This document shows, piece by piece, positions 1-64,000 of a DNA stretch of 64,000 bases. The position numbers and the translations under genes are program-made. Location: assembly GCA_910576125.1 (NCBI GenBank), contig CAJTHM010000016.1, positions 62,001-126,000 of the forward strand, read 5' to 3'. The number at the start of each line of letters is the position of its first letter. Position 1 is the first letter of the stretch. Under the pieces are notes generated by a model that saw only the letters and a program-made list of their open reading frames with translations, had not been told where the DNA came from and did not search any database. This stretch comes from Lachnospiraceae bacterium (GTDB taxonomy: Bacteria; Bacillota; Clostridia; Lachnospirales; Lachnospiraceae).

Positions 1-497
1 ATGATGCGGTCCGCGTCCCGGATGGCCGACACCTCGGGGGTAGTCACGACTAACGCCCTGTCCGCTCCGGCAATGGCATTCTGGAAGCCCTGCTCGATAC
101 CTGCCGGGCAATCCAGCAGAATGTAATCGAACTGCTCCTTTAAGTGTTCAATCACTTTCACCATCTGTCCCGGTGACACTGCAGACTTGTCCCTGGTCTG
201 GGCAGAAGGCATCAGATACAGCCCCGGATGGCGCTTGTCGCGGATCAATGCCTGCTTCACCCGGCAGTTTCCCTCCACCACGTCCACCAGATTGTAGACG
301 ATGCGGTTCTCCAGTCCCATGACCACGTCCAGATTGCGGAGGCCGATATCCGTGTCGATAAGACAGACCTTTTTCCCAAGCTTCGCCAGACCCGTTCCTA
401 CGTTTGCAGTCGTGGTGGTCTTGCCCACGCCGCCTTTTCCTGAAGTGACGACAATGACTTTGGAGCTTTTCTGCTCCATGGAATGCTCTTTTTCCAT
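1..497 (-). CDS. minD: Septum site-determining ATPase MinD (3' end cut by window edge)
   Basis: MinD is the membrane-associated ParA/Mrp-type ATPase that recruits MinC to block FtsZ ring formation away from midcell. The visible 165 residues carry the deviant Walker A motif KGGVGKTT (about residues 21-28), the LIDTDIGLRNLD segment, and LLDCPAGIEQGFQNA, all diagnostic of MinD. The ATG at 497-495 follows a GGAGGA site at the usual spacing. The gene lies 84 bases downstream of minC in the same direction, the usual minC-minD order. The C-terminal amphipathic helix and any minE lie beyond the window. The N-terminus has an extra MEKEHSMEQ segment before the first beta strand; a similar tag recurs on unrelated proteins in this window (see findings). 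Confidence 0.95.
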   Translation of the reverse strand, partial: MEKEHSMEQKSSKVIVVTSGKGGVGKTTTTANVGTGLAKLGKKVCLIDTDIGLRNLDVVMGLENRIVYNLVDVVEGNCRVKQALIRDKRHPGLYLMPSAQTRDKSAVSPGQMVKVIEHLKEQFDYILLDCPAGIEQGFQNAIAGADRALVVTTPEVSAIRDADRI

Positions 498-581
498 TTT
501 TCTGTCCTCCAAAAAAAGAATTTCGCAATGCGATTTCGATTGTCGTCCTCTAAACACTTCCAGACACGGCCTCGACGCGTA

Positions 582-1253
582 TCAGAAGCTGCTCAGCAAA
601 TCTTTGGTAAGCGCTTCGATGATGACTCTGTCGTTTTTTACGGATGCGATTTTCGGCTGTACTTTGGGTTTGATTCCCCATCTTGATCGTCTGGTACCTG
701 ATTTATATTTGAAATCGCCGATTCTGATTCTCTCCGGCTCCATTTCAAACGCTGCTATAAAAGCTCCCTCCAGCCCGTTCCCTCCTGCATGGGCTTTCCC
801 GTATAGTCCTCCCAATATGATGATGTTCTTCGCGCTGATGATGCTGCTTCCCGGATAGACATCCCCCAGCATGATGATGCTGTTCTCCGTCTCCAGCACT
901 TCCCCGTCTTTCAAATCGCCCCGGAAGAACTGCCCCTCCGGCTTCTGAGCCATGGCTGCTTCCGTGCGCTCCAGCGCCTTCACGTAATTTTTATTGACGG
1001 TATCATCCTTTTCCACAATGCACATAACGTTGATGTCGCTGTTGTCCCGGATGGTCTCCAGTATCCGGATTTCTTCCACGTCCGTCACGGTGCGTCCCTC
1101 TATGGACAGCGCCATGGTGACCGCGCCGAAGAAATTCCTGGCATCGGAGAATTTGTATCCTATTTCCTCCAAAAGATTTTCAAAGGGCATCTCCGCGTTC
1201 AGATATAATGCAATTCCATTGGGAAAGCTTTTGATGATGACTGCTTCTCTCAT
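582..1253 (-). CDS. minC: Septum site-determining protein MinC
   Basis: This is the FtsZ-assembly inhibitor activated by MinD. The 223-residue protein has the N-terminal MinC domain and a C-terminal beta-helix domain that begins around VYPGSSIISAKNIIILGGLYGKA, matching the conserved MinC C-domain pattern of glycine turns. I chose the ATG at 1253 because GGAGGGCGG sits directly upstream. A longer reading from 1283 would overlap the end of the PBP2 gene and has no better site. It lies just downstream of PBP2 and upstream of minD, which places Min in the elongation/division block. Nothing unusual was seen. Confidence 0.93.
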   Translation of the reverse strand: MREAVIIKSFPNGIALYLNAEMPFENLLEEIGYKFSDARNFFGAVTMALSIEGRTVTDVEEIRILETIRDNSDINVMCIVEKDDTVNKNYVKALERTEAAMAQKPEGQFFRGDLKDGEVLETENSIIMLGDVYPGSSIISAKNIIILGGLYGKAHAGGNGLEGAFIAAFEMEPERIRIGDFKYKSGTRRSRWGIKPKVQPKIASVKNDRVIIEALTKDLLSSF

Positions 1254-1272
1254 GCTCCGCCCTCCTTTTTGT

Positions 1273-4200
1273 CTAGCGCTCATTGGTGATACCGCCGTCC
1301 GGCTCGTCCGCCGTGCCGGTAATCAGTTCATCCACCTCAGCCAGACCATAATAATATTTCACCACATCTCTGGTAGCCTGCGCCGCATAGTCCGAGGAAT
1401 ATCCGAAAGGAATTCTCGTGACGATGCTGATTTCAGGCTGCTCATAGGGCGCATAGCAGGCGAACAGCGCATGGCTGGGCCTGTCATTGGTCTGCTCCGC
1501 CGTACCGGTCTTTCCGGCCACGTTCACCGCCAGATTGCTGAAATAGCTCTTGCTCTCCACCACCTGGCGCATTCCCAGATGGATGGCATTCCAATATTCC
1601 GCAGGCATCTCCACGATATTGCGGAGGTCCGGCTGGAATTCCTCCACTACCTCGCCCTCAGAATCCGCTATTTTATCCAATAAAGTCAGATTATAACAAT
1701 AACCGCCGTTGGCCACCGTGGTCACATACCGGGCAATCCCCGTCAGCGTATAGCTGTTGCTGCCCTGGCCGATGGAGGAACGCACCGGATCCTCCGTAGA
1801 CACATTGGGAGAGGCCTCGGATATCTCGACGCCGGACTTCTCCGTCAGTCCGAACTGCTCCGCGTACTTATACAGCGTATCCAGACCCTCCGTCTCATTA
1901 TAGATGCCTGAGCCCATGGAAAGCTGGTATCCTATCTCATAGAAATAAACGTCGCAGGACTCGCGGATAGCTGACACAACCGTCTCGTCCCCATGCCCGT
2001 ATCGGTTCCAGCAGTTGGGCGGAGGATCGATTTCCGTGAAGATTCCCTTACAGTCAACCTTACTGTCCAAGTTCACAACGCCCTCCATCAATCCGGCGGC
2101 CGCTGACAGCATCTTAAAGGTTGAGCCCGGCGCCGCCGCATACTGGGTGGCATAATTGTACTGAGGATTGGACTTGTCCGCATTCAGCTGGGCGTAATAC
2201 TCCGCATCGATAGAATTGGCCATCTTATTGTTGTCATATCCGGGATAGGACACGATGGCCAGCACATCTCCCGTGTTCACATCCGTGACCACGCAGGAGG
2301 CGTTGCAGGGATCCAGGGCCAGCTGAGCGGGCGTGATATCCAGATGGTCTATACGGTTCATCATGAACTGCCATGCGCTCATCCTCCCTTCAAAAACAGC
2401 CTCTCTCTCGTCCTCCGGCACTGAAATCCTGCCCTGTTCACAGAGAATCTGGCATACCTGTCTGCCGCTTATCACATCATTCAGAAGCATATATTTGTAA
2501 AAACGTTTCTGAAACTCCGTATTATTGTCTGCCATTTCAATGATATATTCCAATATCTTGTCATAGATTTCCGCAGAATCGGAGTACTTGTCGTCCAAAT
2601 CCAGCTTGCTCACATCAATCCAGTTCTGAGAGATGCAGTGCTTCAGATACTCGCTTAGACTGATGACCTCCTCCGTGGCCCAGGCCACCTGCGTGGCATC
2701 ATCCGACACCACCGCATCCGCCATGATGATGCCGTTTCTGCGCAGCAGCGTCACGATGTTGCTCTGGTAGACCTGATATTCCTTGGAAAGCTGATTATAA
2801 GGGGTAAACCCTTCTGTCAGTTCATAGCGCAACGTATCATAGGCAGCCGCTTTGTAGGCCAGATAAGCCGCGTAGACTTCCTTTTCCGTCTCCATGGCAT
2901 CTTCCCCGGCCATGGATCTGATATCGATGACGGAATTATCGAACATGGTAAAATACACATCATATATGGGAATTCGGATAGCGCTGCTGTCCGCGTTCTT
3001 CGCAGGGACATATTCCTTGGCATTGATAATCATGTCGGACACCAGACCCGCCAGCTTCTGCTCCATGATGTGGTAGATAGCCTCTGTCAGGTCCTTGTCG
3101 ATGGTCAGATACACATCCTGTCCCGCCGTGGCCTCCTTGCGCTCCTCGATGGAGATGACCTTGCCCATGTTGTCCACGATGACTTTCTCATAACCTTTCT
3201 GGCCCTGGAGCGTGGTCTCCAGGTAGGATTCTATACCGCTCTTGCCTACCACGTCGTTGATATTGTAGACATCGCTTCCGAATCCCTGCTCCTCCATCTG
3301 GCTGTTCAGATCCGCCAGCTCATCGGAGGAAATCTTGCCCGTGTATCCCAGCACATGGGCGAAATATTCGGAGTCCACATAACGGCGCACCGTGTCCGCC
3401 TCTATGGTTACCCCTGGCAGGGACTGAGAGTTCTCCATGATGACTGCCACCGTCTTCTCGTTCACATTGGTGGCCACAGTAGTGCCGATATATTTCCGGA
3501 AAGAGGTCAGGTTCATGGCATACCGGATGGTGACCATGGTCAGCCAGTCCTCTTTGGTATAGCCGTCCCCCACCAGGAACTTGCTTTTGGAATTGTCAGG
3601 ATCCTCATAGTTTCCGATAGCAAAATTAGCAGTACCACTTAAGAATGCCATGATGTCATCCGCCGTGGCGGTGCGCTCCTCATCTTTCAGATCCCCGATG
3701 TCAGGCTTTCCGTATACATCCGCGATGAAGCGCAGCAGGCTGACGCCTTCCACTGAATATTGGAATTCCCTGTCTTCGTTTAAAAATATCTTAAAATCCG
3801 TGATACATTTGTCGCCGTTCTTCTCGATCATCTGAATCAGCCGGTAGACCGTGTCGTTCAGATTCGCGTTCTTGAGCCTCCCTGATTCGAATACGTCCTC
3901 TATCTTCACTGAATACGCCAGCTCGTTGTATGCCAGCACATTTCCGTTCCTGTCATAGATATTGCCCCGGGTGCTTGCGATGTCGCGGGTCTTCTCTATC
4001 TCCAGGACAAACTCCTCAAGATATTCAGAACCGTGGACAATCTGCAAGTCGAAGCAGCGATAGATCAGCACGCCCGCGAACAGACAGAATACCACTGTGA
4101 AAACTGTCAGTCTGCTGGTTATGATGCCGATTATCTTTTCCTTGAACTCATCAAACAAATTTCTGTGCTCTCTTTCTTTCATATCCCTCCAGCTTTTCAT
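1273..4200 (-). CDS. mrdA: Class B penicillin-binding protein 2 (elongasome transpeptidase) with a large insertion
   Basis: This transpeptidase crosslinks peptidoglycan during cell elongation and works with MreBCD and RodA. It has a short cytoplasmic N-terminus, one membrane anchor (about residues 30-48), a dimerisation domain containing STRGNIYDRNGNVLA, and a transpeptidase domain with SxxK (PGSTFK, S693/K696), SCD (S748) and KTG (AGKTGTAEQ). At 975 residues it is far longer than the roughly 600-700 of typical PBP2. The excess is a block of about 240 residues between the first transpeptidase strand region (LTIDKDLTEAI, about 365) and DPCNASCVVTDVNTGDVLA (about 630). The start overlaps the mreD 3' end by about 50 bases. 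An alternative ATG at 4182 lies close behind GGAGGG, so the exact start is uncertain. Confidence 0.92.
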   Translation of the reverse strand: MKSWRDMKEREHRNLFDEFKEKIIGIITSRLTVFTVVFCLFAGVLIYRCFDLQIVHGSEYLEEFVLEIEKTRDIASTRGNIYDRNGNVLAYNELAYSVKIEDVFESGRLKNANLNDTVYRLIQMIEKNGDKCITDFKIFLNEDREFQYSVEGVSLLRFIADVYGKPDIGDLKDEERTATADDIMAFLSGTANFAIGNYEDPDNSKSKFLVGDGYTKEDWLTMVTIRYAMNLTSFRKYIGTTVATNVNEKTVAVIMENSQSLPGVTIEADTVRRYVDSEYFAHVLGYTGKISSDELADLNSQMEEQGFGSDVYNINDVVGKSGIESYLETTLQGQKGYEKVIVDNMGKVISIEERKEATAGQDVYLTIDKDLTEAIYHIMEQKLAGLVSDMIINAKEYVPAKNADSSAIRIPIYDVYFTMFDNSVIDIRSMAGEDAMETEKEVYAAYLAYKAAAYDTLRYELTEGFTPYNQLSKEYQVYQSNIVTLLRRNGIIMADAVVSDDATQVAWATEEVISLSEYLKHCISQNWIDVSKLDLDDKYSDSAEIYDKILEYIIEMADNNTEFQKRFYKYMLLNDVISGRQVCQILCEQGRISVPEDEREAVFEGRMSAWQFMMNRIDHLDITPAQLALDPCNASCVVTDVNTGDVLAIVSYPGYDNNKMANSIDAEYYAQLNADKSNPQYNYATQYAAAPGSTFKMLSAAAGLMEGVVNLDSKVDCKGIFTEIDPPPNCWNRYGHGDETVVSAIRESCDVYFYEIGYQLSMGSGIYNETEGLDTLYKYAEQFGLTEKSGVEISEASPNVSTEDPVRSSIGQGSNSYTLTGIARYVTTVANGGYCYNLTLLDKIADSEGEVVEEFQPDLRNIVEMPAEYWNAIHLGMRQVVESKSYFSNLAVNVAGKTGTAEQTNDRPSHALFACYAPYEQPEISIVTRIPFGYSSDYAAQATRDVVKYYYGLAEVDELITGTADEPDGGITNER

Positions 4201-4669
4201 TGACTTTCAGAATCACTGGATACAAAAATAAGGTTACGACAATGGTGTACAATGTCTCCGGCAGGATGATGTGGGTAAAATAATAGGAAAAAGCAAACCT
4301 GCTCCGAAGCATAAAAGTCAGAATATAGCATATGATTCCATAGGACAGGTCGCTTACCACAATCAGCGCCAGCGGAAGCTTGATATCCTCAGGGTAAAAA
4401 ATCTTGCAGAACTTTCCGTTCAAAAAGCCTATGTACATCAGCAACAGCGCATAAAAGCCCAGGAATCCGCCGAAAAAGATATCGCTCATAAGCCCGCAGA
4501 AGAAACCGATCAGCAGTCCTTCCCGCTCTCCTCTCATAAATCCGAAAGAAGACGTCAATATAATCATAAGGTTCGGTATGATGCCCGCCAGGGCCAGGCT
4601 GCTAAAGACACTGCACTGCAGGACGAAACATACGATAATGAATACTGTCACAACTATTTTACGAAGCAT
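4151..4669 (-). CDS. mreD: Rod shape-determining membrane protein MreD
   Basis: MreD is a small integral membrane component of the elongasome that links MreC and PBP2/RodA. The 172 residues are almost entirely hydrophobic, with about five membrane segments and the typical GFMRGEREGLLIGFFCGLM stretch that marks the MreD family. The start at 4669 follows GGGGAG. It lies 25 bases after mreC and overlaps the start of the PBP2 gene, as expected for a translationally coupled mre operon. Confidence 0.9.
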   Translation of the reverse strand: MLRKIVVTVFIIVCFVLQCSVFSSLALAGIIPNLMIILTSSFGFMRGEREGLLIGFFCGLMSDIFFGGFLGFYALLLMYIGFLNGKFCKIFYPEDIKLPLALIVVSDLSYGIICYILTFMLRSRFAFSYYFTHIILPETLYTIVVTLFLYPVILKVNEKLEGYERKRAQKFV

Positions 4670-4694
4670 GCGTACTCCCCTTAAGGCTCTGCGG

Positions 4695-5564
4695 TCACTC
4701 CACCACGGCCTGTTTCATGTCCGTGATGATCAGGACCTCCCCCAGGTGCTCGAAATCCACCGCAGGTATGATTTCTCCCGATTTGGTCAGATTGTTGGCA
4801 TCTTTATTGATGGTGCTGATGTACCCAATCAGGATATTGGGCAGATACTTGTCACTGATATTAGATGTGACTACCTTATCTCCCTCCATCACCTTGTCCT
4901 GTCCGTCCACCAGCTGGCTGAAAGTGATGCAGCCTTCGGCCATCAGTTTCAGATCGCCTGTCACGGTCATATTGTCCTCTGTGGAAAGCGTCATGGCGCT
5001 GACATGGACATTATCCGATATGATAGAGGTCACACGGGCCCAGTTAGGGCCTACAGAGGTAATGCGCCCCACAAGGCCGCCCTCCGCGATGACATTCATG
5101 TCCACAGCCAGGCCGTCTTCCTCCCCCTTGTCAATCAGGAAAGAGGAATACCAGTTCCCGGAGTCCCTCCCTATGATTCTGGCTCCCACTTTGTTGTATT
5201 CCGCATACTGTCCATCCAGAGCGAACAGTTCCCGGAGCTTGTTCAGTTCATATTTATCCTGCTGGAGCAAAGTATTCTCCTCAATCAGCGCGGCCAGCTC
5301 CGCTTTCAGCTGTGCATTCTCATCTAAAAGCGTCCGAATCTGCACCAGCTCCTCGGAACGGTGGGAAAGCCATCCCCCCACTTTCTCGATTCCCTGCTGA
5401 AAAGGCACGACTACATACCCAACCACCACGTTAAGCGGCCGATTGAATACATCCGTGCCAAAAGTGACCAGCATCATGAGAGTACAGAGCACCGTTAAAA
5501 CAAAAAGGAGATATTTACTCGGCAGGGTAAACCGCTCTCCTTTTCTCTTTATGACCGGACTCAT
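4695..5564 (-). CDS. mreC: Rod shape-determining protein MreC
   Basis: MreC is a bitopic membrane protein that organises PBP2 outside the membrane. The 289-residue protein shows a basic N-terminus, one membrane helix (about residues 18-38), a long coiled coil (about 70-115, rich in L/E/K heptads such as LLDENAQLKAELAALIEE) and a C-terminal double beta-barrel region with IGRDSGNWYSSFLIDKGEEDGL and GLVGRI, both typical of MreC. Its ATG overlaps the mreB stop by four bases (ATGA), a sign of translational coupling. Confidence 0.93.
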   Translation of the reverse strand: MSPVIKRKGERFTLPSKYLLFVLTVLCTLMMLVTFGTDVFNRPLNVVVGYVVVPFQQGIEKVGGWLSHRSEELVQIRTLLDENAQLKAELAALIEENTLLQQDKYELNKLRELFALDGQYAEYNKVGARIIGRDSGNWYSSFLIDKGEEDGLAVDMNVIAEGGLVGRITSVGPNWARVTSIISDNVHVSAMTLSTEDNMTVTGDLKLMAEGCITFSQLVDGQDKVMEGDKVVTSNISDKYLPNILIGYISTINKDANNLTKSGEIIPAVDFEHLGEVLIITDMKQAVVE

Positions 5565-6571
5565 TTGCTCATCCCTTCAATCGCGTAGGCTACGGACTTG
5601 TAATTGTCGTCCTTGATTATCTTGGAAAGGCCCAGCACCACGCTGGTGACGGGATTCTCAGCCACATTCACTTTCAGCCCAGTCCCCGCGGCCAGCCGGT
5701 CCGCCAGATGACTGATCTGGGAAGCGCCTCCTGTGAGATAAATGCCGTGGCGGTAGATATCCGCCGCAAGCTCGGGCGGCGTCCTCTCCAGAATCACTTT
5801 CACATTGTCGATGATGGAGGCAAAATGCTCTTCCAGGCACTCCACCACCAGCTTTGTAGGGATTTCCCGCTCTATGGGCAGGCCGGTGACGATGTCTCTG
5901 CCGTAGACGATGGCGCCCTTGCCCTCCTGCTCCAAATCCTTTAAGGAAATCTTCACAGACTCGGAAGTCCTGCCGCCGATGATCAGGCTGAACTCTTTCC
6001 TGACCGCGGCCCGGATTGCCTCGTCGAACTTCAGGCCTCCTGCCTTGATCAGGCGGCTCAGCACGATGCCGCCCAGAGAAAGAATGGAAATCTCCGTGGT
6101 CTCATAGCCCACATTGACTACCAGCACGCCCTGGGAGTTCTTCACATCGATATCCAGCCCCAGGCCGTCCGCCACGGCCTTTTCCACCACCATGATCTTC
6201 TTCGCTTTCACATTGGCGTATTTGACCAAATCATAAAACGCCCGCTTTTCCACATCCGTCACGTCAGTGGGCACCGCGATATAGAAATCTGCCGGCTTGC
6301 AGTTTCCTTTCTGCAGGTCATTGATGAAATATCGTACTAAAGTCTCCATATTTTTGATATCTGCGATGACGCCGTTGGTCAGAGGATAGGAAATATGGAT
6401 ATTGCCGGGAGCTTTCTCGTACATCTCAAATGCAGAGTTCCCATATGCAAACAGGACCTTCTTGTTCTCGATGGCAATCATGTTCTTCTCTACCATGATA
6501 CTGTCATCGCCCCTGCTGTAAATTTTGATGTTGTTGGTACCCAAATCGATACCGAATGCGTTGTTTGCCAA
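5561..6571 (-). CDS. mreB: Rod shape-determining protein MreB (actin homologue)
   Basis: MreB is the cytoskeletal actin-like ATPase that guides lateral wall synthesis. The 336 residues include the phosphate-1 loop FGIDLGTNNIKIY at the N-terminus, a phosphate-2 region (VLVVNVGYETTEISIL) and the adenosine motif YLTGGASQ near residue 280. The initiation codon is TTG (6571-6569), placed eight bases after AAAGGGG; no ATG is available in that position. The gene heads the mreBCD-PBP2-minCD run. Phosphate-1 GTNN in place of GTAN is a small departure from the commonest MreB sequence, so an Mbl-like paralogue is possible. Confidence 0.93.
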   Translation of the reverse strand: MANNAFGIDLGTNNIKIYSRGDDSIMVEKNMIAIENKKVLFAYGNSAFEMYEKAPGNIHISYPLTNGVIADIKNMETLVRYFINDLQKGNCKPADFYIAVPTDVTDVEKRAFYDLVKYANVKAKKIMVVEKAVADGLGLDIDVKNSQGVLVVNVGYETTEISILSLGGIVLSRLIKAGGLKFDEAIRAAVRKEFSLIIGGRTSESVKISLKDLEQEGKGAIVYGRDIVTGLPIEREIPTKLVVECLEEHFASIIDNVKVILERTPPELAADIYRHGIYLTGGASQISHLADRLAAGTGLKVNVAENPVTSVVLGLSKIIKDDNYKSVAYAIEGMSK

Positions 6572-6661
6572 AATGACAACCCCTTTCTAATCGTATACAA
6601 TAGAATCCCCGCTTCGCGAGTCCTCTATCATCATGAATAAGCCTGTCCGGCCTGATGAAAA

Positions 6662-7414
6662 TCATACCGGCTGCTTTTCCGCAGACTGCGGTTCGCAGAA
6701 CCATGCGTGCTCCTTAAAGCTGACATAGCAGTTGTCGCCGATGACCACATGATCCAGGAGCCGTATGCCCATCCTCTCCCCGGTCTCCCTCACATTGAAG
6801 GTGAGCTCTCTGTCGGACGCGCTGGGTGTAGGATCTCCGCTGGGATGATTGTGCACCAGCAGGATGTTCACCGCCCGGCTCTCCAGCGCCGCCAGAAAAA
6901 TCTCCCTGGGAGAGATCAGCGACATGTTGACGCTGCCCTCCGACAGCTTTCTCTCGCAGATCAGCTGTCCCTTGGCGTCCAGGCAGGCCACCATCACACA
7001 CTCTGTCTCCCGGTGCCGCAGCTTTTCCATGAAATAAGCCGCCACCTGGCCCGAACTGGTGAAATTCAGCCCCTCTCTGGCCTTTGCCATGCTCATCCGC
7101 ATGGACAGTTCCGTCAGGCATTTCAGCCGGACTGCCTTTACCTCTCCGATTCCCCTGATGCTCATAAGCTCGTCCAAAGACACATCATAGAGGCCCAAAA
7201 GCCCTTCCTTGGGATATCTGGCCAGGCCCATGACCTCCTCTGCCACCTGCAGCACATGATTGTCTTTGGTGCCGGTGCGGAGGATGATTGCCAGCAGCTC
7301 TATCTCCGTCAGATTCTCCGGCCCGAACCGCAGGAATCTCTCATAGGGAAGCTCTGCGGCTTTCTTCAGTGCGCTTTTTGTCTTCGTTTTCTCAGCGGAA
7401 TGCTTTTCTTCCAT
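6662..7414 (-). CDS. radC: RadC family JAB/JAMM-domain protein
   Basis: The 250-residue protein has an N-terminal helix-hairpin-helix region (MSIRGIGEVKAVRLKCL) and a C-terminal JAMM metal motif HNHPSGDPTPSASD, which define the RadC (DUF2466) family. Its biochemical role is unsettled; the historical DNA-repair assignment is not well supported. Location next to mreB is standard in Firmicutes. The ATG at 7414 is preceded by AAAGGAGAC. The N-terminus (MEEKHSAEK) precedes the conserved part of the family and resembles the start of three other proteins in this window. Confidence 0.92.
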   Translation of the reverse strand: MEEKHSAEKTKTKSALKKAAELPYERFLRFGPENLTEIELLAIILRTGTKDNHVLQVAEEVMGLARYPKEGLLGLYDVSLDELMSIRGIGEVKAVRLKCLTELSMRMSMAKAREGLNFTSSGQVAAYFMEKLRHRETECVMVACLDAKGQLICERKLSEGSVNMSLISPREIFLAALESRAVNILLVHNHPSGDPTPSASDRELTFNVRETGERMGIRLLDHVVIGDNCYVSFKEHAWFCEPQSAEKQPV

Positions 7415-7476
7415 GTCCGATACGTCTCCTTTCCCTTCTCCGACGCATCAGGCGGCCCATTCCCCCGGCCGCAGGA

Positions 7477-7716
7477 CTATCTGATAAAACGATATACTAC
7501 CAATGCGATTACGACACCTATGACACTCGCTATGGTTATCTGGATTGTCAGGCCAAAGGTCAGGACAATGAATCCCAGATCGAGCACCACAGGTGAACTC
7601 ATCCCGAAAGATTGCCCATAGTTCAGAAATGTGCCCGAAAAATAAGTGCCGATGAATCTGCCGATGACGAATCCCACCAGTATCAGTACCAGCAGTACCC
7701 AGTTTACTTTCTTCAA
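7477..7716 (-). CDS. Small membrane protein, DUF4321-like
   Basis: The 79-residue protein has two hydrophobic segments separated by a short loop (VLLVLILVGFVIGRFIG, and LGFIVLTFGLTIQITIASVIGVVIALVVY). The size, topology and position just upstream of radC/mreB match the DUF4321 family of Clostridia, whose function is unknown. I chose TTG at 7716 because GGAAGAGG lies seven bases before it and the protein then begins MKKVNWVLL. The longer frame to 7779 adds a basic stretch with no convincing start site. Confidence 0.7.
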   Translation of the reverse strand: MKKVNWVLLVLILVGFVIGRFIGTYFSGTFLNYGQSFGMSSPVVLDLGFIVLTFGLTIQITIASVIGVVIALVVYRFIR

Positions 7717-7826
7717 GCCGATACCTCTTCCTTCTTTTGTCCGCCGCACCCGCGCTGCATGCACAAATGCGCCCGGCATACAGAAAACACTTTGCCCTGG
7801 ATGAATCTTCCTGTACGCACGTTTCT

Positions 7827-7832
7827 ATAGTA
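7827..7832 (-). promoter_or_regulatory. Possible -10 box for the DUF4321/radC transcript
   Basis: On the minus strand, TGTGATACTAT gives an extended -10 (TG then TACTAT) about 110 bases before the DUF4321 start. No well-spaced -35 was found: TTGTGT lies 20 bases upstream. Low confidence. Confidence 0.3.
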
Positions 7833-7896
7833 TCACAAAAAACATAAGCTGTACACAAAAATCATAGATTTTATTTTGAGTTTTTTCTACACAAAG

Positions 7897-9195
7897 CTAC
7901 AGCTTTAAGCTGTTTTTATCCAGCAATCCCCTGTTTACGAGGGATTGAAGGGATTTTAAAATGCCGAATTTCGCATGCTGCCAGGTCAGGCCGCCCTGAA
8001 AATACACAGCATATGGCGGCTTGATGGGCGCATCCGCGGAGAGCTCTATGGAAGATCCGGAGACGAACGCCCCTGCCGCCATGATGACCTGGGAATCATA
8101 TCCCGGCATATCCCACCCTTCCGGCGTCACATGGCTGTCCACCGGCGCTGCCGCCTGGATGCCCTGGCAGAATGCGATGACAGCTTCCGGTGTGCCGAAA
8201 GTCACTGCCTGGATGATGTCATGCCTGCTCTCGCTGCCGTCCGGTACCACGGCATAGCCTAAGCCTTCATACAGGTTCGCCGCGAAAATCGCGCCTTTTA
8301 AGGCGGATGCCGTCACTGTAGGAGCCAGGAACAGTCCCTGATAGAAGTCTTTCAGAATCCCCAGTGAGGCTCCTACCTCCTTGCCCAGCCCGGGAGAGGT
8401 GAGCCGGTAAGCCGCGTTCTCCACGCACGCTTTCCTACCGGCGATGTATCCCCCGATAGGCGCAAGGCCGCCCCCGGGATTCTTGATGAGGGAGCCTACC
8501 ACCATGTCTGCCCCCACGTCGCCGGGCTCTGCTGTCTCCACGAATTCCCCGTAGCAGTTGTCCACCATGCAGATCAGGTCAGGCTTGATGCCCTTGACGA
8601 AAGCAATCAGCTCCCCGATCTGCCCCACCGAAAAGGTAGGGCGGGTCTGATAGCCTTTGGAACGCTGAATGGTGACCAGGCGGGTGCGCTCTCCAATGGC
8701 CGCCCGGATGGCATCATAATCAAAGCTGCCATCCGCAAGCAGATCCACCTGTCTGTAACTGATTCCGTATTCTGCCAGGGAGCCTTTGGAGGGGCGGATG
8801 CCGATGACTTCCTCCAATGTATCATAGGGCTTCCCCACCGGGGAGAGCAGCTCGTCCCCAGGGCGCAGGTTGCTCATCAGCGCCAGGGCCAGGGCGTGGG
8901 TGCCGCAGGTAATCTGGGGGCGGACCAGCGCGTCCTCCGTATGGAATATCTTCGCGTAGACCGCCTCCAGCGTGTCCCTGCCCAGGTCGTTGTAGCCGTA
9001 GCCGGTGGTGCCCAGGAGACAGGCTTCGCTGACCTGGCATTCCTGCATGGCGTTTATGACTTTCAGTTGATTGTATTCCGTGATTTCGTCTATCTGCTGG
9101 AACCGGTCGGCCAGCTTCTTGAGGATAGCTTCACCGTATGCGTAGATTTCGCTGTCGATGCCCATTTGGGCGTATATGTTCTGTATTTCTTCCAT
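7897..9195 (-). CDS. Methionine gamma-lyase-like PLP enzyme (aluminium-resistance family)
   Basis: The 432-residue fold-type I PLP protein belongs to the Met_gamma_lyase/aluminium-resistance family (PF06838). Visible features are RPQITCGTHALALAL, the QRSKGYQTRPTF segment, MVDNCYGEFVE (the aspartate that contacts the PLP ring nitrogen) and the Schiff-base region SLIKNPGGGLAPIGGY. The physiological substrate of this family is uncertain. It is usually found near miaA and mutL in Clostridia, as here. The ATG at 9195 has no close ribosome site. An AAGGAGGG lies 27 bases upstream, separated by a small stem (GCTGC/GCAGC), so translation may depend on that hairpin bringing the site closer. Confidence 0.88.
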   Translation of the reverse strand: MEEIQNIYAQMGIDSEIYAYGEAILKKLADRFQQIDEITEYNQLKVINAMQECQVSEACLLGTTGYGYNDLGRDTLEAVYAKIFHTEDALVRPQITCGTHALALALMSNLRPGDELLSPVGKPYDTLEEVIGIRPSKGSLAEYGISYRQVDLLADGSFDYDAIRAAIGERTRLVTIQRSKGYQTRPTFSVGQIGELIAFVKGIKPDLICMVDNCYGEFVETAEPGDVGADMVVGSLIKNPGGGLAPIGGYIAGRKACVENAAYRLTSPGLGKEVGASLGILKDFYQGLFLAPTVTASALKGAIFAANLYEGLGYAVVPDGSESRHDIIQAVTFGTPEAVIAFCQGIQAAAPVDSHVTPEGWDMPGYDSQVIMAAGAFVSGSSIELSADAPIKPPYAVYFQGGLTWQHAKFGILKSLQSLVNRGLLDKNSLKL

Positions 9196-9285
9196 GATTA
9201 CTCTGTCGCTGCTTTTGGCAGCCCTCCTTGTGGGTATCTATCTCTTTCCGGAATCTCCGGGCCGTTTAGCATAGGAAGCGATTCT

Positions 9286-10461
9286 TCAACCGTCTGTAGT
9301 CTCCTGCGGTTGAAGGAACTTTTCCATGTCAAGTTCCGCCAGCGTCAGCTCTATCGTCTTCCCCGTATTGTCAAGCAAATGTCCTTGGTTCTCAGCCAGG
9401 CTATCCAGTTTCTTTTTCAGGAACAATGCCCGCTCGGTCAGTTCTACATCTCCCCGTTCGGCAGGCAGAATTCCCCTTGCCTGTAGTTCTTCCAGCATAA
9501 ATTCCATGATTCTGTCTCCATCGTAGGAAAGTTCGTTTTGGTTTATCCATATAACATCTTTTTCTCTACGGAACCATGTGAGCTGCCTTTTGGCAAAATG
9601 CCGGGTGTCCCGCTTGATGGTCTCAGCGGCCTCTTCCAGCGTGGTTTCGCCCTCCAGATAGGCCAGGACTTCCTTGTAGCCAAGCCCCTGCATGGAAATC
9701 ATGCCCCTGTGGCATCCCATCTCCCGAAGCCGCTCTACTTCTTTCACCAGCCCCTGGCGCAGCATTTCGTCTACACGAAGGTCTATCCTTTCATAGATGC
9801 GTTCCCGCAGGTCGTTCAGCACGAAGTAGCAGGCATTGTAGGCGGGTTCTTTTTCACGTTCCCTTTCATTATGGCGCGAAATGGGCTCTCCCGTCAAATG
9901 AAAAAATTCTAAAGCCCGGACGACGCGCTTTTGGTTGTTGGGATGGATGGCTTCCGCGGAAGCGGGATCTGCCTCCCGGAGCATGGCATGGAGGTATTCC
10001 GGGCCTTTTTCGGCAGCCAGTGCCTCCAGCCGGGCGCGGCATGCCCCGGAAAGATTCCTTTCCGCAGGAAGGGCGGACTCTTCACCGGAGCCGAAATCGA
10101 TATCCCGCAGCAGGGCCTGAACATAGAAGCCCGTTCCGCCGGTCACTATGGGGATGTGGCCCCGCGCATAGATGCCGGAAAGGCACTGCTGGCATTTTTC
10201 CTTGAACAGGGCAACGCTGAATTCTTCCCAGGGATCCAGGATGTCTATCATATGATGGGGGACGCCCTGCATCTCGGCGGCTGTGATTTTGGCGGAGCCG
10301 ATGTCCATATGCCGGTAGACCTGCATGGAATCCGCCGAGACGATTTCCCCGCCCACGGCCTTGGCAAGGGCGACGGAAAGCTTGGTCTTCCCTACCGCTG
10401 TGGGGCCGGAAAGAATGATCAGCGGCGGTTTTTTGTCAAAATTTATTTTGTTCTGATTCAT
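9286..10461 (-). CDS. miaA: tRNA dimethylallyltransferase MiaA
   Basis: MiaA transfers dimethylallyl from DMAPP to A37 of tRNAs that read UNN codons. The P-loop GPTAVGKTKLS is near the N-terminus, followed by SADSMQVYRHMDIGSAK, PHHMIDIL and the tRNA-binding segment MQGLGYKE. The ATG at 10461 is preceded by GAGGACTCT; a reading from 10488 adds nine residues and would overlap the Nudix stop. At 391 residues it exceeds the usual 300-320. The extra roughly 70 residues form a charged helical C-terminal extension (after about residue 315) rich in leucine and glutamate. It lies in the miaA-mutL-mutS neighbourhood usual for Firmicutes. Confidence 0.94.
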   Translation of the reverse strand: MNQNKINFDKKPPLIILSGPTAVGKTKLSVALAKAVGGEIVSADSMQVYRHMDIGSAKITAAEMQGVPHHMIDILDPWEEFSVALFKEKCQQCLSGIYARGHIPIVTGGTGFYVQALLRDIDFGSGEESALPAERNLSGACRARLEALAAEKGPEYLHAMLREADPASAEAIHPNNQKRVVRALEFFHLTGEPISRHNEREREKEPAYNACYFVLNDLRERIYERIDLRVDEMLRQGLVKEVERLREMGCHRGMISMQGLGYKEVLAYLEGETTLEEAAETIKRDTRHFAKRQLTWFRREKDVIWINQNELSYDGDRIMEFMLEELQARGILPAERGDVELTERALFLKKKLDSLAENQGHLLDNTGKTIELTLAELDMEKFLQPQETTDG

Positions 10462-10480
10462 AGAGTCCTCGACTTGATGC

Positions 10481-10984
10481 TTAATCAAAGTAGTCTAACA
10501 ATTTTTCGTCAATCTGCGCAATAGGTTTGTTGCCCTTTATCTTACTATAAAATGCAAGATTGCCTATTTCTTCTCTGTCTTTTATTTGCCCGGACAATTC
10601 TTCCGGGCTGCAATCCGGCAGTGAAATTCCATATAAGCCGCCATATTCGATTCGCTGCCTTTCAGAAAAGTAATCCGGCATCAATAAAAATTTCATTGCG
10701 CCGAGATAGCGGATATCCCCTGAAGCAATGCCTAATTCCTCATTGCATTCCCTGACTATGCAGGCCTGCGGGGACTCGCCCTCTTCGATGCAGCCGCCGA
10801 AAATCTCATATCTGTTGCGCCACTTGTTCCATCCGAATAAAAAGTCATCTCCGATTTTGACGATTGCAAGGCAATGCGTCAGTAAAGGATTCTGTGAAAT
10901 CGTGCTTTCATCTATTTTTTCTATTGAAATAAGGGTATTGCCGTTACAATCCCTGCAAATAAAAGATTCATATTCTGTATCCAT
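10481..10984 (-). CDS. Nudix hydrolase
   Basis: The 167-residue protein carries a complete Nudix box (GX5EX7REUXEEXGU) in the segment GGCIEEGESPQACIVRECNE with ELGI following, which binds the metal and the diphosphate substrate. The substrate cannot be told from sequence. The N-terminal 45 residues (CRDCNGNTLISIEKID) are not part of the box and may set specificity. The start is preceded by GGGGGA. It sits between mutL and miaA in the same direction, which is not a universal arrangement, and may be an independent insertion into that block. Confidence 0.85.
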   Translation of the reverse strand: MDTEYESFICRDCNGNTLISIEKIDESTISQNPLLTHCLAIVKIGDDFLFGWNKWRNRYEIFGGCIEEGESPQACIVRECNEELGIASGDIRYLGAMKFLLMPDYFSERQRIEYGGLYGISLPDCSPEELSGQIKDREEIGNLAFYSKIKGNKPIAQIDEKLLDYFD

Positions 10985-11019
10985 ACATCCCCCATGTCCT
11001 ATTTTGACAAAATGTATAT

Positions 11020-13368
11020 TTAATTGACAATCCGCTTGAATTTCCGCTCCATCTCGGTCTTCGAGATAGTGACGATGGTGGGCCTGCCGTGGGGGCAGTT
11101 GTAGGGATTGTCCAAAGTCAGAAGTTCGTCAATCAGCGCCTCCGCCTCCGGGACGCTTAATTTATTGTTCCCCTTGACGGCAGCCTTGCAGGACATGGAG
11201 GCGATTTTCTCCTCAATGACGCGGATGCTGCCGAAACCGGTTCCGTACAAAAGGCTGTCCAGCACCTCCAGGAACATCTCCCGCTCGTCGCAGCCGTAGA
11301 GATCCACAGGAACGCTGCGCAGGGCGTACTCGCTGCCGCCGAAGGCCTCTATCTCGAAGCCAAGCGCCGCGAAGGTGTCCAGATGGGTTTTCAGCACAGA
11401 CTCCTCCTGGCCGGAGAGGCTTACAATCACAGGCGGCATCAGGCCCTGGGACAGCACGTTCTTCTCATGGTAACGCTTCATCAGCCGCTCATAGTTGACC
11501 TTCTCGTGGGCGGCGTGCTGGTCAATCATCATCAGCTTGTCTTCGAATTCGATGAGCCAGTAGGTGTCGAAGACCTGACCGATGATACGGAAGCGGCTGC
11601 GGTTTTCCATGGTGAGGATTTTCTCCTCAAAGAGATTCATCTGTTCGCCGCTGTAGGCCTCCTGCAGCGGTGCCTGTTCCGCGGCGTATTTCATCCCGGC
11701 CTCCGGCCGCAGACTCTGTTCCGCAGATTGCTTTGCATCTCTCTCCTGTAGCAATGGCTGTTCTTCAGGGCGATTTGCTTCTCCCTCTCGTAGCGATGGC
11801 TGTTCTTCGGGGCGACTTGCTTCTCCCTCCCGGAACCATGGTTGTTCTTCTGGGCGATTTGCATTTCCCTCTTGAAACGCTGGTTGTTCTTCTGGTTGAT
11901 TCATTGCTTCTGTCTTCTGTGCCGGCAATATCTGTTGGGCAGAATGCTCTTCCTCCTCAGACAGTTCCGAAGTCTCCGTGAAAAAAGGCTCTTCCTCCTC
12001 TGCCTCTGCCGCCTGTATCTCTTTCGGCATCGGTATATCAGACAAAATCTCCCCTGCGCTCCCCGCCGACTTCCCTGCTACAGCCATTCTCTCTGTATCT
12101 CCGGAAACCGGAACCGCCGATGGCATACCACTGTCGTTGTCCGCCCTGCCGTTTCTGACCCGCTCCCAGACCGGATTGTGGATAAATTCCTGTTTTCCCG
12201 GTTTCTCCGCCGCATATCGGGTCTCTTCCATCACCCGGTATGCATCGCCGCGCCTGTGTTCAAAAGGCTCCGGCGCAGCCTGCTTTTCCCGGGAACGCCC
12301 TTCTGCCTTTTCTTCCCGCTCTGCTTTCCGCGCCTCTTTCAGCTCCCGCTCCGTAGACAGCGTAGCCTGCGGAATCATCTCACGACTCCGCAATGCGCCT
12401 TTCACAGCTTCCGTCAGGAAACTGCTGAAACCGATTGCATCGTCAAAGCGCACGTCCATCTTCGTGGGATGTACGTTCACGTCCACCCTCCCGGTATCCA
12501 TGGTGATATGCAGCACACAGAAAGGAAACTTGTGCTGCATCAGATATTCTTTATACCCCTCCTCAATAGCTCTGGACAACACATTGCTGCGGATGAACCT
12601 GCCGTTGATGAAATAAATCTCGAAATTGCGGTTGGAGCGCACCTGCACCGGTTTTCCCAGATAGCCCTCCACTTTCACCCCGTTTTCCTCCGCCTGGATG
12701 GGCACCAGCTCATTGGCCGCGTCCCGCCCGTAAATGCGGTAAATGACCTCTTTCAGATCACCGTTGCCGGAGGTATGGAATTTCATCTGGCCGCCCATGA
12801 CCAGCTTAAAAGAGACATCCGGCCTGGACAGGGCCAGATGCTCCATCAAATCCACGATGTAGCCACCCTCCGTGGCAGGCTGTTTCAGGAATTTGCGCCG
12901 GACCGGCGTATTGAAAAAAAGGTTCCGCACCAGAAAGGTAGTACCCTCCGGTGCGCCCACTTCCTCAAAGCCTGTCTCCCTTGCGCCCTCCAGCAGAATC
13001 CGATTCCCCATGATGCTGCCTGCAGGCGTGGTGATGACCTCCACTTTCGCTACCGCGGCTATGCTGGACAGAGCCTCTCCCCGGAAACCCAGACTGGAAA
13101 TCCGCATCAAATCCCCCGCGTCCTCTATCTTGCTGGTGGCATGCCGCAGGAAAGCCGTTCTCAGCTGGCTCCCCTCCATGCCGCAGCCGTTGTCCGTCAC
13201 CCGGATGAACTCGATTCCGCCGTCCTTTGCCTCCACCGTGACGGCGCCGGCCCCCGCGTCGATGGCATTCTCCACCAGCTCCTTCACCACGCTGCTGGGC
13301 CGCTCCACCACTTCCCCGGCTGCTATTTTATCGATTGTCTCTGAATCAAGAATGTGTATCTGTGACAT
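11020..13368 (-). CDS. mutL: DNA mismatch repair protein MutL
   Basis: MutL couples mismatch recognition by MutS to strand incision. The GHKL ATPase domain (1-330) shows ELVENAIDAGA, DNGCGM and GFRGEALSSIA. The C-terminal domain (about 580-782) has the endonuclease motif DQHAAHEKVNYE (616-627) and CPHGRPT near the end, so this is a nicking-type MutL as in bacteria without MutH. The 782 residues include a long, low-complexity acidic linker (about 340-580) containing a 14-residue tandem repeat. The start follows AAGGTGA. mutS lies downstream in the window with two unrelated genes between them. Confidence 0.95.
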   Translation of the reverse strand: MSQIHILDSETIDKIAAGEVVERPSSVVKELVENAIDAGAGAVTVEAKDGGIEFIRVTDNGCGMEGSQLRTAFLRHATSKIEDAGDLMRISSLGFRGEALSSIAAVAKVEVITTPAGSIMGNRILLEGARETGFEEVGAPEGTTFLVRNLFFNTPVRRKFLKQPATEGGYIVDLMEHLALSRPDVSFKLVMGGQMKFHTSGNGDLKEVIYRIYGRDAANELVPIQAEENGVKVEGYLGKPVQVRSNRNFEIYFINGRFIRSNVLSRAIEEGYKEYLMQHKFPFCVLHITMDTGRVDVNVHPTKMDVRFDDAIGFSSFLTEAVKGALRSREMIPQATLSTERELKEARKAEREEKAEGRSREKQAAPEPFEHRRGDAYRVMEETRYAAEKPGKQEFIHNPVWERVRNGRADNDSGMPSAVPVSGDTERMAVAGKSAGSAGEILSDIPMPKEIQAAEAEEEEPFFTETSELSEEEEHSAQQILPAQKTEAMNQPEEQPAFQEGNANRPEEQPWFREGEASRPEEQPSLREGEANRPEEQPLLQERDAKQSAEQSLRPEAGMKYAAEQAPLQEAYSGEQMNLFEEKILTMENRSRFRIIGQVFDTYWLIEFEDKLMMIDQHAAHEKVNYERLMKRYHEKNVLSQGLMPPVIVSLSGQEESVLKTHLDTFAALGFEIEAFGGSEYALRSVPVDLYGCDEREMFLEVLDSLLYGTGFGSIRVIEEKIASMSCKAAVKGNNKLSVPEAEALIDELLTLDNPYNCPHGRPTIVTISKTEMERKFKRIVN
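11731..11898 (-). repeat. 42-bp tandem repeat inside the mutL linker
   Basis: Four consecutive 14-codon units encode variants of (R/Q)PEEQPxxxEGxAx at MutL residues 491-546. Two more degenerate units (to about residue 574, base 11647) keep only the EQ core. The unit length is a multiple of three, so copy-number change would keep the frame. The repeat lies in the flexible linker and not in either folded domain. Confidence 0.85.
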
Positions 13369-13539
13369 ATTTTCACCTTATCGCCTTCAGCATCTTATTG
13401 CCAGGAACTGGCGGAAAATAACTGATGCAGCTTGTTTGGGAGAAAGCACGGAACTTATTCACAAGCGATGATATTTGCCGCAGCGTCCCTTGAAAACCTT
13501 TCCCTCGTGAGTCGGGTCACTTGGCAAGTTATTGCAATG

Positions 13540-14295
13540 TCAGTATTCTACCAACACCACGCGCCCACGCCCCGGGAAATAAATCTGCAGCCCCATCTTC
13601 CAAAGTTCGAAGTAAGGACGGAAAGGATTTTCCTGCTTCGTATCATACATAGACCACTGGAGATAGTGTGACAGCAGATAATCGCAGCTGATATGGTACA
13701 GTGCCTCGGACATCAGCGCAATATCCCCGCAGCCCTCTCTGTGCTGCATATAACAGCACCAATCCCGCAAATCTTCCTCTATCTCTGTTGCTTCATTTTC
13801 TTCTGTGGCCCAGTTCTGATTGGCTTCTGTTATAAAGTCTTTTCCCGCTTGTCCGGAGAGAATTTCTATTTCGGCATTCTCATCCAGTGGGGCATCTTCC
13901 TCAAACTCTTCCACAAAAACACGATTTATATTTTTGATATAGGCTCGTGCGGCATTCTCCGCAGCCTGCCTGTTATCTGTTGAAAATCGGGCAAAGAAAT
14001 ATGCGGCATAAGCCGTCTGTCCATCTGGTAGCTGAACTTCCGCGGTATCTTTGCCTATTTCATCAATTTCCAAAAGTCCCTGCAGCATCTCCAGTCCAGG
14101 TTGTCCATATAGGGAAAGAATAGGGCGCAGGCGCTCAAGATTACCGCCACGCAAAGCCTGAAAAAGAAAAGGCGGAACAGCTTCCTTCTCCAAATCATAT
14201 TCATGTTCTTCAAAAATTTCCATTAGCAAGGGGTCTTGTTGAATGATTTCTGTCCAACCATCGGGAAGATATTTCCTGCATTCCTCTATTGTCAT
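13540..14295 (-). CDS. Hypothetical protein, acidic, 251 residues
   Basis: I do not recognise a family. The protein begins MTIEECRKYLPDGWTEIIQ and is acidic and helical, with a QALRGGNLERLRPILSLYGQPGLEMLQ segment reminiscent of helical repeat scaffolds and a cysteine-bearing stretch WCCYMQHREGCGD near residue 200. No signal peptide or membrane segment is visible. ATG 14295 is supported by AAGGAG nine bases upstream; the frame opens further to a GTG at 14313, which overlaps that site. It lies alone between mutL and the AAA-ATPase-like gene, so context gives no function. Confidence 0.7.
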   Translation of the reverse strand: MTIEECRKYLPDGWTEIIQQDPLLMEIFEEHEYDLEKEAVPPFLFQALRGGNLERLRPILSLYGQPGLEMLQGLLEIDEIGKDTAEVQLPDGQTAYAAYFFARFSTDNRQAAENAARAYIKNINRVFVEEFEEDAPLDENAEIEILSGQAGKDFITEANQNWATEENEATEIEEDLRDWCCYMQHREGCGDIALMSEALYHISCDYLLSHYLQWSMYDTKQENPFRPYFELWKMGLQIYFPGRGRVVLVEY

Positions 14296-14383
14296 ATAAA
14301 AATTCTCCTTCACTTATTCCGATTTATGATCTGTTTCTCCCATTATCCCGCAATTCCGAGCGCGTTTCGCAAGTGCGTCCTGC

Positions 14384-16108
14384 TCACTTTTGAAGCAATA
14401 CTCTGCATCTTTTTCTGTTGCAGGCAATACCGTATCTCAGGATGGTCTCCAGGCCGTCCTGGCGCAGCTTTTCTTCATAACCTGTTATTTCTATCTGCCG
14501 CAGGGCTTCCCTACAGCCCTTTTCTAAGGCTTCATATTGCTTCTTTTCTTTGTTGTCCGGGTATTTTACTTCTATCACGATGCCGATGCCTTTTTCTTCG
14601 ATTTCCACAAGAATATCGCTGTAACCGTCGCCTGATTCGGCATTGGAGCGGATATACCAGTCTTCCCGGTGGCTCAAAAGTCCCAGGAGGATGCCATGGT
14701 AAAAATTTTCTTTCTTGCTTTTGCGCACATTCGTATCCCGTATACTGATTGTTCTGGAGAGATAGGCGTTGAACCGGCTTTCCACCGCTTCAGCATCTCC
14801 GTTTGCGAATGCGTCACAGAATGCATCCAACGCAGGTGTATCCCTTCGGGCTTCCTGCTGAAACCATTCCAAAATCTGGTCAACGAAAATTTTCCGTATC
14901 TCACGGTTCGGTATGGCCAGATGATAAATTTCACCGTCCTCGCTGCCCCGCTGTGTCAGGTAGCCCGTGGTAAAGAGGATGCTCCAGAGATTGTCGATGG
15001 AGGCGTAGAGGTCCCTGTATGTCAGTTCCTGGTTGATTTTTTTCGGAATGGATTCTCCGTCAATCAGCCGCTCCAGCTCCTTTCTGGTACCTGCCTTAGC
15101 CAGGTTGATGAAATTTCGGATGATATCATTTCCGCTGGTATTAATCCAGAACGGCTTCGGAGATGCGTTCGAATCCAGTCGCAGCGAATCAATATAATTT
15201 ATCACATCCCATGGACAATAGACGTCGGCATTGCCGAAACGGTATCCGTCATACCACTCTTTCATCTGATTGAATTTATCACCACATCCGTAATACTCTG
15301 CCATGGCCTGGACTTCACTGTCGGTAAAGCCAAACCTCTCACCAGACTGCAGAGTCGTTATCGAAAGAACCTTCAGATTATTCAATCCAGTAAAAATGCT
15401 TTCCTTAGAGATGCGTAGGCAGCCTGTCAGCACGGCAAATGCCAGGCTGTGGTTGCCCTTCAATGCCTGGCTGAAAAGACTGCGAATCAGACCCACCATC
15501 TGGTCATAATAGTCGAAATATCGTGTCTTATCCAGCGGCACATCATATTCGTCGATTAGAAGAATCGCTTTCTGCCCATAATGCTTATGCAGAAGCCCAC
15601 AAAGAGTCAGTAAGCTGGAAACAAGCAATTCCTGAGGCATGTCAAACCATTTTTGACCAGAGAAGTCAATCGAGACCAGCTTCTCATAGGAAGCTTTTTC
15701 CCGGGCAGTAAGCGCATCGCTGTCCAGCAGGAACTGAAAGCGCATGGCTTCCCTCCCAATAGCGGAACGAAGCATTCCCAGGGCAGTATCGTAATCACTG
15801 CCGTCTACATCCTTCAGGGTGACGGAGATGACAGGGTACTTTCCCATATGCTCCCTGCAAAGCTGGAGCTCTTCCCTGATGGCGAGTCCCTCAAAAAGCT
15901 GCGGCTCACAGCCATATTCAAAAAAATATTTTAGCATATTCATGTTCAGGGATTTGCCGAACCTTCTGGGGCGCGTAAACAGGTTTATATTTCCCGAACC
16001 CTCCATGAGATCTCTTATCAGGGCTGTCTTATCTACATAGTAAAAACCGTTTCTGCGGATATCTTCAAAATTCTCAATGCCGATGGGCAGTCTGGCTCTT
16101 GTGTTCAC
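14384..16108 (-). CDS. AAA-ATPase-like protein with C-terminal PD-(D/E)XK nuclease-like domain
   Basis: The 574-residue protein begins with the hallmark of the AAA-ATPase_like family (PF09820): RLPIGIENFEDIRRNGFYYV, then DKT, a modified P-loop LFTRPRRFGKSLNM (about 43-56) and a Walker B-like LLIDEYDVPLD. The C-terminal part has GYSDILVEI, then IVIEVKY, the D...ExK pattern of the PD-(D/E)XK_9 nuclease domain (DUF1703). The family is often multicopy in Bacteroidetes and Clostridia and its role is unknown; a mobile or defence-related role has been suggested for related nucleases but is not shown. The start is GTG at 16108 after AAAGGAG. It lies between mutL and mutS with no partner gene. Confidence 0.85.
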   Translation of the reverse strand: MNTRARLPIGIENFEDIRRNGFYYVDKTALIRDLMEGSGNINLFTRPRRFGKSLNMNMLKYFFEYGCEPQLFEGLAIREELQLCREHMGKYPVISVTLKDVDGSDYDTALGMLRSAIGREAMRFQFLLDSDALTAREKASYEKLVSIDFSGQKWFDMPQELLVSSLLTLCGLLHKHYGQKAILLIDEYDVPLDKTRYFDYYDQMVGLIRSLFSQALKGNHSLAFAVLTGCLRISKESIFTGLNNLKVLSITTLQSGERFGFTDSEVQAMAEYYGCGDKFNQMKEWYDGYRFGNADVYCPWDVINYIDSLRLDSNASPKPFWINTSGNDIIRNFINLAKAGTRKELERLIDGESIPKKINQELTYRDLYASIDNLWSILFTTGYLTQRGSEDGEIYHLAIPNREIRKIFVDQILEWFQQEARRDTPALDAFCDAFANGDAEAVESRFNAYLSRTISIRDTNVRKSKKENFYHGILLGLLSHREDWYIRSNAESGDGYSDILVEIEEKGIGIVIEVKYPDNKEKKQYEALEKGCREALRQIEITGYEEKLRQDGLETILRYGIACNRKRCRVLLQK

Positions 16109-16236
16109 GACGGCTCCTTTCTGGGATAAAATTGCTTCGCAATTAACCGGATTTTATGCTTTCATTTTACTATAATCTTCAGTAGTTCACAAGCATGAAT
16201 CCTGCTCAAGCCCCCGCGCTTTTTCATCCAGGCAGA

Positions 16237-18909
16237 TTACCCCCGCCATCGGTTCTTCAGCTTATTCTGCAACCGGTAAAGCACATTCAGGGCATCGATG
16301 GGCGCGAGCATATTTACTTCCACTTCCATCAGCTCTTTCAGCACATCCTCGTCTTTCACGGTGTCGAACAGGGACATCTGGGACAGCTCAATTTCGTCTA
16401 TCTTTGGCTGTTTCTTCGTCTTCGTATCCTTGACATCCACCGTGATGCTCTGTATCTTCTCAATGATGTCATTGTCCGTCAGCTGCTCTACGATTTCTTT
16501 CGCTCTGTCGATTACCATGTCCGGCACCCCGGCCAGTTTCGCCACCTGGATGCCGTAGCTTCTGTCCGCGCCGCCCTTGATGATCTTGCGCAGGAACACG
16601 ATATCGTCCCCGCGCTCCTTGACGGCAATGCAATAATTGTTCACATTGCTCATCTTCCCTTCCAGCTCCGTCAGTTCATGATAATGGGTGGCAAACAATG
16701 TCTTCGCCCCCAGAAGCTTTCGGTTGCTGATATGCTCAATCACTGCCCAGGCGATGCTGAGTCCGTCAAAAGTGGAGGTTCCCCTGCCGATTTCATCCAG
16801 AATCAACAGGCTGGATGAGGTAGCGTTCCGCAGGATATTGGCCACCTCGTTCATCTCCACCATGAAAGTAGACTGCCCGCTGGCCAGGTCGTCGGAGGCT
16901 CCTACTCTGGTGAAAATCCTGTCCACGATGCCGATGTTGGCGCTCTTTGCGGGCACGAAACACCCGACCTGGGCCATCAGCACAATCAGCGCGGTCTGGC
17001 GCATATAAGTGGATTTTCCCGCCATATTAGGCCCTGTGATGATGCTGATGCAGTGCTTGTTATTATCCAGGAAAGTATCATTGGCAATGAACATGTCATT
17101 GGTAATCATCTGTTCTACGACAGGGTGTCTTCCGTCCTTGATATCGATGACGCCTTTCTCGTTAAGGATGGGCCGCACATAGCGGTTCCGCTCTGACACC
17201 AAAGAAAGGGCGGCGTACACATCCAGCTTCGCTATGGCTTTGGCCGTGGTCTGTATCCTGTCAAGCTCCATGGCGATGGAGTCGCGGATTTTGCAGAACA
17301 GGTCATATTCCAGCGTGGTCAGCTTGTCCTCGGCATTTAAGATAGTGTCCTCTAACTCTTTCAGCCTGGGCGTGGTGTACCGCTCCGCGTTGGCCAGGGT
17401 CTGCTTGCGGACATAATCCTCCGGCACCAGGTCTTTGTACGAATTCGTCACTTCAAAATAATAGCCGAAGACCTTATTGAATTTGATTCGCAGGTTCTTG
17501 ATTCCCGTCCGCTCCCTGTCCGTCTCCTCCAGCTGGGCCAGCCACTGCTTTCCGTCCCGCTTCGCGCTGCGCAGCATGTCCACGGTCTCGTCAAAGCCGT
17601 CTTTAATCATGCCGCCCTCTCTGATGGTCACAGGCGGGTCATCCTCAATGGAGGCCTGTATCAACTGGAAAATATCCTGCAGTCCGTCCATATGCTCATC
17701 GATATCCCGCAGTTCCCCGCAGGAAAAGCCTTTCAGCACAGACTTGATGGCCGGGAGCATCTCCAGCGAATTGCGGAAAGCAATGAAATCTCTGGGATTC
17801 GCGGTTCTGTAGGTGACCTTGCTGAGCAGCCGCTCCAGATCGTAGACGGGATTCAGATATTCCCGAATTTCATCTCTGGAGACACTTTCCCCGCAAAGCT
17901 CCTCCAGGGCATCCAGACGCTTTTCCATTTCTTCCTTATCAATCAGGGGCTGCTCCAGCATGCTCCGCAGAAGCCGCCCTCCCATGGCCGTTTTCGTCTT
18001 GTCCAGCACCCAGAGGAGGGATCCCCTCTTCTGCTTTTCCCGCATGGTCTCCGTCAGTTCCAGATTCCGCCTGGTGGAGCTGTCCAGCAGCATATATTTA
18101 TTGGTCAGATAGGGATACAGATGGGTAAAATGGGCCAGATCCGTCTTCTGGGTATCGTACAGATACTGTAGCAGCGCTCCCGCCGCCGTCATTCCCGCAG
18201 GGAAATCCTCTATCCCTAAACCAATCAAAGTATTTACCTTAAAATGCCGTAGCAGCAGCCTCCGACATCCGTCATCGTCGAACAGATGAGGTTCCAGAGC
18301 ATTGACGGAGATATGATACTTTCCCCGCAGCCCCTCCACGTCATAGCCGCTGACCAGAAAAGCCTCGTTGCAGATGATTTCCGAGGGCTCGTATTTCATC
18401 ATCTCATCGTTCAGCTTCTTTAAGTCTTCCACCTCTGTCAGATAATAGTCCCCGGTGGTGACGTCCGCCACGGAAATACCGATTTTCGTAGGGGTATAGG
18501 CGATGCACATGAGGAAATTGTTCCTGGATTCCTCCAGGGACTGCATGTTCAGGTTGGTACCCGGAGTCACGATGCGGAGAACCTCCCGCTTTACCAGCCC
18601 TTTGGCCAGCTTGGGATCTTCCACCTGCTCACAGATAGCCACTTTATAGCCTTTATTGACCAGTTTGGTCAAATATCCCTCCACCGCATGGTAAGGAACC
18701 CCGCACATGGGAGCGCGTTCCTCCAGCCCGCAGGCCTTTCCCGTCAGGGTGAGCTCCAGCTCTTTGGACACCGTCTTGGCATCCTCGAAAAACATTTCAT
18801 AAAAGTCCCCCAGTCTATAAAAAAGGATGCAGTCGGCGTACTGCTTCTTGGTCTCCAGATACTGCTGCATCATGGGAGTGAGTTCTTCTACGGGAATTTG
18901 TTCGGACAT
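16237..18909 (-). CDS. mutS: DNA mismatch repair protein MutS
   Basis: MutS recognises mismatches and small loops. The 890-residue protein has the mismatch-contacting FYE motif in the N-terminal domain (RLGDFYEMFFEDA), the ATPase Walker A GPNMAGKSTYM, Walker B LLILDEIGRGTSTFDG, and the helix-turn-helix dimer region GADRSYGIQVAKLAGVP near the end. Length is normal for MutS1. The start follows GGAGCGACAATT. The region upstream (18910-19027) holds a perfect 13-bp hairpin that probably terminates the preceding operon. Confidence 0.96.
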   Translation of the reverse strand: MSEQIPVEELTPMMQQYLETKKQYADCILFYRLGDFYEMFFEDAKTVSKELELTLTGKACGLEERAPMCGVPYHAVEGYLTKLVNKGYKVAICEQVEDPKLAKGLVKREVLRIVTPGTNLNMQSLEESRNNFLMCIAYTPTKIGISVADVTTGDYYLTEVEDLKKLNDEMMKYEPSEIICNEAFLVSGYDVEGLRGKYHISVNALEPHLFDDDGCRRLLLRHFKVNTLIGLGIEDFPAGMTAAGALLQYLYDTQKTDLAHFTHLYPYLTNKYMLLDSSTRRNLELTETMREKQKRGSLLWVLDKTKTAMGGRLLRSMLEQPLIDKEEMEKRLDALEELCGESVSRDEIREYLNPVYDLERLLSKVTYRTANPRDFIAFRNSLEMLPAIKSVLKGFSCGELRDIDEHMDGLQDIFQLIQASIEDDPPVTIREGGMIKDGFDETVDMLRSAKRDGKQWLAQLEETDRERTGIKNLRIKFNKVFGYYFEVTNSYKDLVPEDYVRKQTLANAERYTTPRLKELEDTILNAEDKLTTLEYDLFCKIRDSIAMELDRIQTTAKAIAKLDVYAALSLVSERNRYVRPILNEKGVIDIKDGRHPVVEQMITNDMFIANDTFLDNNKHCISIITGPNMAGKSTYMRQTALIVLMAQVGCFVPAKSANIGIVDRIFTRVGASDDLASGQSTFMVEMNEVANILRNATSSSLLILDEIGRGTSTFDGLSIAWAVIEHISNRKLLGAKTLFATHYHELTELEGKMSNVNNYCIAVKERGDDIVFLRKIIKGGADRSYGIQVAKLAGVPDMVIDRAKEIVEQLTDNDIIEKIQSITVDVKDTKTKKQPKIDEIELSQMSLFDTVKDEDVLKELMEVEVNMLAPIDALNVLYRLQNKLKNRWRG

Positions 18910-18963
18910 AATTGTCGCTCCTGTTCTTATGCTTTTGTATATCGTCAGTATTTGTTGTACATT

Positions 18964-18997
18964 AAAACGAATGTACTATGATTTGTACATTCGTTTT
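18964..18997 (-). terminator. Hairpin terminator downstream of the lic-like operon
   Basis: A perfect 13-bp inverted repeat (AAAACGAATGTAC, loop of eight, GTACATTCGTTTT) sits 31 bases after the stop of the YidC-sulfatase gene and 55 bases before mutS. A- and T-tracts flank both arms, so it could terminate in either direction. The lack of GC richness in the stem leaves room for an operator role at mutS. Confidence 0.65.
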
Positions 18998-19027
18998 TAT
19001 TTTAGCACAAAATATTGTGTTTGTAAA

Positions 19028-21802
19028 TTATTGTGTTTCGGCATTTTCCATAGGTGGAAGCGTAACCTCATCCTCTGATATCAGCTTCCAGTTGTTTACA
19101 TCCCGCATATCATCATGTATCGAATACCATGCGGATGGATGGAATGTATTGCCGTTGTTCTCCTCTATACTCCAGTCTTTCGATGAAATGACATACTGAT
19201 CGTGGGCGCTCTTTTCAGAAGAGTCTATCTCCTTCCCTGTAAAAGGATTTACCGGATTCTCGATGATTCCCTCCATGGCCAGCGTTGGGACATCCCCATT
19301 TGTCATAAACTCTTCCGATATCGAAAACTCCCTGCCGTCAAAGTCCTTGACCAGCAGCAGCGGATAAAAGGAGACGATATCTCTTTCTCCAAGCCGTGCC
19401 TCGTCTCCGTCAAACAGAACACTTCTTCCATGATCCGCCACCAGAATGATTCTTGTGTTATCATAGACATCATTCTCACGCATATAGTCAAACCATTTTC
19501 CCAATTGAATCATGGCAGCCATATTTGTCTGATAATACATCGCATGTACGCCTGTCGTCATCGGCAGCGTCTGTCCGTTTACTGTATACCTGTCCTGATG
19601 CTCGCGCTCATATTCCGTATTATCCACTGTTATGGCAGGTAAATACTCCGGTTCCTGTAACATCATAGGGTCATGGGTCAATCCATTCACCATCATTAAG
19701 AAGGTATCTATATCATCGTCTACAACATCGGTAATTTCCGGATATGCAGATAACTCATTATAGCATTCCATGAAAGCCTCCCGCAGCCCGTAAGAGGTAT
19801 ACATACCATCGGTTGTCTGTTGTAAATAAACGGTCTTCTGCGCATCTTCCTCCTGATTATATCTGCCGTAATCATATATGGTTTCCTGGAGACAAAGCGG
19901 AGCCGTCTTCATAATCCCATAACAGAAAAAGTTTCTCTTGTCATCCTGTATCCATAGGTCTTTTATGGAATCATCCTGAAATTTCCCGCTCAGAACATAG
20001 TGCTCTATTTCAGGATAATCATCATAAATCGAAAAATCCGGAATCCACTGATAACCTGCATAAGGCGGATCGCAGACCATCACCTGATAGTCGTTTTGAT
20101 CGAACAGCACCGGCATTACTTTCAATGCTTCATTCTGCTTTTCGGCCAATGGCTCTTCATCTCTTTTATTCATCTCTACCGGAGTATATTCATATCCTCC
20201 AAAAAGAGCCGGCGAACCAAAATTCGTATGTGCGCCAAACGACACAGTGTTGGCATAGTAGGTGAAGCCTTCAAACTGTTCCTTCAGTTCCGGTTTTTCT
20301 TCAAACAGATATGGAATGTATTCACCTATCGCCTGGTCCAACATGAGCACTATGACATTTTTCCCTGTTTTGCTCAATGTAAATCTGGGGATTGCCCTAT
20401 AGTTATCCAAATCCCTGCTTTTTAAACTGCTCACCGCATCATGGATTCCAGCCACATTGACAGACACCATGCAGATAAGAGACAAAACTCCTATGACCAG
20501 CACTTCCGAAACCAGCTTTTCTCTGTAACGGTATACTGCGTAAAATACCAGTATCACCGCAATGACTGCCAGCGCGTTCCATAACTGGCTTTCCCCCCTG
20601 AATCCTAACTGATTTTCATATTGCAGGCTTCTCGTGAGCAGCCCCAGATCTTTGCCAAAGAACATATAGTTCACTGTAAATACACCCGAAAGAATCCACA
20701 CAGCCCTGTCAAAATATACTCTCACGGAAGGTTTCGCAAGAAAATAGAACACGCCTGCCCAGATTACAAATATCCCGAACGCAAAGCAAAAGGAACTGAC
20801 AATGAACCATGACGGATGATAGAAATTCGTGATAACCACGAACTCCAGCGGTGAAGTTTTAATGACGGAAGACGGAATCAGAGCTCCCGTTAAAATAGAC
20901 AAAAATACTCCCCCCGCGAAAAAAAGAGTTCTATTTCCCGTTTTCAGCGCCTCCCTGCGCTTTACCCTGCTTTTTACGATTCCGAAAATGAGGGGCATCT
21001 GTAATAATATGGCACATGCCGTAAAAAATGCCACTTTCCGAAAAGTTGGGGTCGGATACAGGAAAAGTCCATAGATTTCCATCAGAAAACCACTGACTGA
21101 AAAGACCGCGTTCAATATTTTCCGTGGATTTTTCAGCTTGTAGAAACAGGTCTTCACCAGCGAGAACACATTATTCAGCGTCCAGTAAAAGACCAGTCCC
21201 GCCGGAGAGGCATATAAAAACACCAGAAAAAACAGCGCCATGGCATAGAGCTGTATCTTTGACTTTAACGGGCTTCCTTTTGTGAAAATGACACAGGATA
21301 CCAGATTTACAATCGTCATGATAATCGGCAGGAGATTCACAGAGATTCCCGCGAGCTGCAGCATTCCGTCCGGCTTGCCAAGATCTGCGATCGGCCCAAA
21401 AGAAACACCTTTCAATAGCAAAAGACCGGAGAGGAACCGGTACGCCGCAATAAAGAAAGGAATCTGTAAAAACAGGGAAACCGCACTTCGCAGGACATAG
21501 ACAGGCCTGTAATGATTCTGCCTGTAATAGGTCTGCAGCATCATTATCCGTTCATCGCCGCTGAACGTCTTTTTGATGTGCTCCACACCTCTTTGCAGCT
21601 TTTTTTCTATGAGGCGCTCTTCTTCCTGTATGGCATCAGCACGCATATACAATGGAAGTACAAGAAAATTCATAAAAAGGCTCAGCACAATAATCGATAA
21701 CCCCGGGTTATCGATTATTTTATAGGCCAGCATATAAATAATCTCAAAAATGAGCTCAAGCGATTTCAGCAATACTGTATCTAAAATTTCCACAAAAGAC
21801 AT
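19028..21802 (-). CDS. YidC/Oxa1-like membrane domain fused to LtaS-like sulfatase/phosphotransferase domain
   Basis: This 924-residue protein combines two families not normally joined. Residues about 1-225 read as YidC/Oxa1: a first membrane helix ending LPLYMRADAIQ, a long charged coiled hairpin (55-95), QIPFFIAAYRFLSG, LLPIIMTIVNLVSCVIF and the closing YASPAGLVFYWTLNNVFSLVK. Residues about 230-450 hold further membrane segments. From about 480 an alkaline-phosphatase-superfamily domain follows: NVIVLMLDQ (D489, candidate metal ligand), HTNFGSPALFGG (T526/S530, candidate nucleophile), and ILVADHGRS (D790/H791, second metal site). It overlaps no neighbour, starts two bases after the glycerophosphotransferase-like gene stop behind AAAGGGGGC, and ends the operon. 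By analogy with LtaS it may act on polyol-phosphate or phosphocholine substrates outside the membrane; that is inference. Confidence 0.8.
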   Translation of the reverse strand: MSFVEILDTVLLKSLELIFEIIYMLAYKIIDNPGLSIIVLSLFMNFLVLPLYMRADAIQEEERLIEKKLQRGVEHIKKTFSGDERIMMLQTYYRQNHYRPVYVLRSAVSLFLQIPFFIAAYRFLSGLLLLKGVSFGPIADLGKPDGMLQLAGISVNLLPIIMTIVNLVSCVIFTKGSPLKSKIQLYAMALFFLVFLYASPAGLVFYWTLNNVFSLVKTCFYKLKNPRKILNAVFSVSGFLMEIYGLFLYPTPTFRKVAFFTACAILLQMPLIFGIVKSRVKRREALKTGNRTLFFAGGVFLSILTGALIPSSVIKTSPLEFVVITNFYHPSWFIVSSFCFAFGIFVIWAGVFYFLAKPSVRVYFDRAVWILSGVFTVNYMFFGKDLGLLTRSLQYENQLGFRGESQLWNALAVIAVILVFYAVYRYREKLVSEVLVIGVLSLICMVSVNVAGIHDAVSSLKSRDLDNYRAIPRFTLSKTGKNVIVLMLDQAIGEYIPYLFEEKPELKEQFEGFTYYANTVSFGAHTNFGSPALFGGYEYTPVEMNKRDEEPLAEKQNEALKVMPVLFDQNDYQVMVCDPPYAGYQWIPDFSIYDDYPEIEHYVLSGKFQDDSIKDLWIQDDKRNFFCYGIMKTAPLCLQETIYDYGRYNQEEDAQKTVYLQQTTDGMYTSYGLREAFMECYNELSAYPEITDVVDDDIDTFLMMVNGLTHDPMMLQEPEYLPAITVDNTEYEREHQDRYTVNGQTLPMTTGVHAMYYQTNMAAMIQLGKWFDYMRENDVYDNTRIILVADHGRSVLFDGDEARLGERDIVSFYPLLLVKDFDGREFSISEEFMTNGDVPTLAMEGIIENPVNPFTGKEIDSSEKSAHDQYVISSKDWSIEENNGNTFHPSAWYSIHDDMRDVNNWKLISEDEVTLPPMENAETQ

Positions 21803-21803
21803 G

Positions 21804-23051
21804 TCAAGCCCCCTTTTTATCCTGTGTCAGCTCATCATACTTATTCAGCAGATATTCCACCGCGCGCTCTGTCCCTTCTCCCTTGTGCTCCCAGGTTTCC
21901 TCTCTGGCTTCTCTGCGTCCCTGCGCATACTTCGGATCCTGAATGCATTCATCGATCATTGCCTTTAAAGTATCCAGATTTTCCATTGTCAGCTTCTGGC
22001 CGATGCGGGGCAGAGCCGTAAATGTCCAGTACGGCGTTTCCAGCCACCATGCGTCATAAGGGCTGTTGTCAAACTCCGTATCCGCGTAAATGACAGGCTT
22101 GTCATATACAAGGGCAAAATCAAAAATAATGCCGGAAAAATCGGATATTAAAATATCGGCACGTTTCAAAACCTCAAAGTTATCATTGTCCCGATTCCAC
22201 TCTAGCTGGTCTGATGCAGGATATTCCTGCATAATCTTCTCGATTGTCTCTTTTTCGGAAGTAAAGGACTGCGGATGCGGGCGGACGATAATATGATATC
22301 CTGTTTTTATAAGCACTTCTATTATCTTTCCTTCATATTTTTGAAAGATTGAACTCTTTCCCCAGGACGGCGCCAGCAGGACGACATGTCCCTCTTTCCC
22401 CTCTTTCCGCTCTGCCGCCTGCAGTCTCTTGGCCATTTCATCCATATAGGGAATCCCTATCTTTATCAGGTCTTTTTGGGGAAGCCCCCTGATTTTTTCA
22501 AGGTCTCTTACTTCCTGCACCTGATACTCCCCTGAAAGCATCACAGCATCAAAATAATCCACGCCAAACATCCTGTATCCCGAGATATCATTTGCCGCAT
22601 GCTGCATGTGCACATAATACTGTACGTTTTTGGAGCGTTTCCACTGGTAAACATCCAGTCCCGGCGTCGTTGAAAGGACAATTCCGGCATTCAGAAAATT
22701 CATCCTTGCAAACGCTCTGTTATTTTTGCCGATAAACTCTCCTTTTATATGTTCATAGGGATTCTGAAGCGCGGGATCGTCGGGGGATGCCGTCATATAG
22801 ACCATGTCGACCCCCCTTCTGTCAAATTCCCGGCAGATTGGCTCAAATACGCTCCAATACCTCTTATCGTCCGAAAAAATAACGAACGGCAGTTTATCAG
22901 TATTTGTCTCTACCTTCTTACCTCCGCTCAGCAGAAAGCGCAGCTTTACGGCCCAGTTTTTCAGCAGATAGCTCAATGTCCCGATAACGCCGATCAGGAT
23001 TGCAAAAAGCATGCTTCCCGTCCCTGGATCGATATACAACAATATAATCAT
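21804..23051 (-). CDS. CDP-glycerol glycerophosphotransferase-like protein (TagF/TagB family)
   Basis: The 415-residue protein has an N-terminal hydrophobic segment that starts IILLYIDPGTGSMLFAI, seen on many polysaccharide-locus proteins, followed by the Glyphos_transf domain. Diagnostic pieces are VLLAPSWGKSSIF, IIVRPHPQSF and DILISDFSGIIFDFALVYDKP, which correspond to the CDP-alcohol donor site of TagB/TagF enzymes. These transfer glycerol phosphate or related alditol phosphates to teichoic acid precursors at the cytoplasmic face. ATG 23051 follows GGGGGAAGGG; the frame extends to 23123 without support. It lies 82 bases after the BCCT gene and immediately before the YidC-sulfatase gene. 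The actual acceptor and whether the donor is CDP-glycerol or CDP-choline cannot be told. Confidence 0.82.
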   Translation of the reverse strand: MIILLYIDPGTGSMLFAILIGVIGTLSYLLKNWAVKLRFLLSGGKKVETNTDKLPFVIFSDDKRYWSVFEPICREFDRRGVDMVYMTASPDDPALQNPYEHIKGEFIGKNNRAFARMNFLNAGIVLSTTPGLDVYQWKRSKNVQYYVHMQHAANDISGYRMFGVDYFDAVMLSGEYQVQEVRDLEKIRGLPQKDLIKIGIPYMDEMAKRLQAAERKEGKEGHVVLLAPSWGKSSIFQKYEGKIIEVLIKTGYHIIVRPHPQSFTSEKETIEKIMQEYPASDQLEWNRDNDNFEVLKRADILISDFSGIIFDFALVYDKPVIYADTEFDNSPYDAWWLETPYWTFTALPRIGQKLTMENLDTLKAMIDECIQDPKYAQGRREAREETWEHKGEGTERAVEYLLNKYDELTQDKKGA

Positions 23052-23133
23052 TTTCTTTGTCCCTTCCCCCTGCTTTTCCGTACTGCAATTACATATTTTA
23101 CAACTATCCCGCCAAAACCGCAATTATTTTATT

Positions 23134-24657
23134 TTACCCGACATATTTTTTCAGATCTTTCATAAAGCTCAGCACAATCAACACGATGACCATTCCTATC
23201 GGGAATGCCGCTATAATGCTGACTGACTGCAGATTGTTCATGGAACTGTCCGAAAAGACCAGCGCAATCGGCAGCAGAATCAGCAGGATACACCACATCA
23301 GTTTTATCAGTTTGTGGGGCTCCTCGCTCTCCCCAAGTTTATGATAACTGTAACAGGAGCCTATCAGAGCAATGGAGTCGAAGGATGTGGCATAGAACGC
23401 TATCATGGTGATCAGCATCAGTACCAGTACGAATGATGCACAGGGCAGTGTGCGAATCATCTCTATAATAATATCATAGAGATCTCCGTCCCGCCCATAT
23501 ATTGTAAGAAAATCCGCGCCTCCCAATACCTGTTTCCCTAGAGAATAATTTCCCAGCACAATAAAACTGATAATCGTGGAACCTGTCCCGAACAGATAAC
23601 CGCCGAAAATGACCTGGCGTATAGTCCTTCCCTTTGAAATGCTCCCGATGAAAAACGGAGCCGCCACACACCATACCATCCAATATGCCCAGTAAAAAAT
23701 CGTCCAGTTCTGCGGAAATTCTGTCGTTCGCGCAGGATCCGTAAACGTTGCCAGTTCAAGAAAATTCTGCAGCATTCTTCCCAGCGCGGAAAATCCCGTT
23801 TCTATAATATATCTTGTTTCTCCCCCGAACAGCAATACAAAGAGAACCAGTCCGTAAAACAGATAAATACACGACTTCGCCAGGAAGCTGATTCCTCCAA
23901 TGCCATGCAGCAACGCATAGGTATAGACCAGGCAGGTTATGAGCAGAATAACGATTGTAACTGCCCTGCGGCTCAGGTCCACGTGGAAAAGCTCATTTAT
24001 TATGCCTGCCATAAGCGGAGTCGCCAGCGAAAACGTTGTTGCGGTACCCGCCAGAAGCGCAAAAACCGCCAGCAGATCGATAACACGTCCTAAAATGCCA
24101 TCTGTCCGTCTGCCAAGAATCGGCCTGCAGGCCTCCGAATATTTCTGACGCCCCCTTTTCCGCACATGAAGCATAAAACCGAACGCTGCGGCCAATACCA
24201 GATAAAAGCCCCATGGAATGAAACTCCAGTGAAACAAAGGATACACGCTCGCCCAGTCCTGAATGCTTCCGCGCTGCGCGATATACGGATCGGATGCGTA
24301 CAAAATCCATTCCGAAAAGGAATAGAATAAGATATCTGCCGCCAGGCCAGCCGTGAACATCATGGAGCCCCATGCGAAAAAGGAAAGTTTGGGTTTTTCT
24401 CCTTTGTCCCCGAGCACCACATTTCCATAGCGCGAAGCCGCGATAAATAAGGAAAACAAAAATACGCCTAATCCCACTGCCAGATAATAAGTCCCCAATA
24501 CGTCTCCAAGCATAAACCTTATCTGTCCCAGAATCTCATTCGACTGGTCTGGGGCGAAGAAGAAAAATACACAAAGTACAACAATGATGATAAACGGCAC
24601 CAGGGTTATCATCCAGTCCACTCGTTTACCTTCACTGCTTTTTTTCGCTTTACTCAT
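23134..24657 (-). CDS. BCCT-family transporter, probable choline/betaine uptake
   Basis: The 507-residue protein has about 12 membrane helices and the BCCT signature region WTIFYWAYWMVWCVAAPFFIGSIS, with tryptophan-rich substrate-site segments. BCCT carriers take up choline, glycine betaine or carnitine with sodium or protons. I chose ATG 24657, eight bases into the end of the upstream cytidylyltransferase gene and behind GGGGAAAAGGG; 24681 is an alternative. Placement between a LicC-like and a TagF-like gene argues that it supplies choline (or a similar amino alcohol) to the locus, in the role that LicB plays in Haemophilus and Streptococcus. Confidence 0.88.
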   Translation of the reverse strand: MSKAKKSSEGKRVDWMITLVPFIIIVVLCVFFFFAPDQSNEILGQIRFMLGDVLGTYYLAVGLGVFLFSLFIAASRYGNVVLGDKGEKPKLSFFAWGSMMFTAGLAADILFYSFSEWILYASDPYIAQRGSIQDWASVYPLFHWSFIPWGFYLVLAAAFGFMLHVRKRGRQKYSEACRPILGRRTDGILGRVIDLLAVFALLAGTATTFSLATPLMAGIINELFHVDLSRRAVTIVILLITCLVYTYALLHGIGGISFLAKSCIYLFYGLVLFVLLFGGETRYIIETGFSALGRMLQNFLELATFTDPARTTEFPQNWTIFYWAYWMVWCVAAPFFIGSISKGRTIRQVIFGGYLFGTGSTIISFIVLGNYSLGKQVLGGADFLTIYGRDGDLYDIIIEMIRTLPCASFVLVLMLITMIAFYATSFDSIALIGSCYSYHKLGESEEPHKLIKLMWCILLILLPIALVFSDSSMNNLQSVSIIAAFPIGMVIVLIVLSFMKDLKKYVG

Positions 24658-25375
24658 CCCTTTTCCCCACAAGCTTCTCATAATCCCGATCCAGCGCCGC
24701 CAGTTCTTCCAGATTATCTATTTCCACGACGTCCCCTTTTTCCATTTCATAAATCCCCAGCCGGTATTGTTCCGGATAGCAAAACAGCGCGATATCATCC
24801 CAGTAAATCTGCGTATTCTTCTTTTCTTCAAATTCTGTTTCGAGATGCTTCCTCAGCTTTTTCCCATCCTCTTCCGTCCATCTTGAAATGCTGTAAAGCT
24901 GCCAGCCCTCTGCTCCTCCGGTCCTGCTGCAGCGCTTCACGATTCCGTTCTCCACCGTAAGCAGCCATTCTTTCGTCTGCCGTGCAGTCCATGTACAATT
25001 ATATCCTGAACGCTCAAAAGATTTTGACATTACCTCTTTGTTGTATATCATCTGATCCGCATCCAATATGATAGAATCCCCTATATACTCCCTTGCCATG
25101 TACAGCGACGAAATATTATTGCATCTGTCATAATAAGGATTTTCAATCAGCACAATGCCGGGATATTCCTTCTCCAGGCAGGAAAATCTCTCTTTCATAT
25201 ATCCCACTACCACATATATTTCATATATTCCATTGGCATGCAATGCCCTGATGCTTGTATCGATCATCCTGCTGCCGTTTACTTTAATCAGCGGCTTCGG
25301 TGTCTCCAAAGTGAGCGGCTGCATCCTGTTTCCCATACCTGCCGCCATAATAATCGCATTTTTAACCTCAGACAT
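24650..25375 (-). CDS. licC: LicC-like nucleotidyltransferase (probable phosphocholine cytidylyltransferase)
   Basis: The 241-residue protein belongs to the NTP_transferase family. It shows the nucleotide-binding loop IIMAAGMGNRMQPLT, the lysine in PKPLIKV and a metal-binding aspartate in SIILDADQM. Together with YNCTWTARQTKEWLL and YWDDIALF these resemble LicC, which makes CDP-choline from CTP and phosphocholine. Its ATG lies inside the last codons of the kinase-fusion gene (eight-base overlap), and its own end overlaps the BCCT gene, so the three are translationally coupled. CDP-ethanolamine or another amino-alcohol product remains possible. Confidence 0.8.
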   Translation of the reverse strand: MSEVKNAIIMAAGMGNRMQPLTLETPKPLIKVNGSRMIDTSIRALHANGIYEIYVVVGYMKERFSCLEKEYPGIVLIENPYYDRCNNISSLYMAREYIGDSIILDADQMIYNKEVMSKSFERSGYNCTWTARQTKEWLLTVENGIVKRCSRTGGAEGWQLYSISRWTEEDGKKLRKHLETEFEEKKNTQIYWDDIALFCYPEQYRLGIYEMEKGDVVEIDNLEELAALDRDYEKLVGKRDE

Positions 25376-27146
25376 ATTCTGAACTCTCCATTTTTTCTAA
25401 CTCTTTCCGGGCGATTCGATAATACTCTTTTGCATAACGATATTGGTACAGAGAATATTCTCCGAATTCTTCGCCAAGCTTTCGCTTATATTCGCACCAA
25501 TTGCTCCAAAGCAGGCCGCAGACGGCAATATAGCAATAAATTTTGATTCGGGTCATATCATCGCATTTTCCCGAAAAGTACAGATCTATCAAATGGTCAA
25601 TCCGCCCTCTGTCATAGAGAGCATAGATGCAGAACATGGCAATATCCACATGCGGATCCTGCATACCCGCATACTCCCAGTCTATTATCCTGATGTCCTC
25701 TTTCCCGTTTTCATCCATGCAGAACAGAAAATTATCAGGCACTGCATCGATATGGGCAAGGACTTTCTTTTCCGTATATTTTTCTGTAAAGGGCCTTAAT
25801 GACAGAACATTTCTTTTCGTTTCGGTATAGTCTTTATAGGAAGAGATTGTTTTCCCCCAGAGACTTTCATAAAAATCAATCTGTTCCCAGATATTGAATT
25901 CATGTGCTGCCTCAAGTCCCAGCTCGTGAAATTCCCGCAGCTTTTTCATGCATTTTCCAATGTCGCTCTCACTGTGGGGATTACAGGCTCTTGCTTCCTC
26001 TATATATTCCGTGATTTTGTATCCGTTTTCCGGATTGATATAGATAATCCTGTCACAGATATCCAGATTTTTTATCTTCTCGTAAATATTCGCTTCTTCT
26101 GTGCGGTTGATCAAGTAATCCGTCCCTTCCCCCGGTATGCGCATGATATATCTGTTTCCCGCGCATTGAAAAGAAAAGGAACGATTCGTCATTCCCTTTT
26201 TCAGAACAGCCATATCTGTTATTTCCTGTTCGCTGACTCCAAGGGCTTCGGCAGCCGCGGAAATGGTATCAGATTTCAAATGTTCCGAAGAACTGTCATA
26301 TTCCCGAAGCTGCTCATATGTATTAATCTCCAGAATACCGGAGTTTTCCACGATTCTTGGATAGACCATCATACCTTCATTTTGATACAGCGCTTCTTCC
26401 CAATAAGAATTATCATATTTTCTGTATCTGCAGAATTCTTCGATACGCTTCCTGAGCTCTGCCGCATCTTTCTCCAAAATATAGCTTATGCCCACCATGG
26501 CGTTTCCCGGCTGCGCTGTCCGGGTCTTTACCAGTTCCATTTTCCGGTTTACCCGGACATCGCTTTCTTCTGTCAGAAAATCGCTGATCATGTACCACGA
26601 ATATAGTTCCTTGCGTCTGAACGGATTCTCCGCACACCACAGATCGGCCGGAAGAATATAAGAATTAGATATATATTTTAAGGCCATTTTTAAAGAATGC
26701 AGATTATTCTTGGCCGTATATTCCGAATTGACAATCAGTTTGACTCCAAATTCATCAATCAAATATTCAAAGCTTTCTTTCATGAACCCAACAACTACAT
26801 ATATGTCGTAAACCCCTGCTGCCTGAAGCTGCCTGATCAGCCGCTCTATCAAACACTCTCCCCTGACCTCCAGCAAAGCTTTTGGAATGTCCATGTTAAT
26901 CGGCACCATCCTCATTCCAAAACCTGCCGCAAGAATGATTGCATTTCGGGGAGAACGGTTTTTGAATACATTTTTTGCCGCTTCCGTAAAGCGTTTTTCT
27001 TCATCCAAATATCCTTTGTCCGTCAGATTTTTGATACAGCGGTTGACAAATCCTAATGAATAACCTGTTTGTTCTGACAAAAAACGTTGGCTTACATAGC
27101 TCTCAGCTGACAGCGCAAGCATGATATCCAGTTCCTGTTTGTTCAT
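25368..27146 (-). CDS. HTH-nucleotidyltransferase-choline kinase (LicA-like) fusion
   Basis: The 592-residue protein has three parts. Residues 1-62 form a winged helix-turn-helix (ALSAESYVSQRFLSEQTGYS, then LGFVNRCIKNL). Residues 66-290 are a sugar/choline-type nucleotidyltransferase with IILAAGFGMRMVPIN and PKALLEV. Residues 310-592 are a choline/ethanolamine kinase-type domain with HIDAVPDNFLF (H465, D467, N472; Brenner motif) and IRIIDWEYAG (D489; the metal-binding DxD region). The kinase would phosphorylate choline as LicA does. Together with the separate LicC this gives the operon two nucleotidyltransferases. The gene is first in its operon behind a TTGACA promoter. The HTH suggests autoregulation, but fused HTH-NTase proteins in surface-glycan loci are poorly characterised. 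Confidence 0.82.
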   Translation of the reverse strand: MNKQELDIMLALSAESYVSQRFLSEQTGYSLGFVNRCIKNLTDKGYLDEEKRFTEAAKNVFKNRSPRNAIILAAGFGMRMVPINMDIPKALLEVRGECLIERLIRQLQAAGVYDIYVVVGFMKESFEYLIDEFGVKLIVNSEYTAKNNLHSLKMALKYISNSYILPADLWCAENPFRRKELYSWYMISDFLTEESDVRVNRKMELVKTRTAQPGNAMVGISYILEKDAAELRKRIEEFCRYRKYDNSYWEEALYQNEGMMVYPRIVENSGILEINTYEQLREYDSSSEHLKSDTISAAAEALGVSEQEITDMAVLKKGMTNRSFSFQCAGNRYIMRIPGEGTDYLINRTEEANIYEKIKNLDICDRIIYINPENGYKITEYIEEARACNPHSESDIGKCMKKLREFHELGLEAAHEFNIWEQIDFYESLWGKTISSYKDYTETKRNVLSLRPFTEKYTEKKVLAHIDAVPDNFLFCMDENGKEDIRIIDWEYAGMQDPHVDIAMFCIYALYDRGRIDHLIDLYFSGKCDDMTRIKIYCYIAVCGLLWSNWCEYKRKLGEEFGEYSLYQYRYAKEYYRIARKELEKMESSEYV

Positions 27147-27185
27147 GTAATTTCTCCAATCACTTTTCGTGAACAGCCCCTTAAT

Positions 27186-27214
27186 AAACTACACCAATGA
27201 AGCATATTTGTCAA
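27186..27214 (-). promoter_or_regulatory. Promoter of the lic-like operon
   Basis: On the minus strand, TTGACA (27209-27214) and TAGTTT (27186-27191) are separated by exactly 17 bases, about 40 bases before the start of the kinase-fusion gene. The -35 is perfect and the -10 is weak, which would suit a regulated promoter; the fusion protein's own HTH is a candidate regulator. Confidence 0.6.
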
Positions 27215-27344
27215 GAAAAACCAACATGAACCCAGGCTGAACATATTTTTGCAGTCCCTGAAAATCCCCTGGAAAACCACGTACAAGCTTCTCCACAATG
27301 TTTATCGCAAATGCGTCCGGATGGTATCTTTGCCATCGTACCTC

Positions 27345-29351
27345 TTACCTTTCCAGAATCCGCAAATCCCATGGGCCGATTTCCAGACGCTCACCATCCT
27401 CTACAGCCGCCTCCGTCAGTAAATCCGCCGCTTCAGCACCCGCATAGGGAACCTGCTGTGTCTCCGGCGAATAATTCAGATAGAATATTACCTCCCGCCC
27501 GAGATCATTGATCCCTTTCCGGATGATGACAGGGAATGCCGTCTCCTGCTCTTTCCCCCAAAGTCCTGCCTCTTTTACCACATCACACAGAATCTCCCGC
27601 AGCATCTCATCGCTGGTCCAGCAGCCAAGATAAGTGGCAGTACCTTTTCCGTAATAATTCCTCGTCACAGCCGCATAGCGTTTCCAATTATAGTGATCAT
27701 AGGAAGCCAGCACCTGTGCGGTATCCGCCCGCACCAGCTCCATAAAGGTCTGCACCTCATTCTGAGGGCAATGATAACGCTCCGAAGCCAGCTTCACATT
27801 CTTCGGCACCGTGAAATGGCTGTAGGAGATTCCCAGGCACTTGTCGATGCCGTGGGGCTGGCAGTCCGCGTAGACTTTCACATTTTCATCGGCAAAGGCG
27901 GTCTTGAAAGTGGTGAACAGATGGCCTCCCTTTGCCACGTAATTATCGATTCGCCGCAATAATTCATCCGGCGCCGCGTAGAGCGCAGGCACTACGAGCA
28001 GGTCATACTCCTCCAGATGGTCTGCCTCCGGCCACAGGAAATCGCATTCCACATTCATTTTATAAAGCTGATCGTACACATAGCGCAGCACCTCATTGTA
28101 GCCGATGCCGTTCCCCCGCCAGCCGCTGATGGGAAACCAGTCCAGCGCCGTCAGCGCCTCATTGCTGACTAAAACGGCCGCTCTGTTATGCTTCTTCAGG
28201 TTCACCAGGCGGCTGCCGATCCGCGCGAATTCATTGCCGATTACTTTCGCGGCCCGGTAGGTGTCATTCTCTTTGAAATCATGGCTCAGCAGGCCTTTCC
28301 AGTAGGTCTCGAAAGAGTTGTGGATGGAATGCCAGTGCCAGTACTCCACCATGTTCGCGCCGGATGCCACATGGCTGTAGGCCTGGAGGCGCAGCTGGCC
28401 GTCATAGGGCAGCCACTGGGGGAATCCCTGGGCCTCCGTCTCCAATACGAAGTAATTATCCCTCTTTAAGGAGCGGGTGCTGTCACCGCCGAAAGCGATC
28501 TCCGCACCGGTCAGATCGTCCTGGGTGGGATGATAGATATCCACCCCCGCCACGGTCAGCGCCTTTGCCGCGTGATAATGATTCACCATGGGCTGTACGC
28601 CGAAAGAGCCGTCTTTCCAGCCGAAATCAAAATTATGGGTGATGAACTGATCCTCTCTGGCGTACTCCCGGACAATTTTTCCCTGCCATTCCAGATACTC
28701 GTCCACCAGCGTGCGCCTGAACTTCTCAAACTCCGCCCCCAGGCTGGCATTGATGGTGCCCCGCACATCCGGGAAATCCTCCCAGGCATCCACGCGGTTG
28801 CTCCAGTAATCCAGCCCGAACTCATGATTCAGGGCATCCAGGTTATCGTTAAATTTTTCACGAAGATATTTCACGAACTGCCTCTGCACATTCTTTCCGG
28901 ACGTGTCATAATGCTTTGTCTCATTGTCCAGTTTGAAGCCGATCACACATTTCCTGTGGGCGGACACCTCCATCAGCCTGCGGATGACCCGCTCCCCGTA
29001 AAAACGATAGGCCGGGTGCGTGATGTCCATAATCTGCCTTGCGCCGTAGAGGCCTCTGCCGTCTTTCGTCACAGCCATGATATCCGGATAGGACCTCTCC
29101 AGCCATGCGGGGATGGCATAGGTAGGCGTACCGATGATGACATTGATGCCTGCCTCCTCCATGGCATCCAGCACCCTTGTCACATGGCTGAAGTCAAATA
29201 CTCCCTCCTGGGGCTCGCAGGTGCTCCATGTGGACTCCGCGATGCGCACCAGATTGATTCCGGCGGCTTTCATCATCGCCACGTCCTCCTGCAGCCTGTC
29301 ATAAGGCATGTACTCATCATAATATGCGACGCCATACAATAATTTGTCCAT
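27345..29351 (-). CDS. GH42 beta-galactosidase
   Basis: The 668-residue protein is a glycoside hydrolase family 42 enzyme that cleaves beta-galactosides. The TIM barrel begins YGVAYYDEYMPYDRLQEDVA. The acid/base is E144 in FKLDNETKHYD, and the nucleophile is probably E304 or E306 in LETEAQGFPQW; WHWHSIHNSFETYWKG matches the conserved barrel end. A trimerisation domain (RAAVLVSNEALTAL, then LVVPALYAAPDELL) and a small C-terminal beta domain follow. No signal peptide is present, so it is cytoplasmic. The start is behind AAAAGGAGAATC. It stands alone, 109 bases upstream of ruvB, with no transporter next to it. Confidence 0.93.
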   Translation of the reverse strand: MDKLLYGVAYYDEYMPYDRLQEDVAMMKAAGINLVRIAESTWSTCEPQEGVFDFSHVTRVLDAMEEAGINVIIGTPTYAIPAWLERSYPDIMAVTKDGRGLYGARQIMDITHPAYRFYGERVIRRLMEVSAHRKCVIGFKLDNETKHYDTSGKNVQRQFVKYLREKFNDNLDALNHEFGLDYWSNRVDAWEDFPDVRGTINASLGAEFEKFRRTLVDEYLEWQGKIVREYAREDQFITHNFDFGWKDGSFGVQPMVNHYHAAKALTVAGVDIYHPTQDDLTGAEIAFGGDSTRSLKRDNYFVLETEAQGFPQWLPYDGQLRLQAYSHVASGANMVEYWHWHSIHNSFETYWKGLLSHDFKENDTYRAAKVIGNEFARIGSRLVNLKKHNRAAVLVSNEALTALDWFPISGWRGNGIGYNEVLRYVYDQLYKMNVECDFLWPEADHLEEYDLLVVPALYAAPDELLRRIDNYVAKGGHLFTTFKTAFADENVKVYADCQPHGIDKCLGISYSHFTVPKNVKLASERYHCPQNEVQTFMELVRADTAQVLASYDHYNWKRYAAVTRNYYGKGTATYLGCWTSDEMLREILCDVVKEAGLWGKEQETAFPVIIRKGINDLGREVIFYLNYSPETQQVPYAGAEAADLLTEAAVEDGERLEIGPWDLRILER

Positions 29352-29461
29352 CTGATTCTCCTTTTCCTATTCCACAGCCAGCATTACGCCCAGGCTTCCC
29401 ACCGCATGGGGATACCCGCAAGCCATTTCGTCTCTCCAAATTTACCATAATGATATCCGCT

Positions 29462-30460
29462 CTATTTATAGACACCGCAGTCCAGATGCCGATACGCTAA
29501 CTCTGTGGCCACCCTGCCCTTTGGCGTGCGGTTCAGAAATCCGTTCTTGATCAGATACGGCTCATAGACATCCTCAATAGTCCCTGCGTCCTCACCGATG
29601 GCGGCCGCAAGGGTATCCAGCCCCACAGGTCCGCCGTCGAACTTCTCTATCATGGTCTGCAGGAGGTTCCTGTCGATATGGTCCAGCCCCAGCTTGTCTA
29701 CATCCATCAAGTCCAGCGCCGCCCGGGCCACTTCCTCCGTGATGACTCCGTCATGCTTCACCTGGGCGAAATCCCGCACTCGTTTCAAGATGCGGTTGGC
29801 AAGCCGCGGCGTCCCCCGGCTTCTGCGGGCCATCTCCAGCGCTCCCTCCGGCTCAATCTCCACCGCCAGTATCCTGGCAGAGTGCAGAATGATAATCTGC
29901 AGTTCTTCCTCGGTATAAAACTCCAGATGATGAATCATCCCGAAGCGGTCCCGCAGCGGTGCCGTCAGAAGCCCTGCCCTGGTGGTGGCCCCCACCAGAG
30001 TGAACTTCGGCAGATCCAGGCGCACGGAGCGCGCCGTGGAACCCTTTCCGATCATGATGTCGATGCAGTAGTCCTCCATGGCAGGATAGAGCACCTCCTC
30101 CACCTGACGGTTCAGGCGGTGTATCTCGTCCACGAAGAGCAGATCCCCTTCCTCCAGATTGTTCAGGATTGCCGCCATCTCCCCGGGCTTCTCAATAGCA
30201 GGTCCGCTGGTCACTTTCAGATGGACTCCCATCTCATTCGCGATGATGCCGGCCAGCGTCGTTTTCCCCAGGCCGGGAGGCCCGTAAAACAGCACATGGT
30301 CAAGAGCGTCCCCCCGTTGTTTCGCGGCTTCGATATAAATCTTCAGACTTTCCTTCACCTTGGATTGACCGATATAGTCATCCAGTTTCTTGGGGCGCAG
30401 GGAACCCTCTATCTCTATATCCTCTTCTGTTATGTTCGTCTCAATCATTCTCTTGGGCAT
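29462..30460 (-). CDS. ruvB: Holliday junction branch-migration helicase RuvB
   Basis: RuvB is the AAA+ motor that, with RuvA, moves Holliday junctions. The 332 residues show [18 protein letters not shown], Walker [12 protein letters not shown], Walker [12 protein letters not shown], sensor 1 ([12 protein letters not shown]) and the winged-helix end [18 protein letters not shown]. The ribosome site before 30460 is weak (AAGAGCAG). ruvA is 4.7 kb upstream on the same strand, separated by a two-component/ABC cassette; in most relatives the two genes are adjacent. Confidence 0.95.
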
Positions 30461-30573
30461 ACTATCTGCTCTTCACATCCTTGCCGGCATGAAGATTTTC
30501 CTTTCAATGTGTTTGCAGGCATATCTATTTTAGCTTCTTTCGGCTTCTTATGCAAGCACTTTTCCCATAATCG

Positions 30574-30609
30574 AAAAAGGCATCTGGAATGCATACCAAA
30601 TGCCTTTTT
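30574..30609 (-). terminator. Terminator after the ABC/two-component cassette
   Basis: A 10-bp perfect inverted repeat (AAAAAGGCAT ... ATGCCTTTTT) with a 16-base loop lies 45 bases after the ABC permease stop, and its T-run follows the stem on the minus strand. It separates the cassette from ruvB, which would therefore need its own promoter. Confidence 0.75.
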
Positions 30610-30653
30610 CACTACAATCGCTTTCTGAACGCCAAATGAGACTGGCAGGATAT

Positions 30654-31901
30654 TTAATTCAGTGCATGCCTGCAATAAGAGCGGACAGCCAGGAATGCAA
30701 ACAGTGGAATCTCAATCATACAGGCTCCAATCATGGCATACGGCGTCCAGACTGACAGCCCGGCCAGATTCAAAAACCGGAAATCTGTCATTGCATAGAG
30801 GACACTTGCCTGAATGCTCGTTCCGCTGGCGGGCAGGATACTGCAAAGCCATGTGCCCAATGCACCAGGCACCGTCATAGAGATGACGACCGGTGCGATA
30901 CAAAATACCAGCGATGATGCCAGGGATGACACAGTGGTTTTGCATCTGGCGGAAAGAAACAGCGTAAAGCACACGGAAGCCAGAACGGAAAGCAGGCCTG
31001 CGGCAGCAAAAAGGAATTGGAGGCCTCCTATGTTCATGTCTGCCAGAGTCACAATAGAGTACATCATCTGAACAGATGTACGGGTACATTCCCATCCGAA
31101 CAGACTGTCTGCCGTCAAAATGTGCACGGCAGCACAGATTACAAATGCCGCTCCGCTGATGAAAAGAGCGGCAGACAGCTTTGCAATGCCAAGCGAGGCC
31201 CTGCCATATCGGGTACACCGCAGGATATCGTCTGCGCCGGACTGATAATCCGCAGAGAATACCGGCGCGGCAATGACCACACAAAACAACAGCACCAGAA
31301 ACCCCATAATATTCTGATAGTCCAGGACGGTGGAATTCATGCCCGGATAAACTTCAAAAGGCTTTTTTGTGTTCCGGTACATTTCTACGGCTTTGCGCTG
31401 TGCCTCAGGAATGTCCGGCTGCTCCATCTTCATCAGGGAGGCAATCCGGGCCTCACAGACGGAATAGTAATCGTCGATCTGCTCCGGGTCTATTTCCATA
31501 ATCGCAGGGGCCATTCCGGTATCCGGATCCGCAAAGGCCTCTTTTACGCCGTGGAGCAGCGGAGCCATGGGGAGGATTTCCCGCTCATAGACGCCCTCCG
31601 GCAGATTATAGGATTCCGTCACGCCGTAGGATGCAAGGCAGGTCTGATAGGCCTCCACAGCCTCCCGCACCCGCTTTGGGGTAACAATCCCGGCAGCATC
31701 CTCCTGCCGTTCCTTTTCATGGGCAATAGATGCCAGACCGGTCAGATTTACCTCGTTTCCGGCCTCGTCCGTGTAATTACTGTAACAGTAGGTGGTGGGA
31801 AGCCAGGCCGACAGGACGGAGAGCAGAAGCGCCAGGGCCAGCAAAATCCAAGTAAGCCTTGACTTCAGTACACGTTTTAATTCCAGATATAAAATTCTCA
31901 T
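30654..31901 (-). CDS. ABC-2 type transporter permease
   Basis: The 415-residue membrane protein has one N-terminal membrane helix, a large extracytoplasmic loop of about 170 residues (CYSNYTDEAGNEVN onward) and five further helices from about residue 205, with a topology like ABC-2 permeases of antibiotic-efflux or self-protection systems. The start ATG 31901 follows AAAGGAGG, and the ATG overlaps the ATPase stop (ATGA). The substrate is unknown. With the ATPase, kinase and regulator upstream it forms a likely peptide-antibiotic or envelope-stress response unit. Confidence 0.82.
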   Translation of the reverse strand: MRILYLELKRVLKSRLTWILLALALLLSVLSAWLPTTYCYSNYTDEAGNEVNLTGLASIAHEKERQEDAAGIVTPKRVREAVEAYQTCLASYGVTESYNLPEGVYEREILPMAPLLHGVKEAFADPDTGMAPAIMEIDPEQIDDYYSVCEARIASLMKMEQPDIPEAQRKAVEMYRNTKKPFEVYPGMNSTVLDYQNIMGFLVLLFCVVIAAPVFSADYQSGADDILRCTRYGRASLGIAKLSAALFISGAAFVICAAVHILTADSLFGWECTRTSVQMMYSIVTLADMNIGGLQFLFAAAGLLSVLASVCFTLFLSARCKTTVSSLASSLVFCIAPVVISMTVPGALGTWLCSILPASGTSIQASVLYAMTDFRFLNLAGLSVWTPYAMIGACMIEIPLFAFLAVRSYCRHALN

Positions 31902-32815
31902 CGACTGATACCTCCTTTTTTTCGACTGGTTCTTTTTCGGTTCTCTCCGCCGCCCTGGGGGAACAGCCATAAATACAGATCCTCCAGACGGGGAGCGGAA
32001 GGAACCGAAATATCATTGCAGGGATAATCTGCCAGATAGCGGATGGAAACTTTTGCATCGTTTTCATTCCGCAGGCTGACAATCTGGAGCCTGCTTTCGT
32101 ATTCCGGCACAGCTCCCGAAGAAATCGTACAGTTCCATACTTTCCCCTCCACCAGCTTGACCAGTTCCTCCGTGGTTCCTGTGGCCAGCAGCCTTCCGTC
32201 CCGGATGATTGCATGGCAGGTGGCGATGTACTCCACATCAGGAACGATGTGGGTAGAAATCAAAACAATGCGGTCATGGGCAAACTCCGACAGCAGATTA
32301 CGGAAACGCACCCTCTCACCGGGATCGAGGCCCCCGGTAGGTTCATCCAGAATCAATACTTCCGGATCGTTCAGCAAAGCCTGGGCAATCCCCACCCTGC
32401 GTTTCATTCCGCCGGAAAGCCTGGCGATTTTTTTGTTATAGACGTCCGTCAGGGAGACTCTCTCCAGCAATTCGCGGATTCTCCGTCGGCTCTCCTGCTC
32501 GGACAATCCTTTCAGAGCGGCAACATAAGCCAGATAATCCTTAACCGTGAATTCCGGATAAAAACCGAACTCCTGCGGCAGAAAACCGAAAACATCCCTG
32601 TACTCCTCCCCCAGCGTCTGGATCGGCACGCCGTCATACAGCACCTGGCCGCAGGTGGGCCGCATAATCCCGGCAATCATCCGCATCAGCGTCGTCTTGC
32701 CTGCCCCATTGGAGCCCAATAGGCCCCATACCCCTGGCGTCAGCTCCAGACTGATGTTGTCAACCGCTTTTTTGTCTTTAAATTTTTTAGAAACCTTATC
32801 AATCAGCAGTTCCAT
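31898..32815 (-). CDS. ABC transporter ATP-binding protein
   Basis: The 305-residue ATPase carries Walker A GSNGAGKTT, Q-loop FLPQEFGF, signature LSGGMKRR, Walker B VLILDEPTGG and H-loop STH. The sequence resembles the BcrA/NatA group that pairs with ABC-2 permeases. The residues after 220 form a short accessory domain. ATG 32815 is preceded by AAAGGAG seven bases away; the frame continues to 32908 without support. The permease is coupled downstream by ATGA overlap; the histidine kinase gene ends 135 bases upstream. Confidence 0.9.
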   Translation of the reverse strand: MELLIDKVSKKFKDKKAVDNISLELTPGVWGLLGSNGAGKTTLMRMIAGIMRPTCGQVLYDGVPIQTLGEEYRDVFGFLPQEFGFYPEFTVKDYLAYVAALKGLSEQESRRRIRELLERVSLTDVYNKKIARLSGGMKRRVGIAQALLNDPEVLILDEPTGGLDPGERVRFRNLLSEFAHDRIVLISTHIVPDVEYIATCHAIIRDGRLLATGTTEELVKLVEGKVWNCTISSGAVPEYESRLQIVSLRNENDAKVSIRYLADYPCNDISVPSAPRLEDLYLWLFPQGGGENRKRTSRKKGGISR

Positions 32816-32950
32816 GTGAAAACTCCTTTCCTGCACAAAACAAAAGCGCTCATGCCTTAGTACACTTATTGTACCAAAAGCAAAAGCACCATTTCCTTGT
32901 TTGTCCACACAGTATTCAACTCTTTTTCTACGGACTTTCTTACGATTTTC

Positions 32951-34063
32951 CTATAAAATCGGAATCGTCACAGTAAAGACCGTCAGTTCATTTTCACTTT
33001 CTGCCGTGATCGTCCCCTTATGGAGCGCAACAATCTTTCTGGCAATGGCCAGCCCCAGCCCGGTTCCACCACTGCAGCGCTCCGTATCCATCCTGTAAAA
33101 CTGTTCAAAAATCCGCTCCAGCCGTTCTTTCGGAATGGTTCCTCCGTGATTGGAAAATCTCAGCGCCAGGCTGTCTTTGCACCGTTCGGTCTCGATGGTG
33201 ATTTCGGTTCCGTGATAGCTGTAAAGTACAGCATTGCGCAAAAGATTGTCAAATACCCGCTGCATCTTATCAGCATCGCATTTCAACAGGATATCATCTG
33301 CAGCCACAAGGCGGCAATTCAGATTCTTTCTGTCCAGAATCGGCTGAAACTCATACACAAGCTGCTCCAGCAGGCGGGTAAGATTGATCTCAGCATATTG
33401 CAGCGTAATATTGGACAGGCTGTATCTCGCAATTTCCAAAAATTCGTTGATTAAATCCTCCAGCCGTTCCGACTTGGCAAGAGAGATAGCAAGGTATTTC
33501 TCCCGCAGTTCTTCCGAAATATGTTTTTCATCTCGAAGTAAATTCAGATAGCTGATTGTGGAGGCCAACGGCGTTTTCAGGTCGTGGGCCAGGTACATAA
33601 TCAAATCGTTTTTCCTCTGTTCAGCCATGAGCATGTCACTTTTCTGCAGAACCATCATATGCTTTGCCAGGTTCATTTTCCGCTCAATGGCGACCATTTC
33701 CGGAGGCAGGGAAATCTCCCCGGGAGCATCCTCGAGCAGGATATCCATCCCGTCACTGACAGCCTCAAAATACCGTGTAAGCCAACGGAGGTAAAAGCTG
33801 AACAGAACAGCGAATATCAGCAGAATGGAAAACAGAATCATGGCATCCATATGGCTGCGGAATATCCGCTCATACAATTGGAGGGCGGCATCATACTTTA
33901 TTCCAAAAGCAGTTTGAAAAAGCGCCACCATCCCATCTGCAAAATGGCCGCGCAGTAAAACGGAAGATATGATATAAATGGCAGCGACGGCAGCAGCCAG
34001 CGTGCCGATTGTCCGGAGGAAAATCTTTATGCGAAGCTGGCGGAAATCTTTTCTATTTTTCAA
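32951..34063 (-). CDS. Sensor histidine kinase (VanS/BceS-like)
   Basis: The 370-residue kinase has two membrane helices (about residues 14-36 and 75-95), a short extracytoplasmic loop of about 40 residues, a HAMP-like linker, the phosphoacceptor segment YLAHDLKTPLAS, N box DNLLRNAVLYS, and a GTGLGLAIARKIV ATP lid. The coding frame extends far into the regulator gene, but the probable start is TTG at 34063, eleven bases before the regulator stop, with GGGGGG upstream, giving MKNRKDFRQLRIKIF. The short loop is typical of kinases that sense through a partner transporter or within the membrane. Confidence 0.85.
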   Translation of the reverse strand: MKNRKDFRQLRIKIFLRTIGTLAAAVAAIYIISSVLLRGHFADGMVALFQTAFGIKYDAALQLYERIFRSHMDAMILFSILLIFAVLFSFYLRWLTRYFEAVSDGMDILLEDAPGEISLPPEMVAIERKMNLAKHMMVLQKSDMLMAEQRKNDLIMYLAHDLKTPLASTISYLNLLRDEKHISEELREKYLAISLAKSERLEDLINEFLEIARYSLSNITLQYAEINLTRLLEQLVYEFQPILDRKNLNCRLVAADDILLKCDADKMQRVFDNLLRNAVLYSYHGTEITIETERCKDSLALRFSNHGGTIPKERLERIFEQFYRMDTERCSGGTGLGLAIARKIVALHKGTITAESENELTVFTVTIPIL

Positions 34064-34814
34064 TGGTATAACCAACCCCCCATACTGTTTTAATAAACCT
34101 GGGATTTCTGGCAGGCTCATCCATCTTTTCCCGCAGCCTCCCAATATGGGCCATGACAGTATTGTTATTTTGCAGGAACTTCTCGCCCCATACCGCCTCA
34201 AAAAGCTCCTCGGAAGGAACGACGATGCCCTGCCGCTCACAGAGATACCAGAGAATGGCAAACTCAATGGGAGTCAGCTGCAGTTCTTTTCCAAACAGAA
34301 AACACTTATGGCTGTCCCTGTTGATTACCAGTCCCCGTATATCATACTCATGCACCATATCGCCCTGTTTCGGAGCAGAGTTGTTATAGAGCCGGTACCG
34401 GCGCAGCTGGGTCTTTACCCGGGCAACCATCTCAAGCGGATTAAAAGGTTTTGTAATGTAATCATCGGCTCCGATGCTCAGCCCCATAATCTTATCTACA
34501 TCCGTTCCCTTTGCCGTGAGCATTATAATGGGATAATAGGACTTCTCCCGGATTTTTTTACAGATTTGAAAACCATCCGCATCCGGAAGCATCACATCCA
34601 GAATGGCCAAGTCCAGGTCTGTATGCGAGATACACTCCAGAGCCTCCTGGCCCGTGTAACATTTATAAACCGTACAGCCGTCTCCCATGAGATAAAACTC
34701 AATCACATCGGCCAGTTCTTTTTCATCGTCCACTACTAATATATTGCAGGGCGTATTCAGTTGCTTCATATTCATGCCTGCCCCTGCAGAGATTTCCATG
34801 GTTTTCGTATGCAT
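34053..34814 (-). CDS. OmpR/PhoB-family response regulator (VanR-like)
   Basis: The 253-residue regulator has a receiver domain (acidic pocket VVDDEKE, phosphoacceptor in LAILDVMLPDADG, K in YITKPFNP) and a C-terminal winged helix (LTPIEFAILWYL, and FIKTVWGVGYTIEK). ATG 34814 follows GGAGGGACAAAT. A closer ATG (MNMKQL) twelve residues later is possible. It overlaps the kinase start, so the pair is translationally coupled. Its likely target is the adjacent ABC transporter pair. Confidence 0.88.
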   Translation of the reverse strand: MHTKTMEISAGAGMNMKQLNTPCNILVVDDEKELADVIEFYLMGDGCTVYKCYTGQEALECISHTDLDLAILDVMLPDADGFQICKKIREKSYYPIIMLTAKGTDVDKIMGLSIGADDYITKPFNPLEMVARVKTQLRRYRLYNNSAPKQGDMVHEYDIRGLVINRDSHKCFLFGKELQLTPIEFAILWYLCERQGIVVPSEELFEAVWGEKFLQNNNTVMAHIGRLREKMDEPARNPRFIKTVWGVGYTIEK

Positions 34815-35201
34815 ATTTGTCCCTCCATCTGAATTTTCCCTGCCATTTACAGCTCTGATGTCCGCCTGTATCCTTTCTCTTCTTTCTGTTTTATACCGCC
34901 ATGTACCTGTCAATGGGCAGCCGCCAGCCATGAGATTGCTTTTTCTGTCCAGAAAAGGGAACTGGTATGGGACAACTGCGCCGGCAAAGGATTTTTTACT
35001 TACTTCCGCACAGACTGCCACGGAAAGCGGCAGCCCCAGGGTCACAAGACCGTAAGCGCCGCAAACAGCTTTTCTCTCCAGAGTTTAATCTGCTCCAGAA
35101 TATGTCCGATACTGCCTTCCCCGGCATAGCGGCTCATATCAAAAAAATCCTCCTCCAGGCCGGACCAGTAAAGCTCATTCTCGTTTCCGAAGCCGCAGCC
35201 A
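34815..35201. other. Gene-poor stretch between ruvA and the two-component cassette
   Basis: This 387-base stretch holds no recognised gene apart from a possible 31-codon reading frame (35042-35137, listed separately). The half nearest the regulator keeps an open minus-strand frame continuous with the regulator but without a start site. A TTGACA (34908-34913) and a TATAAA (34890-34895) are present on the minus strand but only 12 bases apart, too close for a normal promoter. Confidence 0.5.
35042..35137 (-). CDS. Possible small ORF or gene remnant downstream of ruvA
   Basis: An ATG at 35137, eleven bases after GGAGGAGG, opens 31 codons that read MSRYAGEGSIGHILEQIKLW and end LFAALTVL. The same frame is open for about 20 further codons upstream (reading GFGNENELYWSGLEEDFFD) to a TAA inside ruvA, without a start codon. 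The composition looks like coding sequence. It may be a small protein or the decayed tail of a gene that once followed ruvA. No family recognised. Confidence 0.35.
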   Translation of the reverse strand: MSRYAGEGSIGHILEQIKLWREKLFAALTVL

Positions 35202-35807
35202 TCAGAACATCTTCTTTAAGGCAGCTTTCAGCACCGCGCCGGAATCCATCTCCTCTATCCTCTCGATTGCGTTCACCGCTTTCATGGCCTCAGCCTGCCC
35301 ATAGCCCAGAGACACCAAAGCCTCCACTGCTTCCCTCTTCTGGGGCGTGTCCGCGCTGCCCGCGGCTCTGGTCTCCTCGATTTCCCGGCCGATCATACCC
35401 TCATCTATCTGAATCTTGTCTTTCAGTTCCAGAATCAGCCGTTCCGCCGTCCTTGCTCCGATTCCCGGCGCTTTCGTAATGGCCTTTACGTCCCCCGACA
35501 TAATGGCATATCTCAGGGAATCCGCGTCCAGCACGGACAGGATTGCCAGCGCCCCCTTGGGACCGATTCCACTGACTGTGATACATTTCCTGAATATTTC
35601 AAGGTCATTCCTGGACAGAAAACCGAACAGCTGTACGGCATCCTCCCGTACATTCATGTAGGTGTACAGCTTCGCTTTCTCCCCAATGCCCGGCAGCCTC
35701 GCCGCCGTGTCCGCCGATATCCGCACATGATAACCCAGGCCGCCCACATCTATCACGACATCGTCTTCTCTAATATCCTCAATGATTCCTTTCACATATG
35801 CTATCAT
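35202..35807 (-). CDS. ruvA: Holliday junction-binding protein RuvA
   Basis: RuvA binds four-way junctions and recruits RuvB. The 201 residues include the OB-fold domain I (MIAYVKGIIEDI, GYHVRISADTA), tandem helix-hairpin-helix motifs (ISGIGPKGALAIL, and APGIGARTAERLILELKDKI) and the C-terminal RuvB-contact domain (EAVEALVSLGYGQAEAMKAV). The start follows GGAGGATGAGCC. ruvB is not adjacent: it lies beyond the two-component/ABC cassette. Confidence 0.95.
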   Translation of the reverse strand: MIAYVKGIIEDIREDDVVIDVGGLGYHVRISADTAARLPGIGEKAKLYTYMNVREDAVQLFGFLSRNDLEIFRKCITVSGIGPKGALAILSVLDADSLRYAIMSGDVKAITKAPGIGARTAERLILELKDKIQIDEGMIGREIEETRAAGSADTPQKREAVEALVSLGYGQAEAMKAVNAIERIEEMDSGAVLKAALKKMF

Positions 35808-35862
35808 GGCTCATCCTCCCTGCAGTATCCCGGCGCTTCCGGCACTGCGATTAACTGCAACA

Positions 35863-35886
35863 GCCCTGCACGAAGCCGCGCAGGGC
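35863..35886 (-). terminator. Possible hairpin after the MATE gene
   Basis: GCCCTGC and GCAGGGC form a 7-bp GC-rich stem with a 10-base loop, 24 bases after the MATE stop. A strong T-run does not follow it on the minus strand, so termination here is uncertain. Confidence 0.35.
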
Positions 35887-35909
35887 CGAAAACGAAACAC
35901 TTCTCCCGA

Positions 35910-37373
35910 TTATATATGTGCAATCGCGGCGCTTCTCTTCAAGAGCTTTCGATACACTATCGCGAAACAGACCATGTGGACCGCAAAAGTCAGGAACCAG
36001 CTGATCGGATAGGAATAATACAGGCATTCCAGCGTTCGGAAACTCTGGAAAATCGTATAAATCCAAACCACCCGGAACAGACATGCCCCTGTCAGTGAGA
36101 CCAGCATAGGCATGATGGCGTATCCCATGCCTCTCATGGCGCCCACAGCTACGTCCATCATGCCGCACAGAAAATACGGCACACAGATAATACGCATACG
36201 CAGAATTCCATAGGCAATTACCTCCGGGTCCGCCGTATACAGCTTTAACAGCGTCCCGCCCAACAGATAGGCCACATTGCCCATGAACGCCCCCACGACC
36301 ACCACCAGCAGTTCACAGATCAGCAGAACTTTCCCTATCCTCTTATACTTCTTCGCGCCAAAGTTCTGGCCGCAGAAGCTGATTGCCGCCTGATACAGCG
36401 CGTTCATGGCCGTGTAGACGAATCCCTCGATATTGCTGCCCGCCGTATTTCCGGCCATGGCCACGGATCCAAAACTGTTCACCGAAGACTGAATCAGCAC
36501 ATTAGAAATGGAGAACAGCGCCCCCTGCATACCTGCCGGGATGCCAATCTGAATCATGCCAAGCAGCTTGTCCGGCACGATTTTGATTCCCTGCAGCACC
36601 AGCTTGTAAGCGCCGTCCGTCTGAATCAGACATCTCACCACCAGCACCGCGGAAATAGCCTGGGACACCACTGTAGCAGTGGCCACGCCGGCCACGCCCA
36701 TGTGGAACACGATGACGAACACCAGATTCAGCGCCACATTCACCACACCGGCTACCATCAGATAATACAGCGGCCTCTTAGTATCCCCCACGGCCCGCAG
36801 CACGGCGCTGCCGAAATTATAGGTCATCATGAACGGCATACCGGCAAAATAAATACGCATATACAGGACGGAATGGTTTATGACATCCTCCGGCGTGCCC
36901 ATCCATCCGAGGGCAGGCTTAGCAAGAAAGAATCCCAGGAAAATCAGGATGATTCCTCCGCCCAGCGCCGTGGCTATCGCCGTCTGAACCATCTCCCTTA
37001 AGTCGTTCTTACGGTTGGCCCCATAATACCTGGCCACCAGCACATTCGCCCCCACAGACAGGCCGATGAAGATATTCACCAGCAGATTCGTCAGCGCTCC
37101 CGTGGAGCCCACCGCCGCCAGGGCTTCGTTTCCGGCAAAACGGCCCACCACCACGATATCCGCCGCGTTGAAGAGCAGCTGCAGGATTCCCGACAGCATC
37201 AGCGGCACATAGAATATCATGATTTTGCCCAGAAGCGAGCCGTTGCACATATCAATCTCATATTTCCTGGAGGATACCTTTTTCGCGGAACTTTTCTCTT
37301 TCGCAGAGTTCTCTTCTGCGGAGTTCTTTTCTTCCCTGGAATTTTCTTCTTCCGTGGAATGCATTTCTTCCAT
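35910..37373 (-). CDS. MATE-family multidrug/toxin exporter
   Basis: The 487-residue protein has twelve membrane helices in two homologous halves, with FYVPLMLSGILQLLFNAADI and RFAGNEALAAVGSTGAL in the first half as in NorM/DinF-type MATE proteins, which export drugs or metabolites against sodium or protons. A hydrophilic N-terminal extension of about 40 residues (MEEMHSTEEENSREEKNSAE and on) precedes the first helix; it is rich in E, K, S and N with imperfect EEN/KEKS repeats, and begins with the tag shared by three other proteins here. AAAGGG precedes the start. Confidence 0.9.
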   Translation of the reverse strand: MEEMHSTEEENSREEKNSAEENSAKEKSSAKKVSSRKYEIDMCNGSLLGKIMIFYVPLMLSGILQLLFNAADIVVVGRFAGNEALAAVGSTGALTNLLVNIFIGLSVGANVLVARYYGANRKNDLREMVQTAIATALGGGIILIFLGFFLAKPALGWMGTPEDVINHSVLYMRIYFAGMPFMMTYNFGSAVLRAVGDTKRPLYYLMVAGVVNVALNLVFVIVFHMGVAGVATATVVSQAISAVLVVRCLIQTDGAYKLVLQGIKIVPDKLLGMIQIGIPAGMQGALFSISNVLIQSSVNSFGSVAMAGNTAGSNIEGFVYTAMNALYQAAISFCGQNFGAKKYKRIGKVLLICELLVVVVGAFMGNVAYLLGGTLLKLYTADPEVIAYGILRMRIICVPYFLCGMMDVAVGAMRGMGYAIMPMLVSLTGACLFRVVWIYTIFQSFRTLECLYYSYPISWFLTFAVHMVCFAIVYRKLLKRSAAIAHI

Positions 37374-37394
37374 TATAATTCCCTTTCGCCGCTG

Positions 37395-37880
37395 TCATTT
37401 ATTATTGATATAGTTTATCAGTCCCTCAGAGGCAATAATCTTCTGCATGAATTCAGGGAAAGCCTGTCCCTGGAAACTTGTCCCTTTCGTCACATCCGTA
37501 ATCACGCCGGAGTCAAAGTCCACCTCCACCTCGTCTCCCGCCTCAATGCCCTTTGCCGCCTCGGGGCACTCGATGATGGGAAGGCCGATATTGATGGCAT
37601 TCCTGTAGAAAATCCTGGCAAAAGTCTCCGCAATGACGCAGCTGACTCCTGCTGCTTTGATGGCGATTGGCGCATGCTCTCTGGAGGATCCGCAGCCGAA
37701 GTTCTTCTCGGCTACGATGATGTCGCCCTTTTTCACCCGCTTCATGAAATCCGCGTCTATGTCCTCCATGCAATGTACCGCCAGCTCGGCCGGGTCAGAA
37801 GTGTTCAGGTACCTGGCCGGAATGATGACATCCGTGTCTACATTATCTCCATATTTAAATACTGTTCCTTTTGCGTTCAT
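37395..37880 (-). CDS. leuD: 3-isopropylmalate dehydratase small subunit LeuD
   Basis: LeuD pairs with LeuC to isomerise 2-isopropylmalate to 3-isopropylmalate in leucine synthesis. The protein has [18 protein letters not shown], the [14 protein letters not shown] swivel-domain loop and [19 protein letters not shown] 37880 gives 161 residues, the normal size for the archaeal/clostridial LeuD type; the frame extends to 37994 but the extra part does not resemble LeuD. The ATG has only a weak site of its own and overlaps the stop of an 18-codon ORF by ATGA. Confidence 0.93.
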
Positions 37881-37933
37881 ATCTCTATTGGCCCCGGACA
37901 GCGCCTGTTCAAGGAAAATCCATCCGCTGACAT
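37877..37933 (-). CDS. Possible 18-codon ORF coupled to leuD
   Basis: A short frame, [18 protein letters not shown], starts at ATG 37933 behind GAAAGGAG and ends in a TGA that overlaps the leuD ATG. The good ribosome site belongs to this ORF and not to leuD, so translation of leuD may depend on it. There is no run of leucine codons (one TTG only), so it does not look like a classical leucine attenuator. Confidence 0.4.
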
Positions 37934-38014
37934 TCTGCCGGGAACGCTCCTTTCTATAATTTCTTATGCTCATGGTCATGCAGTCCTCGCCCAAACCAGC
38001 CGGCGAACCTGCGC

Positions 38015-39283
38015 CTATCTCTCATCCGGCGCGGAAATCACGCCCGCAACGGCGCTCTCGGCTGCCACCGCGGGGCTTGCCAGGTAAATTTCGGACGAAA
38101 CATGTCCCATACGGCCTACGAAATTGCGGTTGGTGGTGGACACACACCGCTCTCCCTCAGCCAGGATTCCCATATATCCGCCCAGGCAAGGGCCACAGGT
38201 AGGCGTGCTGACAATGGCTCCCGCCTCGATAAAAGTCTTCAGAAGCCCCTCTTCCATGGCCTGCATGTAGATGGCCTGGGTGGCCGGGATTACGATGCAG
38301 CGCATCCCCTTTGCCACATGGCGTCCCTTCAGCACTTCCGCCGCAGTCCTCAGATCGTCCAGACGGCCGTTTGTGCAGGAGCCGATTACCACCTGGTCGA
38401 TGGCGATGGCTTCCATCTGACGGATTTCGTCGATGGTATGGGTGTTCTCCGGCAGATGGGGGAACGCCACCGTAGGGCGCAGCGCGCTCAAATCAATGGT
38501 ATATTTCGCATCATAGACAGCATCATCATCCGCACGATAAATCGTGTATGTTTTATCGGAATGTTCCTTTATATAGTTCTCTGCTTTCTCATCCACAGGG
38601 AAGATGCCGTTCTTTCCGCCGACCTCAATCGCCATGTTGGCAATGGTGAACCTGTCGTCCATGGACAGGTTCGCAATGCCGTCCCCCACGAATTCCATGG
38701 ACTTATACAGCGCTCCGTCCACGCCGATCATACCGATGATATGTAGAATCACATCTTTGCCGCTGACCCATTTCGCGGGCTTGCCTGTCAGGGTAAATTT
38801 GATGGCCGCGGGCACCTTGAACCATGCCTTGCCGGTGGCCATTCCGGCAGCCATGTCCGTGCTGCCCACGCCTGTGGAAAAAGCCCCCAGCGCGCCGTAT
38901 GTACAGGTATGGGAATCTGCTCCGATAATCACATCCCCTGCTACCGTGAGCCCTTTCTCAGGAAGCAGCGCGTGCTCGATGCCCATCTCACCCACTTCAA
39001 AATAGTTCGTAATCTCGTTCCTGCGGGCAAACTCCCGGACACATTTGCAGTGCTCCGCGGACTTGATGTCCTTATTGGGCACGAAGTGATCCGGCACCAG
39101 GGCAATCTTGTCCTTGTCGAACACGCCCTTTGCCTGAATCTTGTCCATCTCCTTGATTGCCACCGGGCTGGTGATGTCATTGCCCAGCACCAGATCCAGC
39201 TTTGCCTCGATGAGCTGTCCGGCCTCCACCTTGTCAAGCCCCGCCGCCGCGGCCAGAATCTTTTGCGTCATTGTCATTCCCAT
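38015..39283 (-). CDS. leuC: 3-isopropylmalate dehydratase large subunit LeuC
   Basis: The 422-residue aconitase-family subunit binds a [4Fe-4S] cluster. It shows [37 protein letters not shown] and the paired cysteines in [14 protein letters not shown], which with the C of SCTN supply the three cluster ligands. The length matches the LeuC2/homoaconitase-like group found in Clostridia. The start lies 13 bases behind AAAGGG, with a second ATG two codons in. It is first in a leuC-leuD unit with a clear promoter. Confidence 0.95.
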
Positions 39284-39322
39284 ATTTTAAAACCATCCCT
39301 TTCGTCAAAATATCTAACCTAG

Positions 39323-39351
39323 ATGATAACACAGTTGCGGATTATGTGCAA
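39323..39351 (-). promoter_or_regulatory. Promoter of leuCD
   Basis: On the minus strand, TTGCAC (39346-39351) and TATCAT (39323-39328) are 17 bases apart, 40 bases before the leuC start. The short leader leaves no room for a T-box or other large leader. Confidence 0.6.
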
Positions 39352-39420
39352 ATATAAGTTATTGATTCTTCATAGCCTGTTCACTGTCTGTACCGTTATA
39401 ATTTACGGAAGATTTTAGCG

Positions 39421-39473
39421 AAAAAGAAAACCACAGAATCGGGGCAATGACCCATAGAAGTCACTGCCCCAAT
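39421..39473 (-). terminator. Terminator after manA
   Basis: A 13-bp stem with G-U pairs (ATTGGGGCAGTGA and TCATTGCCCCGAT on the minus strand, 10-base loop) followed by TGTGGTTTTCTTTTT, 46 bases after the manA stop. Confidence 0.75.
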
Positions 39474-39518
39474 CCCATTTTGCATTGATTATCTCTTTCA
39501 CGGTTTCCCCGCTTTATC

Positions 39519-40472
39519 TTATTCCTCCACCGTGGAAAGAATCAGGCTCATATTCCCTTTCATCTCCACGTTTCCGTATCCGCACGGAATGATGAAGTGA
39601 TCCCCTTTGCGGACTTCCGCGCCGTTTACGCTGCCCTGCCCCTCCAGCACGGACGCTGCCAGGAACGGGAATCTCTGCTCAAATACCGCGCTGCCGTTTA
39701 CATCCAGTTTGAATACCGTATATTTCTCGCAGGTATAAATCTGGTTCAGCTTATTTTCCTGCAGATTGGTCAGAGACCTCACGCTCTCCTCCGCGGACTT
39801 CGCCGGAACTGTGATGACATCCAGGCTCTTGTCAATATGGAGCTCACGGGGCTTTCCGTTCTGGAGGCGGCCGTAATCATAAAGCCTGTAAGTAATCGCG
39901 CTGTTCTGCTGGGTTTCCAGAATCAAAGTGTCAGCCTTGATTGCGTGAACGGTTCCCGGGTCAATCTGGATGAAATCCCCCTTGTGGATGGGGACCTCCC
40001 GAATCAGCTCCTGCCACCTGCCCTCTGCCACCATTTCCTTTAATTCTTCAGCGGTCTTCGCGTTATGGCCTATCACCAGAGCCGCGCCCTCCTTACAGTC
40101 ACAGATAAACCAGCATTCCGTCTTACCCAGGCTGCCGTTCTCGTGAACCTGCGCGTAGGCATCGTCCGGATGTACCTGGATGCTCAAATCGTCCTGGGCA
40201 TCGATAATCTTCGTCAGCAGCGGATACCTGTCATAGGGAAGATTTCCGAACAAATCCGGGTGCTCCGCCCACATCTGCGACAGCGTCTTTCCCCGGAAAC
40301 TGCCGTTGCGAATCATTCCATCCCCCTCCGGATGTGCGGAAATCCCCCAGCACTCGCCCAGGTCGTCCCCCTCCACCGGGTAGCCGAACTCCTCCCGCAG
40401 CCTCTTTCCTCCCCAGATATTATGTGTACATACAGGCTCCAAAAAGAGGAGCTCAATTCCCTCATTTCCCAT
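39519..40472 (-). CDS. manA: Class I mannose-6-phosphate isomerase ManA
   Basis: ManA interconverts mannose-6-phosphate and fructose-6-phosphate with zinc. The 317 residues show the cupin metal motif SIQVHPDDAYA, GKTECWFI with the second ligand glutamate, and GTVHAIKADTLILETQQNSAITYRLYD carrying the third histidine and the conserved QxS/D segment. This is the short Firmicutes-type enzyme. AAAGGAG precedes the ATG by twelve bases. The ROK kinase gene directly upstream makes a compact hexose-phosphate unit. Confidence 0.93.
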   Translation of the reverse strand: MGNEGIELLFLEPVCTHNIWGGKRLREEFGYPVEGDDLGECWGISAHPEGDGMIRNGSFRGKTLSQMWAEHPDLFGNLPYDRYPLLTKIIDAQDDLSIQVHPDDAYAQVHENGSLGKTECWFICDCKEGAALVIGHNAKTAEELKEMVAEGRWQELIREVPIHKGDFIQIDPGTVHAIKADTLILETQQNSAITYRLYDYGRLQNGKPRELHIDKSLDVITVPAKSAEESVRSLTNLQENKLNQIYTCEKYTVFKLDVNGSAVFEQRFPFLAASVLEGQGSVNGAEVRKGDHFIIPCGYGNVEMKGNMSLILSTVEE

Positions 40473-40587
40473 CTTACAGACATTCTCCTTTCACTTTATC
40501 GGGCTGCCATACGCAGGCTCTCTCCCGTATTTTTATGTCTGTCATATCCTCGTGTTCACGCCATGTCTTTCCTTTGGCGCAGGCCTC

Positions 40588-41463
40588 TTAGCCAAGCGCA
40601 TCCAGCCCCAGCTTCACGGCTCCCATGATGCCGGGATCCTCGCCCAGCGCGGGAGGAACGATGTAGTCGTTGATTTTGTCAGTCGTAATCATCTCATGGG
40701 CCACATATCCGTTCAGCAGACGCTGTACCTCTTTCCTGACCATCCAGAACAGCTTCTCCTGATGCATGACGCCGCCCCAGAGAATAATCTTCTGGGGAGA
40801 ATAGGACAGGATATAATCCGTGACCGCCTGGGCGATATAATAGGCCTCCATCTCCCAGACTTCCTCTCTGTCCGCCAGCTCTATCGCTTTTTTCCCCCAG
40901 CGGGCTTCGATGGCCGGCCCGGAGGCCATTCCCTCCACGCAGGTCTCATGGAACGGGCATTTCCCCTCATAAGTATCCTTGGGATGCTTCATCAGCAGCA
41001 CATGTCCGCCTTCCGGATGTACCAGCCCGTGCAGCAGCCCGCCATTCACATAGACACCCACGCCTACGCCTGTTCCTATTGTAATGTAGATAGCGCTGTC
41101 CAGCCCCTTGGCCGAGCCCCAGGTCACTTCGCCCAGCACCGCGCCGTTCACATCCGTGTCAAAGCCCACCGGTACGCCCAGCGCCTTTTTGAACGCTCCC
41201 ACGATGTCGCAGTTCCCCCAGCCCGGTTTTGGCGTCTTGGTAATATAACCATAGGTCTCTGACTGCTTGTTCAAATCAATCGGTCCGAAGCACCCGATGC
41301 CCAAGGCCTGGATATCCCAGTTCCTGTAATAGGCTATCATATCCTTGAAAGTCTCTTCCGGCTGCCTCGTAGGGAAAGAGGCCCTGTCCTTTATGACCCC
41401 GTTCTCATCTCCCACCGCACACACCATTTTTGTCCCGCCTGCCTCGATTCCTCCTATCAACAT
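40588..41463 (-). CDS. ROK-family sugar kinase (fructokinase/glucokinase-like)
   Basis: The 291-residue protein has the ATP-binding GGIEAGGTKMVCAVGDENG at the N-terminus, a catalytic-loop DTDVNGAVLGE, and the ROK zinc site (CPFHETCVEGMASGPAI preceded by GGHVLL). The early GTG-free start ATG 41463 lies eight bases after AAGGAGG; the frame runs on to 41664 without support. The sequence resembles Bacillus fructokinase-type ROK proteins (YdhR/GmuE). Next to manA it would phosphorylate fructose or mannose for isomerisation. Confidence 0.88.
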   Translation of the reverse strand: MLIGGIEAGGTKMVCAVGDENGVIKDRASFPTRQPEETFKDMIAYYRNWDIQALGIGCFGPIDLNKQSETYGYITKTPKPGWGNCDIVGAFKKALGVPVGFDTDVNGAVLGEVTWGSAKGLDSAIYITIGTGVGVGVYVNGGLLHGLVHPEGGHVLLMKHPKDTYEGKCPFHETCVEGMASGPAIEARWGKKAIELADREEVWEMEAYYIAQAVTDYILSYSPQKIILWGGVMHQEKLFWMVRKEVQRLLNGYVAHEMITTDKINDYIVPPALGEDPGIMGAVKLGLDALG

Positions 41464-41626
41464 ACCCATTCCCTCCTTAACAAAAAATGTTCCGGCGCGT
41501 TTTCCGACAGCGCCGCAATTAAATATATTATACACCAAACAGGGCGCAAATGATAGTCCCAAAGCATTTTTCTTGCCCGACTGCCCAAAACGCCTGTACA
41601 CATCAATACCGAACTCCCAGATTCCC

Positions 41627-44311
41627 CTATCGGGACGCAGCCGAATAGGAAATCGCCACATCATTCTTCTTCATGAACAACAGCCCGAAAGACCCTGGCC
41701 CACAGTTGCTGGCGATGGCGGAGGAAGCTTTCTGCAGATAGACCCGTTCAAAGGGACAATACTGACGCACAAGCTCCTGGATATATGTAAGGCTCTTCTC
41801 ATCCATCCCCGCATAGGTGATGAACAGTATCCGCCTGTCGATATTCCTGGCGTTCAACAGCACCTTACGTATATAGCCCCTTATCACATGGTGGAAGCTT
41901 CCCATCTCCATGCTTCCCACCGACATGCGGCTGTTGCGCAGCACGATGACCGGGTGCAGCAATAGGGCATCGCACATAATCTGTACCCTTCTGGGAATCT
42001 GTCCCGCCTTGCACATCATATGTGTGCTGTCAATGATGAAAGCGGAGGAAATATAACGACGCAGCTTCTTCACGGTCTTCACGATTTCGTCCCTTGTGGC
42101 ATGGTTCTCCGCCATGTGGGCGGCGTACAGCACCGACAGGCCCATGCTGCTGGAGAGGTGCCCCGAGTCGATTACCGTGACGTTTTCAAAAGACTTGGCC
42201 GCCTCCACAGCATTCCGATATCCCTCGCTCACATGTTTCGCCATGGTGATATGAATCACATCCTGCGCTTCCGTAAGCTTCCGCGCGAAAAACCGTTCAT
42301 AATCCTCCACGGAAGGAGGCTGGGAAATGCCGCTCTTCCCCTCTGCCATATGGGCCAGCAGTTCATCCGCCAGCAGCTCCGAATCATCCAGGAAGCGCCC
42401 CTGCTCCGTACACACATAGTAAGGGCAGACACTGATGCCGAACTCTTTCTTCAGGGATTCCGGAAGATCGCACACGCTGTCCGTAGTGACCAGCAGAGGC
42501 ATCCGCTTGGCCTGTTCAAAAATCAGGATGTCCTTTCCGATTTCGGACTGGCTGGCATCCTCGCTGAGGTTCACCAGCTCCTTGGGCAGGATGCTCAGCA
42601 CGGCAGCCTCCAGCAGCGCACCGCTGATGGGCTTGGCCAGATAGCCGGAGAAACCCTCTTTCCGGTAGAGCAGCTGGTTGTCGCTGCCCGCGTTGGCCGT
42701 CAGAGCTATTACCGGCACATCCCGGCACAGTCCTCCGGGCTGGGAATGCAGCGCATGGAGGCATTCAATCCCATCCATCTCCGGCATCAGATGATCCATC
42801 AGGATACAGTCGTAATACTGATACTGGGTCAGCCGCAGGCATTCCGCGCCGCTTGAGGCTGTGTCTATCTGAATCTTCGTATCCGACAGCAGCTTACTCA
42901 CCACCATCAGATTCATCTCATTGTCGTCCACCACCAGCAGATGGGCATTCGGCGCCTCAAAACTCTGCCGGTAATGCTCCCCCTCGCGAACTTTCACCCG
43001 GGAGCTTAAGGTAAATGTCCCCAGCTCTTTCTCGTTCATGATGTCTTGCTCCAGGGTCACAAGGAACGTGGATCCGTTCATATAGACGCTGTTGACGCTA
43101 ATCTCGCCCCCCATGAGCTCCACCAGCTGCTTCACGATGCTCAGGCCCAGACCGGTGCCCTCGATATGGCGGTTCTTCTTCTCGTCCACCCTCCGGAATG
43201 CATCGAAAATATAGGGGATGTTCTCCTTCTTCACCCCCATGCCGGTGTCCTCCACGGAATACCAGACGCGCACCCTGTTGAGCCCTACCCGCTCGCATCG
43301 GACGGACAGGGTGACGGAACCCTCTTTGGTATATTTTACTGCGTTGTTCAGCAGATTAATCAATACCTGCTTGATGCGCACCTCATCGCCGCAGAGCATG
43401 CTGGGCATAGAGGGATCCACCTGCAGCTTGAATTCCAGCCCTTTTTCCCTAGCCTTGATCCAAATCATGTTCACGATTTCCGAAAAAAGCTCCCCTGTCT
43501 CATAGGACACGTTCACGATGTCCATTTTCCCGGACTTAATCTTGGACAAATCCAGTATGTCGTTGATCAGTGTCAGCAGCATCTTACTGGCACCCTGGAT
43601 ATTCCTGGCGTTCTCTGCCACATCTTCGGAAATGTCCCCCCGCAGAATCATCTCGTTCAGTCCGATGATGGTATTGATGGGCGTGCGGATCTCGTGGCTC
43701 ATGCTGGAGAAGAAATGGTTCTCCGCCTGATTCAGTTCCTCGATTTCCTTTTTCTGCTGTATGGTGAGCTTCTTCTCCTCCTCGTAGAGATGGTTCTGGA
43801 ACAGGAGCAGCACCCCTGTGAGGAATCCCGCCACAATGACGGAGCGGGCGGAATCGAAATAGGCCTGGGCCGTAGTGTTGGGCAGGACCAGCTCCGGGTA
43901 GAAATAAGCGATATAATAGCACACCAGCGTCTCCAGGGTGCACAGCACGAAGAACGCTGCCTTGCGCCTGCCCTCCAGGGTAATGCTGATATAGATGAAA
44001 CAGAGCACGAACCACTCCGGCACGCCGCCGTAGATTCCGCCTCCGGTGAAAAAGACCATGGGGAACAGCGTGAGCAGCAGCACCACCGTGGCCGTAGCCC
44101 CTGCATTGATGCATTCTTTCCGGATGCTGATTTTGGCCACTATATACATATAGATAAGGCTCGCGGGCAATATAATCAGATTCGCCGTAAACCGGCCCAG
44201 AATCAGGATAAAGACCAGCGCAATCATACTGATGCCTGTGACCAGCCGAAACATCCGTTCCCGCAGACTGATTTTGTGGTCAAAAATGATTTCCAGCCAT
44301 TTTTTTAACAT
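41627..44311 (-). CDS. Hybrid histidine kinase-receiver fused to a DegV fatty-acid-binding domain
   Basis: This roughly 900-residue protein (numbered here from an upstream ATG at 44329) has about six membrane helices (28-180), a short coiled linker, a HisKA phosphoacceptor (MSHEIRTPIN, H212), an N box NLLNNAVKYT, ATP lid GTGLGLSIVKQLV, a receiver domain (VVDDNEMNL, phosphoacceptor D512 in LMDHLMPEMDG, K566), and from about 611 a DegV domain: TTDSVCDLPESL, ISQPPSVEDYERFF, VIDSGHLSSSMG and the terminal GPGSFGLLF. DegV proteins bind fatty acids (FakB of the FakAB kinase). I favour ATG 44311 behind GGGGG; the alternative ATG 44329 overlaps the upstream stop (ATGA). No Hpt domain is present; the neighbouring kinase has one. 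Confidence 0.88.
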   Translation of the reverse strand: MLKKWLEIIFDHKISLRERMFRLVTGISMIALVFILILGRFTANLIILPASLIYMYIVAKISIRKECINAGATATVVLLLTLFPMVFFTGGGIYGGVPEWFVLCFIYISITLEGRRKAAFFVLCTLETLVCYYIAYFYPELVLPNTTAQAYFDSARSVIVAGFLTGVLLLFQNHLYEEEKKLTIQQKKEIEELNQAENHFFSSMSHEIRTPINTIIGLNEMILRGDISEDVAENARNIQGASKMLLTLINDILDLSKIKSGKMDIVNVSYETGELFSEIVNMIWIKAREKGLEFKLQVDPSMPSMLCGDEVRIKQVLINLLNNAVKYTKEGSVTLSVRCERVGLNRVRVWYSVEDTGMGVKKENIPYIFDAFRRVDEKKNRHIEGTGLGLSIVKQLVELMGGEISVNSVYMNGSTFLVTLEQDIMNEKELGTFTLSSRVKVREGEHYRQSFEAPNAHLLVVDDNEMNLMVVSKLLSDTKIQIDTASSGAECLRLTQYQYYDCILMDHLMPEMDGIECLHALHSQPGGLCRDVPVIALTANAGSDNQLLYRKEGFSGYLAKPISGALLEAAVLSILPKELVNLSEDASQSEIGKDILIFEQAKRMPLLVTTDSVCDLPESLKKEFGISVCPYYVCTEQGRFLDDSELLADELLAHMAEGKSGISQPPSVEDYERFFARKLTEAQDVIHITMAKHVSEGYRNAVEAAKSFENVTVIDSGHLSSSMGLSVLYAAHMAENHATRDEIVKTVKKLRRYISSAFIIDSTHMMCKAGQIPRRVQIMCDALLLHPVIVLRNSRMSVGSMEMGSFHHVIRGYIRKVLLNARNIDRRILFITYAGMDEKSLTYIQELVRQYCPFERVYLQKASSAIASNCGPGSFGLLFMKKNDVAISYSAASR

Positions 44312-44325
44312 GTCAACCCCCAATA

Positions 44326-46884
44326 TCATAAACCGGCAATGCTGTCGCAGACATCCGCATACATCTGCAGCAGCGCCGGATGGTTCTCACGGATGAAAGC
44401 CTCATCCGCCTTTTTGCCCGCCATCTCCAGTTCTTTCGCCCTGGCGGAAAGCGCTTCCGCCCCAATGGTCAGCGCAGTGCTCTTCAGGGCGTGAGCCTTG
44501 ATTCCATAGTCCGTCCAGTTGGCGGCTTCGTAGAGGGCGTTGAGCTCCGCCTCTTTCTCGGCCCTCTGGTCATGGAACATCTGCAGCATCTCCAGGTAGA
44601 ACCCATCGTCCCCGCCGCAATATTCCAGGCCTATGCCCACATTGATGCCGGCCCGCACCAGGGAACCGTAGGTAGGGGGTGCCTCCTGCACCGAGGCGCC
44701 GGCTTCCTGTACGCTTTTCCGGGAGGCCGGCGTCCGGACGGAATCCGCCTCCGGTTTTTTGCCATCCGCAGAGGAATCGCCGGCGGTATCCATTTCCATT
44801 GATGCCTCCTGGGCCCCGGACAGCAGCTCATACTGCATGCAATGCTCCGGCAGAATCCGCCTCAGGACACGCTCCAGCACGGAACACTCAATGGGCTTCG
44901 GGATGAATTCGTTGAATCCCTCGTTCCGGAACATTTCCCTTGCGCCGCTGATGGTATTGGCCGTCAGGGCGACCACCGGCAGATCCTGGTAGGCTCCGTT
45001 ATTAATCTCACGAATACGCCGCAAGGTCTCCACACCGTCAAACCCAGGCATCATATGATCCAGGAAAATCACGTCGTAAGCGGCGCCCGCACATTTATCC
45101 ACCGCCTCTTTCCCGCTCAGACAGGTGTCCACCTGTATGCCGTAGCTGCCCAGGACGCCCTTGGCCACCATGAGGTTCATCTCCTCATCGTCCACGGCCA
45201 GCACTCTGACGCCCTTGCAGGTAAAGGGCCTGCGGCCTGCGGCCTGGGCCTCCTCGAAGCCGTTGCCCGGCCCTCCGCCGCTGATCAGGTTCACGATGGA
45301 CAACGCAAAGAAAGGCTTGCGCAGCACCAGCAGCCTGCTTCCCTCGTCAAGGACAAAATCCCTCTCCGCAATCACCGCCACGGGAATCGTCTCCGCCAGC
45401 TCCTCATAATAAGGAGGATTGGCCATATATTCCCGCTGGGCGATGAACACATGGGTCAGCTTGTGATCCCGCTGCAGCTTCAACAATCCCTCAAAGTTAT
45501 GGGCCTGATACCCTTCGATGCCAAGCCCCTCTACCAGATGAAGTATCATCCTGTCGTAATACCTTCGCACCTCGTCCCTGCTGTACCGCTCCGGCTTGAA
45601 GAAGCAGGCGATGCACAGCTGCGAAGCCTCCGGAACTTGGATACAGGGAGTCTCGTCCTCCACTTCCTGAGGTATGGCGATATGTACCTGCAGCCCTTGC
45701 TGCTCCGCACTCTCGAAATGCACGAAGCCGCCCATGGAGCGGAGCAGTCCCCTCGCGATGGGAATCCCCAGCCCCAGACCGCCAACATACCGCCGGCTTC
45801 CGGAATCTGCCTGATAGAAATCGTCCACAATCTGCTCCAGCTGGCCGGAGGTCATGCCAATGCCGGTGTCATAAATATCAATCACCAGATTGATGCCATA
45901 AGTCTCCCGCCGGAATCCAATCCAGAGATTGATACCGCCCTCCTCCGTGAACTTCAGGGAGTTTTCCAGCAAAATCCGCAGGATATGTGTAATCTTATCC
46001 GCATCTCCCCGCAGCAAAGACGGCAGCTTCGGATCGATGTCGAACACCATTTCCAGCTTGTCGCTGCCGTTCTGCAGAGCAGTCATGGTAATCACATCGT
46101 TCAGCACTGAAGTAATCCTATAAGGCTCCTTGGCCGCCGCCAAAGTGCCCTCTACTATCTCGGTGTAGTCCAGGATATTGTTAATCTGACCGGACAGCCG
46201 CTTGCCGGCCAGCTTTATAGATCTGATATCCTCCCGGATCTCGGGGGAGATGTCCTTGCCCAGAGCCACTTCGCTGATGCCGATGACCATATTGACGGGG
46301 GTGCGAAGCTCGTGGGACACATTGGACAGGAAATCGGCGTTCTGCCGCACTGCCGTGGCCAGCTGCTCCTGCATGGTATCGTATCTGGCCCTCTCCCGCC
46401 GCCTCCTGTTGATTCGGTACCGCGCCACCACCAGCGACCCCATCACTGCCGACGCGCCCATCGCCATACGCAGCACGTCCCCGTTCCGCATGCCGGGGCC
46501 GATGGTGCCCAGAAGCAGTAAATGGTACAGCATCTGGAACACATACAGGGCCACTGCCAGGTACAGCAGCCTCTTCCTGTTCAGCAGAGAAAGCAGCAGC
46601 AATACGATACAGGCCACCAGGGGAATGTCGAACAGACTGGATTCATGAACACCGAAAAAGAAAAATTCCATCATCAGCAGCCCTGTGCAGATGTTCTCAT
46701 ACAGCATTTCCGAGCCGACTCTTCCGATATGGAGCCACCACACCACAAGGCAGCCCGCCACCATCATGGGAACCGTCCACAGTTCCCACGACATGGTCAG
46801 AGTAATCAGTCCCAGCAGCACGCTCAATATGCTGAGTGTGCTTACCATGAGAAGATGCATACTTGTCTGCGCTTCCGTCCTCAT
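44326..46884 (-). CDS. Hybrid histidine kinase with receiver and C-terminal Hpt domain
   Basis: The 852-residue protein has about six membrane helices (10-155), a HisKA motif SNVSHELRTPVN (H191), N box ENSLKFTEEGG, lid region GGLGLGIPIARGLL, a degenerate receiver-like domain without a phosphoacceptor aspartate (about 420-540), a full receiver (VDDEEMNLM, D609 in FLDHMMPGFDG, K663), a variable linker rich in A/E/S, and a C-terminal Hpt domain with H798 in IKAHALKSTALTIGA. The arrangement is that of BarA/ArcB-type phosphorelays. Its ATG overlaps the stop of the single-receiver gene (TAATG) and its end overlaps the DegV-kinase gene region. Confidence 0.9.
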   Translation of the reverse strand: MRTEAQTSMHLLMVSTLSILSVLLGLITLTMSWELWTVPMMVAGCLVVWWLHIGRVGSEMLYENICTGLLMMEFFFFGVHESSLFDIPLVACIVLLLLSLLNRKRLLYLAVALYVFQMLYHLLLLGTIGPGMRNGDVLRMAMGASAVMGSLVVARYRINRRRRERARYDTMQEQLATAVRQNADFLSNVSHELRTPVNMVIGISEVALGKDISPEIREDIRSIKLAGKRLSGQINNILDYTEIVEGTLAAAKEPYRITSVLNDVITMTALQNGSDKLEMVFDIDPKLPSLLRGDADKITHILRILLENSLKFTEEGGINLWIGFRRETYGINLVIDIYDTGIGMTSGQLEQIVDDFYQADSGSRRYVGGLGLGIPIARGLLRSMGGFVHFESAEQQGLQVHIAIPQEVEDETPCIQVPEASQLCIACFFKPERYSRDEVRRYYDRMILHLVEGLGIEGYQAHNFEGLLKLQRDHKLTHVFIAQREYMANPPYYEELAETIPVAVIAERDFVLDEGSRLLVLRKPFFALSIVNLISGGGPGNGFEEAQAAGRRPFTCKGVRVLAVDDEEMNLMVAKGVLGSYGIQVDTCLSGKEAVDKCAGAAYDVIFLDHMMPGFDGVETLRRIREINNGAYQDLPVVALTANTISGAREMFRNEGFNEFIPKPIECSVLERVLRRILPEHCMQYELLSGAQEASMEMDTAGDSSADGKKPEADSVRTPASRKSVQEAGASVQEAPPTYGSLVRAGINVGIGLEYCGGDDGFYLEMLQMFHDQRAEKEAELNALYEAANWTDYGIKAHALKSTALTIGAEALSARAKELEMAGKKADEAFIRENHPALLQMYADVCDSIAGL

Positions 46885-47243
46885 TACTTCTCAAACTCCT
46901 TTGCAAGCCGTTCCTGCAGGTCCTGGGGCAGGAACGGTTTCTTCAGATAATTGACCGCCCCCAGCCGGATTGCATTCATCACGTCGTCCTCATATCCTGA
47001 CGCCGTCAGGAAAATCACCGGAACTTCTATATTCCTTTCTTTCATGCGCTCAAATGTTTCGATGCCGCTCATGCCGGGCATCTCGATGTCCAGAAGAATC
47101 AGGTCAACTTTCTCGTTCTTCAGAATGTCCAGCGCCTCCTGGCCTGATTCCGTGGTCAGTATGTCATAATTCTTCTCCAGAATCAGCCTTGTCCTCCTTA
47201 AATTCATCTTGTCATCATCCACTACCAAAATCGTTTTCTGCAT
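46884..47243 (-). CDS. Single-domain response regulator (CheY-like)
   Basis: The 119-residue protein is only a receiver: VVDDDKMNLRR, phosphoacceptor D in LILLDIEMPGMSG, T in FLTASG and K in YLKKPFLP. It has no output domain, so it probably shuttles phosphate between the two hybrid kinases that follow in the operon or signals by protein contact. The ATG follows AAGGAGG. It is the first gene of the phosphorelay operon. Confidence 0.92.
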   Translation of the reverse strand: MQKTILVVDDDKMNLRRTRLILEKNYDILTTESGQEALDILKNEKVDLILLDIEMPGMSGIETFERMKERNIEVPVIFLTASGYEDDVMNAIRLGAVNYLKKPFLPQDLQERLAKEFEK

Positions 47244-47356
47244 ATCGCCTGCTGCCTCCTTGCTTATTTCGTAAGAATTCCAGGAATCATCTTATCGTCT
47301 TTTCTAATGCGGTATCCCGATTATCCTGTCCCCTCTATAAATCCTGATTCATAGTT

Positions 47357-47386
47357 AGTATAGCATATCCCTGTAGGCCTACGCAA
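47357..47386 (-). promoter_or_regulatory. Promoter of the phosphorelay operon
   Basis: TTGCGT (47381-47386) and TATACT (47357-47362, preceded by ATGC) are 18 bases apart on the minus strand, about 115 bases before the single-receiver start. Confidence 0.5.
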
Positions 47387-47454
47387 TTCATCTTTTACGG
47401 CCAATCATTAAATTTTTATTAATTTTCCGGGTCTGTACCGGAAAAAATCCCGGC

Positions 47455-47500
47455 AAAAAACAGGCGCCCCGCCGCATGTTCCCTATGCAGCAGACGCCTG
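47455..47500 (-). terminator. Terminator after fucI
   Basis: On the minus strand CAGGCG(T) ... CGCCTG pair in a long GC-rich hairpin (47461-47500) followed directly by TTTTTT, 32 bases after the fucI stop. A second, smaller hairpin (CCGG/CCGG) lies at 47427-47447. Confidence 0.8.
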
Positions 47501-47531
47501 ATTCTCATTCTCCGGACTATACAGCCTTGTC

Positions 47532-49325
47532 TTACTTATACAGAGGCCCGTAAGCCGCGCACGCGCGGTAGTCCTGTCCCTCCTTGTCCATGCCGAAAGC
47601 GTTCCAGGCCGCCGGCCGGAAAATCTTGTCCTCGTTCACGTTGTGCATGCAGATGGGGATACGCAGCATGGAGCACATGGTAATCAGATCCGCGCCGATA
47701 TGGCCGTAGCTGATGGCGCCGTGGTTGGCCCCCCAGTTGTTCATCACATCGTAAGCCGTCCTGAACGCGCCCTCCCCGGTAGTCCTGGGTGCGAACCAGG
47801 TACAAGGCCATGTATAGTCGGTGCGCTTCCACAGTTTATCCGACACTTCATCCGGCAGATGAATCGTCCAGCCTTCCGCTATCTGCATCACAGGCCCCAG
47901 GCCCTTTACCAGGTTCAGACGAATCATCGTAGCGGGCATCTGGGCTTCCGTCAGAAAACGGGAAGAATATCCACCGCCGCGGAAATAGCCGAAATCTGCC
48001 GCGTTCCACGTAGTGGCTTCCATGATAGCTTTCTGGTCCGCCTCAGTGACCTCATACCAGGGCTTCATGACGCCGTTGCCCTCCGCATCTTTCGCCTGGC
48101 CGTTGGCATCCAGGCAGGCAGCGCCGGAGTTGATCAGATGGATGAACCCACCTGACTCCTTAGCAACACCCTCCAGTTCATAGCCTGTGGCTTTCATCAC
48201 CGCCTCAGGGCTCCAGTAGGTGCGCACGTCCGCAAAAATCTGGGCGCGATTGGTCAGCAGCTTCATGAACAACATCCCCAGTCCGTTCAGGGTATCGTTC
48301 TCCGTAGCCAATATGTAGGGCTCCCTGGCGCCGTTCCAGTCGAAAGAGGTGTTCAGCATGGCCTCGGGGAAGTCACAGTTGGGATAGAAGTCCGTCCACT
48401 GCCTCTGCCCCTGGAAACCAGCTGCGATGGCATTGTGGCCGACCATCTCCTCTTCCCGGCCCTCCGGCAGGTTTTTGTTGCCGTTCATCAAGTCCTTGAT
48501 GATGCACATCATCTTGACTACGAACTCCCAGTCCTTATCTTTCTCTTCCCGGGTCTTCCGGACTGCCTCCGGATTCTTGTCGAAGCCTTCCCTGCAGCTG
48601 GCCTTTACCCAGGAAAGAGCTCTCTCATATTCTTTCTGGTCATAGATGCCCTCTGTCATGCGGCGGATAATCTCCACCTCGTCCACAGACTCCACACGCA
48701 TGCCAAGATACTCCTCTATGAACGCAGAATCGATGATGGAACCGCCGATGCCCATGCAGATAGAGCCAATCTGCAGATAGGATTTCCCGCGCATGGTAGC
48801 CACCGCCACCGCGGCACGCCCGAAGCGCAGAAGCTTCTCCTTCACGTCCTCAGGGATGGAAACGTCATCCGCCTCCTGTACATCATGGCCATAAATCCCA
48901 AAAGCAGGCAAGCCTTTCTGGGCGTGCGTGGCCAGCACCGATGCCAGATACACCGCACCGGGACGCTCCGTGCCGTTGAATCCCCAGACGCCCTTGATGG
49001 TATTCGGATCCATGTCCATGGTCTCCGCCCCATAGCACCAGCATGGCGTCACTGTCAGGGTGATGTCCACTCCTGCCTTGCGGAACTTGTCCGCACAGGC
49101 GGCGGTCTCCCCTACACGCCCGATTGTGGTGTCCGCAATCACCACCTTCACCGGCTCCCCATTGCTGTAGCGCAGATTCTCCGCAAACAGCGCCGCCGCG
49201 GCTTTCGCCATGTTCATGGTCTGTTCCTCCAGGGATTCACGCACTTTCAGATAGCCTCTCCTGCCATCGATGGTAGGACGTATGCCAATTACCGGGTAAT
49301 CGCCAATCAGCCTGTTTTCTGCCAT
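47532..49325 (-). CDS. fucI: L-fucose isomerase
   Basis: FucI converts L-fucose to L-fuculose (and D-arabinose to D-ribulose) with manganese. The 597 residues show [36 protein letters not shown], the metal-ligand region [10 protein letters not shown] and [12 protein letters not shown], and [18 protein letters not shown]-like segment [18 protein letters not shown]. Length matches E. coli FucI (591). It starts behind GAGGAGG. No fuculose kinase, aldolase or permease is next to it, so the pathway must be completed elsewhere. Confidence 0.95.
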
Positions 49326-49369
49326 TTTATATCCTCCTCTGAAATTTGATTAAAAAATCAAGCAGTTTT

Positions 49370-49397
49370 ATTATAATATACTGGCAGTTTTTTTCAA
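49370..49397 (-). promoter_or_regulatory. Promoter of fucI
   Basis: TTGAAA (49392-49397) and a perfect TATAAT (49370-49375) are 16 bases apart on the minus strand, 45 bases before the fucI ATG, in an AT-rich stretch. Confidence 0.7.
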
Positions 49398-49527
49398 GTG
49401 TTTTACGGACAATTTTATGGCAGGCTTTTATCCAAATTTCTTCGAGGTCTTTTTATGCGCCCTTACTTCCCCCGTCCGCCTGTTTTCCTTCCGGGACTCC
49501 TGCTTTCTTTCCCATCCACGGACACCC

Positions 49528-52140
49528 TCACAGACTATTCGGGCGTGCCTCGGGATAGCTTTCCTGCTCCGTCACATGCCATGTAGTGGTGACCTTGAAC
49601 AAATCCCCGTCCACCTCCAGGTCCAGTTCCCCTCCCTGCAGTTCCATAAAACTTTTTGCGATGGCCAGCCCCAGTCCGCTTCCCTCGGTATTGCGGGAGG
49701 CGTCTCCTCTCACGAACCGCTCTGTCAGCTCTGAAGAGTCAACCGTTATCTCCCGGGCAGAAATATTCTTCAGAGTTATGATGACCGTATCCCCTATCCG
49801 GAATCCGTTCACATAGACTCTGGTGCCCGGCAGGGCGTATTTCGCGATATTGCCGAACAGATTCTCATAGATGCGGTAGGTCTTCTGGCTGTCCAGAGGC
49901 AGAATCACTTTCTCTTCCGACAGATTCATGCGCACATCCAGCCCGGCCGCCCCGATTTTGTCCGACATCTCAAAGGCCACCTGCTTCACAAGGTTCATGA
50001 TGTCCAGGTCCATGATGTTCAGCGTGATGTTCTGGGAGCTTGCCTTGCTGAATTCAAACAAATCGTCAATCAGGCTCTTCAGCCGCAGAGACTTTCGCTC
50101 CAGCGTGTCCAGATATTCTTTCCGCTGCTCCTCGGTGGTGCCGTTTTCCTTCAGAAGATTGATATATGTGATGATTGCGGTCAGCGGTGTCTTCAAATCA
50201 TGGGACATGTTCGTCACCAGCTCCACTTTCATCCGCTGGCTCTTCACCTCTGTCTCCACGGCTTTCTGCAGGCCATCCTGGATTTTAAAGACCTGTTCCC
50301 TGAAAGGCTCGAAGATTCCCAAGTCCTCCGGAATGGATACGTTCAGATTCCCCGCGGCAATCTCATCCACCGCTTTCAGCAGAATTCTGTAACGTTTCTG
50401 AAGCTCACTGACATATTTCCGCAGGATGAAATAAAGCACGATGGAGTAGACTATGATAATCGCCACACCTCCCACCCAGAAGAAGCTTATCAAAGCCAAA
50501 ATGACCGCGTTCACAATCAATATCTTTATAATCGTCTTGTTCGCATTCCTGGTCAAATCCATATGTGCCATAGCGTCATAAGCGCCCACTGCCTTTCCTT
50601 TTATGAAAGGGAAGATACGGTATATCAGGCTCCGCTCTCTGATGTACCTCCCTAGCCCCAGCTCCGGCAGCGCCCTGGCGCAGACACCCACATACCAGCA
50701 GCAGAAAGCGAAGACAGCAAGCACCGCCATGTTGACCATCATGGCCAACGCCCTCCCGCTGCCTGAATTGATTCTCAGATAATCCGAAAACGCCCCCCCT
50801 GCCCTGCCGCTGGCCACATAGGCAATCATATTCAGGACCAGCGAGGTAACACCCATCAGGCCGGTGCCGAAACACACAAGGAACTCCAATGATGCCGTGC
50901 AGATCCTTTCGTCCATCCATGGCCTGTGACTTTTCGGCATAGGGAAAAGAAGTCCCAGCAGCGCCAGGCCAAGCATGCACAGCAGCACAATCCCCGTCAG
51001 GCCGGAGTCATAATAGGAACTGGCGAAAAAGTCATGATACCCCGCCGCATCATAGTACAGGACCCCTGTGTCGCCAGCGTAGCTTGAAATCATTCTCCCC
51101 ACATACATCCCCTGGGATTTTTCCTGTCTGGTGCTCCACTCTTCTGAAGAGATGGTGTAAGTCACGGTACAGCCCGCGGGTGTTTTCACTCTCCCGTATT
51201 TGCTGAAGGTATTCATAGCCAACCCCATCTGGATCTGGACGGAATTCATCCTGGCTGCTTCATTTGCCAGCTTCCTGATCTGGTTCACGTCCTTGCCGCA
51301 CAAATCATCTCCGATGGTCACATTCCCGGCATCATCAAATTGAAAGCTCAGGCGGAAATACAGGGAGCCGGCGCTTCTGTTCCGGTCCTCCACGGACATG
51401 TTGGTGACATATTTCCCTGTGGCATGGTCTTCGATGATATAGCCATAGCAGCTGTTCAGATCTGGGAAGTTCTCCTCCAGCATGCCAAAGTACGTCTCCA
51501 GTTTTTCCAAATCATTTTCCAGGTTGTAGCTGTCATTTTGGCTCAGATCATAGGACTCCCCGCTGTCCTGAAACTCTTTCAGCACTTCTTCGTCCAGCAG
51601 ACCCTGTTCCACATAGGACGCTATCTGCTCCTCTTTCAACAGCCCATAGGCAGCGGCCTCATTCAGGGACATTTCTATCAGTTCTTCCTCTGAGATAACC
51701 TGTTGCGCCATGCTGATTTCCGTCACCAGGCTCATCAGATTGTTGTAAGTCCGCCTCCGCTCCGCATCCAGTATCCACTGGTGCCCCTCCCCTGTCTCCA
51801 GATAGATGTCCCTGTAGTCAAGCTCCTTTTCGCTCTGTGCATTGCGCAGATCGTGGTACAGCAGATAACAGTTCTGATACAGCCAGGCGATATTGTCCGC
51901 AGTCTCTATGGGAGTTTCTTCATATTTCTCCGCCCTGGAGCGGAAGATTCCATAGAAACTGCTGAACACCGCGGCAAATGCAAGGCTGATGAGAGCGCCC
52001 CTGTAGATCCAGGGCTTCTCATGCCGCAATCTGCCCGGCCCCCTCCGCTTCCTGGCATTGTTCTCGGAAGCGGCAGAATCAATCCGCCCCTGTTCACCCT
52101 GCCTTTTCGGAATCCTTTCCTTCCCTTTAAAAAGCCCCAT
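49528..52140 (-). CDS. Sensor histidine kinase, large
   Basis: The 870-residue kinase has an N-terminal basic region, one membrane helix (about 48-66), an extracytoplasmic domain of about 310 residues (70-375), a cluster of about five further membrane helices (380-560), a HAMP-like segment, the phosphoacceptor NMSHDLKTPLTAII (H647), and a C-terminal ATPase domain with YENLFGNIAKYAL and GSGLGLAIAKSFM. The architecture with a polytopic segment between sensor and kinase recalls Lachnospiraceae kinases paired with OmpR regulators. Its regulator is directly upstream (58 bases). The signal is unknown. Confidence 0.88.
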   Translation of the reverse strand: MGLFKGKERIPKRQGEQGRIDSAASENNARKRRGPGRLRHEKPWIYRGALISLAFAAVFSSFYGIFRSRAEKYEETPIETADNIAWLYQNCYLLYHDLRNAQSEKELDYRDIYLETGEGHQWILDAERRRTYNNLMSLVTEISMAQQVISEEELIEMSLNEAAAYGLLKEEQIASYVEQGLLDEEVLKEFQDSGESYDLSQNDSYNLENDLEKLETYFGMLEENFPDLNSCYGYIIEDHATGKYVTNMSVEDRNRSAGSLYFRLSFQFDDAGNVTIGDDLCGKDVNQIRKLANEAARMNSVQIQMGLAMNTFSKYGRVKTPAGCTVTYTISSEEWSTRQEKSQGMYVGRMISSYAGDTGVLYYDAAGYHDFFASSYYDSGLTGIVLLCMLGLALLGLLFPMPKSHRPWMDERICTASLEFLVCFGTGLMGVTSLVLNMIAYVASGRAGGAFSDYLRINSGSGRALAMMVNMAVLAVFAFCCWYVGVCARALPELGLGRYIRERSLIYRIFPFIKGKAVGAYDAMAHMDLTRNANKTIIKILIVNAVILALISFFWVGGVAIIIVYSIVLYFILRKYVSELQKRYRILLKAVDEIAAGNLNVSIPEDLGIFEPFREQVFKIQDGLQKAVETEVKSQRMKVELVTNMSHDLKTPLTAIITYINLLKENGTTEEQRKEYLDTLERKSLRLKSLIDDLFEFSKASSQNITLNIMDLDIMNLVKQVAFEMSDKIGAAGLDVRMNLSEEKVILPLDSQKTYRIYENLFGNIAKYALPGTRVYVNGFRIGDTVIITLKNISAREITVDSSELTERFVRGDASRNTEGSGLGLAIAKSFMELQGGELDLEVDGDLFKVTTTWHVTEQESYPEARPNSL

Positions 52141-52198
52141 ACCATCCTCCTGCTATCCCTGATTCCACTGCCCGCTTCATCAGCGGTACGTCTCTTCT

Positions 52199-52909
52199 CT
52201 ACTGCCTGTCAATCTTATAGCCTACGCCCCACACTACTTTCAGATATTTGGGATTCTTCGGGTCAATCTCGATTTTCTCCCGTATGTTCCGCACATGGAC
52301 CATGATCGTGTCCGTGTTCACTGCCTTTTCGTTCCAGATGCGCTCATAAATCTCGTCCGCCGAGAAGACCCTCCCCGGGTTCTTGATCAAAAGCTGCACA
52401 ATCTTGAATTCCATAGGAGTCAGCTTCACCGGCTCACCGTCCACGCTCACTTCCACAGTATCCTCATTGAGTTCCAGGCCGCCGATGGTGTAAACATGGT
52501 CTTTGTTTCCGTCTTCTTTTAAGGCAGACAGATATTTGGAATATCTGCGCAGATGGGAATTGACCCGCGCCAGGAGCTCCAGCGGGGTGAAAGGCTTCGT
52601 CACATAGTCGTCTGCCCCCATATTCAGCCCCATGATCTTATCCACCTCTTCCGACTTGGCCGACAGCATGATGACGGGAAATTCATACTCTTTGGACCGC
52701 AGCTTCATCAGCATGGTGACTCCGTCCATCACAGGCATCATGATATCCACGATTGCCAGATGTATCTCCTGCCGCTCCGCCACCGCAAGGCCCTCCGCGC
52801 CATTGGCGGCCTGATATACCTCATATCCCTGGTTCCGCAGATAAATTTCGATGCCCTCCCGAATCTCCTTGTCGTCCTCTACCACTAAGACGTGATACTT
52901 TTGTTCCAT
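52199..52909 (-). CDS. OmpR/PhoB-family response regulator
   Basis: The 236-residue protein has a receiver domain (VVEDDKEIREG, phosphoacceptor in LAIVDIMMPVMDG, K in YVTKPFTP) and a winged-helix output domain (LTPMEFKIVQLLI, and YLKVVWGVGYKIDRQ). The ATG follows GGAGGGACATCG. It pairs with the kinase that follows it. The glycosyltransferase and DedA genes lie just upstream on the same strand and may belong to the same transcript. Confidence 0.93.
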   Translation of the reverse strand: MEQKYHVLVVEDDKEIREGIEIYLRNQGYEVYQAANGAEGLAVAERQEIHLAIVDIMMPVMDGVTMLMKLRSKEYEFPVIMLSAKSEEVDKIMGLNMGADDYVTKPFTPLELLARVNSHLRRYSKYLSALKEDGNKDHVYTIGGLELNEDTVEVSVDGEPVKLTPMEFKIVQLLIKNPGRVFSADEIYERIWNEKAVNTDTIMVHVRNIREKIEIDPKNPKYLKVVWGVGYKIDRQ

Positions 52910-53017
52910 TCGATGTCCCTCCGGTTTTCATTGCGGACTTCCCTGGCTGCGGTCTGTGACATCAGTACCGGAAGCTGCCGGCCCTGTAGCAGTCCGGCGT
53001 GCTGCCCAAGCTGTGGC

Positions 53018-54235
53018 CTAGCCCTCCGGCAGCAGCCGGATATTCCGCTTTTTCTGTATTGCGTCTTCCGCAATAACACTATTATAATAATGAACCGCTT
53101 TTAAAGCAACAGCTTCTTCGCGGTAGAGGGTACCTTTTTGATACGCGTTCCTTGACATCTCCTCTGCATCATATGTACAGGCTCCGTTCAGGAACTTTGT
53201 CACTCTGGCGGCATACTCCCCGGTATCCTCCCCAGTCAGGATGCCGTTTATCCCGTCGTCTACCAGGTCCTCCACGCCGGATGCCCTCACGGCAATCACA
53301 GGCGTGGCTCCTGCAAAGGCTTCCAGCACTACGATACCCTGGGTCTCTGTCCTGGAGGCGAACAGGAATGCGTCCGCCGCCTTAAAATAGGCGGAAATCC
53401 GTTCATTCGGTATGGTTCCCGTAAAGACCACATCATCCCCGAGTCCCAGCTGTAAGCTTCGCTTCTCCAGGGCCTCCCTGTCCGGCCCGTCTCCCACCAG
53501 CAGCATCCGGAACGGCTTTCCGTAAAGGCTCTTCATCCGGGCCAGGCTCTCCAGCAGAAATGCCACATTCTTCTCATTGGCCATTCTGGATACTGTCAGT
53601 AAAAGCGGCATTTCCACTGCGCCGTACTGTATACGTATCCGTGCCGCCCGCTCATCGCTTACCTGAAAATTCTCCTGCTCAATACCTGTGGGCAGGACTC
53701 CGATTCTATCCTGAGGCACATGGCAGGTATCCGTAAGGTACTGCTGCATGCCTGCGGTGGGCGCGAACACGAAATTGCAATGCTTCAAAAAGGTGTGCAG
53801 GTACAATGGCATGACTTTCTCCAGCCTGCAGATTCCCTTTGTATAGCAGCGGGCGTACTGTTCATATCTGGTATGGTAGGTGAACACCAGCGGGATATGG
53901 AATTTCCGGGACAGGCGCACCGCCGTTCTGCCAATGAGCATGGGATGGTGCACATGAATGATGTCATAATCATTTTTGCGGAATTCCTGCTCTATCCTTG
54001 CGTCGAAAGGGTTGGGGAGCACGATTCCTCCGATGAAACGCTTCATACAGGTGGCATAGCGGAACACATTCTCCTCTGCAGGATCCTTTTCCATCTCTTG
54101 CTGTTCTTTATAGGTAGGCGCGAAAATCGTCACCTCATGCCCCAGCTCCTTAAGCCCTCTGGCCAGCCGTTCTATGGAGATGGGCACGCCGCCCATGACT
54201 GGTTTATAATTGTTCGTCATCAATGCGATTCTCAT
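53018..54235 (-). CDS. GT4 glycosyltransferase, diacylglycerol-glucosyltransferase type
   Basis: The 405-residue protein is a GT-B family 4 enzyme. It begins RIALMTNNYKPVMGGVPISIERLARGL, has IHVHHPMLIG and VFTYHTRYEQYARCY, the donor-site GVLPTGIEQENF, and EAFAGATPVIAVRASGVEDLV with the ExFxxxxPVI motif. These match the 1,2-diacylglycerol 3-glucosyltransferase and phosphatidylinositol mannosyltransferase group, which makes glycolipid membrane components and lipoteichoic acid anchors. GAGGAGGCG precedes the start. A DedA gene lies 13 bases upstream. Confidence 0.85.
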   Translation of the reverse strand: MRIALMTNNYKPVMGGVPISIERLARGLKELGHEVTIFAPTYKEQQEMEKDPAEENVFRYATCMKRFIGGIVLPNPFDARIEQEFRKNDYDIIHVHHPMLIGRTAVRLSRKFHIPLVFTYHTRYEQYARCYTKGICRLEKVMPLYLHTFLKHCNFVFAPTAGMQQYLTDTCHVPQDRIGVLPTGIEQENFQVSDERAARIRIQYGAVEMPLLLTVSRMANEKNVAFLLESLARMKSLYGKPFRMLLVGDGPDREALEKRSLQLGLGDDVVFTGTIPNERISAYFKAADAFLFASRTETQGIVVLEAFAGATPVIAVRASGVEDLVDDGINGILTGEDTGEYAARVTKFLNGACTYDAEEMSRNAYQKGTLYREEAVALKAVHYYNSVIAEDAIQKKRNIRLLPEG

Positions 54236-54248
54236 TGTGCGCCTCCTC

Positions 54249-54764
54249 TCAAGCTATCCCGAAAATCTGAAAGATTTTTTCACCCATCACATACCCTGCC
54301 CCTACGAACACGAAATTCCATATCAGGATCCCGCAGGCGGAGCTGACGATGTATTTGGTCAGGTTCATCTTGATGACGCCTGCCGGAATGGACACGATGG
54401 TGCGGATCATGGGAATCAGCTTCCCCAGGAACACACCGACGCATCCCTTTCTCCTGATCCATTCCAGGTTTTTCTCCAGAGCCTCTTTCTGTTTGGGAAA
54501 TTTTCTGGTGTAGGCGTTCAGGAACAGCTCGCCGCCCTTACGCCCCAGCACATACAGAGCCAGGCTTCCCGCAAGACCTGCCGCCACCGTTATCACCATC
54601 ACCCAGAAAAAATTAATGTTCCCTCTGGATGCCATGATGCCCGAGAGCGGCATGATAATCCCGGCAGGAAAGCCCGGAAGATTCAGATATTCCAGAAATA
54701 CGATTACAAATATGGCGATTGCCCCGTATTTGGTAAAGTAAAAAGTAATTGACGATAAATCCAT
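54249..54764 (-). CDS. DedA-family membrane protein
   Basis: The 171-residue protein shows the DedA (SNARE-associated, PF09335) pattern: LEYLNLPGFPAGIIMPLSGIMA, GSLALYVLGRKGG and GKLIPMIRTIVSIPAGVIKM, with the arginine and proline residues typical of the substrate site. DedA proteins include undecaprenyl-phosphate and phospholipid flippases. GGGAGGG precedes the ATG. It is the first gene of the unit with the GT4 enzyme, which suggests handling of a lipid or lipid-linked intermediate. Confidence 0.9.
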   Translation of the reverse strand: MDLSSITFYFTKYGAIAIFVIVFLEYLNLPGFPAGIIMPLSGIMASRGNINFFWVMVITVAAGLAGSLALYVLGRKGGELFLNAYTRKFPKQKEALEKNLEWIRRKGCVGVFLGKLIPMIRTIVSIPAGVIKMNLTKYIVSSACGILIWNFVFVGAGYVMGEKIFQIFGIA

Positions 54765-54916
54765 AGTTTTCCCTCCCGTTTCTCTCCTCAGCCGCCGGTT
54801 CCTTCAGGGGAGCAGGCTCCGCTTTTGTTAAGAATAGTATATGGAGGAAAAATAAATTGCAGGCGCAGAGTTTTCTCAAGAATTCCTAAAGATATTTTAA
54901 GGAAATAAAAAACAGT

Positions 54917-56707
54917 TCAATCTCCCTCTCCAGAATCTCCGTCCGCTTCAAAGGAAAATATCCTTACCACATCGCTGCCCCAGGTCTCCAATGGCTCAAA
55001 TATAATCTCAGTACAATCGGAAATGTCTGTATCATACTTTCTCAGGCGTATATAATTATTCGCCTCATCGACTATAATCTGCCTGTCTCCATTTAGACAG
55101 AGGGCTGCCACGCGATATCTCTTCAGCATAGTCTTAGGCACATAGGACGGCGCATAGGACAGATGCCTGTTATGGAACATATTGCGGTTCATTTTATTCT
55201 CGGGATAGGGCAGCGTGCTCCTGTTCAGGTCACTGTCGAACACGAAGCGGATACGCTTTATATGGCAGGGCCTGTCAAAAGTATATGTAATCCTGTGTCC
55301 GATTCTCCCTACCCACGCATGCGCCTCACCGATTCTGTCCCTGTCAACGCCGTCCCGCAGGCATTCCAGGCGCTCTCCGTCTCCTGTAAGGAGCGCATTC
55401 CTGCACAGAGCGCTGACCGGACGCCTGAAATGAGGCAGATAGCAGTCATCGTCCATCAGCAGATTCTGCAGCCGTACCACATACTTTTCAGAGATATCTT
55501 TCGGCAGGCAGCGCTCTGCCACCGCAATGTATGCTGCAGTGCCGACGGCCTGTCCCAGCAGCGCACATGTGCCCATGACACGGCATGAACTCAATACAGC
55601 ATGGGAAACTGATATGTTGCGCCCCGCGAAGAACAAGTTCGGAATGTCACGGCTGTACAGGCACCGATAAGGTATCCCGTAAGGGGAAGGCGCCTCGTGA
55701 TAAATTGTAGGTTCTTCCCTTGTACGGAAACCCGCCGGGTGGTGGTCATCCATGCTCCATCCTCCGTATGCGACCTCATCGCTGAAATTCCCGCCGGAGC
55801 GGACATCATTCTGGTTCATGATATATGGCCCCTGATATCTCCTGCTCTCCCGCTTCCCAGGCAGGGAACCTATCCAGGTAAGCCTCCAGTTCCTGCTGTT
55901 CTCCTGCTCCTGCGGGCTGTTTTTCAGATAATCCCAGATACCATATGCCAGGGGAATCAGCTCATCACGGATTTCTTCTGTATCGCCGATGGTATCCCGC
56001 ATCCCTCCAAGCTCCAGATACCAGAAGTTTTCAAGAGGATCTTTCAAGTCCGCCTTTCTGCGGACAAGCTTATCCTCCGTTATCTTTTCCGCCCATTCCG
56101 GCGCAATAAATGTCTGGGGTTTTTCTGTTTCCTCCGCCTGGAACATACATGACATTCCCATCGTACAGGTATCCGGCTGTTCCGGCTGAATGGATTCTCC
56201 GAATTCTTTCCGGGCCTCGCGCCCCTCCCGGAAAGAGGCTCCTGTCAGCGGCGCAAGGATGCTGTCACCGGAGCAGTCCGCAAAAAGCGCGGCTTCTACA
56301 CGGTGGTATCTCTGAGTGGTTGTCTGCCATCCTGTGACCGCTGCAATAGAGCCGTCCTTCATGGAGGCGTCCAGACAGGAGCAATTCAGCAGCAAAGTGA
56401 TGTTTTTCTCGCGCTTCGCCAGACCGTACAGGATGCCATCCCAGATATAATAGTTTTTATCCGGGTTGCGGTACTGGTTTTCCATCATGATTTCCTCCAG
56501 CAGCCCTGTCTCCCTGTTATTGTCCCCCTGTGCGCCGCATACCCACATCCGTATTTCGCTGGATGCATTTCCGCCCAGCATCGGGCGGTCATGCATCAGG
56601 ACCACTTTCAGCCCATATCTGGCTCCCGCAACCGCCGCGCACAGTCCGGCCAGACCGCCGCCCACGATACATAAATCTGCAGTGTGATTAATTGTTTGAA
56701 ATCCCAT
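54917..56707 (-). CDS. FAD-dependent oxidoreductase with C-terminal beta-rich domain
   Basis: The 596-residue protein begins GFQTINHTADLCIVGGGLAG, an FAD-binding Rossmann motif, followed by MLGGNASSEIRMWVCGAQGD and LFADCSGDSILAPLTGA, typical of the FAD_oxidored family (PF12831). From about residue 470 the character changes: HRITYTFDRPCHIKRIRFVF with later WGSDVVRIFSFEAD resembles a galactose-binding-like beta sandwich. ATG 56707 follows GGGGAG; a frame reaching 56815 would overlap the binding-protein gene. It is the last gene of the sugar ABC operon, so it probably oxidises an imported carbohydrate or derivative, though the substrate is unknown. Confidence 0.78.
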   Translation of the reverse strand: MGFQTINHTADLCIVGGGLAGLCAAVAGARYGLKVVLMHDRPMLGGNASSEIRMWVCGAQGDNNRETGLLEEIMMENQYRNPDKNYYIWDGILYGLAKREKNITLLLNCSCLDASMKDGSIAAVTGWQTTTQRYHRVEAALFADCSGDSILAPLTGASFREGREARKEFGESIQPEQPDTCTMGMSCMFQAEETEKPQTFIAPEWAEKITEDKLVRRKADLKDPLENFWYLELGGMRDTIGDTEEIRDELIPLAYGIWDYLKNSPQEQENSRNWRLTWIGSLPGKRESRRYQGPYIMNQNDVRSGGNFSDEVAYGGWSMDDHHPAGFRTREEPTIYHEAPSPYGIPYRCLYSRDIPNLFFAGRNISVSHAVLSSCRVMGTCALLGQAVGTAAYIAVAERCLPKDISEKYVVRLQNLLMDDDCYLPHFRRPVSALCRNALLTGDGERLECLRDGVDRDRIGEAHAWVGRIGHRITYTFDRPCHIKRIRFVFDSDLNRSTLPYPENKMNRNMFHNRHLSYAPSYVPKTMLKRYRVAALCLNGDRQIIVDEANNYIRLRKYDTDISDCTEIIFEPLETWGSDVVRIFSFEADGDSGEGD

Positions 56708-56744
56708 TGCCTCATACTCCCCTCTGGCCTGGCACCTGATTTTC

Positions 56745-58421
56745 TTAAAAAGAACTATCCAGATGTTTTTGCTGGAATTCCAGATAATATTCATAGCCAT
56801 ACCGGGAAAGGTCACTTATATAGTTATTCCAGCTGTCATCTGTTACCCCATTCAAAATAGAATCGCATGCGAACGAATCTACACAGTCATTCAGGCCATC
56901 CGTGGTAAAGCTGAATTCCTCATTTGCCTCGGCGGGAATGATGGATCTGGACATTGTCTGTTCCATGTAATACGGCACATAATTCTTGACAGCAGACCAG
57001 CGGATTCCGCCATTTGTCCCGCTTGGATCGGCTTTGGCTCTCAGCATCAAAGGCCCGCAGTTTACCATGCCCACAGTAGCCGTGAACGCTGAACTACCTG
57101 CATTGCTTGCAATCTCTTCATATCCCATCTCCGTGGCTTCCTCAGCCGTATAGGCGCGGTTCGTAGGATCGCTGCCCACATATTCCCAGGTCAGCCCCTC
57201 CTCTCCGTAGGCAGTGGTAAAGCTGGTCCGCTCATCCTGAGACATATAATCCCAGAGTTTCATGGCCGCTTCCACATTCTGGCATGCCGTGGTAATCACA
57301 TAGCAGCTGCGGTTGGCGCCGTTGAGATTCGCCTGCACACGGAATGTGGCGCCCTCTGCAGAAATCGGAGGCACAGGGACATACTGACTTTTCAGTTCCT
57401 CATCGGACATGTAGGTATACGGAGCCCACCCCCAGAATACACCTACTTTGCCGCCTGAAAGATTTGAATTGTACTGTTCTTCTGTCTGCGTCGCGCCTTC
57501 CACATTCACAAGGCCTTCAGCCGTCATCCTGTGGAACTCCTCCAGGAAATTGCGGTACTCATCCGTATCCACGGCAGAGACAATCTGGCCGTCCACTATA
57601 TCATAGTATCCGCCTCCCAGAGGAAGACCGAAACTGTGTGCCATCTCAACATAACCAGCGGCCCAGTGCTTCTGGCACCAGTCGAGGGGAATCTCGTTGG
57701 ACGGATCTCCGTCTCCGTCGCAGTCATTATCACGAAATGCCGCCAGTACATCCTCCAGTTCCGCCATCGTAGCGGGCATGTCCAGCTGCAGCTGATCCAG
57801 CCACTCCTGATTGATCCACATGGTACCCCGGATGGCATTGCCGGGATTCACGAGAGTACCTCCCATCATGCTGTAAATGTGCCCGTCAGGATAGGTCAGA
57901 AATTCTTTCCAGTCAGGGACACTTTCCTCATAGAGAGCATATACATTGGGAGCAAATTCCTCAATCTTGTCCTCCAGAGCAACGAACAGGCCGGTATTGT
58001 CGACAATCTGGTTGTCACCGAGCAGCCCCCAGAACACATCCGGCAAATCCCCGGCCAGCATGGTGGACAGTTTCTCGGATTCCGCTCCGCCTTCCAGCAT
58101 AGGGAGCCATTCAATGTTGTAACCCAGATCCTCTTCTGCTTTCCGCAGCATCACTTTGAATTTCGCAAAGTCGTCGTTGTCAGACACATCAGCGTTGTGT
58201 TTGCCCACGGCGATGCGGAGCGTCACCTGTTCATCCGCGCCTGAGGATTCTTCTGAATCCGATGAATTTTCTTCCGAAGTCCGGGAAACAGATGACTCTT
58301 CCTGTGAAACGGATTCCTGTGAGTTGCCGGACTGCGTGTCACCAGATTGTGAGCCGCAGGCGCAGACACCAAGCGTCAAAGACAGTGCCAGAAGAACTGA
58401 TACCATTTTTTTCCTTCTCAT
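56745..58421 (-). CDS. Extracellular solute-binding lipoprotein, carbohydrate ABC importer
   Basis: The 558-residue protein has a lipoprotein signal peptide (MRRKKMVSVLLALSLTLGVC, with the acceptor cysteine in the next residues ACGS), an S/E-rich linker (about 25-65) and a family-1/LplA-type binding fold (LRIAVGKHNADVSD, then FAKFKVMLRKAEEDLGYNIEW). Length and genetic context fit the large binding proteins that serve LplB/LplC-type permeases for oligosaccharides. AAAGGATG precedes the ATG. The ligand cannot be named; no ATPase gene is in the operon, so a shared MsmX-type ATPase is expected. Confidence 0.9.
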   Translation of the reverse strand: MRRKKMVSVLLALSLTLGVCACGSQSGDTQSGNSQESVSQEESSVSRTSEENSSDSEESSGADEQVTLRIAVGKHNADVSDNDDFAKFKVMLRKAEEDLGYNIEWLPMLEGGAESEKLSTMLAGDLPDVFWGLLGDNQIVDNTGLFVALEDKIEEFAPNVYALYEESVPDWKEFLTYPDGHIYSMMGGTLVNPGNAIRGTMWINQEWLDQLQLDMPATMAELEDVLAAFRDNDCDGDGDPSNEIPLDWCQKHWAAGYVEMAHSFGLPLGGGYYDIVDGQIVSAVDTDEYRNFLEEFHRMTAEGLVNVEGATQTEEQYNSNLSGGKVGVFWGWAPYTYMSDEELKSQYVPVPPISAEGATFRVQANLNGANRSCYVITTACQNVEAAMKLWDYMSQDERTSFTTAYGEEGLTWEYVGSDPTNRAYTAEEATEMGYEEIASNAGSSAFTATVGMVNCGPLMLRAKADPSGTNGGIRWSAVKNYVPYYMEQTMSRSIIPAEANEEFSFTTDGLNDCVDSFACDSILNGVTDDSWNNYISDLSRYGYEYYLEFQQKHLDSSF

Positions 58422-58491
58422 TTTGATTCATCCTTTCTGATATATGATTTTTAGTTTATTTCAAAAGAGGTTTCCTCCCTCATTGAAACCC

Positions 58492-59391
58492 TTATCCCTT
58501 GACAGAGCCGATCATGACCCCCTGCACAAAGTATTTCTGCAGAAAAGGATAGACACACATAATCGGGGCCGTGGCAACTACAATGACCGCATACTTCACC
58601 ACCTGAACCTGCTTCAGATACTCTCCCGCCAGTTCTCCGTCCTGAATCTCCGCCGTATTGTTCGATGTCATCAGCAGCTGACGCAAAATCAGCTGCAATG
58701 GATACTTTGTGTCATCGCTTAAATAAATCATCGCGTGATAATAGCTGTTCCAATAACCTACTGCCACATACAGAGCAATTACGGCGATTATCGCCTTGGA
58801 CAGAGGAATCACAAATCGGAAGAAAAATCTTCCGTTCCCGCAGCCGTCAATCTTTGTGGCATTCAGGAGCTCCTCTGAAAGGCTCGACTCGCAGAAACTT
58901 CGTATCAGGATGATATTATAGACTGATACACAGCCCATCAGAATAACTGACCATCTGCTGTTGACCAGATTCAGGTCTTTTGCCACAAAGTAGGTGGGAA
59001 TCAGGCCGCCTGAAAAATACATGGTAAAAATCATCAATTTCATGATAAGATTTCTGGCCGGAAGATCCCTGCGCGACAGAGCATACCCCGCCGGGATGCA
59101 GAAAGCAAGGCCAAGGGCCGTACCTGCCAGCGTATATAAGACAGTATTGTAATATCCTGTCAGTATCTTTTTATTTTCCAGGACAAATTGATAGCCGGAC
59201 AGATGGAATCCCTCTGGCCAGAGCAGGAAATGGCCGGAATTGACGGCTGTGGAACTGGATACGGATGCCACCAGGACAAAATATACAGGATATATGCTCA
59301 GCACAATGGCGAATATGGCCACGGCATACAGGAATATATCCAGAATCCTGTCCCCTAACGGTCTGTTTCTGAAACGTCTCCTTTTATGCAT
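58492..59391 (-). CDS. Carbohydrate ABC permease, LplC/YtcP type
   Basis: The 299-residue protein has six membrane helices and the BPD_transp_1 coupling motif with EELLNATKIDGCGNGRFFFR (EAA loop) near residue 185. KYFVQGVMIGSVKG at the C-terminus is the signature end of the LplC/YtcP subgroup. GGGGAGGTGG precedes the ATG. It lies 15 bases after the partner permease and 70 bases before the binding-protein gene. Confidence 0.92.
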   Translation of the reverse strand: MHKRRRFRNRPLGDRILDIFLYAVAIFAIVLSIYPVYFVLVASVSSSTAVNSGHFLLWPEGFHLSGYQFVLENKKILTGYYNTVLYTLAGTALGLAFCIPAGYALSRRDLPARNLIMKLMIFTMYFSGGLIPTYFVAKDLNLVNSRWSVILMGCVSVYNIILIRSFCESSLSEELLNATKIDGCGNGRFFFRFVIPLSKAIIAVIALYVAVGYWNSYYHAMIYLSDDTKYPLQLILRQLLMTSNNTAEIQDGELAGEYLKQVQVVKYAVIVVATAPIMCVYPFLQKYFVQGVMIGSVKG

Positions 59392-59406
59392 ATCGCTCCA
59401 CCTCCC

Positions 59407-60345
59407 CTACCACAATCCAGAACCGCTTAATTTTCTGGTAATACTGTTCACCACTGTCAAAAAGGTAAAATTAATCACATTATTGAATAAGCTGACTGCT
59501 GTGGAGAAGCTGTATTTGCTGTTCTGCAGGCCCATCTTGTAACTGTAGGTTGAGATGACTTCTGATACGGACAGGTTCAGATTGTTCTGCATAAGGAAGC
59601 TTTTGTCAAATCCCACAGACATAATCGAGCCACACCGCAGAACCAACATGATGAGAACCGTGGACGCGATGGCAGGCAAATCTACATGGATAATCCGCTG
59701 CAGCTTATTGGCCCCATCAATCATAGCCGCCTCGTGCAGCTCAGGATCCGAGTTCGTCAGGGCCGCCATATAGATGATGGCGCCCCAGCCGACCTCCTGC
59801 CATACCCCAGTCCAGATATAGATATGGACATACAGATCAGGTTCTGCCATAAAGTTGATTCGCTGTCCTCCTAAAGCTTCAATGAGTGTATTAATCCAGC
59901 CTGAATTATAAGATGTAAAAGTATAAATCATTCCCACCACTACTACCACCGAAATGAAATGCGGCAAATATGTTATCGTCTGTGTGATGCGTTTGAATCT
60001 TGTACTGTTGATGTTGTGAAGAATCAAAGCAAAAACAATCGGAATGGGAAATGTCAGCAGGCTATAGAAGCTGATTACCAATGTATTGCGGACAATAGGC
60101 CAAAATTGTGCAGAATTGAAAAGATACCGAAACCATTTGAGCCCCACCCACTTACTCCCCAGAATGCCGCCAGCAAAATTAAAATCCCGGAAAGCAATCT
60201 GAATGCCATACATCGGCACGTAACAAAAGATGACAATCATGACCACGGCAGGAAACAGCATCAGATAAAGCGCCCAATTCTGTCTGGCCAGGCGCATTTT
60301 CTTTTTCAGTTCCAATCCCTTTGGATTTGTTTTTGACTTTCCCAT
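59407..60345 (-). CDS. Carbohydrate ABC permease, LplB/YteP type
   Basis: The 312-residue protein has six membrane helices, FCYVPMYGIQIAFRDFNFAGG near the N-terminus as in LplB/YteP, and the EAA-loop ELHEAAMIDGANKLQRIIHV. ATG 60345 follows GAGGGGGATATC; the frame continues to 60417 without support. It is the first gene of the importer operon and is divergent from the AraC-type gene, from which it is separated by about 215 bases. Confidence 0.92.
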   Translation of the reverse strand: MGKSKTNPKGLELKKKMRLARQNWALYLMLFPAVVMIVIFCYVPMYGIQIAFRDFNFAGGILGSKWVGLKWFRYLFNSAQFWPIVRNTLVISFYSLLTFPIPIVFALILHNINSTRFKRITQTITYLPHFISVVVVVGMIYTFTSYNSGWINTLIEALGGQRINFMAEPDLYVHIYIWTGVWQEVGWGAIIYMAALTNSDPELHEAAMIDGANKLQRIIHVDLPAIASTVLIMLVLRCGSIMSVGFDKSFLMQNNLNLSVSEVISTYSYKMGLQNSKYSFSTAVSLFNNVINFTFLTVVNSITRKLSGSGLW

Positions 60346-60471
60346 AGATATCCCCCTCTCATGCATCTTTCCTCTTCGTAACTTCATATTACTAATATAC
60401 CTGATATCTCCGTACATTTCCTTTGTTTTTTTGCTCTATTTCCTTATTTTTCGCAAAATATTTTCTTTTTA

Positions 60472-60501
60472 TTGACAGGTTCCTTTTTTCTGTGGTACCA
60501 T
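60472..60501 (+). promoter_or_regulatory. Promoter of the AraC-type regulator
   Basis: On the plus strand TTGACA (60472-60477) and TACCAT (60496-60501) are 18 bases apart, about 60 bases before the regulator start. The region also serves the divergent ABC operon; the minus-strand TATATT near 60390 may be its -10. Confidence 0.55.
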
Positions 60502-60560
60502 GATTACAAAACGGACATGGTATCGGTCAACTGCAGCAAAAGCAATTGGGGGACATCAGT

Positions 60561-61460
60561 TTGGATAAAGAGACTTTGAAAGAGAGTCTGATTGACGACA
60601 TCTGTAATTACATAGAATATCTGGAGCAGGAACCTTTCGGATACCACATCACCTTGCACCAGGCAGAAAGGGCCCTGGGCATGTATTTCCACCGCTTTTT
60701 AAAATATAATCAGCACAGCTGCCAGATCTGCAAAGAAATGAAGCAGTCTTCCCGGGCACAGATGCACTGTGTCACACGCCAGGCAAAAGTCGCTGAGGCA
60801 GCAGCCGATCATGCCATTCTTGGAACCTGCTTCGCCGGAGTGACGGAATATGTATTCCCGCTATATATGACTTCAGGAAACCAGTGTGGGTTCCTGTGCT
60901 TCAGCGGCTATTCCGTAAATCCGGCGAATTCCGCAGAAAGGGCGTGTGCCGCCGCCTTTCGCTTCAATCTTTCCCGGGAAAAGCTGGTAAACGCAGTAAG
61001 CAGCCTGAATCGGGACATTCCTGCTTTCGAGACATTATCCGTCCAGGCGGCTCCGCTTCAAAGTATGTTCATGCTGCTCTTCCATCTTTTAAATCCGAAG
61101 CAGATTGACACAAATGCCGTAAACTCTCAGGAGGCCCTTTATCTGAATATGCTCTCAAACATCAACTATGCGTTTCGCGATCCCGACTTCTCACTGAGAA
61201 TACTGGCTGACAGAATGAATCTGAATTACTCTTATGTCAGCCATGTTTTTGCAAAATACTGCAAAAGCTCTTTTCCCCAGTATCTCCGCTCGCTCCGGAT
61301 TGAGGCTGCAAAAAAATATCTGGAACACACAAATGATGCAATCTCTATCATTGCCAGCACATGCGGTTTCAACGACTCTAATTATTTTTCCCATATATTT
61401 ATGGAGGAGACAGGATTGACACCCACCCAGTGGCGGCGCAGATATGTCGCGAAGTTATAA
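60561..61460 (+). CDS. AraC-family regulator with PocR-like sensory domain
   Basis: The 299-residue regulator is the only plus-strand gene recognised. Residues about 15-170 carry a cysteine pair (HSCQICKEM) and a later histidine/cysteine stretch (MHCVTRQAKVAEA) in the style of PocR-type ligand domains. The C-terminus is a two-helix-turn-helix AraC domain (FSLRILADRMNLNYSYVSHV, and ISIIASTCGFNDSNYFSHIF). I chose TTG 60561 because GGGGGA lies seven bases before it; TTG 60546 in the same frame has no site. Divergence from the sugar ABC operon makes it the probable activator of that operon in response to the imported sugar. Confidence 0.85.
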   Translation: MDKETLKESLIDDICNYIEYLEQEPFGYHITLHQAERALGMYFHRFLKYNQHSCQICKEMKQSSRAQMHCVTRQAKVAEAAADHAILGTCFAGVTEYVFPLYMTSGNQCGFLCFSGYSVNPANSAERACAAAFRFNLSREKLVNAVSSLNRDIPAFETLSVQAAPLQSMFMLLFHLLNPKQIDTNAVNSQEALYLNMLSNINYAFRDPDFSLRILADRMNLNYSYVSHVFAKYCKSSFPQYLRSLRIEAAKKYLEHTNDAISIIASTCGFNDSNYFSHIFMEETGLTPTQWRRRYVAKL

Positions 61461-61485
61461 ATGATATATGCTTTCCATGCACAAA

Positions 61486-61516
61486 GAAACCCTCCGAATA
61501 TTCTTCAGAGGGTTCC
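61486..61516 (-). terminator. Terminator between convergent ilvC and the AraC gene
   Basis: AACCCTC (61488-61494) pairs with GAGGGTT (61508-61514) around an AT-rich loop that itself contains GAATATTC. TTTCTTTG follows on the minus strand, so it mainly terminates ilvC; it may also stop the plus-strand regulator transcript. Confidence 0.75.
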
Positions 61517-61543
61517 CTATTATACGACTGTACTTTAAACTAA

Positions 61544-62644
<1,101 letters not shown>

Positions 62645-62669
62645 TCAGCCCGTCAGCCGACTGACCCGG

Positions 62670-63170
62670 TCAGTCGAAGCGCACCACAGGCTCCGTTCCT
62701 CTCCCCAGCCCTGCTATGCCTGTCCGGGCCAGCTCCAGGATTTCGTATCCCTCCAGCAGACCGATAAAAGCGTCAATCTTCTGCTGGTTGCCCGTCAGCT
62801 CAATCATCAGGCTCTCCGGTGCGATATCAATAATCTTCGCCCGGAAGATGTCCGCCACAGAGATGACTCCCTGCCTCTGTTCCGCGGTGGCGCGCACCTT
62901 GACCATAATCAGCTCCCGGTATACGCTCTTTTCCGGCTTCAGTTCCTTGATGTTCCGCACATCCTCCAGCTTGGCCACCTGTTTCTCAATCTGCTCCAGA
63001 ATCTCGTCGTCGCCGGAGGCCACAATCGTGATGCGGGTGATGCGGGAATCCGAGGTCACCCCTGCCGTAATGCTCTCCACATTATAGCCGCGCCTGGCGA
63101 AAAGCCCTGAAATCCGGCTCAGGACGCCGGATGTATTGTTGACCAGCAACTGGAACACTTTCTTCTGCAT
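62670..63170 (-). CDS. ilvN: Acetolactate synthase small (regulatory) subunit
   Basis: The 166-residue protein has the N-terminal ACT domain (LLVNNTSGVLSRISGLFARR, YNVESITAG) and the C-terminal regulatory domain (ADIFRAKIIDIAPESLMIEL) of IlvN/IlvH, which confers valine feedback control on acetolactate synthase. ATG 63170 follows GAGAGGATGAGG; an in-frame TTG lies one codon earlier. No catalytic ilvB is adjacent; the upstream neighbours are unrelated, so ilvB must be elsewhere. Confidence 0.94.
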   Translation of the reverse strand: MQKKVFQLLVNNTSGVLSRISGLFARRGYNVESITAGVTSDSRITRITIVASGDDEILEQIEKQVAKLEDVRNIKELKPEKSVYRELIMVKVRATAEQRQGVISVADIFRAKIIDIAPESLMIELTGNQQKIDAFIGLLEGYEILELARTGIAGLGRGTEPVVRFD

Positions 63171-63228
63171 CAAACCTCATCCTCTCTTTCTGACTCACTT
63201 ATAATCCGCTCTTCTTTTGGTTTTCGTC

Positions 63229-63705
63229 TCACTCCAGCGGCTTCAATCCCTCGAACAGCTCGTCATAGCTTTTCATGGTATGGCATCTGCCGTAGGACAA
63301 TTCCCTGTCATCGCCATATTGCAGCAAAAAGCATTTGGCCAGTTCCTCCACCGTGACCTCCAATGTGACCATGAACTGGGTGTAGGCGAAATGATAAGCA
63401 CCGCTGCCCTCCTCATAGTTGGAGGTAATCAATGACTCCGTCACCTGATCCAAGGGATATAGCTTCAGATGCAGAAGCTCATGCACGATGACCTCCTCCA
63501 GATTTTCCTGTTTCGGATTCATGCCATTGAGCATCAGAACTGCTTTCTTATCCGTACAGTCCACTTTCAGGTCGCCGGTCTTCTGAAAGGAGGATTCCAT
63601 GACGATTTCCAGCTTCACGTCCCAGCTTTCCTCCAAGCGCAGAATCCTGCGCCATTTTTGCAGCAGCTCATTCAGCCGCATTTCTGCGGAATGCATTTCT
63701 TCCAT
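63229..63705 (-). CDS. Small zincin-like protein with HELLH motif
   Basis: The 158-residue protein has a clear zinc-protease type motif, VIVHELLHLKLYP (HExxH), at about residue 77, within a small alpha/beta protein, but I do not recognise the family. SprT-like or other small metallopeptidase families are possible. There is no signal peptide or membrane segment, so it would be cytoplasmic. ATG 63705 begins MEEMHSAEM, the tag shared with MinD, RadC and the MATE exporter; a TTG two codons earlier is closer to the AAGGAG site. It has its own strong promoter and precedes ilvN by about 60 bases. Confidence 0.75.
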   Translation of the reverse strand: MEEMHSAEMRLNELLQKWRRILRLEESWDVKLEIVMESSFQKTGDLKVDCTDKKAVLMLNGMNPKQENLEEVIVHELLHLKLYPLDQVTESLITSNYEEGSGAYHFAYTQFMVTLEVTVEELAKCFLLQYGDDRELSYGRCHTMKSYDELFEGLKPLE

Positions 63706-63739
63706 CTTCAAGACATCTCCTTCTTAAAATTCCTCCGCT

Positions 63740-63768
63740 ATCATAACAAGTTCCGGACTAAATGTCAA
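63740..63768 (-). promoter_or_regulatory. Promoter of the zincin-like gene (and perhaps ilvN-ilvC)
   Basis: A near-consensus promoter: TTGACA (63763-63768), 17-base spacer, TATGAT (63740-63745) on the minus strand, 35 bases before the zincin-like gene start. Gaps to ilvN are short, so it may also drive ilvN-ilvC. Confidence 0.75.
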
Positions 63769-63832
63769 CACTAACGCTCATCCCGCGAAGCATCCCACGA
63801 AAACATCGACTTATCCAAGCTTTCCTATCATC

Positions 63833-64000
63833 CTAAGACACCGGGGCGTCCTCCCCTGAAAGCGCCTGCCTGAAAGCCTGCAGCTTCTCCGTCGCTCTAT
63901 AGGTGATACCAACTCCGTCCTGTCCAAGTACCTCTTCAATGATGTACTGCCCTGCCAGCTTAATATAGGCATCCAGGCTGGCCCCTCCACGAAATCCATG
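63833..64000 (-). CDS. C-terminal end of an unidentified gene (cut by window edge)
   Basis: The last 55 codons of a minus-strand gene are visible, reading GFRGGASLDAYIKLAGQYI and ending ALSGEDAPVS before TAG. Codon use looks coding, and the frame is open to the window edge. A different frame is also open here but has arginine-rich composition typical of a shadow. The protein cannot be identified from this fragment. Confidence 0.6.
   Translation of the reverse strand, partial: HGFRGGASLDAYIKLAGQYIIEEVLGQDGVGITYRATEKLQAFRQALSGEDAPVS

Follow-up and report, generated by a model that had tools for sequence, protein, structure and literature searches.

The fusion gene and its operon

The window, a stretch of 64,000 nucleotides, carries on its minus strand (19028..21802) a single intact open reading frame encoding a protein of 924 amino acids, in which a YidC fold is joined to a transferase-type domain of the alkaline phosphatase (AP) superfamily; stop codons occur throughout the plus strand of this span. 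We named this architecture type A, based on the reading frame, Pfam scans, an AlphaFold model (pLDDT 87.2, pTM 0.81) and fold matches. The two-domain fusion that an earlier note had read from the sequence stands, to which we add the minus strand and about seven membrane helices in the second half. The same note had named a frameshift or an assembly join of two genes as a possible source of error; both are excluded because the YidC and catalytic parts are encoded together at all 79 type A loci fetched from genome contigs, and the fusion is genuine. The frame spans at least 890 amino acids in 73 of these loci, the remaining six comprising four that end at a contig end, one of 873 amino acids (L073) and one with a broken frame (L098). 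Annotation pipelines presumably name such proteins YidC/Oxa1 family insertase. Within the available portions of the openly licensed PMC literature, the YidC-AP fusion was not found.

The YidC fold (residues 1-225, 21128..21802, minus strand) was assigned by Pfam, alignment to solved YidC structures and fold match, which confirms the pattern first noticed in the sequence. Residues 34-221 scored 77.6 bits against PF02096 in the Pfam scan (cut-off 35), and TIGR03592 was narrowly missed (80.8 for a cut-off of 84.3). Residues 1-222 of the model superimposed on the solved YidC structures 6al2 (Z 18.6, rmsd 3.1 Å over 199 residues) and 3wo7 (Z 18.1, rmsd 2.9 Å over 209 residues), and the predicted full-length model contains the five-helix fold with its cytoplasmic hairpin. 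To compare type A proteins, we aligned the window protein with 78 of the 85 type A locus proteins of 890-960 amino acids (alignment A1, absent from which are L060, L072, L077, both proteins of L091, L100 and the second of L103). Mean pairwise identity reached 0.69 in the YidC part, 0.52 in the catalytic part and 0.36 in the middle, making the YidC part the most conserved, with residues 179-221 (0.82) at the top among the stretches measured.

Residues 226-475 (20378..21127, minus strand) form about seven predicted membrane helices, as judged from the helices of the model and the charges of the loops. The last five take the place of the membrane part of PbgA/YejM, and the alignment to PbgA spans residues 289-920, but with an rmsd of 15.7. 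The AP-superfamily catalytic domain (residues 476-924, 19031..20377, minus strand), assigned by conservation and fold matches, is likely extracytoplasmic by loop charges, in agreement with the earlier placement outside the membrane. D489 (codon 20336-20338), T526 (20225-20227), H710 (19673-19675) and D790-H791 (19430-19435) are invariant in all 79 aligned proteins, the rows of the VIA-align set covering chiefly the catalytic domain. Both T526 and S530 had been put forward as catalytic along with D790 and H791; S530 is not conserved among the 79 proteins, and T526 is therefore the candidate nucleophile. We take D489, D790 and H791 to be metal ligands and the threonine to be the nucleophile by the chemistry of LtaS and EptA. 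Profile searches of the two halves, as the earlier note had suggested, recovered YidC above the cut-off and left the sulfatase family below it (PF00884, 19.6 bits for a cut-off of 25), with a weak LtaS match (E 0.011) confined to the stretch around the DHG motif. The AP-superfamily core itself is borne out by structure: residues 478-921 of the model matched AP-superfamily structures with Z of about 18-20, including the domains of YejM, EptC, MCR-1 and EptA (Z 17.8-19.1), LtaP and LtaS were retrieved by Foldseek (E 2e-7 to 1e-6), and phosphonate monoester hydrolases and choline sulfatase were also among the fold matches (Z about 20).

Upstream on the same strand, in operon-like order, lie four further genes. 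The first (21804..23123, with a likely true start at the ATG at 23051) encodes a TagF-like CDP-alcohol phosphotransferase, identified by PF04464 (50.4 bits for a cut-off of 22.1; matched by 30 of 30 aligned relatives) and by its match to the TagF fold (Z 21.8-21.9; 3l7i, Z 21.8, rmsd 6.1 over 348 residues), a match equalled by UDP-GlcNAc 2-epimerases, which share the same broad fold. It includes a small membrane module recognized by the motif YIDPGTGS (23013-23036, minus strand), and 68 of the 69 TagF-like proteins from type A loci carry the YIDP motif. Next come a BCCT transporter of the betaine/carnitine/choline family (23134..24681; PF02028, 408 bits), for which we infer choline as the substrate in a family that also takes betaine and carnitine, and a LicC-like nucleotidyltransferase (24650..25375; PF12804/PF00483 above cut-off). 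The last gene (25368..27146) is a triple fusion of a helix-turn-helix (HTH) domain, a LicC-like cytidylyltransferase and a LicA-like choline kinase, identified by Pfam and by its best PDB matches, choline kinase 4r77 and CTP:phosphocholine cytidylyltransferase 1jyk; its LicC part is 37% identical to the neighbouring LicC-like protein. Pfam scans found no LicD among the operon genes, and the genome has one LicD on the same contig outside the operon (G000:C16:146638-147306).

Neighbourhoods, distribution and a reciprocal fusion

A survey of the type A loci, proposed in the earlier note, showed the TagF and Lic association to be recurrent. Of the 79 loci, 62 have the TagF-like gene immediately upstream and 67 have it somewhere nearby; 6 of the 12 loci lacking it end at a contig end. 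LicC/LicA-like genes occur within at most 9 kb on each side in 39 loci (33 of them with a match of at least 80 bits), alongside transporters of four kinds (EamA, BCCT, PF02133 NCS1-type and ABC). The other 40 loci have no Lic-like gene in the DNA covered, which counts against a phosphocholine model. In a scan of 64 of the 108 listed proteins neighbouring these Lic-less loci, the recurrent families were Rce1-like proteins (6), ABC ATPases (3) and a further PF04464 protein (3); most of the first 25 of 98 families appeared once or twice.

The full fusion was present in 3 of 398 genomes from a wider sample of the phylum, including the window's own. A tblastn search against plasmids yielded 18 records, all with less than 80% query coverage, and in the 8 of these records that were listed the YidC part alone was matched. 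At the genome level, 13 of the 15 fusion genomes had LicC/LicA relatives of at least 80 bits, compared with 9 of the 45 controls (Fisher p 7e-6, with the threshold set after the scores had been seen and a query from one of the 15 fusion genomes); at E <= 1e-8 the counts were 14 of 15 and 15 of 45. LicD was rejected as a marker of fusion genomes, being similarly frequent in both groups (10 of 15 and 27 of 45); given this occurrence, LicD may consume CDP-choline instead. Three fusion genomes (G169, G211 and G298), a small subset noticed afterwards, have LicC/LicA relatives of at least 80 bits without a LicD match. Choline-binding repeats (PF01473) showed no enrichment (4 of 15 fusion genomes, in one of which they are many-copied, and 18 of 45 controls), leaving pneumococcus-like use of phosphocholine with choline-binding proteins unsupported.

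In 15 of 299 genomes of the family, the YidC module is fused to the TagF-like partner instead of the transferase (type B). One such protein from the window's genus matches both PF02096 (107.6 bits) and PF04464 (43.2 bits), with a PF00884 gene beside it. A separate transferase lies near the fusion in 10 of 18 type B loci; none was found in the DNA around the other 8, which counts against a paired model. The D/T/H/DH set is kept in all 12 separate transferases found, and among four stand-alone relatives scanned with PF00884, three passed (33.7, 48 and 28.8 bits) and one had no match. Of the 18 type B loci, 13 have LicC-like relatives and 7 have PEP mutase, of the 2-aminoethylphosphonate (AEP) route. 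One locus (L164) encodes, after the fusion, PEP mutase, phosphonopyruvate decarboxylase and AEP transaminase, all above NCBIfam cut-offs, together with a LicC/PntC-like enzyme. The YIDP module changes partners between loci: 13 of the 18 type B loci have it, once as a fusion to the transferase.

Reciprocal fusions of types A and B suggest that an insertase fold has been co-opted for decorating the cell surface. A tree of the YidC modules was built from 23 of the 87 type A rows, 16 of the 17 long rows from the 18 type B loci, 23 of the 26 other rows, L124 and L123. The two types fell on separate long branches, and YidC was possibly recruited twice, separately; a single clade of both types was not rejected by the AU test (p 0.13).

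A possible role in surface decoration

Each of the 15 fusion genomes encodes a separate, higher-scoring YidC. A positive residue in the hydrophilic groove of YidC/Oxa1 has been called strictly conserved (PMC8920935). In the fusion, N45 (codon 21668-21670) aligns with R366 of E. coli YidC and W207 with Y517; 86 of the 87 type A proteins have Asn at the groove position. Using 23 of 26 housekeeping YidC rows (L117, L118 and L187 left out), we found K 5, N 6, Y 7 and V 1 at this position in the 19 rows from the same family, and K 2 and R 2 in the 4 rows from other families; the window genome's own housekeeping YidC also has Asn. Since 14 of the 19 carry no Arg/Lys, this residue is no defining feature of YidC in the family and its absence no argument against insertase activity, and we dropped the idea that insertase function was lost with the groove arginine.

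Building directly on the fusion, its two modelled folds, the invariant catalytic residues, the gene order and the exchange of modules between loci, we propose, with a probability of about two in five, that the fusion is half of a membrane machine attaching small phosphorus-linked headgroups to the cell surface. Together the modules probably act as a single machine that delivers CMP-activated phosphocholine- or phosphonate-type groups, and at this locus phosphocholine is the most likely headgroup. Choline would be imported by the BCCT transporter, then phosphorylated and activated to CDP-choline by the LicA/LicC-like enzymes. The TagF-like enzyme would transfer phosphocholine to a lipid acceptor at the inner face of the membrane, although it could also act straight on a glycan without a lipid intermediate. 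The YidC module, its groove open toward the lipid, may aid the polar headgroup across the membrane, after which the outer domain would take the group onto T526, with metal held by D489, D790 and H791, and hand it to an acceptor glycan or lipid on the surface. The lipid-handling groove suggested in the earlier note draws support from the exchange of YidC between transferase and TagF-like partner and from the scrambling of lipids by reconstituted E. coli YidC in vitro, in the available part of that report (PMC10491306). A broader and more tentative version is that the YidC fold left protein insertion and was reused as a lipid-headgroup translocator in a surface-decoration machine of four shuffled modules (YIDP helix, TagF-like transferase, YidC and AP-superfamily transferase), with phosphocholine and 2-aminoethylphosphonate versions and YidC possibly recruited twice.

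Alternatively, the YidC module could be a mere docking scaffold joining the TagF-like enzyme and the transferase, which its fusion to one or the other would let it bridge, and the charged hairpin is indeed kept on the cytoplasmic side; we consider this unlikely, the membrane core being conserved too (residues 179-221). Somewhat less likely again is a working insertase or chaperone dedicated to the fused membrane domain, the TagF-like partner or the YIDP helix, with no lipid transport. Retention of the entire fold, hairpin included, as the most conserved part, and a groove Asn shared with the housekeeping YidC leave room for insertase activity, but a separate YidC is already encoded in the genome, and fusion to two enzymes of one pathway would be odd for a general insertase. 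We give still less weight to the making of an LTA- or teichoic-like polymer merely decorated by the Lic products. In its favour, teichoic acid enzymes have PF04464 and LtaS-like folds, and in L123 the pair adjoins a PF01467 cytidylyltransferase that could make CDP-glycerol; the activation genes found are, however, mostly LicC/LicA- or PntC-like (39 of 79 type A and 13 of 18 type B loci), and LTA synthases are not known to need dedicated CDP-choline or CMP-AEP genes. Finally, an outer hydrolase removing phosphocholine, or freeing choline from host phospholipids, in a choline-scavenging operon is very improbable: it would fit the phosphonate monoester hydrolase and choline sulfatase matches and the BCCT gene, but leaves the TagF-like gene, CDP-choline synthesis and the type B AEP genes unexplained.

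If the proposed translocating machine is right, nature would use an insertase fold specifically for moving lipids, and members of a common gut family would have an added route for phosphocholine or phosphonates to reach their surface, in which LicD is replaced by a TagF-like enzyme together with an outer transferase. Because the fusions are reciprocal, this proposal can be tested directly. In the available part of PMC10491306, the lipid-moving idea has so far come from reconstitution and simulation of ordinary insertases.

Comparison with known systems

With YidC/Oxa1/Alb3 proteins the fusion shares the fold of residues 1-225 and the PF02096 score, and it differs in the attached enzyme, the TIGR03592 score under cut-off, Asn in place of the groove Arg/Lys, and its presence as an extra copy beside a housekeeping YidC. 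Like LtaS, EptA-MCR and PbgA (YejM), it places an outward-facing AP-superfamily domain after its membrane helices, with the metal Asp/His set and a Thr at the nucleophile position, whereas the YidC domain, two further helices and a PF00884 score below cut-off set it apart. MprF is a lysyl-phosphatidylglycerol synthase fused to its own flippase, and the common logic, by analogy alone, is that a single protein links an enzyme for lipid headgroups to the movement of lipids. The window operon shares with the Lic-1 pathway a choline-type transporter, a choline kinase and a CTP:phosphocholine cytidylyltransferase, but has the TagF-like enzyme and YidC-transferase where LicD would be. As far as the available part of the report on pnt phosphonate-tailoring clusters goes (PMC6697681), PEP mutase is shared by 7 of 18 type B loci, and the decarboxylase, transaminase and LicC/PntC-like enzyme by L164. 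In those clusters LicD-like enzymes or glycosyltransferases are the proposed catalysts of the last transfer; here the YidC-TagF fusion and the AP-superfamily enzyme occupy that place.

The YidC-transferase fusion and its distribution

The minus strand at 19028-21802 is filled by one intact gene of 924 codons, whose product we call the type A fusion. It matched PF02096 over residues 34-221 (77.6 bits, cut-off 35), narrowly missed TIGR03592 (YidC; 80.8 against 84.3) and matched PF00884 over residues 481-795 with 19.6 bits, below the cut-off of 25. A structure model built from 79 aligned relatives (pLDDT 87.2, pTM 0.81) shows, in order, the YidC helices with their hairpin, about seven helices (226-461) and the catalytic domain. 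In this predicted model, residues 1-222 resembled solved YidC structures with Z scores of 18.1-18.6, and residues 478-921 resembled AP-superfamily enzymes with Z scores of about 18-20, among them phosphonate monoester hydrolases, choline sulfatase, YejM/PbgA, EptC and MCR-1; the best Foldseek rows for the fusion included MCR-1, LtaP, EptA and LtaS. The YidC assignment of the earlier note is thus borne out by profile and model alike, while its sulfatase/LtaS-like part stands as an AP-superfamily fold and falls short at the PF00884 profile. A common fold in a model is no proof of function. PbgA aligned to residues 289-920 but with an rmsd of 15.7, so the likeness of the modelled membrane part to that of PbgA is only suggestive.

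D489, T526, H710, D790 and H791 were invariant in all 79 rows of the fusion alignment, and by LtaS/EptA chemistry T526 would be the nucleophilic Thr and the others would bind metal. Of the catalytic residues proposed earlier, T526, D790 and H791 remain candidates, and S530 varies among relatives. Lys and Arg counts in the inter-helix loops, with helix limits placed by hand from the model, are consistent with the catalytic domain lying outside the membrane, as had also been proposed.

With each species represented by a single genome, the scan yielded 432 confirmed stretches, the best 80 of which were kept, giving 79 loci. Both parts were encoded at every one of these loci, with a frame of at least 890 aa at 73, so the fusion is no artefact of a frameshift or assembly join; more than one long copy occurred at 11. 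By their labels the loci come from Lachnospiraceae, Oscillospiraceae, other Clostridia, Clostridium punense, Schwartzia and one metagenome bin labelled as an actinobacterium. When the family was sampled evenly, the fusion was present in 15 of 299 genomes, including that of the window, with a divergent form in one more family genome (G052), and across the phylum it was rare (3 of 398 genomes sampled). The architecture is real and widespread in Clostridia. We found no description of it in the openly licensed papers covered by our search; its parts are known families, and the combination and its reciprocal fusions are new to us.

Gene neighbourhood and the headgroup reading

The modules of these loci likely function as a headgroup-decorating machine. 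In the window, the genes running towards the fusion, with overlaps or short gaps, encode an HTH-LicC-LicA triple fusion, a LicC-like protein, a BCCT transporter and a TagF-like protein (21804-23123, minus strand). The triple fusion (25368-27146, minus strand) joins a winged helix-turn-helix, a LicC-like cytidylyltransferase and a LicA-like choline kinase in one protein. Its nearest solved structures were those of choline kinase and CTP:phosphocholine cytidylyltransferase, and it is a regulator built into a choline activation enzyme. The TagF-like protein matches PF04464 and shares the fold of TagF; since its first 29 residues from the TTG have pLDDT below 50 and about 24 N-terminal residues are absent from most relatives, this start is probably too early and the ATG at 23051 is indicated. 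Downstream of the fusion lies a MutS gene on the same strand, near which 14384-16108 (minus strand) encodes an AAA-ATPase-like/PDDEXK_9 protein (PF09820, PF08011).

The association with TagF and Lic genes raised in the earlier note recurred across the loci. A TagF-like gene lay immediately upstream of the fusion in 62 of 79 and anywhere at the locus in 67; six of the 12 loci lacking it were cut by a contig end. LicC- or LicA-like genes were found near 39 of the 79 (blastp, E-value 1e-5, at most 9 kb away), with a match of at least 80 bits in 33 and on the same strand in 35; the 40 loci with no Lic-like gene within up to 9 kb count against the headgroup reading. Nineteen of the 39 Lic-bearing loci had a cluster of EamA type (one member Pfam-checked), and further transporters beside them were of PF02133 and ABC kinds. 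An Rce1-like membrane protein (CAAX protease family) came up repeatedly near the type A pair, at 9 of the 79 loci (e.g. L048:7054-7767, plus strand).

Genomes with the fusion were enriched in LicC/LicA relatives (13 of 15, compared with 9 of 45 controls, the query being taken from one of the 15). Choline-binding repeats showed no such enrichment (4 of 15 against 18 of 45), and LicD occurred about as often with the fusion (10 of 15) as in the controls (27 of 45); both results speak against the reading. Controls G005, G013, G019, G090, G131 and G145 combine the strongest LicC-LicA relatives with 10 to 115 choline-binding repeats and no fusion, and most fusion genomes are unlike them in these repeats. 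Lachnospiraceae possibly have two alternative uses of phosphocholine.

A LicC-like enzyme was fused to a PLP domain at loci L065 (5857-7701) and L068 (1642-3468), and L077 and L083 hold genes of similar length and similarity. The L065 PLP domain most resembles threonine-phosphate decarboxylase-like enzymes, so this locus may use a different headgroup. Beside the fusion at L158, 4884-6686 likewise encodes a LicC-like enzyme with a PLP domain of the threonine-phosphate decarboxylase/aminotransferase kind, and at L054 an ornithine-cyclodeaminase family gene (7980-8921) lies between TagF and the fusion. Given the LicC-PLP fusions and this last gene, other headgroups may be used. According to PMC4441256, the set adding phosphorylated N-methyl-threonine to C. 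difficile flagellin includes a phosphocholine-cytidylyltransferase-like gene and a glycerophosphotransferase-like gene of unclear role.

Reciprocal YidC-TagF fusions and module exchange

Another genome from the genus of the window (G022) carries a type A fusion and a separate chain matching both PF02096 (107.6 bits) and PF04464 (43.2 bits), whose gene immediately follows one for a PF00884 protein. We found this YidC-TagF (type B) fusion at 18 loci, spread over 15 of the 299 family genomes; two of the loci are cut by a contig end. A separate transferase was nearby at 10; none was found in the DNA searched around the other 8, which counts against the headgroup reading. The D/T/H/DH pattern was kept in 12 of 12 separate transferases. 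LicC-like relatives were present at 13 of the 18 loci (two only 23-24% identical) and PEP mutase near 7. At L164 the fusion is directly followed by a transaminase, PEP mutase and phosphonopyruvate decarboxylase, all above NCBIfam cut-offs, and a LicC/PntC-like enzyme; as the latter is nearer solved LicC than solved PntC, we only infer its use of AEP. One type A locus has a phosphonate set as well: in Schwartzia succinivorans (L070), a member of the Negativicutes, a group with an outer membrane, genes for PEP mutase, phosphonopyruvate decarboxylase, AEP transaminase and LicC-like proteins lie next to the type A pair, on the strand opposite the fusion.

In 68 of 69 type A TagF-like proteins a membrane helix with the sequence YIDPGTGS comes first, and in type B the YidC domain occupies this N-terminal end of the TagF part. 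A short YIDP-motif protein was present at 13 of 18 type B loci, in one case joined to the transferase at the N-terminal end of the latter. For example, at L122:6196-6462 (plus strand), L158:8626-8886 (plus strand) and L164:8361-8642 (minus strand) YidC-TagF has beside it a small membrane protein, some 85-93 aa long, that carries a YIDP[SA] motif and resembles the helix at the start of type A TagF. At least three different arrangements of the four modules over genes thus exist, and such swaps, a classical sign of proteins acting together, strongly suggest that these do.

Role of the YidC part

Of the three thirds of the fusion, the YidC part is the best conserved. All 15 fusion genomes carry a further YidC that scores higher, and the one in the window's genome has a Jag-like neighbour. 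AP-superfamily transferases such as LtaS and EptA draw headgroups from lipids on the outer face. Since CDP-choline would be made inside, a lipid crossing the membrane would close the gap to such a transferase. We prefer this reading; its bold part is that the YidC domain would move the lipid across. In reconstituted form, E. coli YidC, Oxa1 and Get1 act as lipid scramblases (PMC10491306). Alternatively, the YidC part may work as an insertase or scaffold.

We dropped a loss of insertase activity read from N45, which stands in place of the E. coli groove residue R366: it says nothing on the matter, because 14 of 19 housekeeping YidCs of Lachnospiraceae, the window genome's own included (L001, C22), also lack Arg or Lys there and have Asn, Tyr or Val. 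In the YidC-domain tree, types A and B stood apart on long branches, type B together with the housekeeping YidC of the family; a single clade of A and B was not rejected (p 0.13). Type B proteins had Lys at the groove position in all 16 with a residue there (one gap). The result for the 14 housekeeping YidCs contradicts the published general statement of strict conservation (PMC8920935) and merits a survey.
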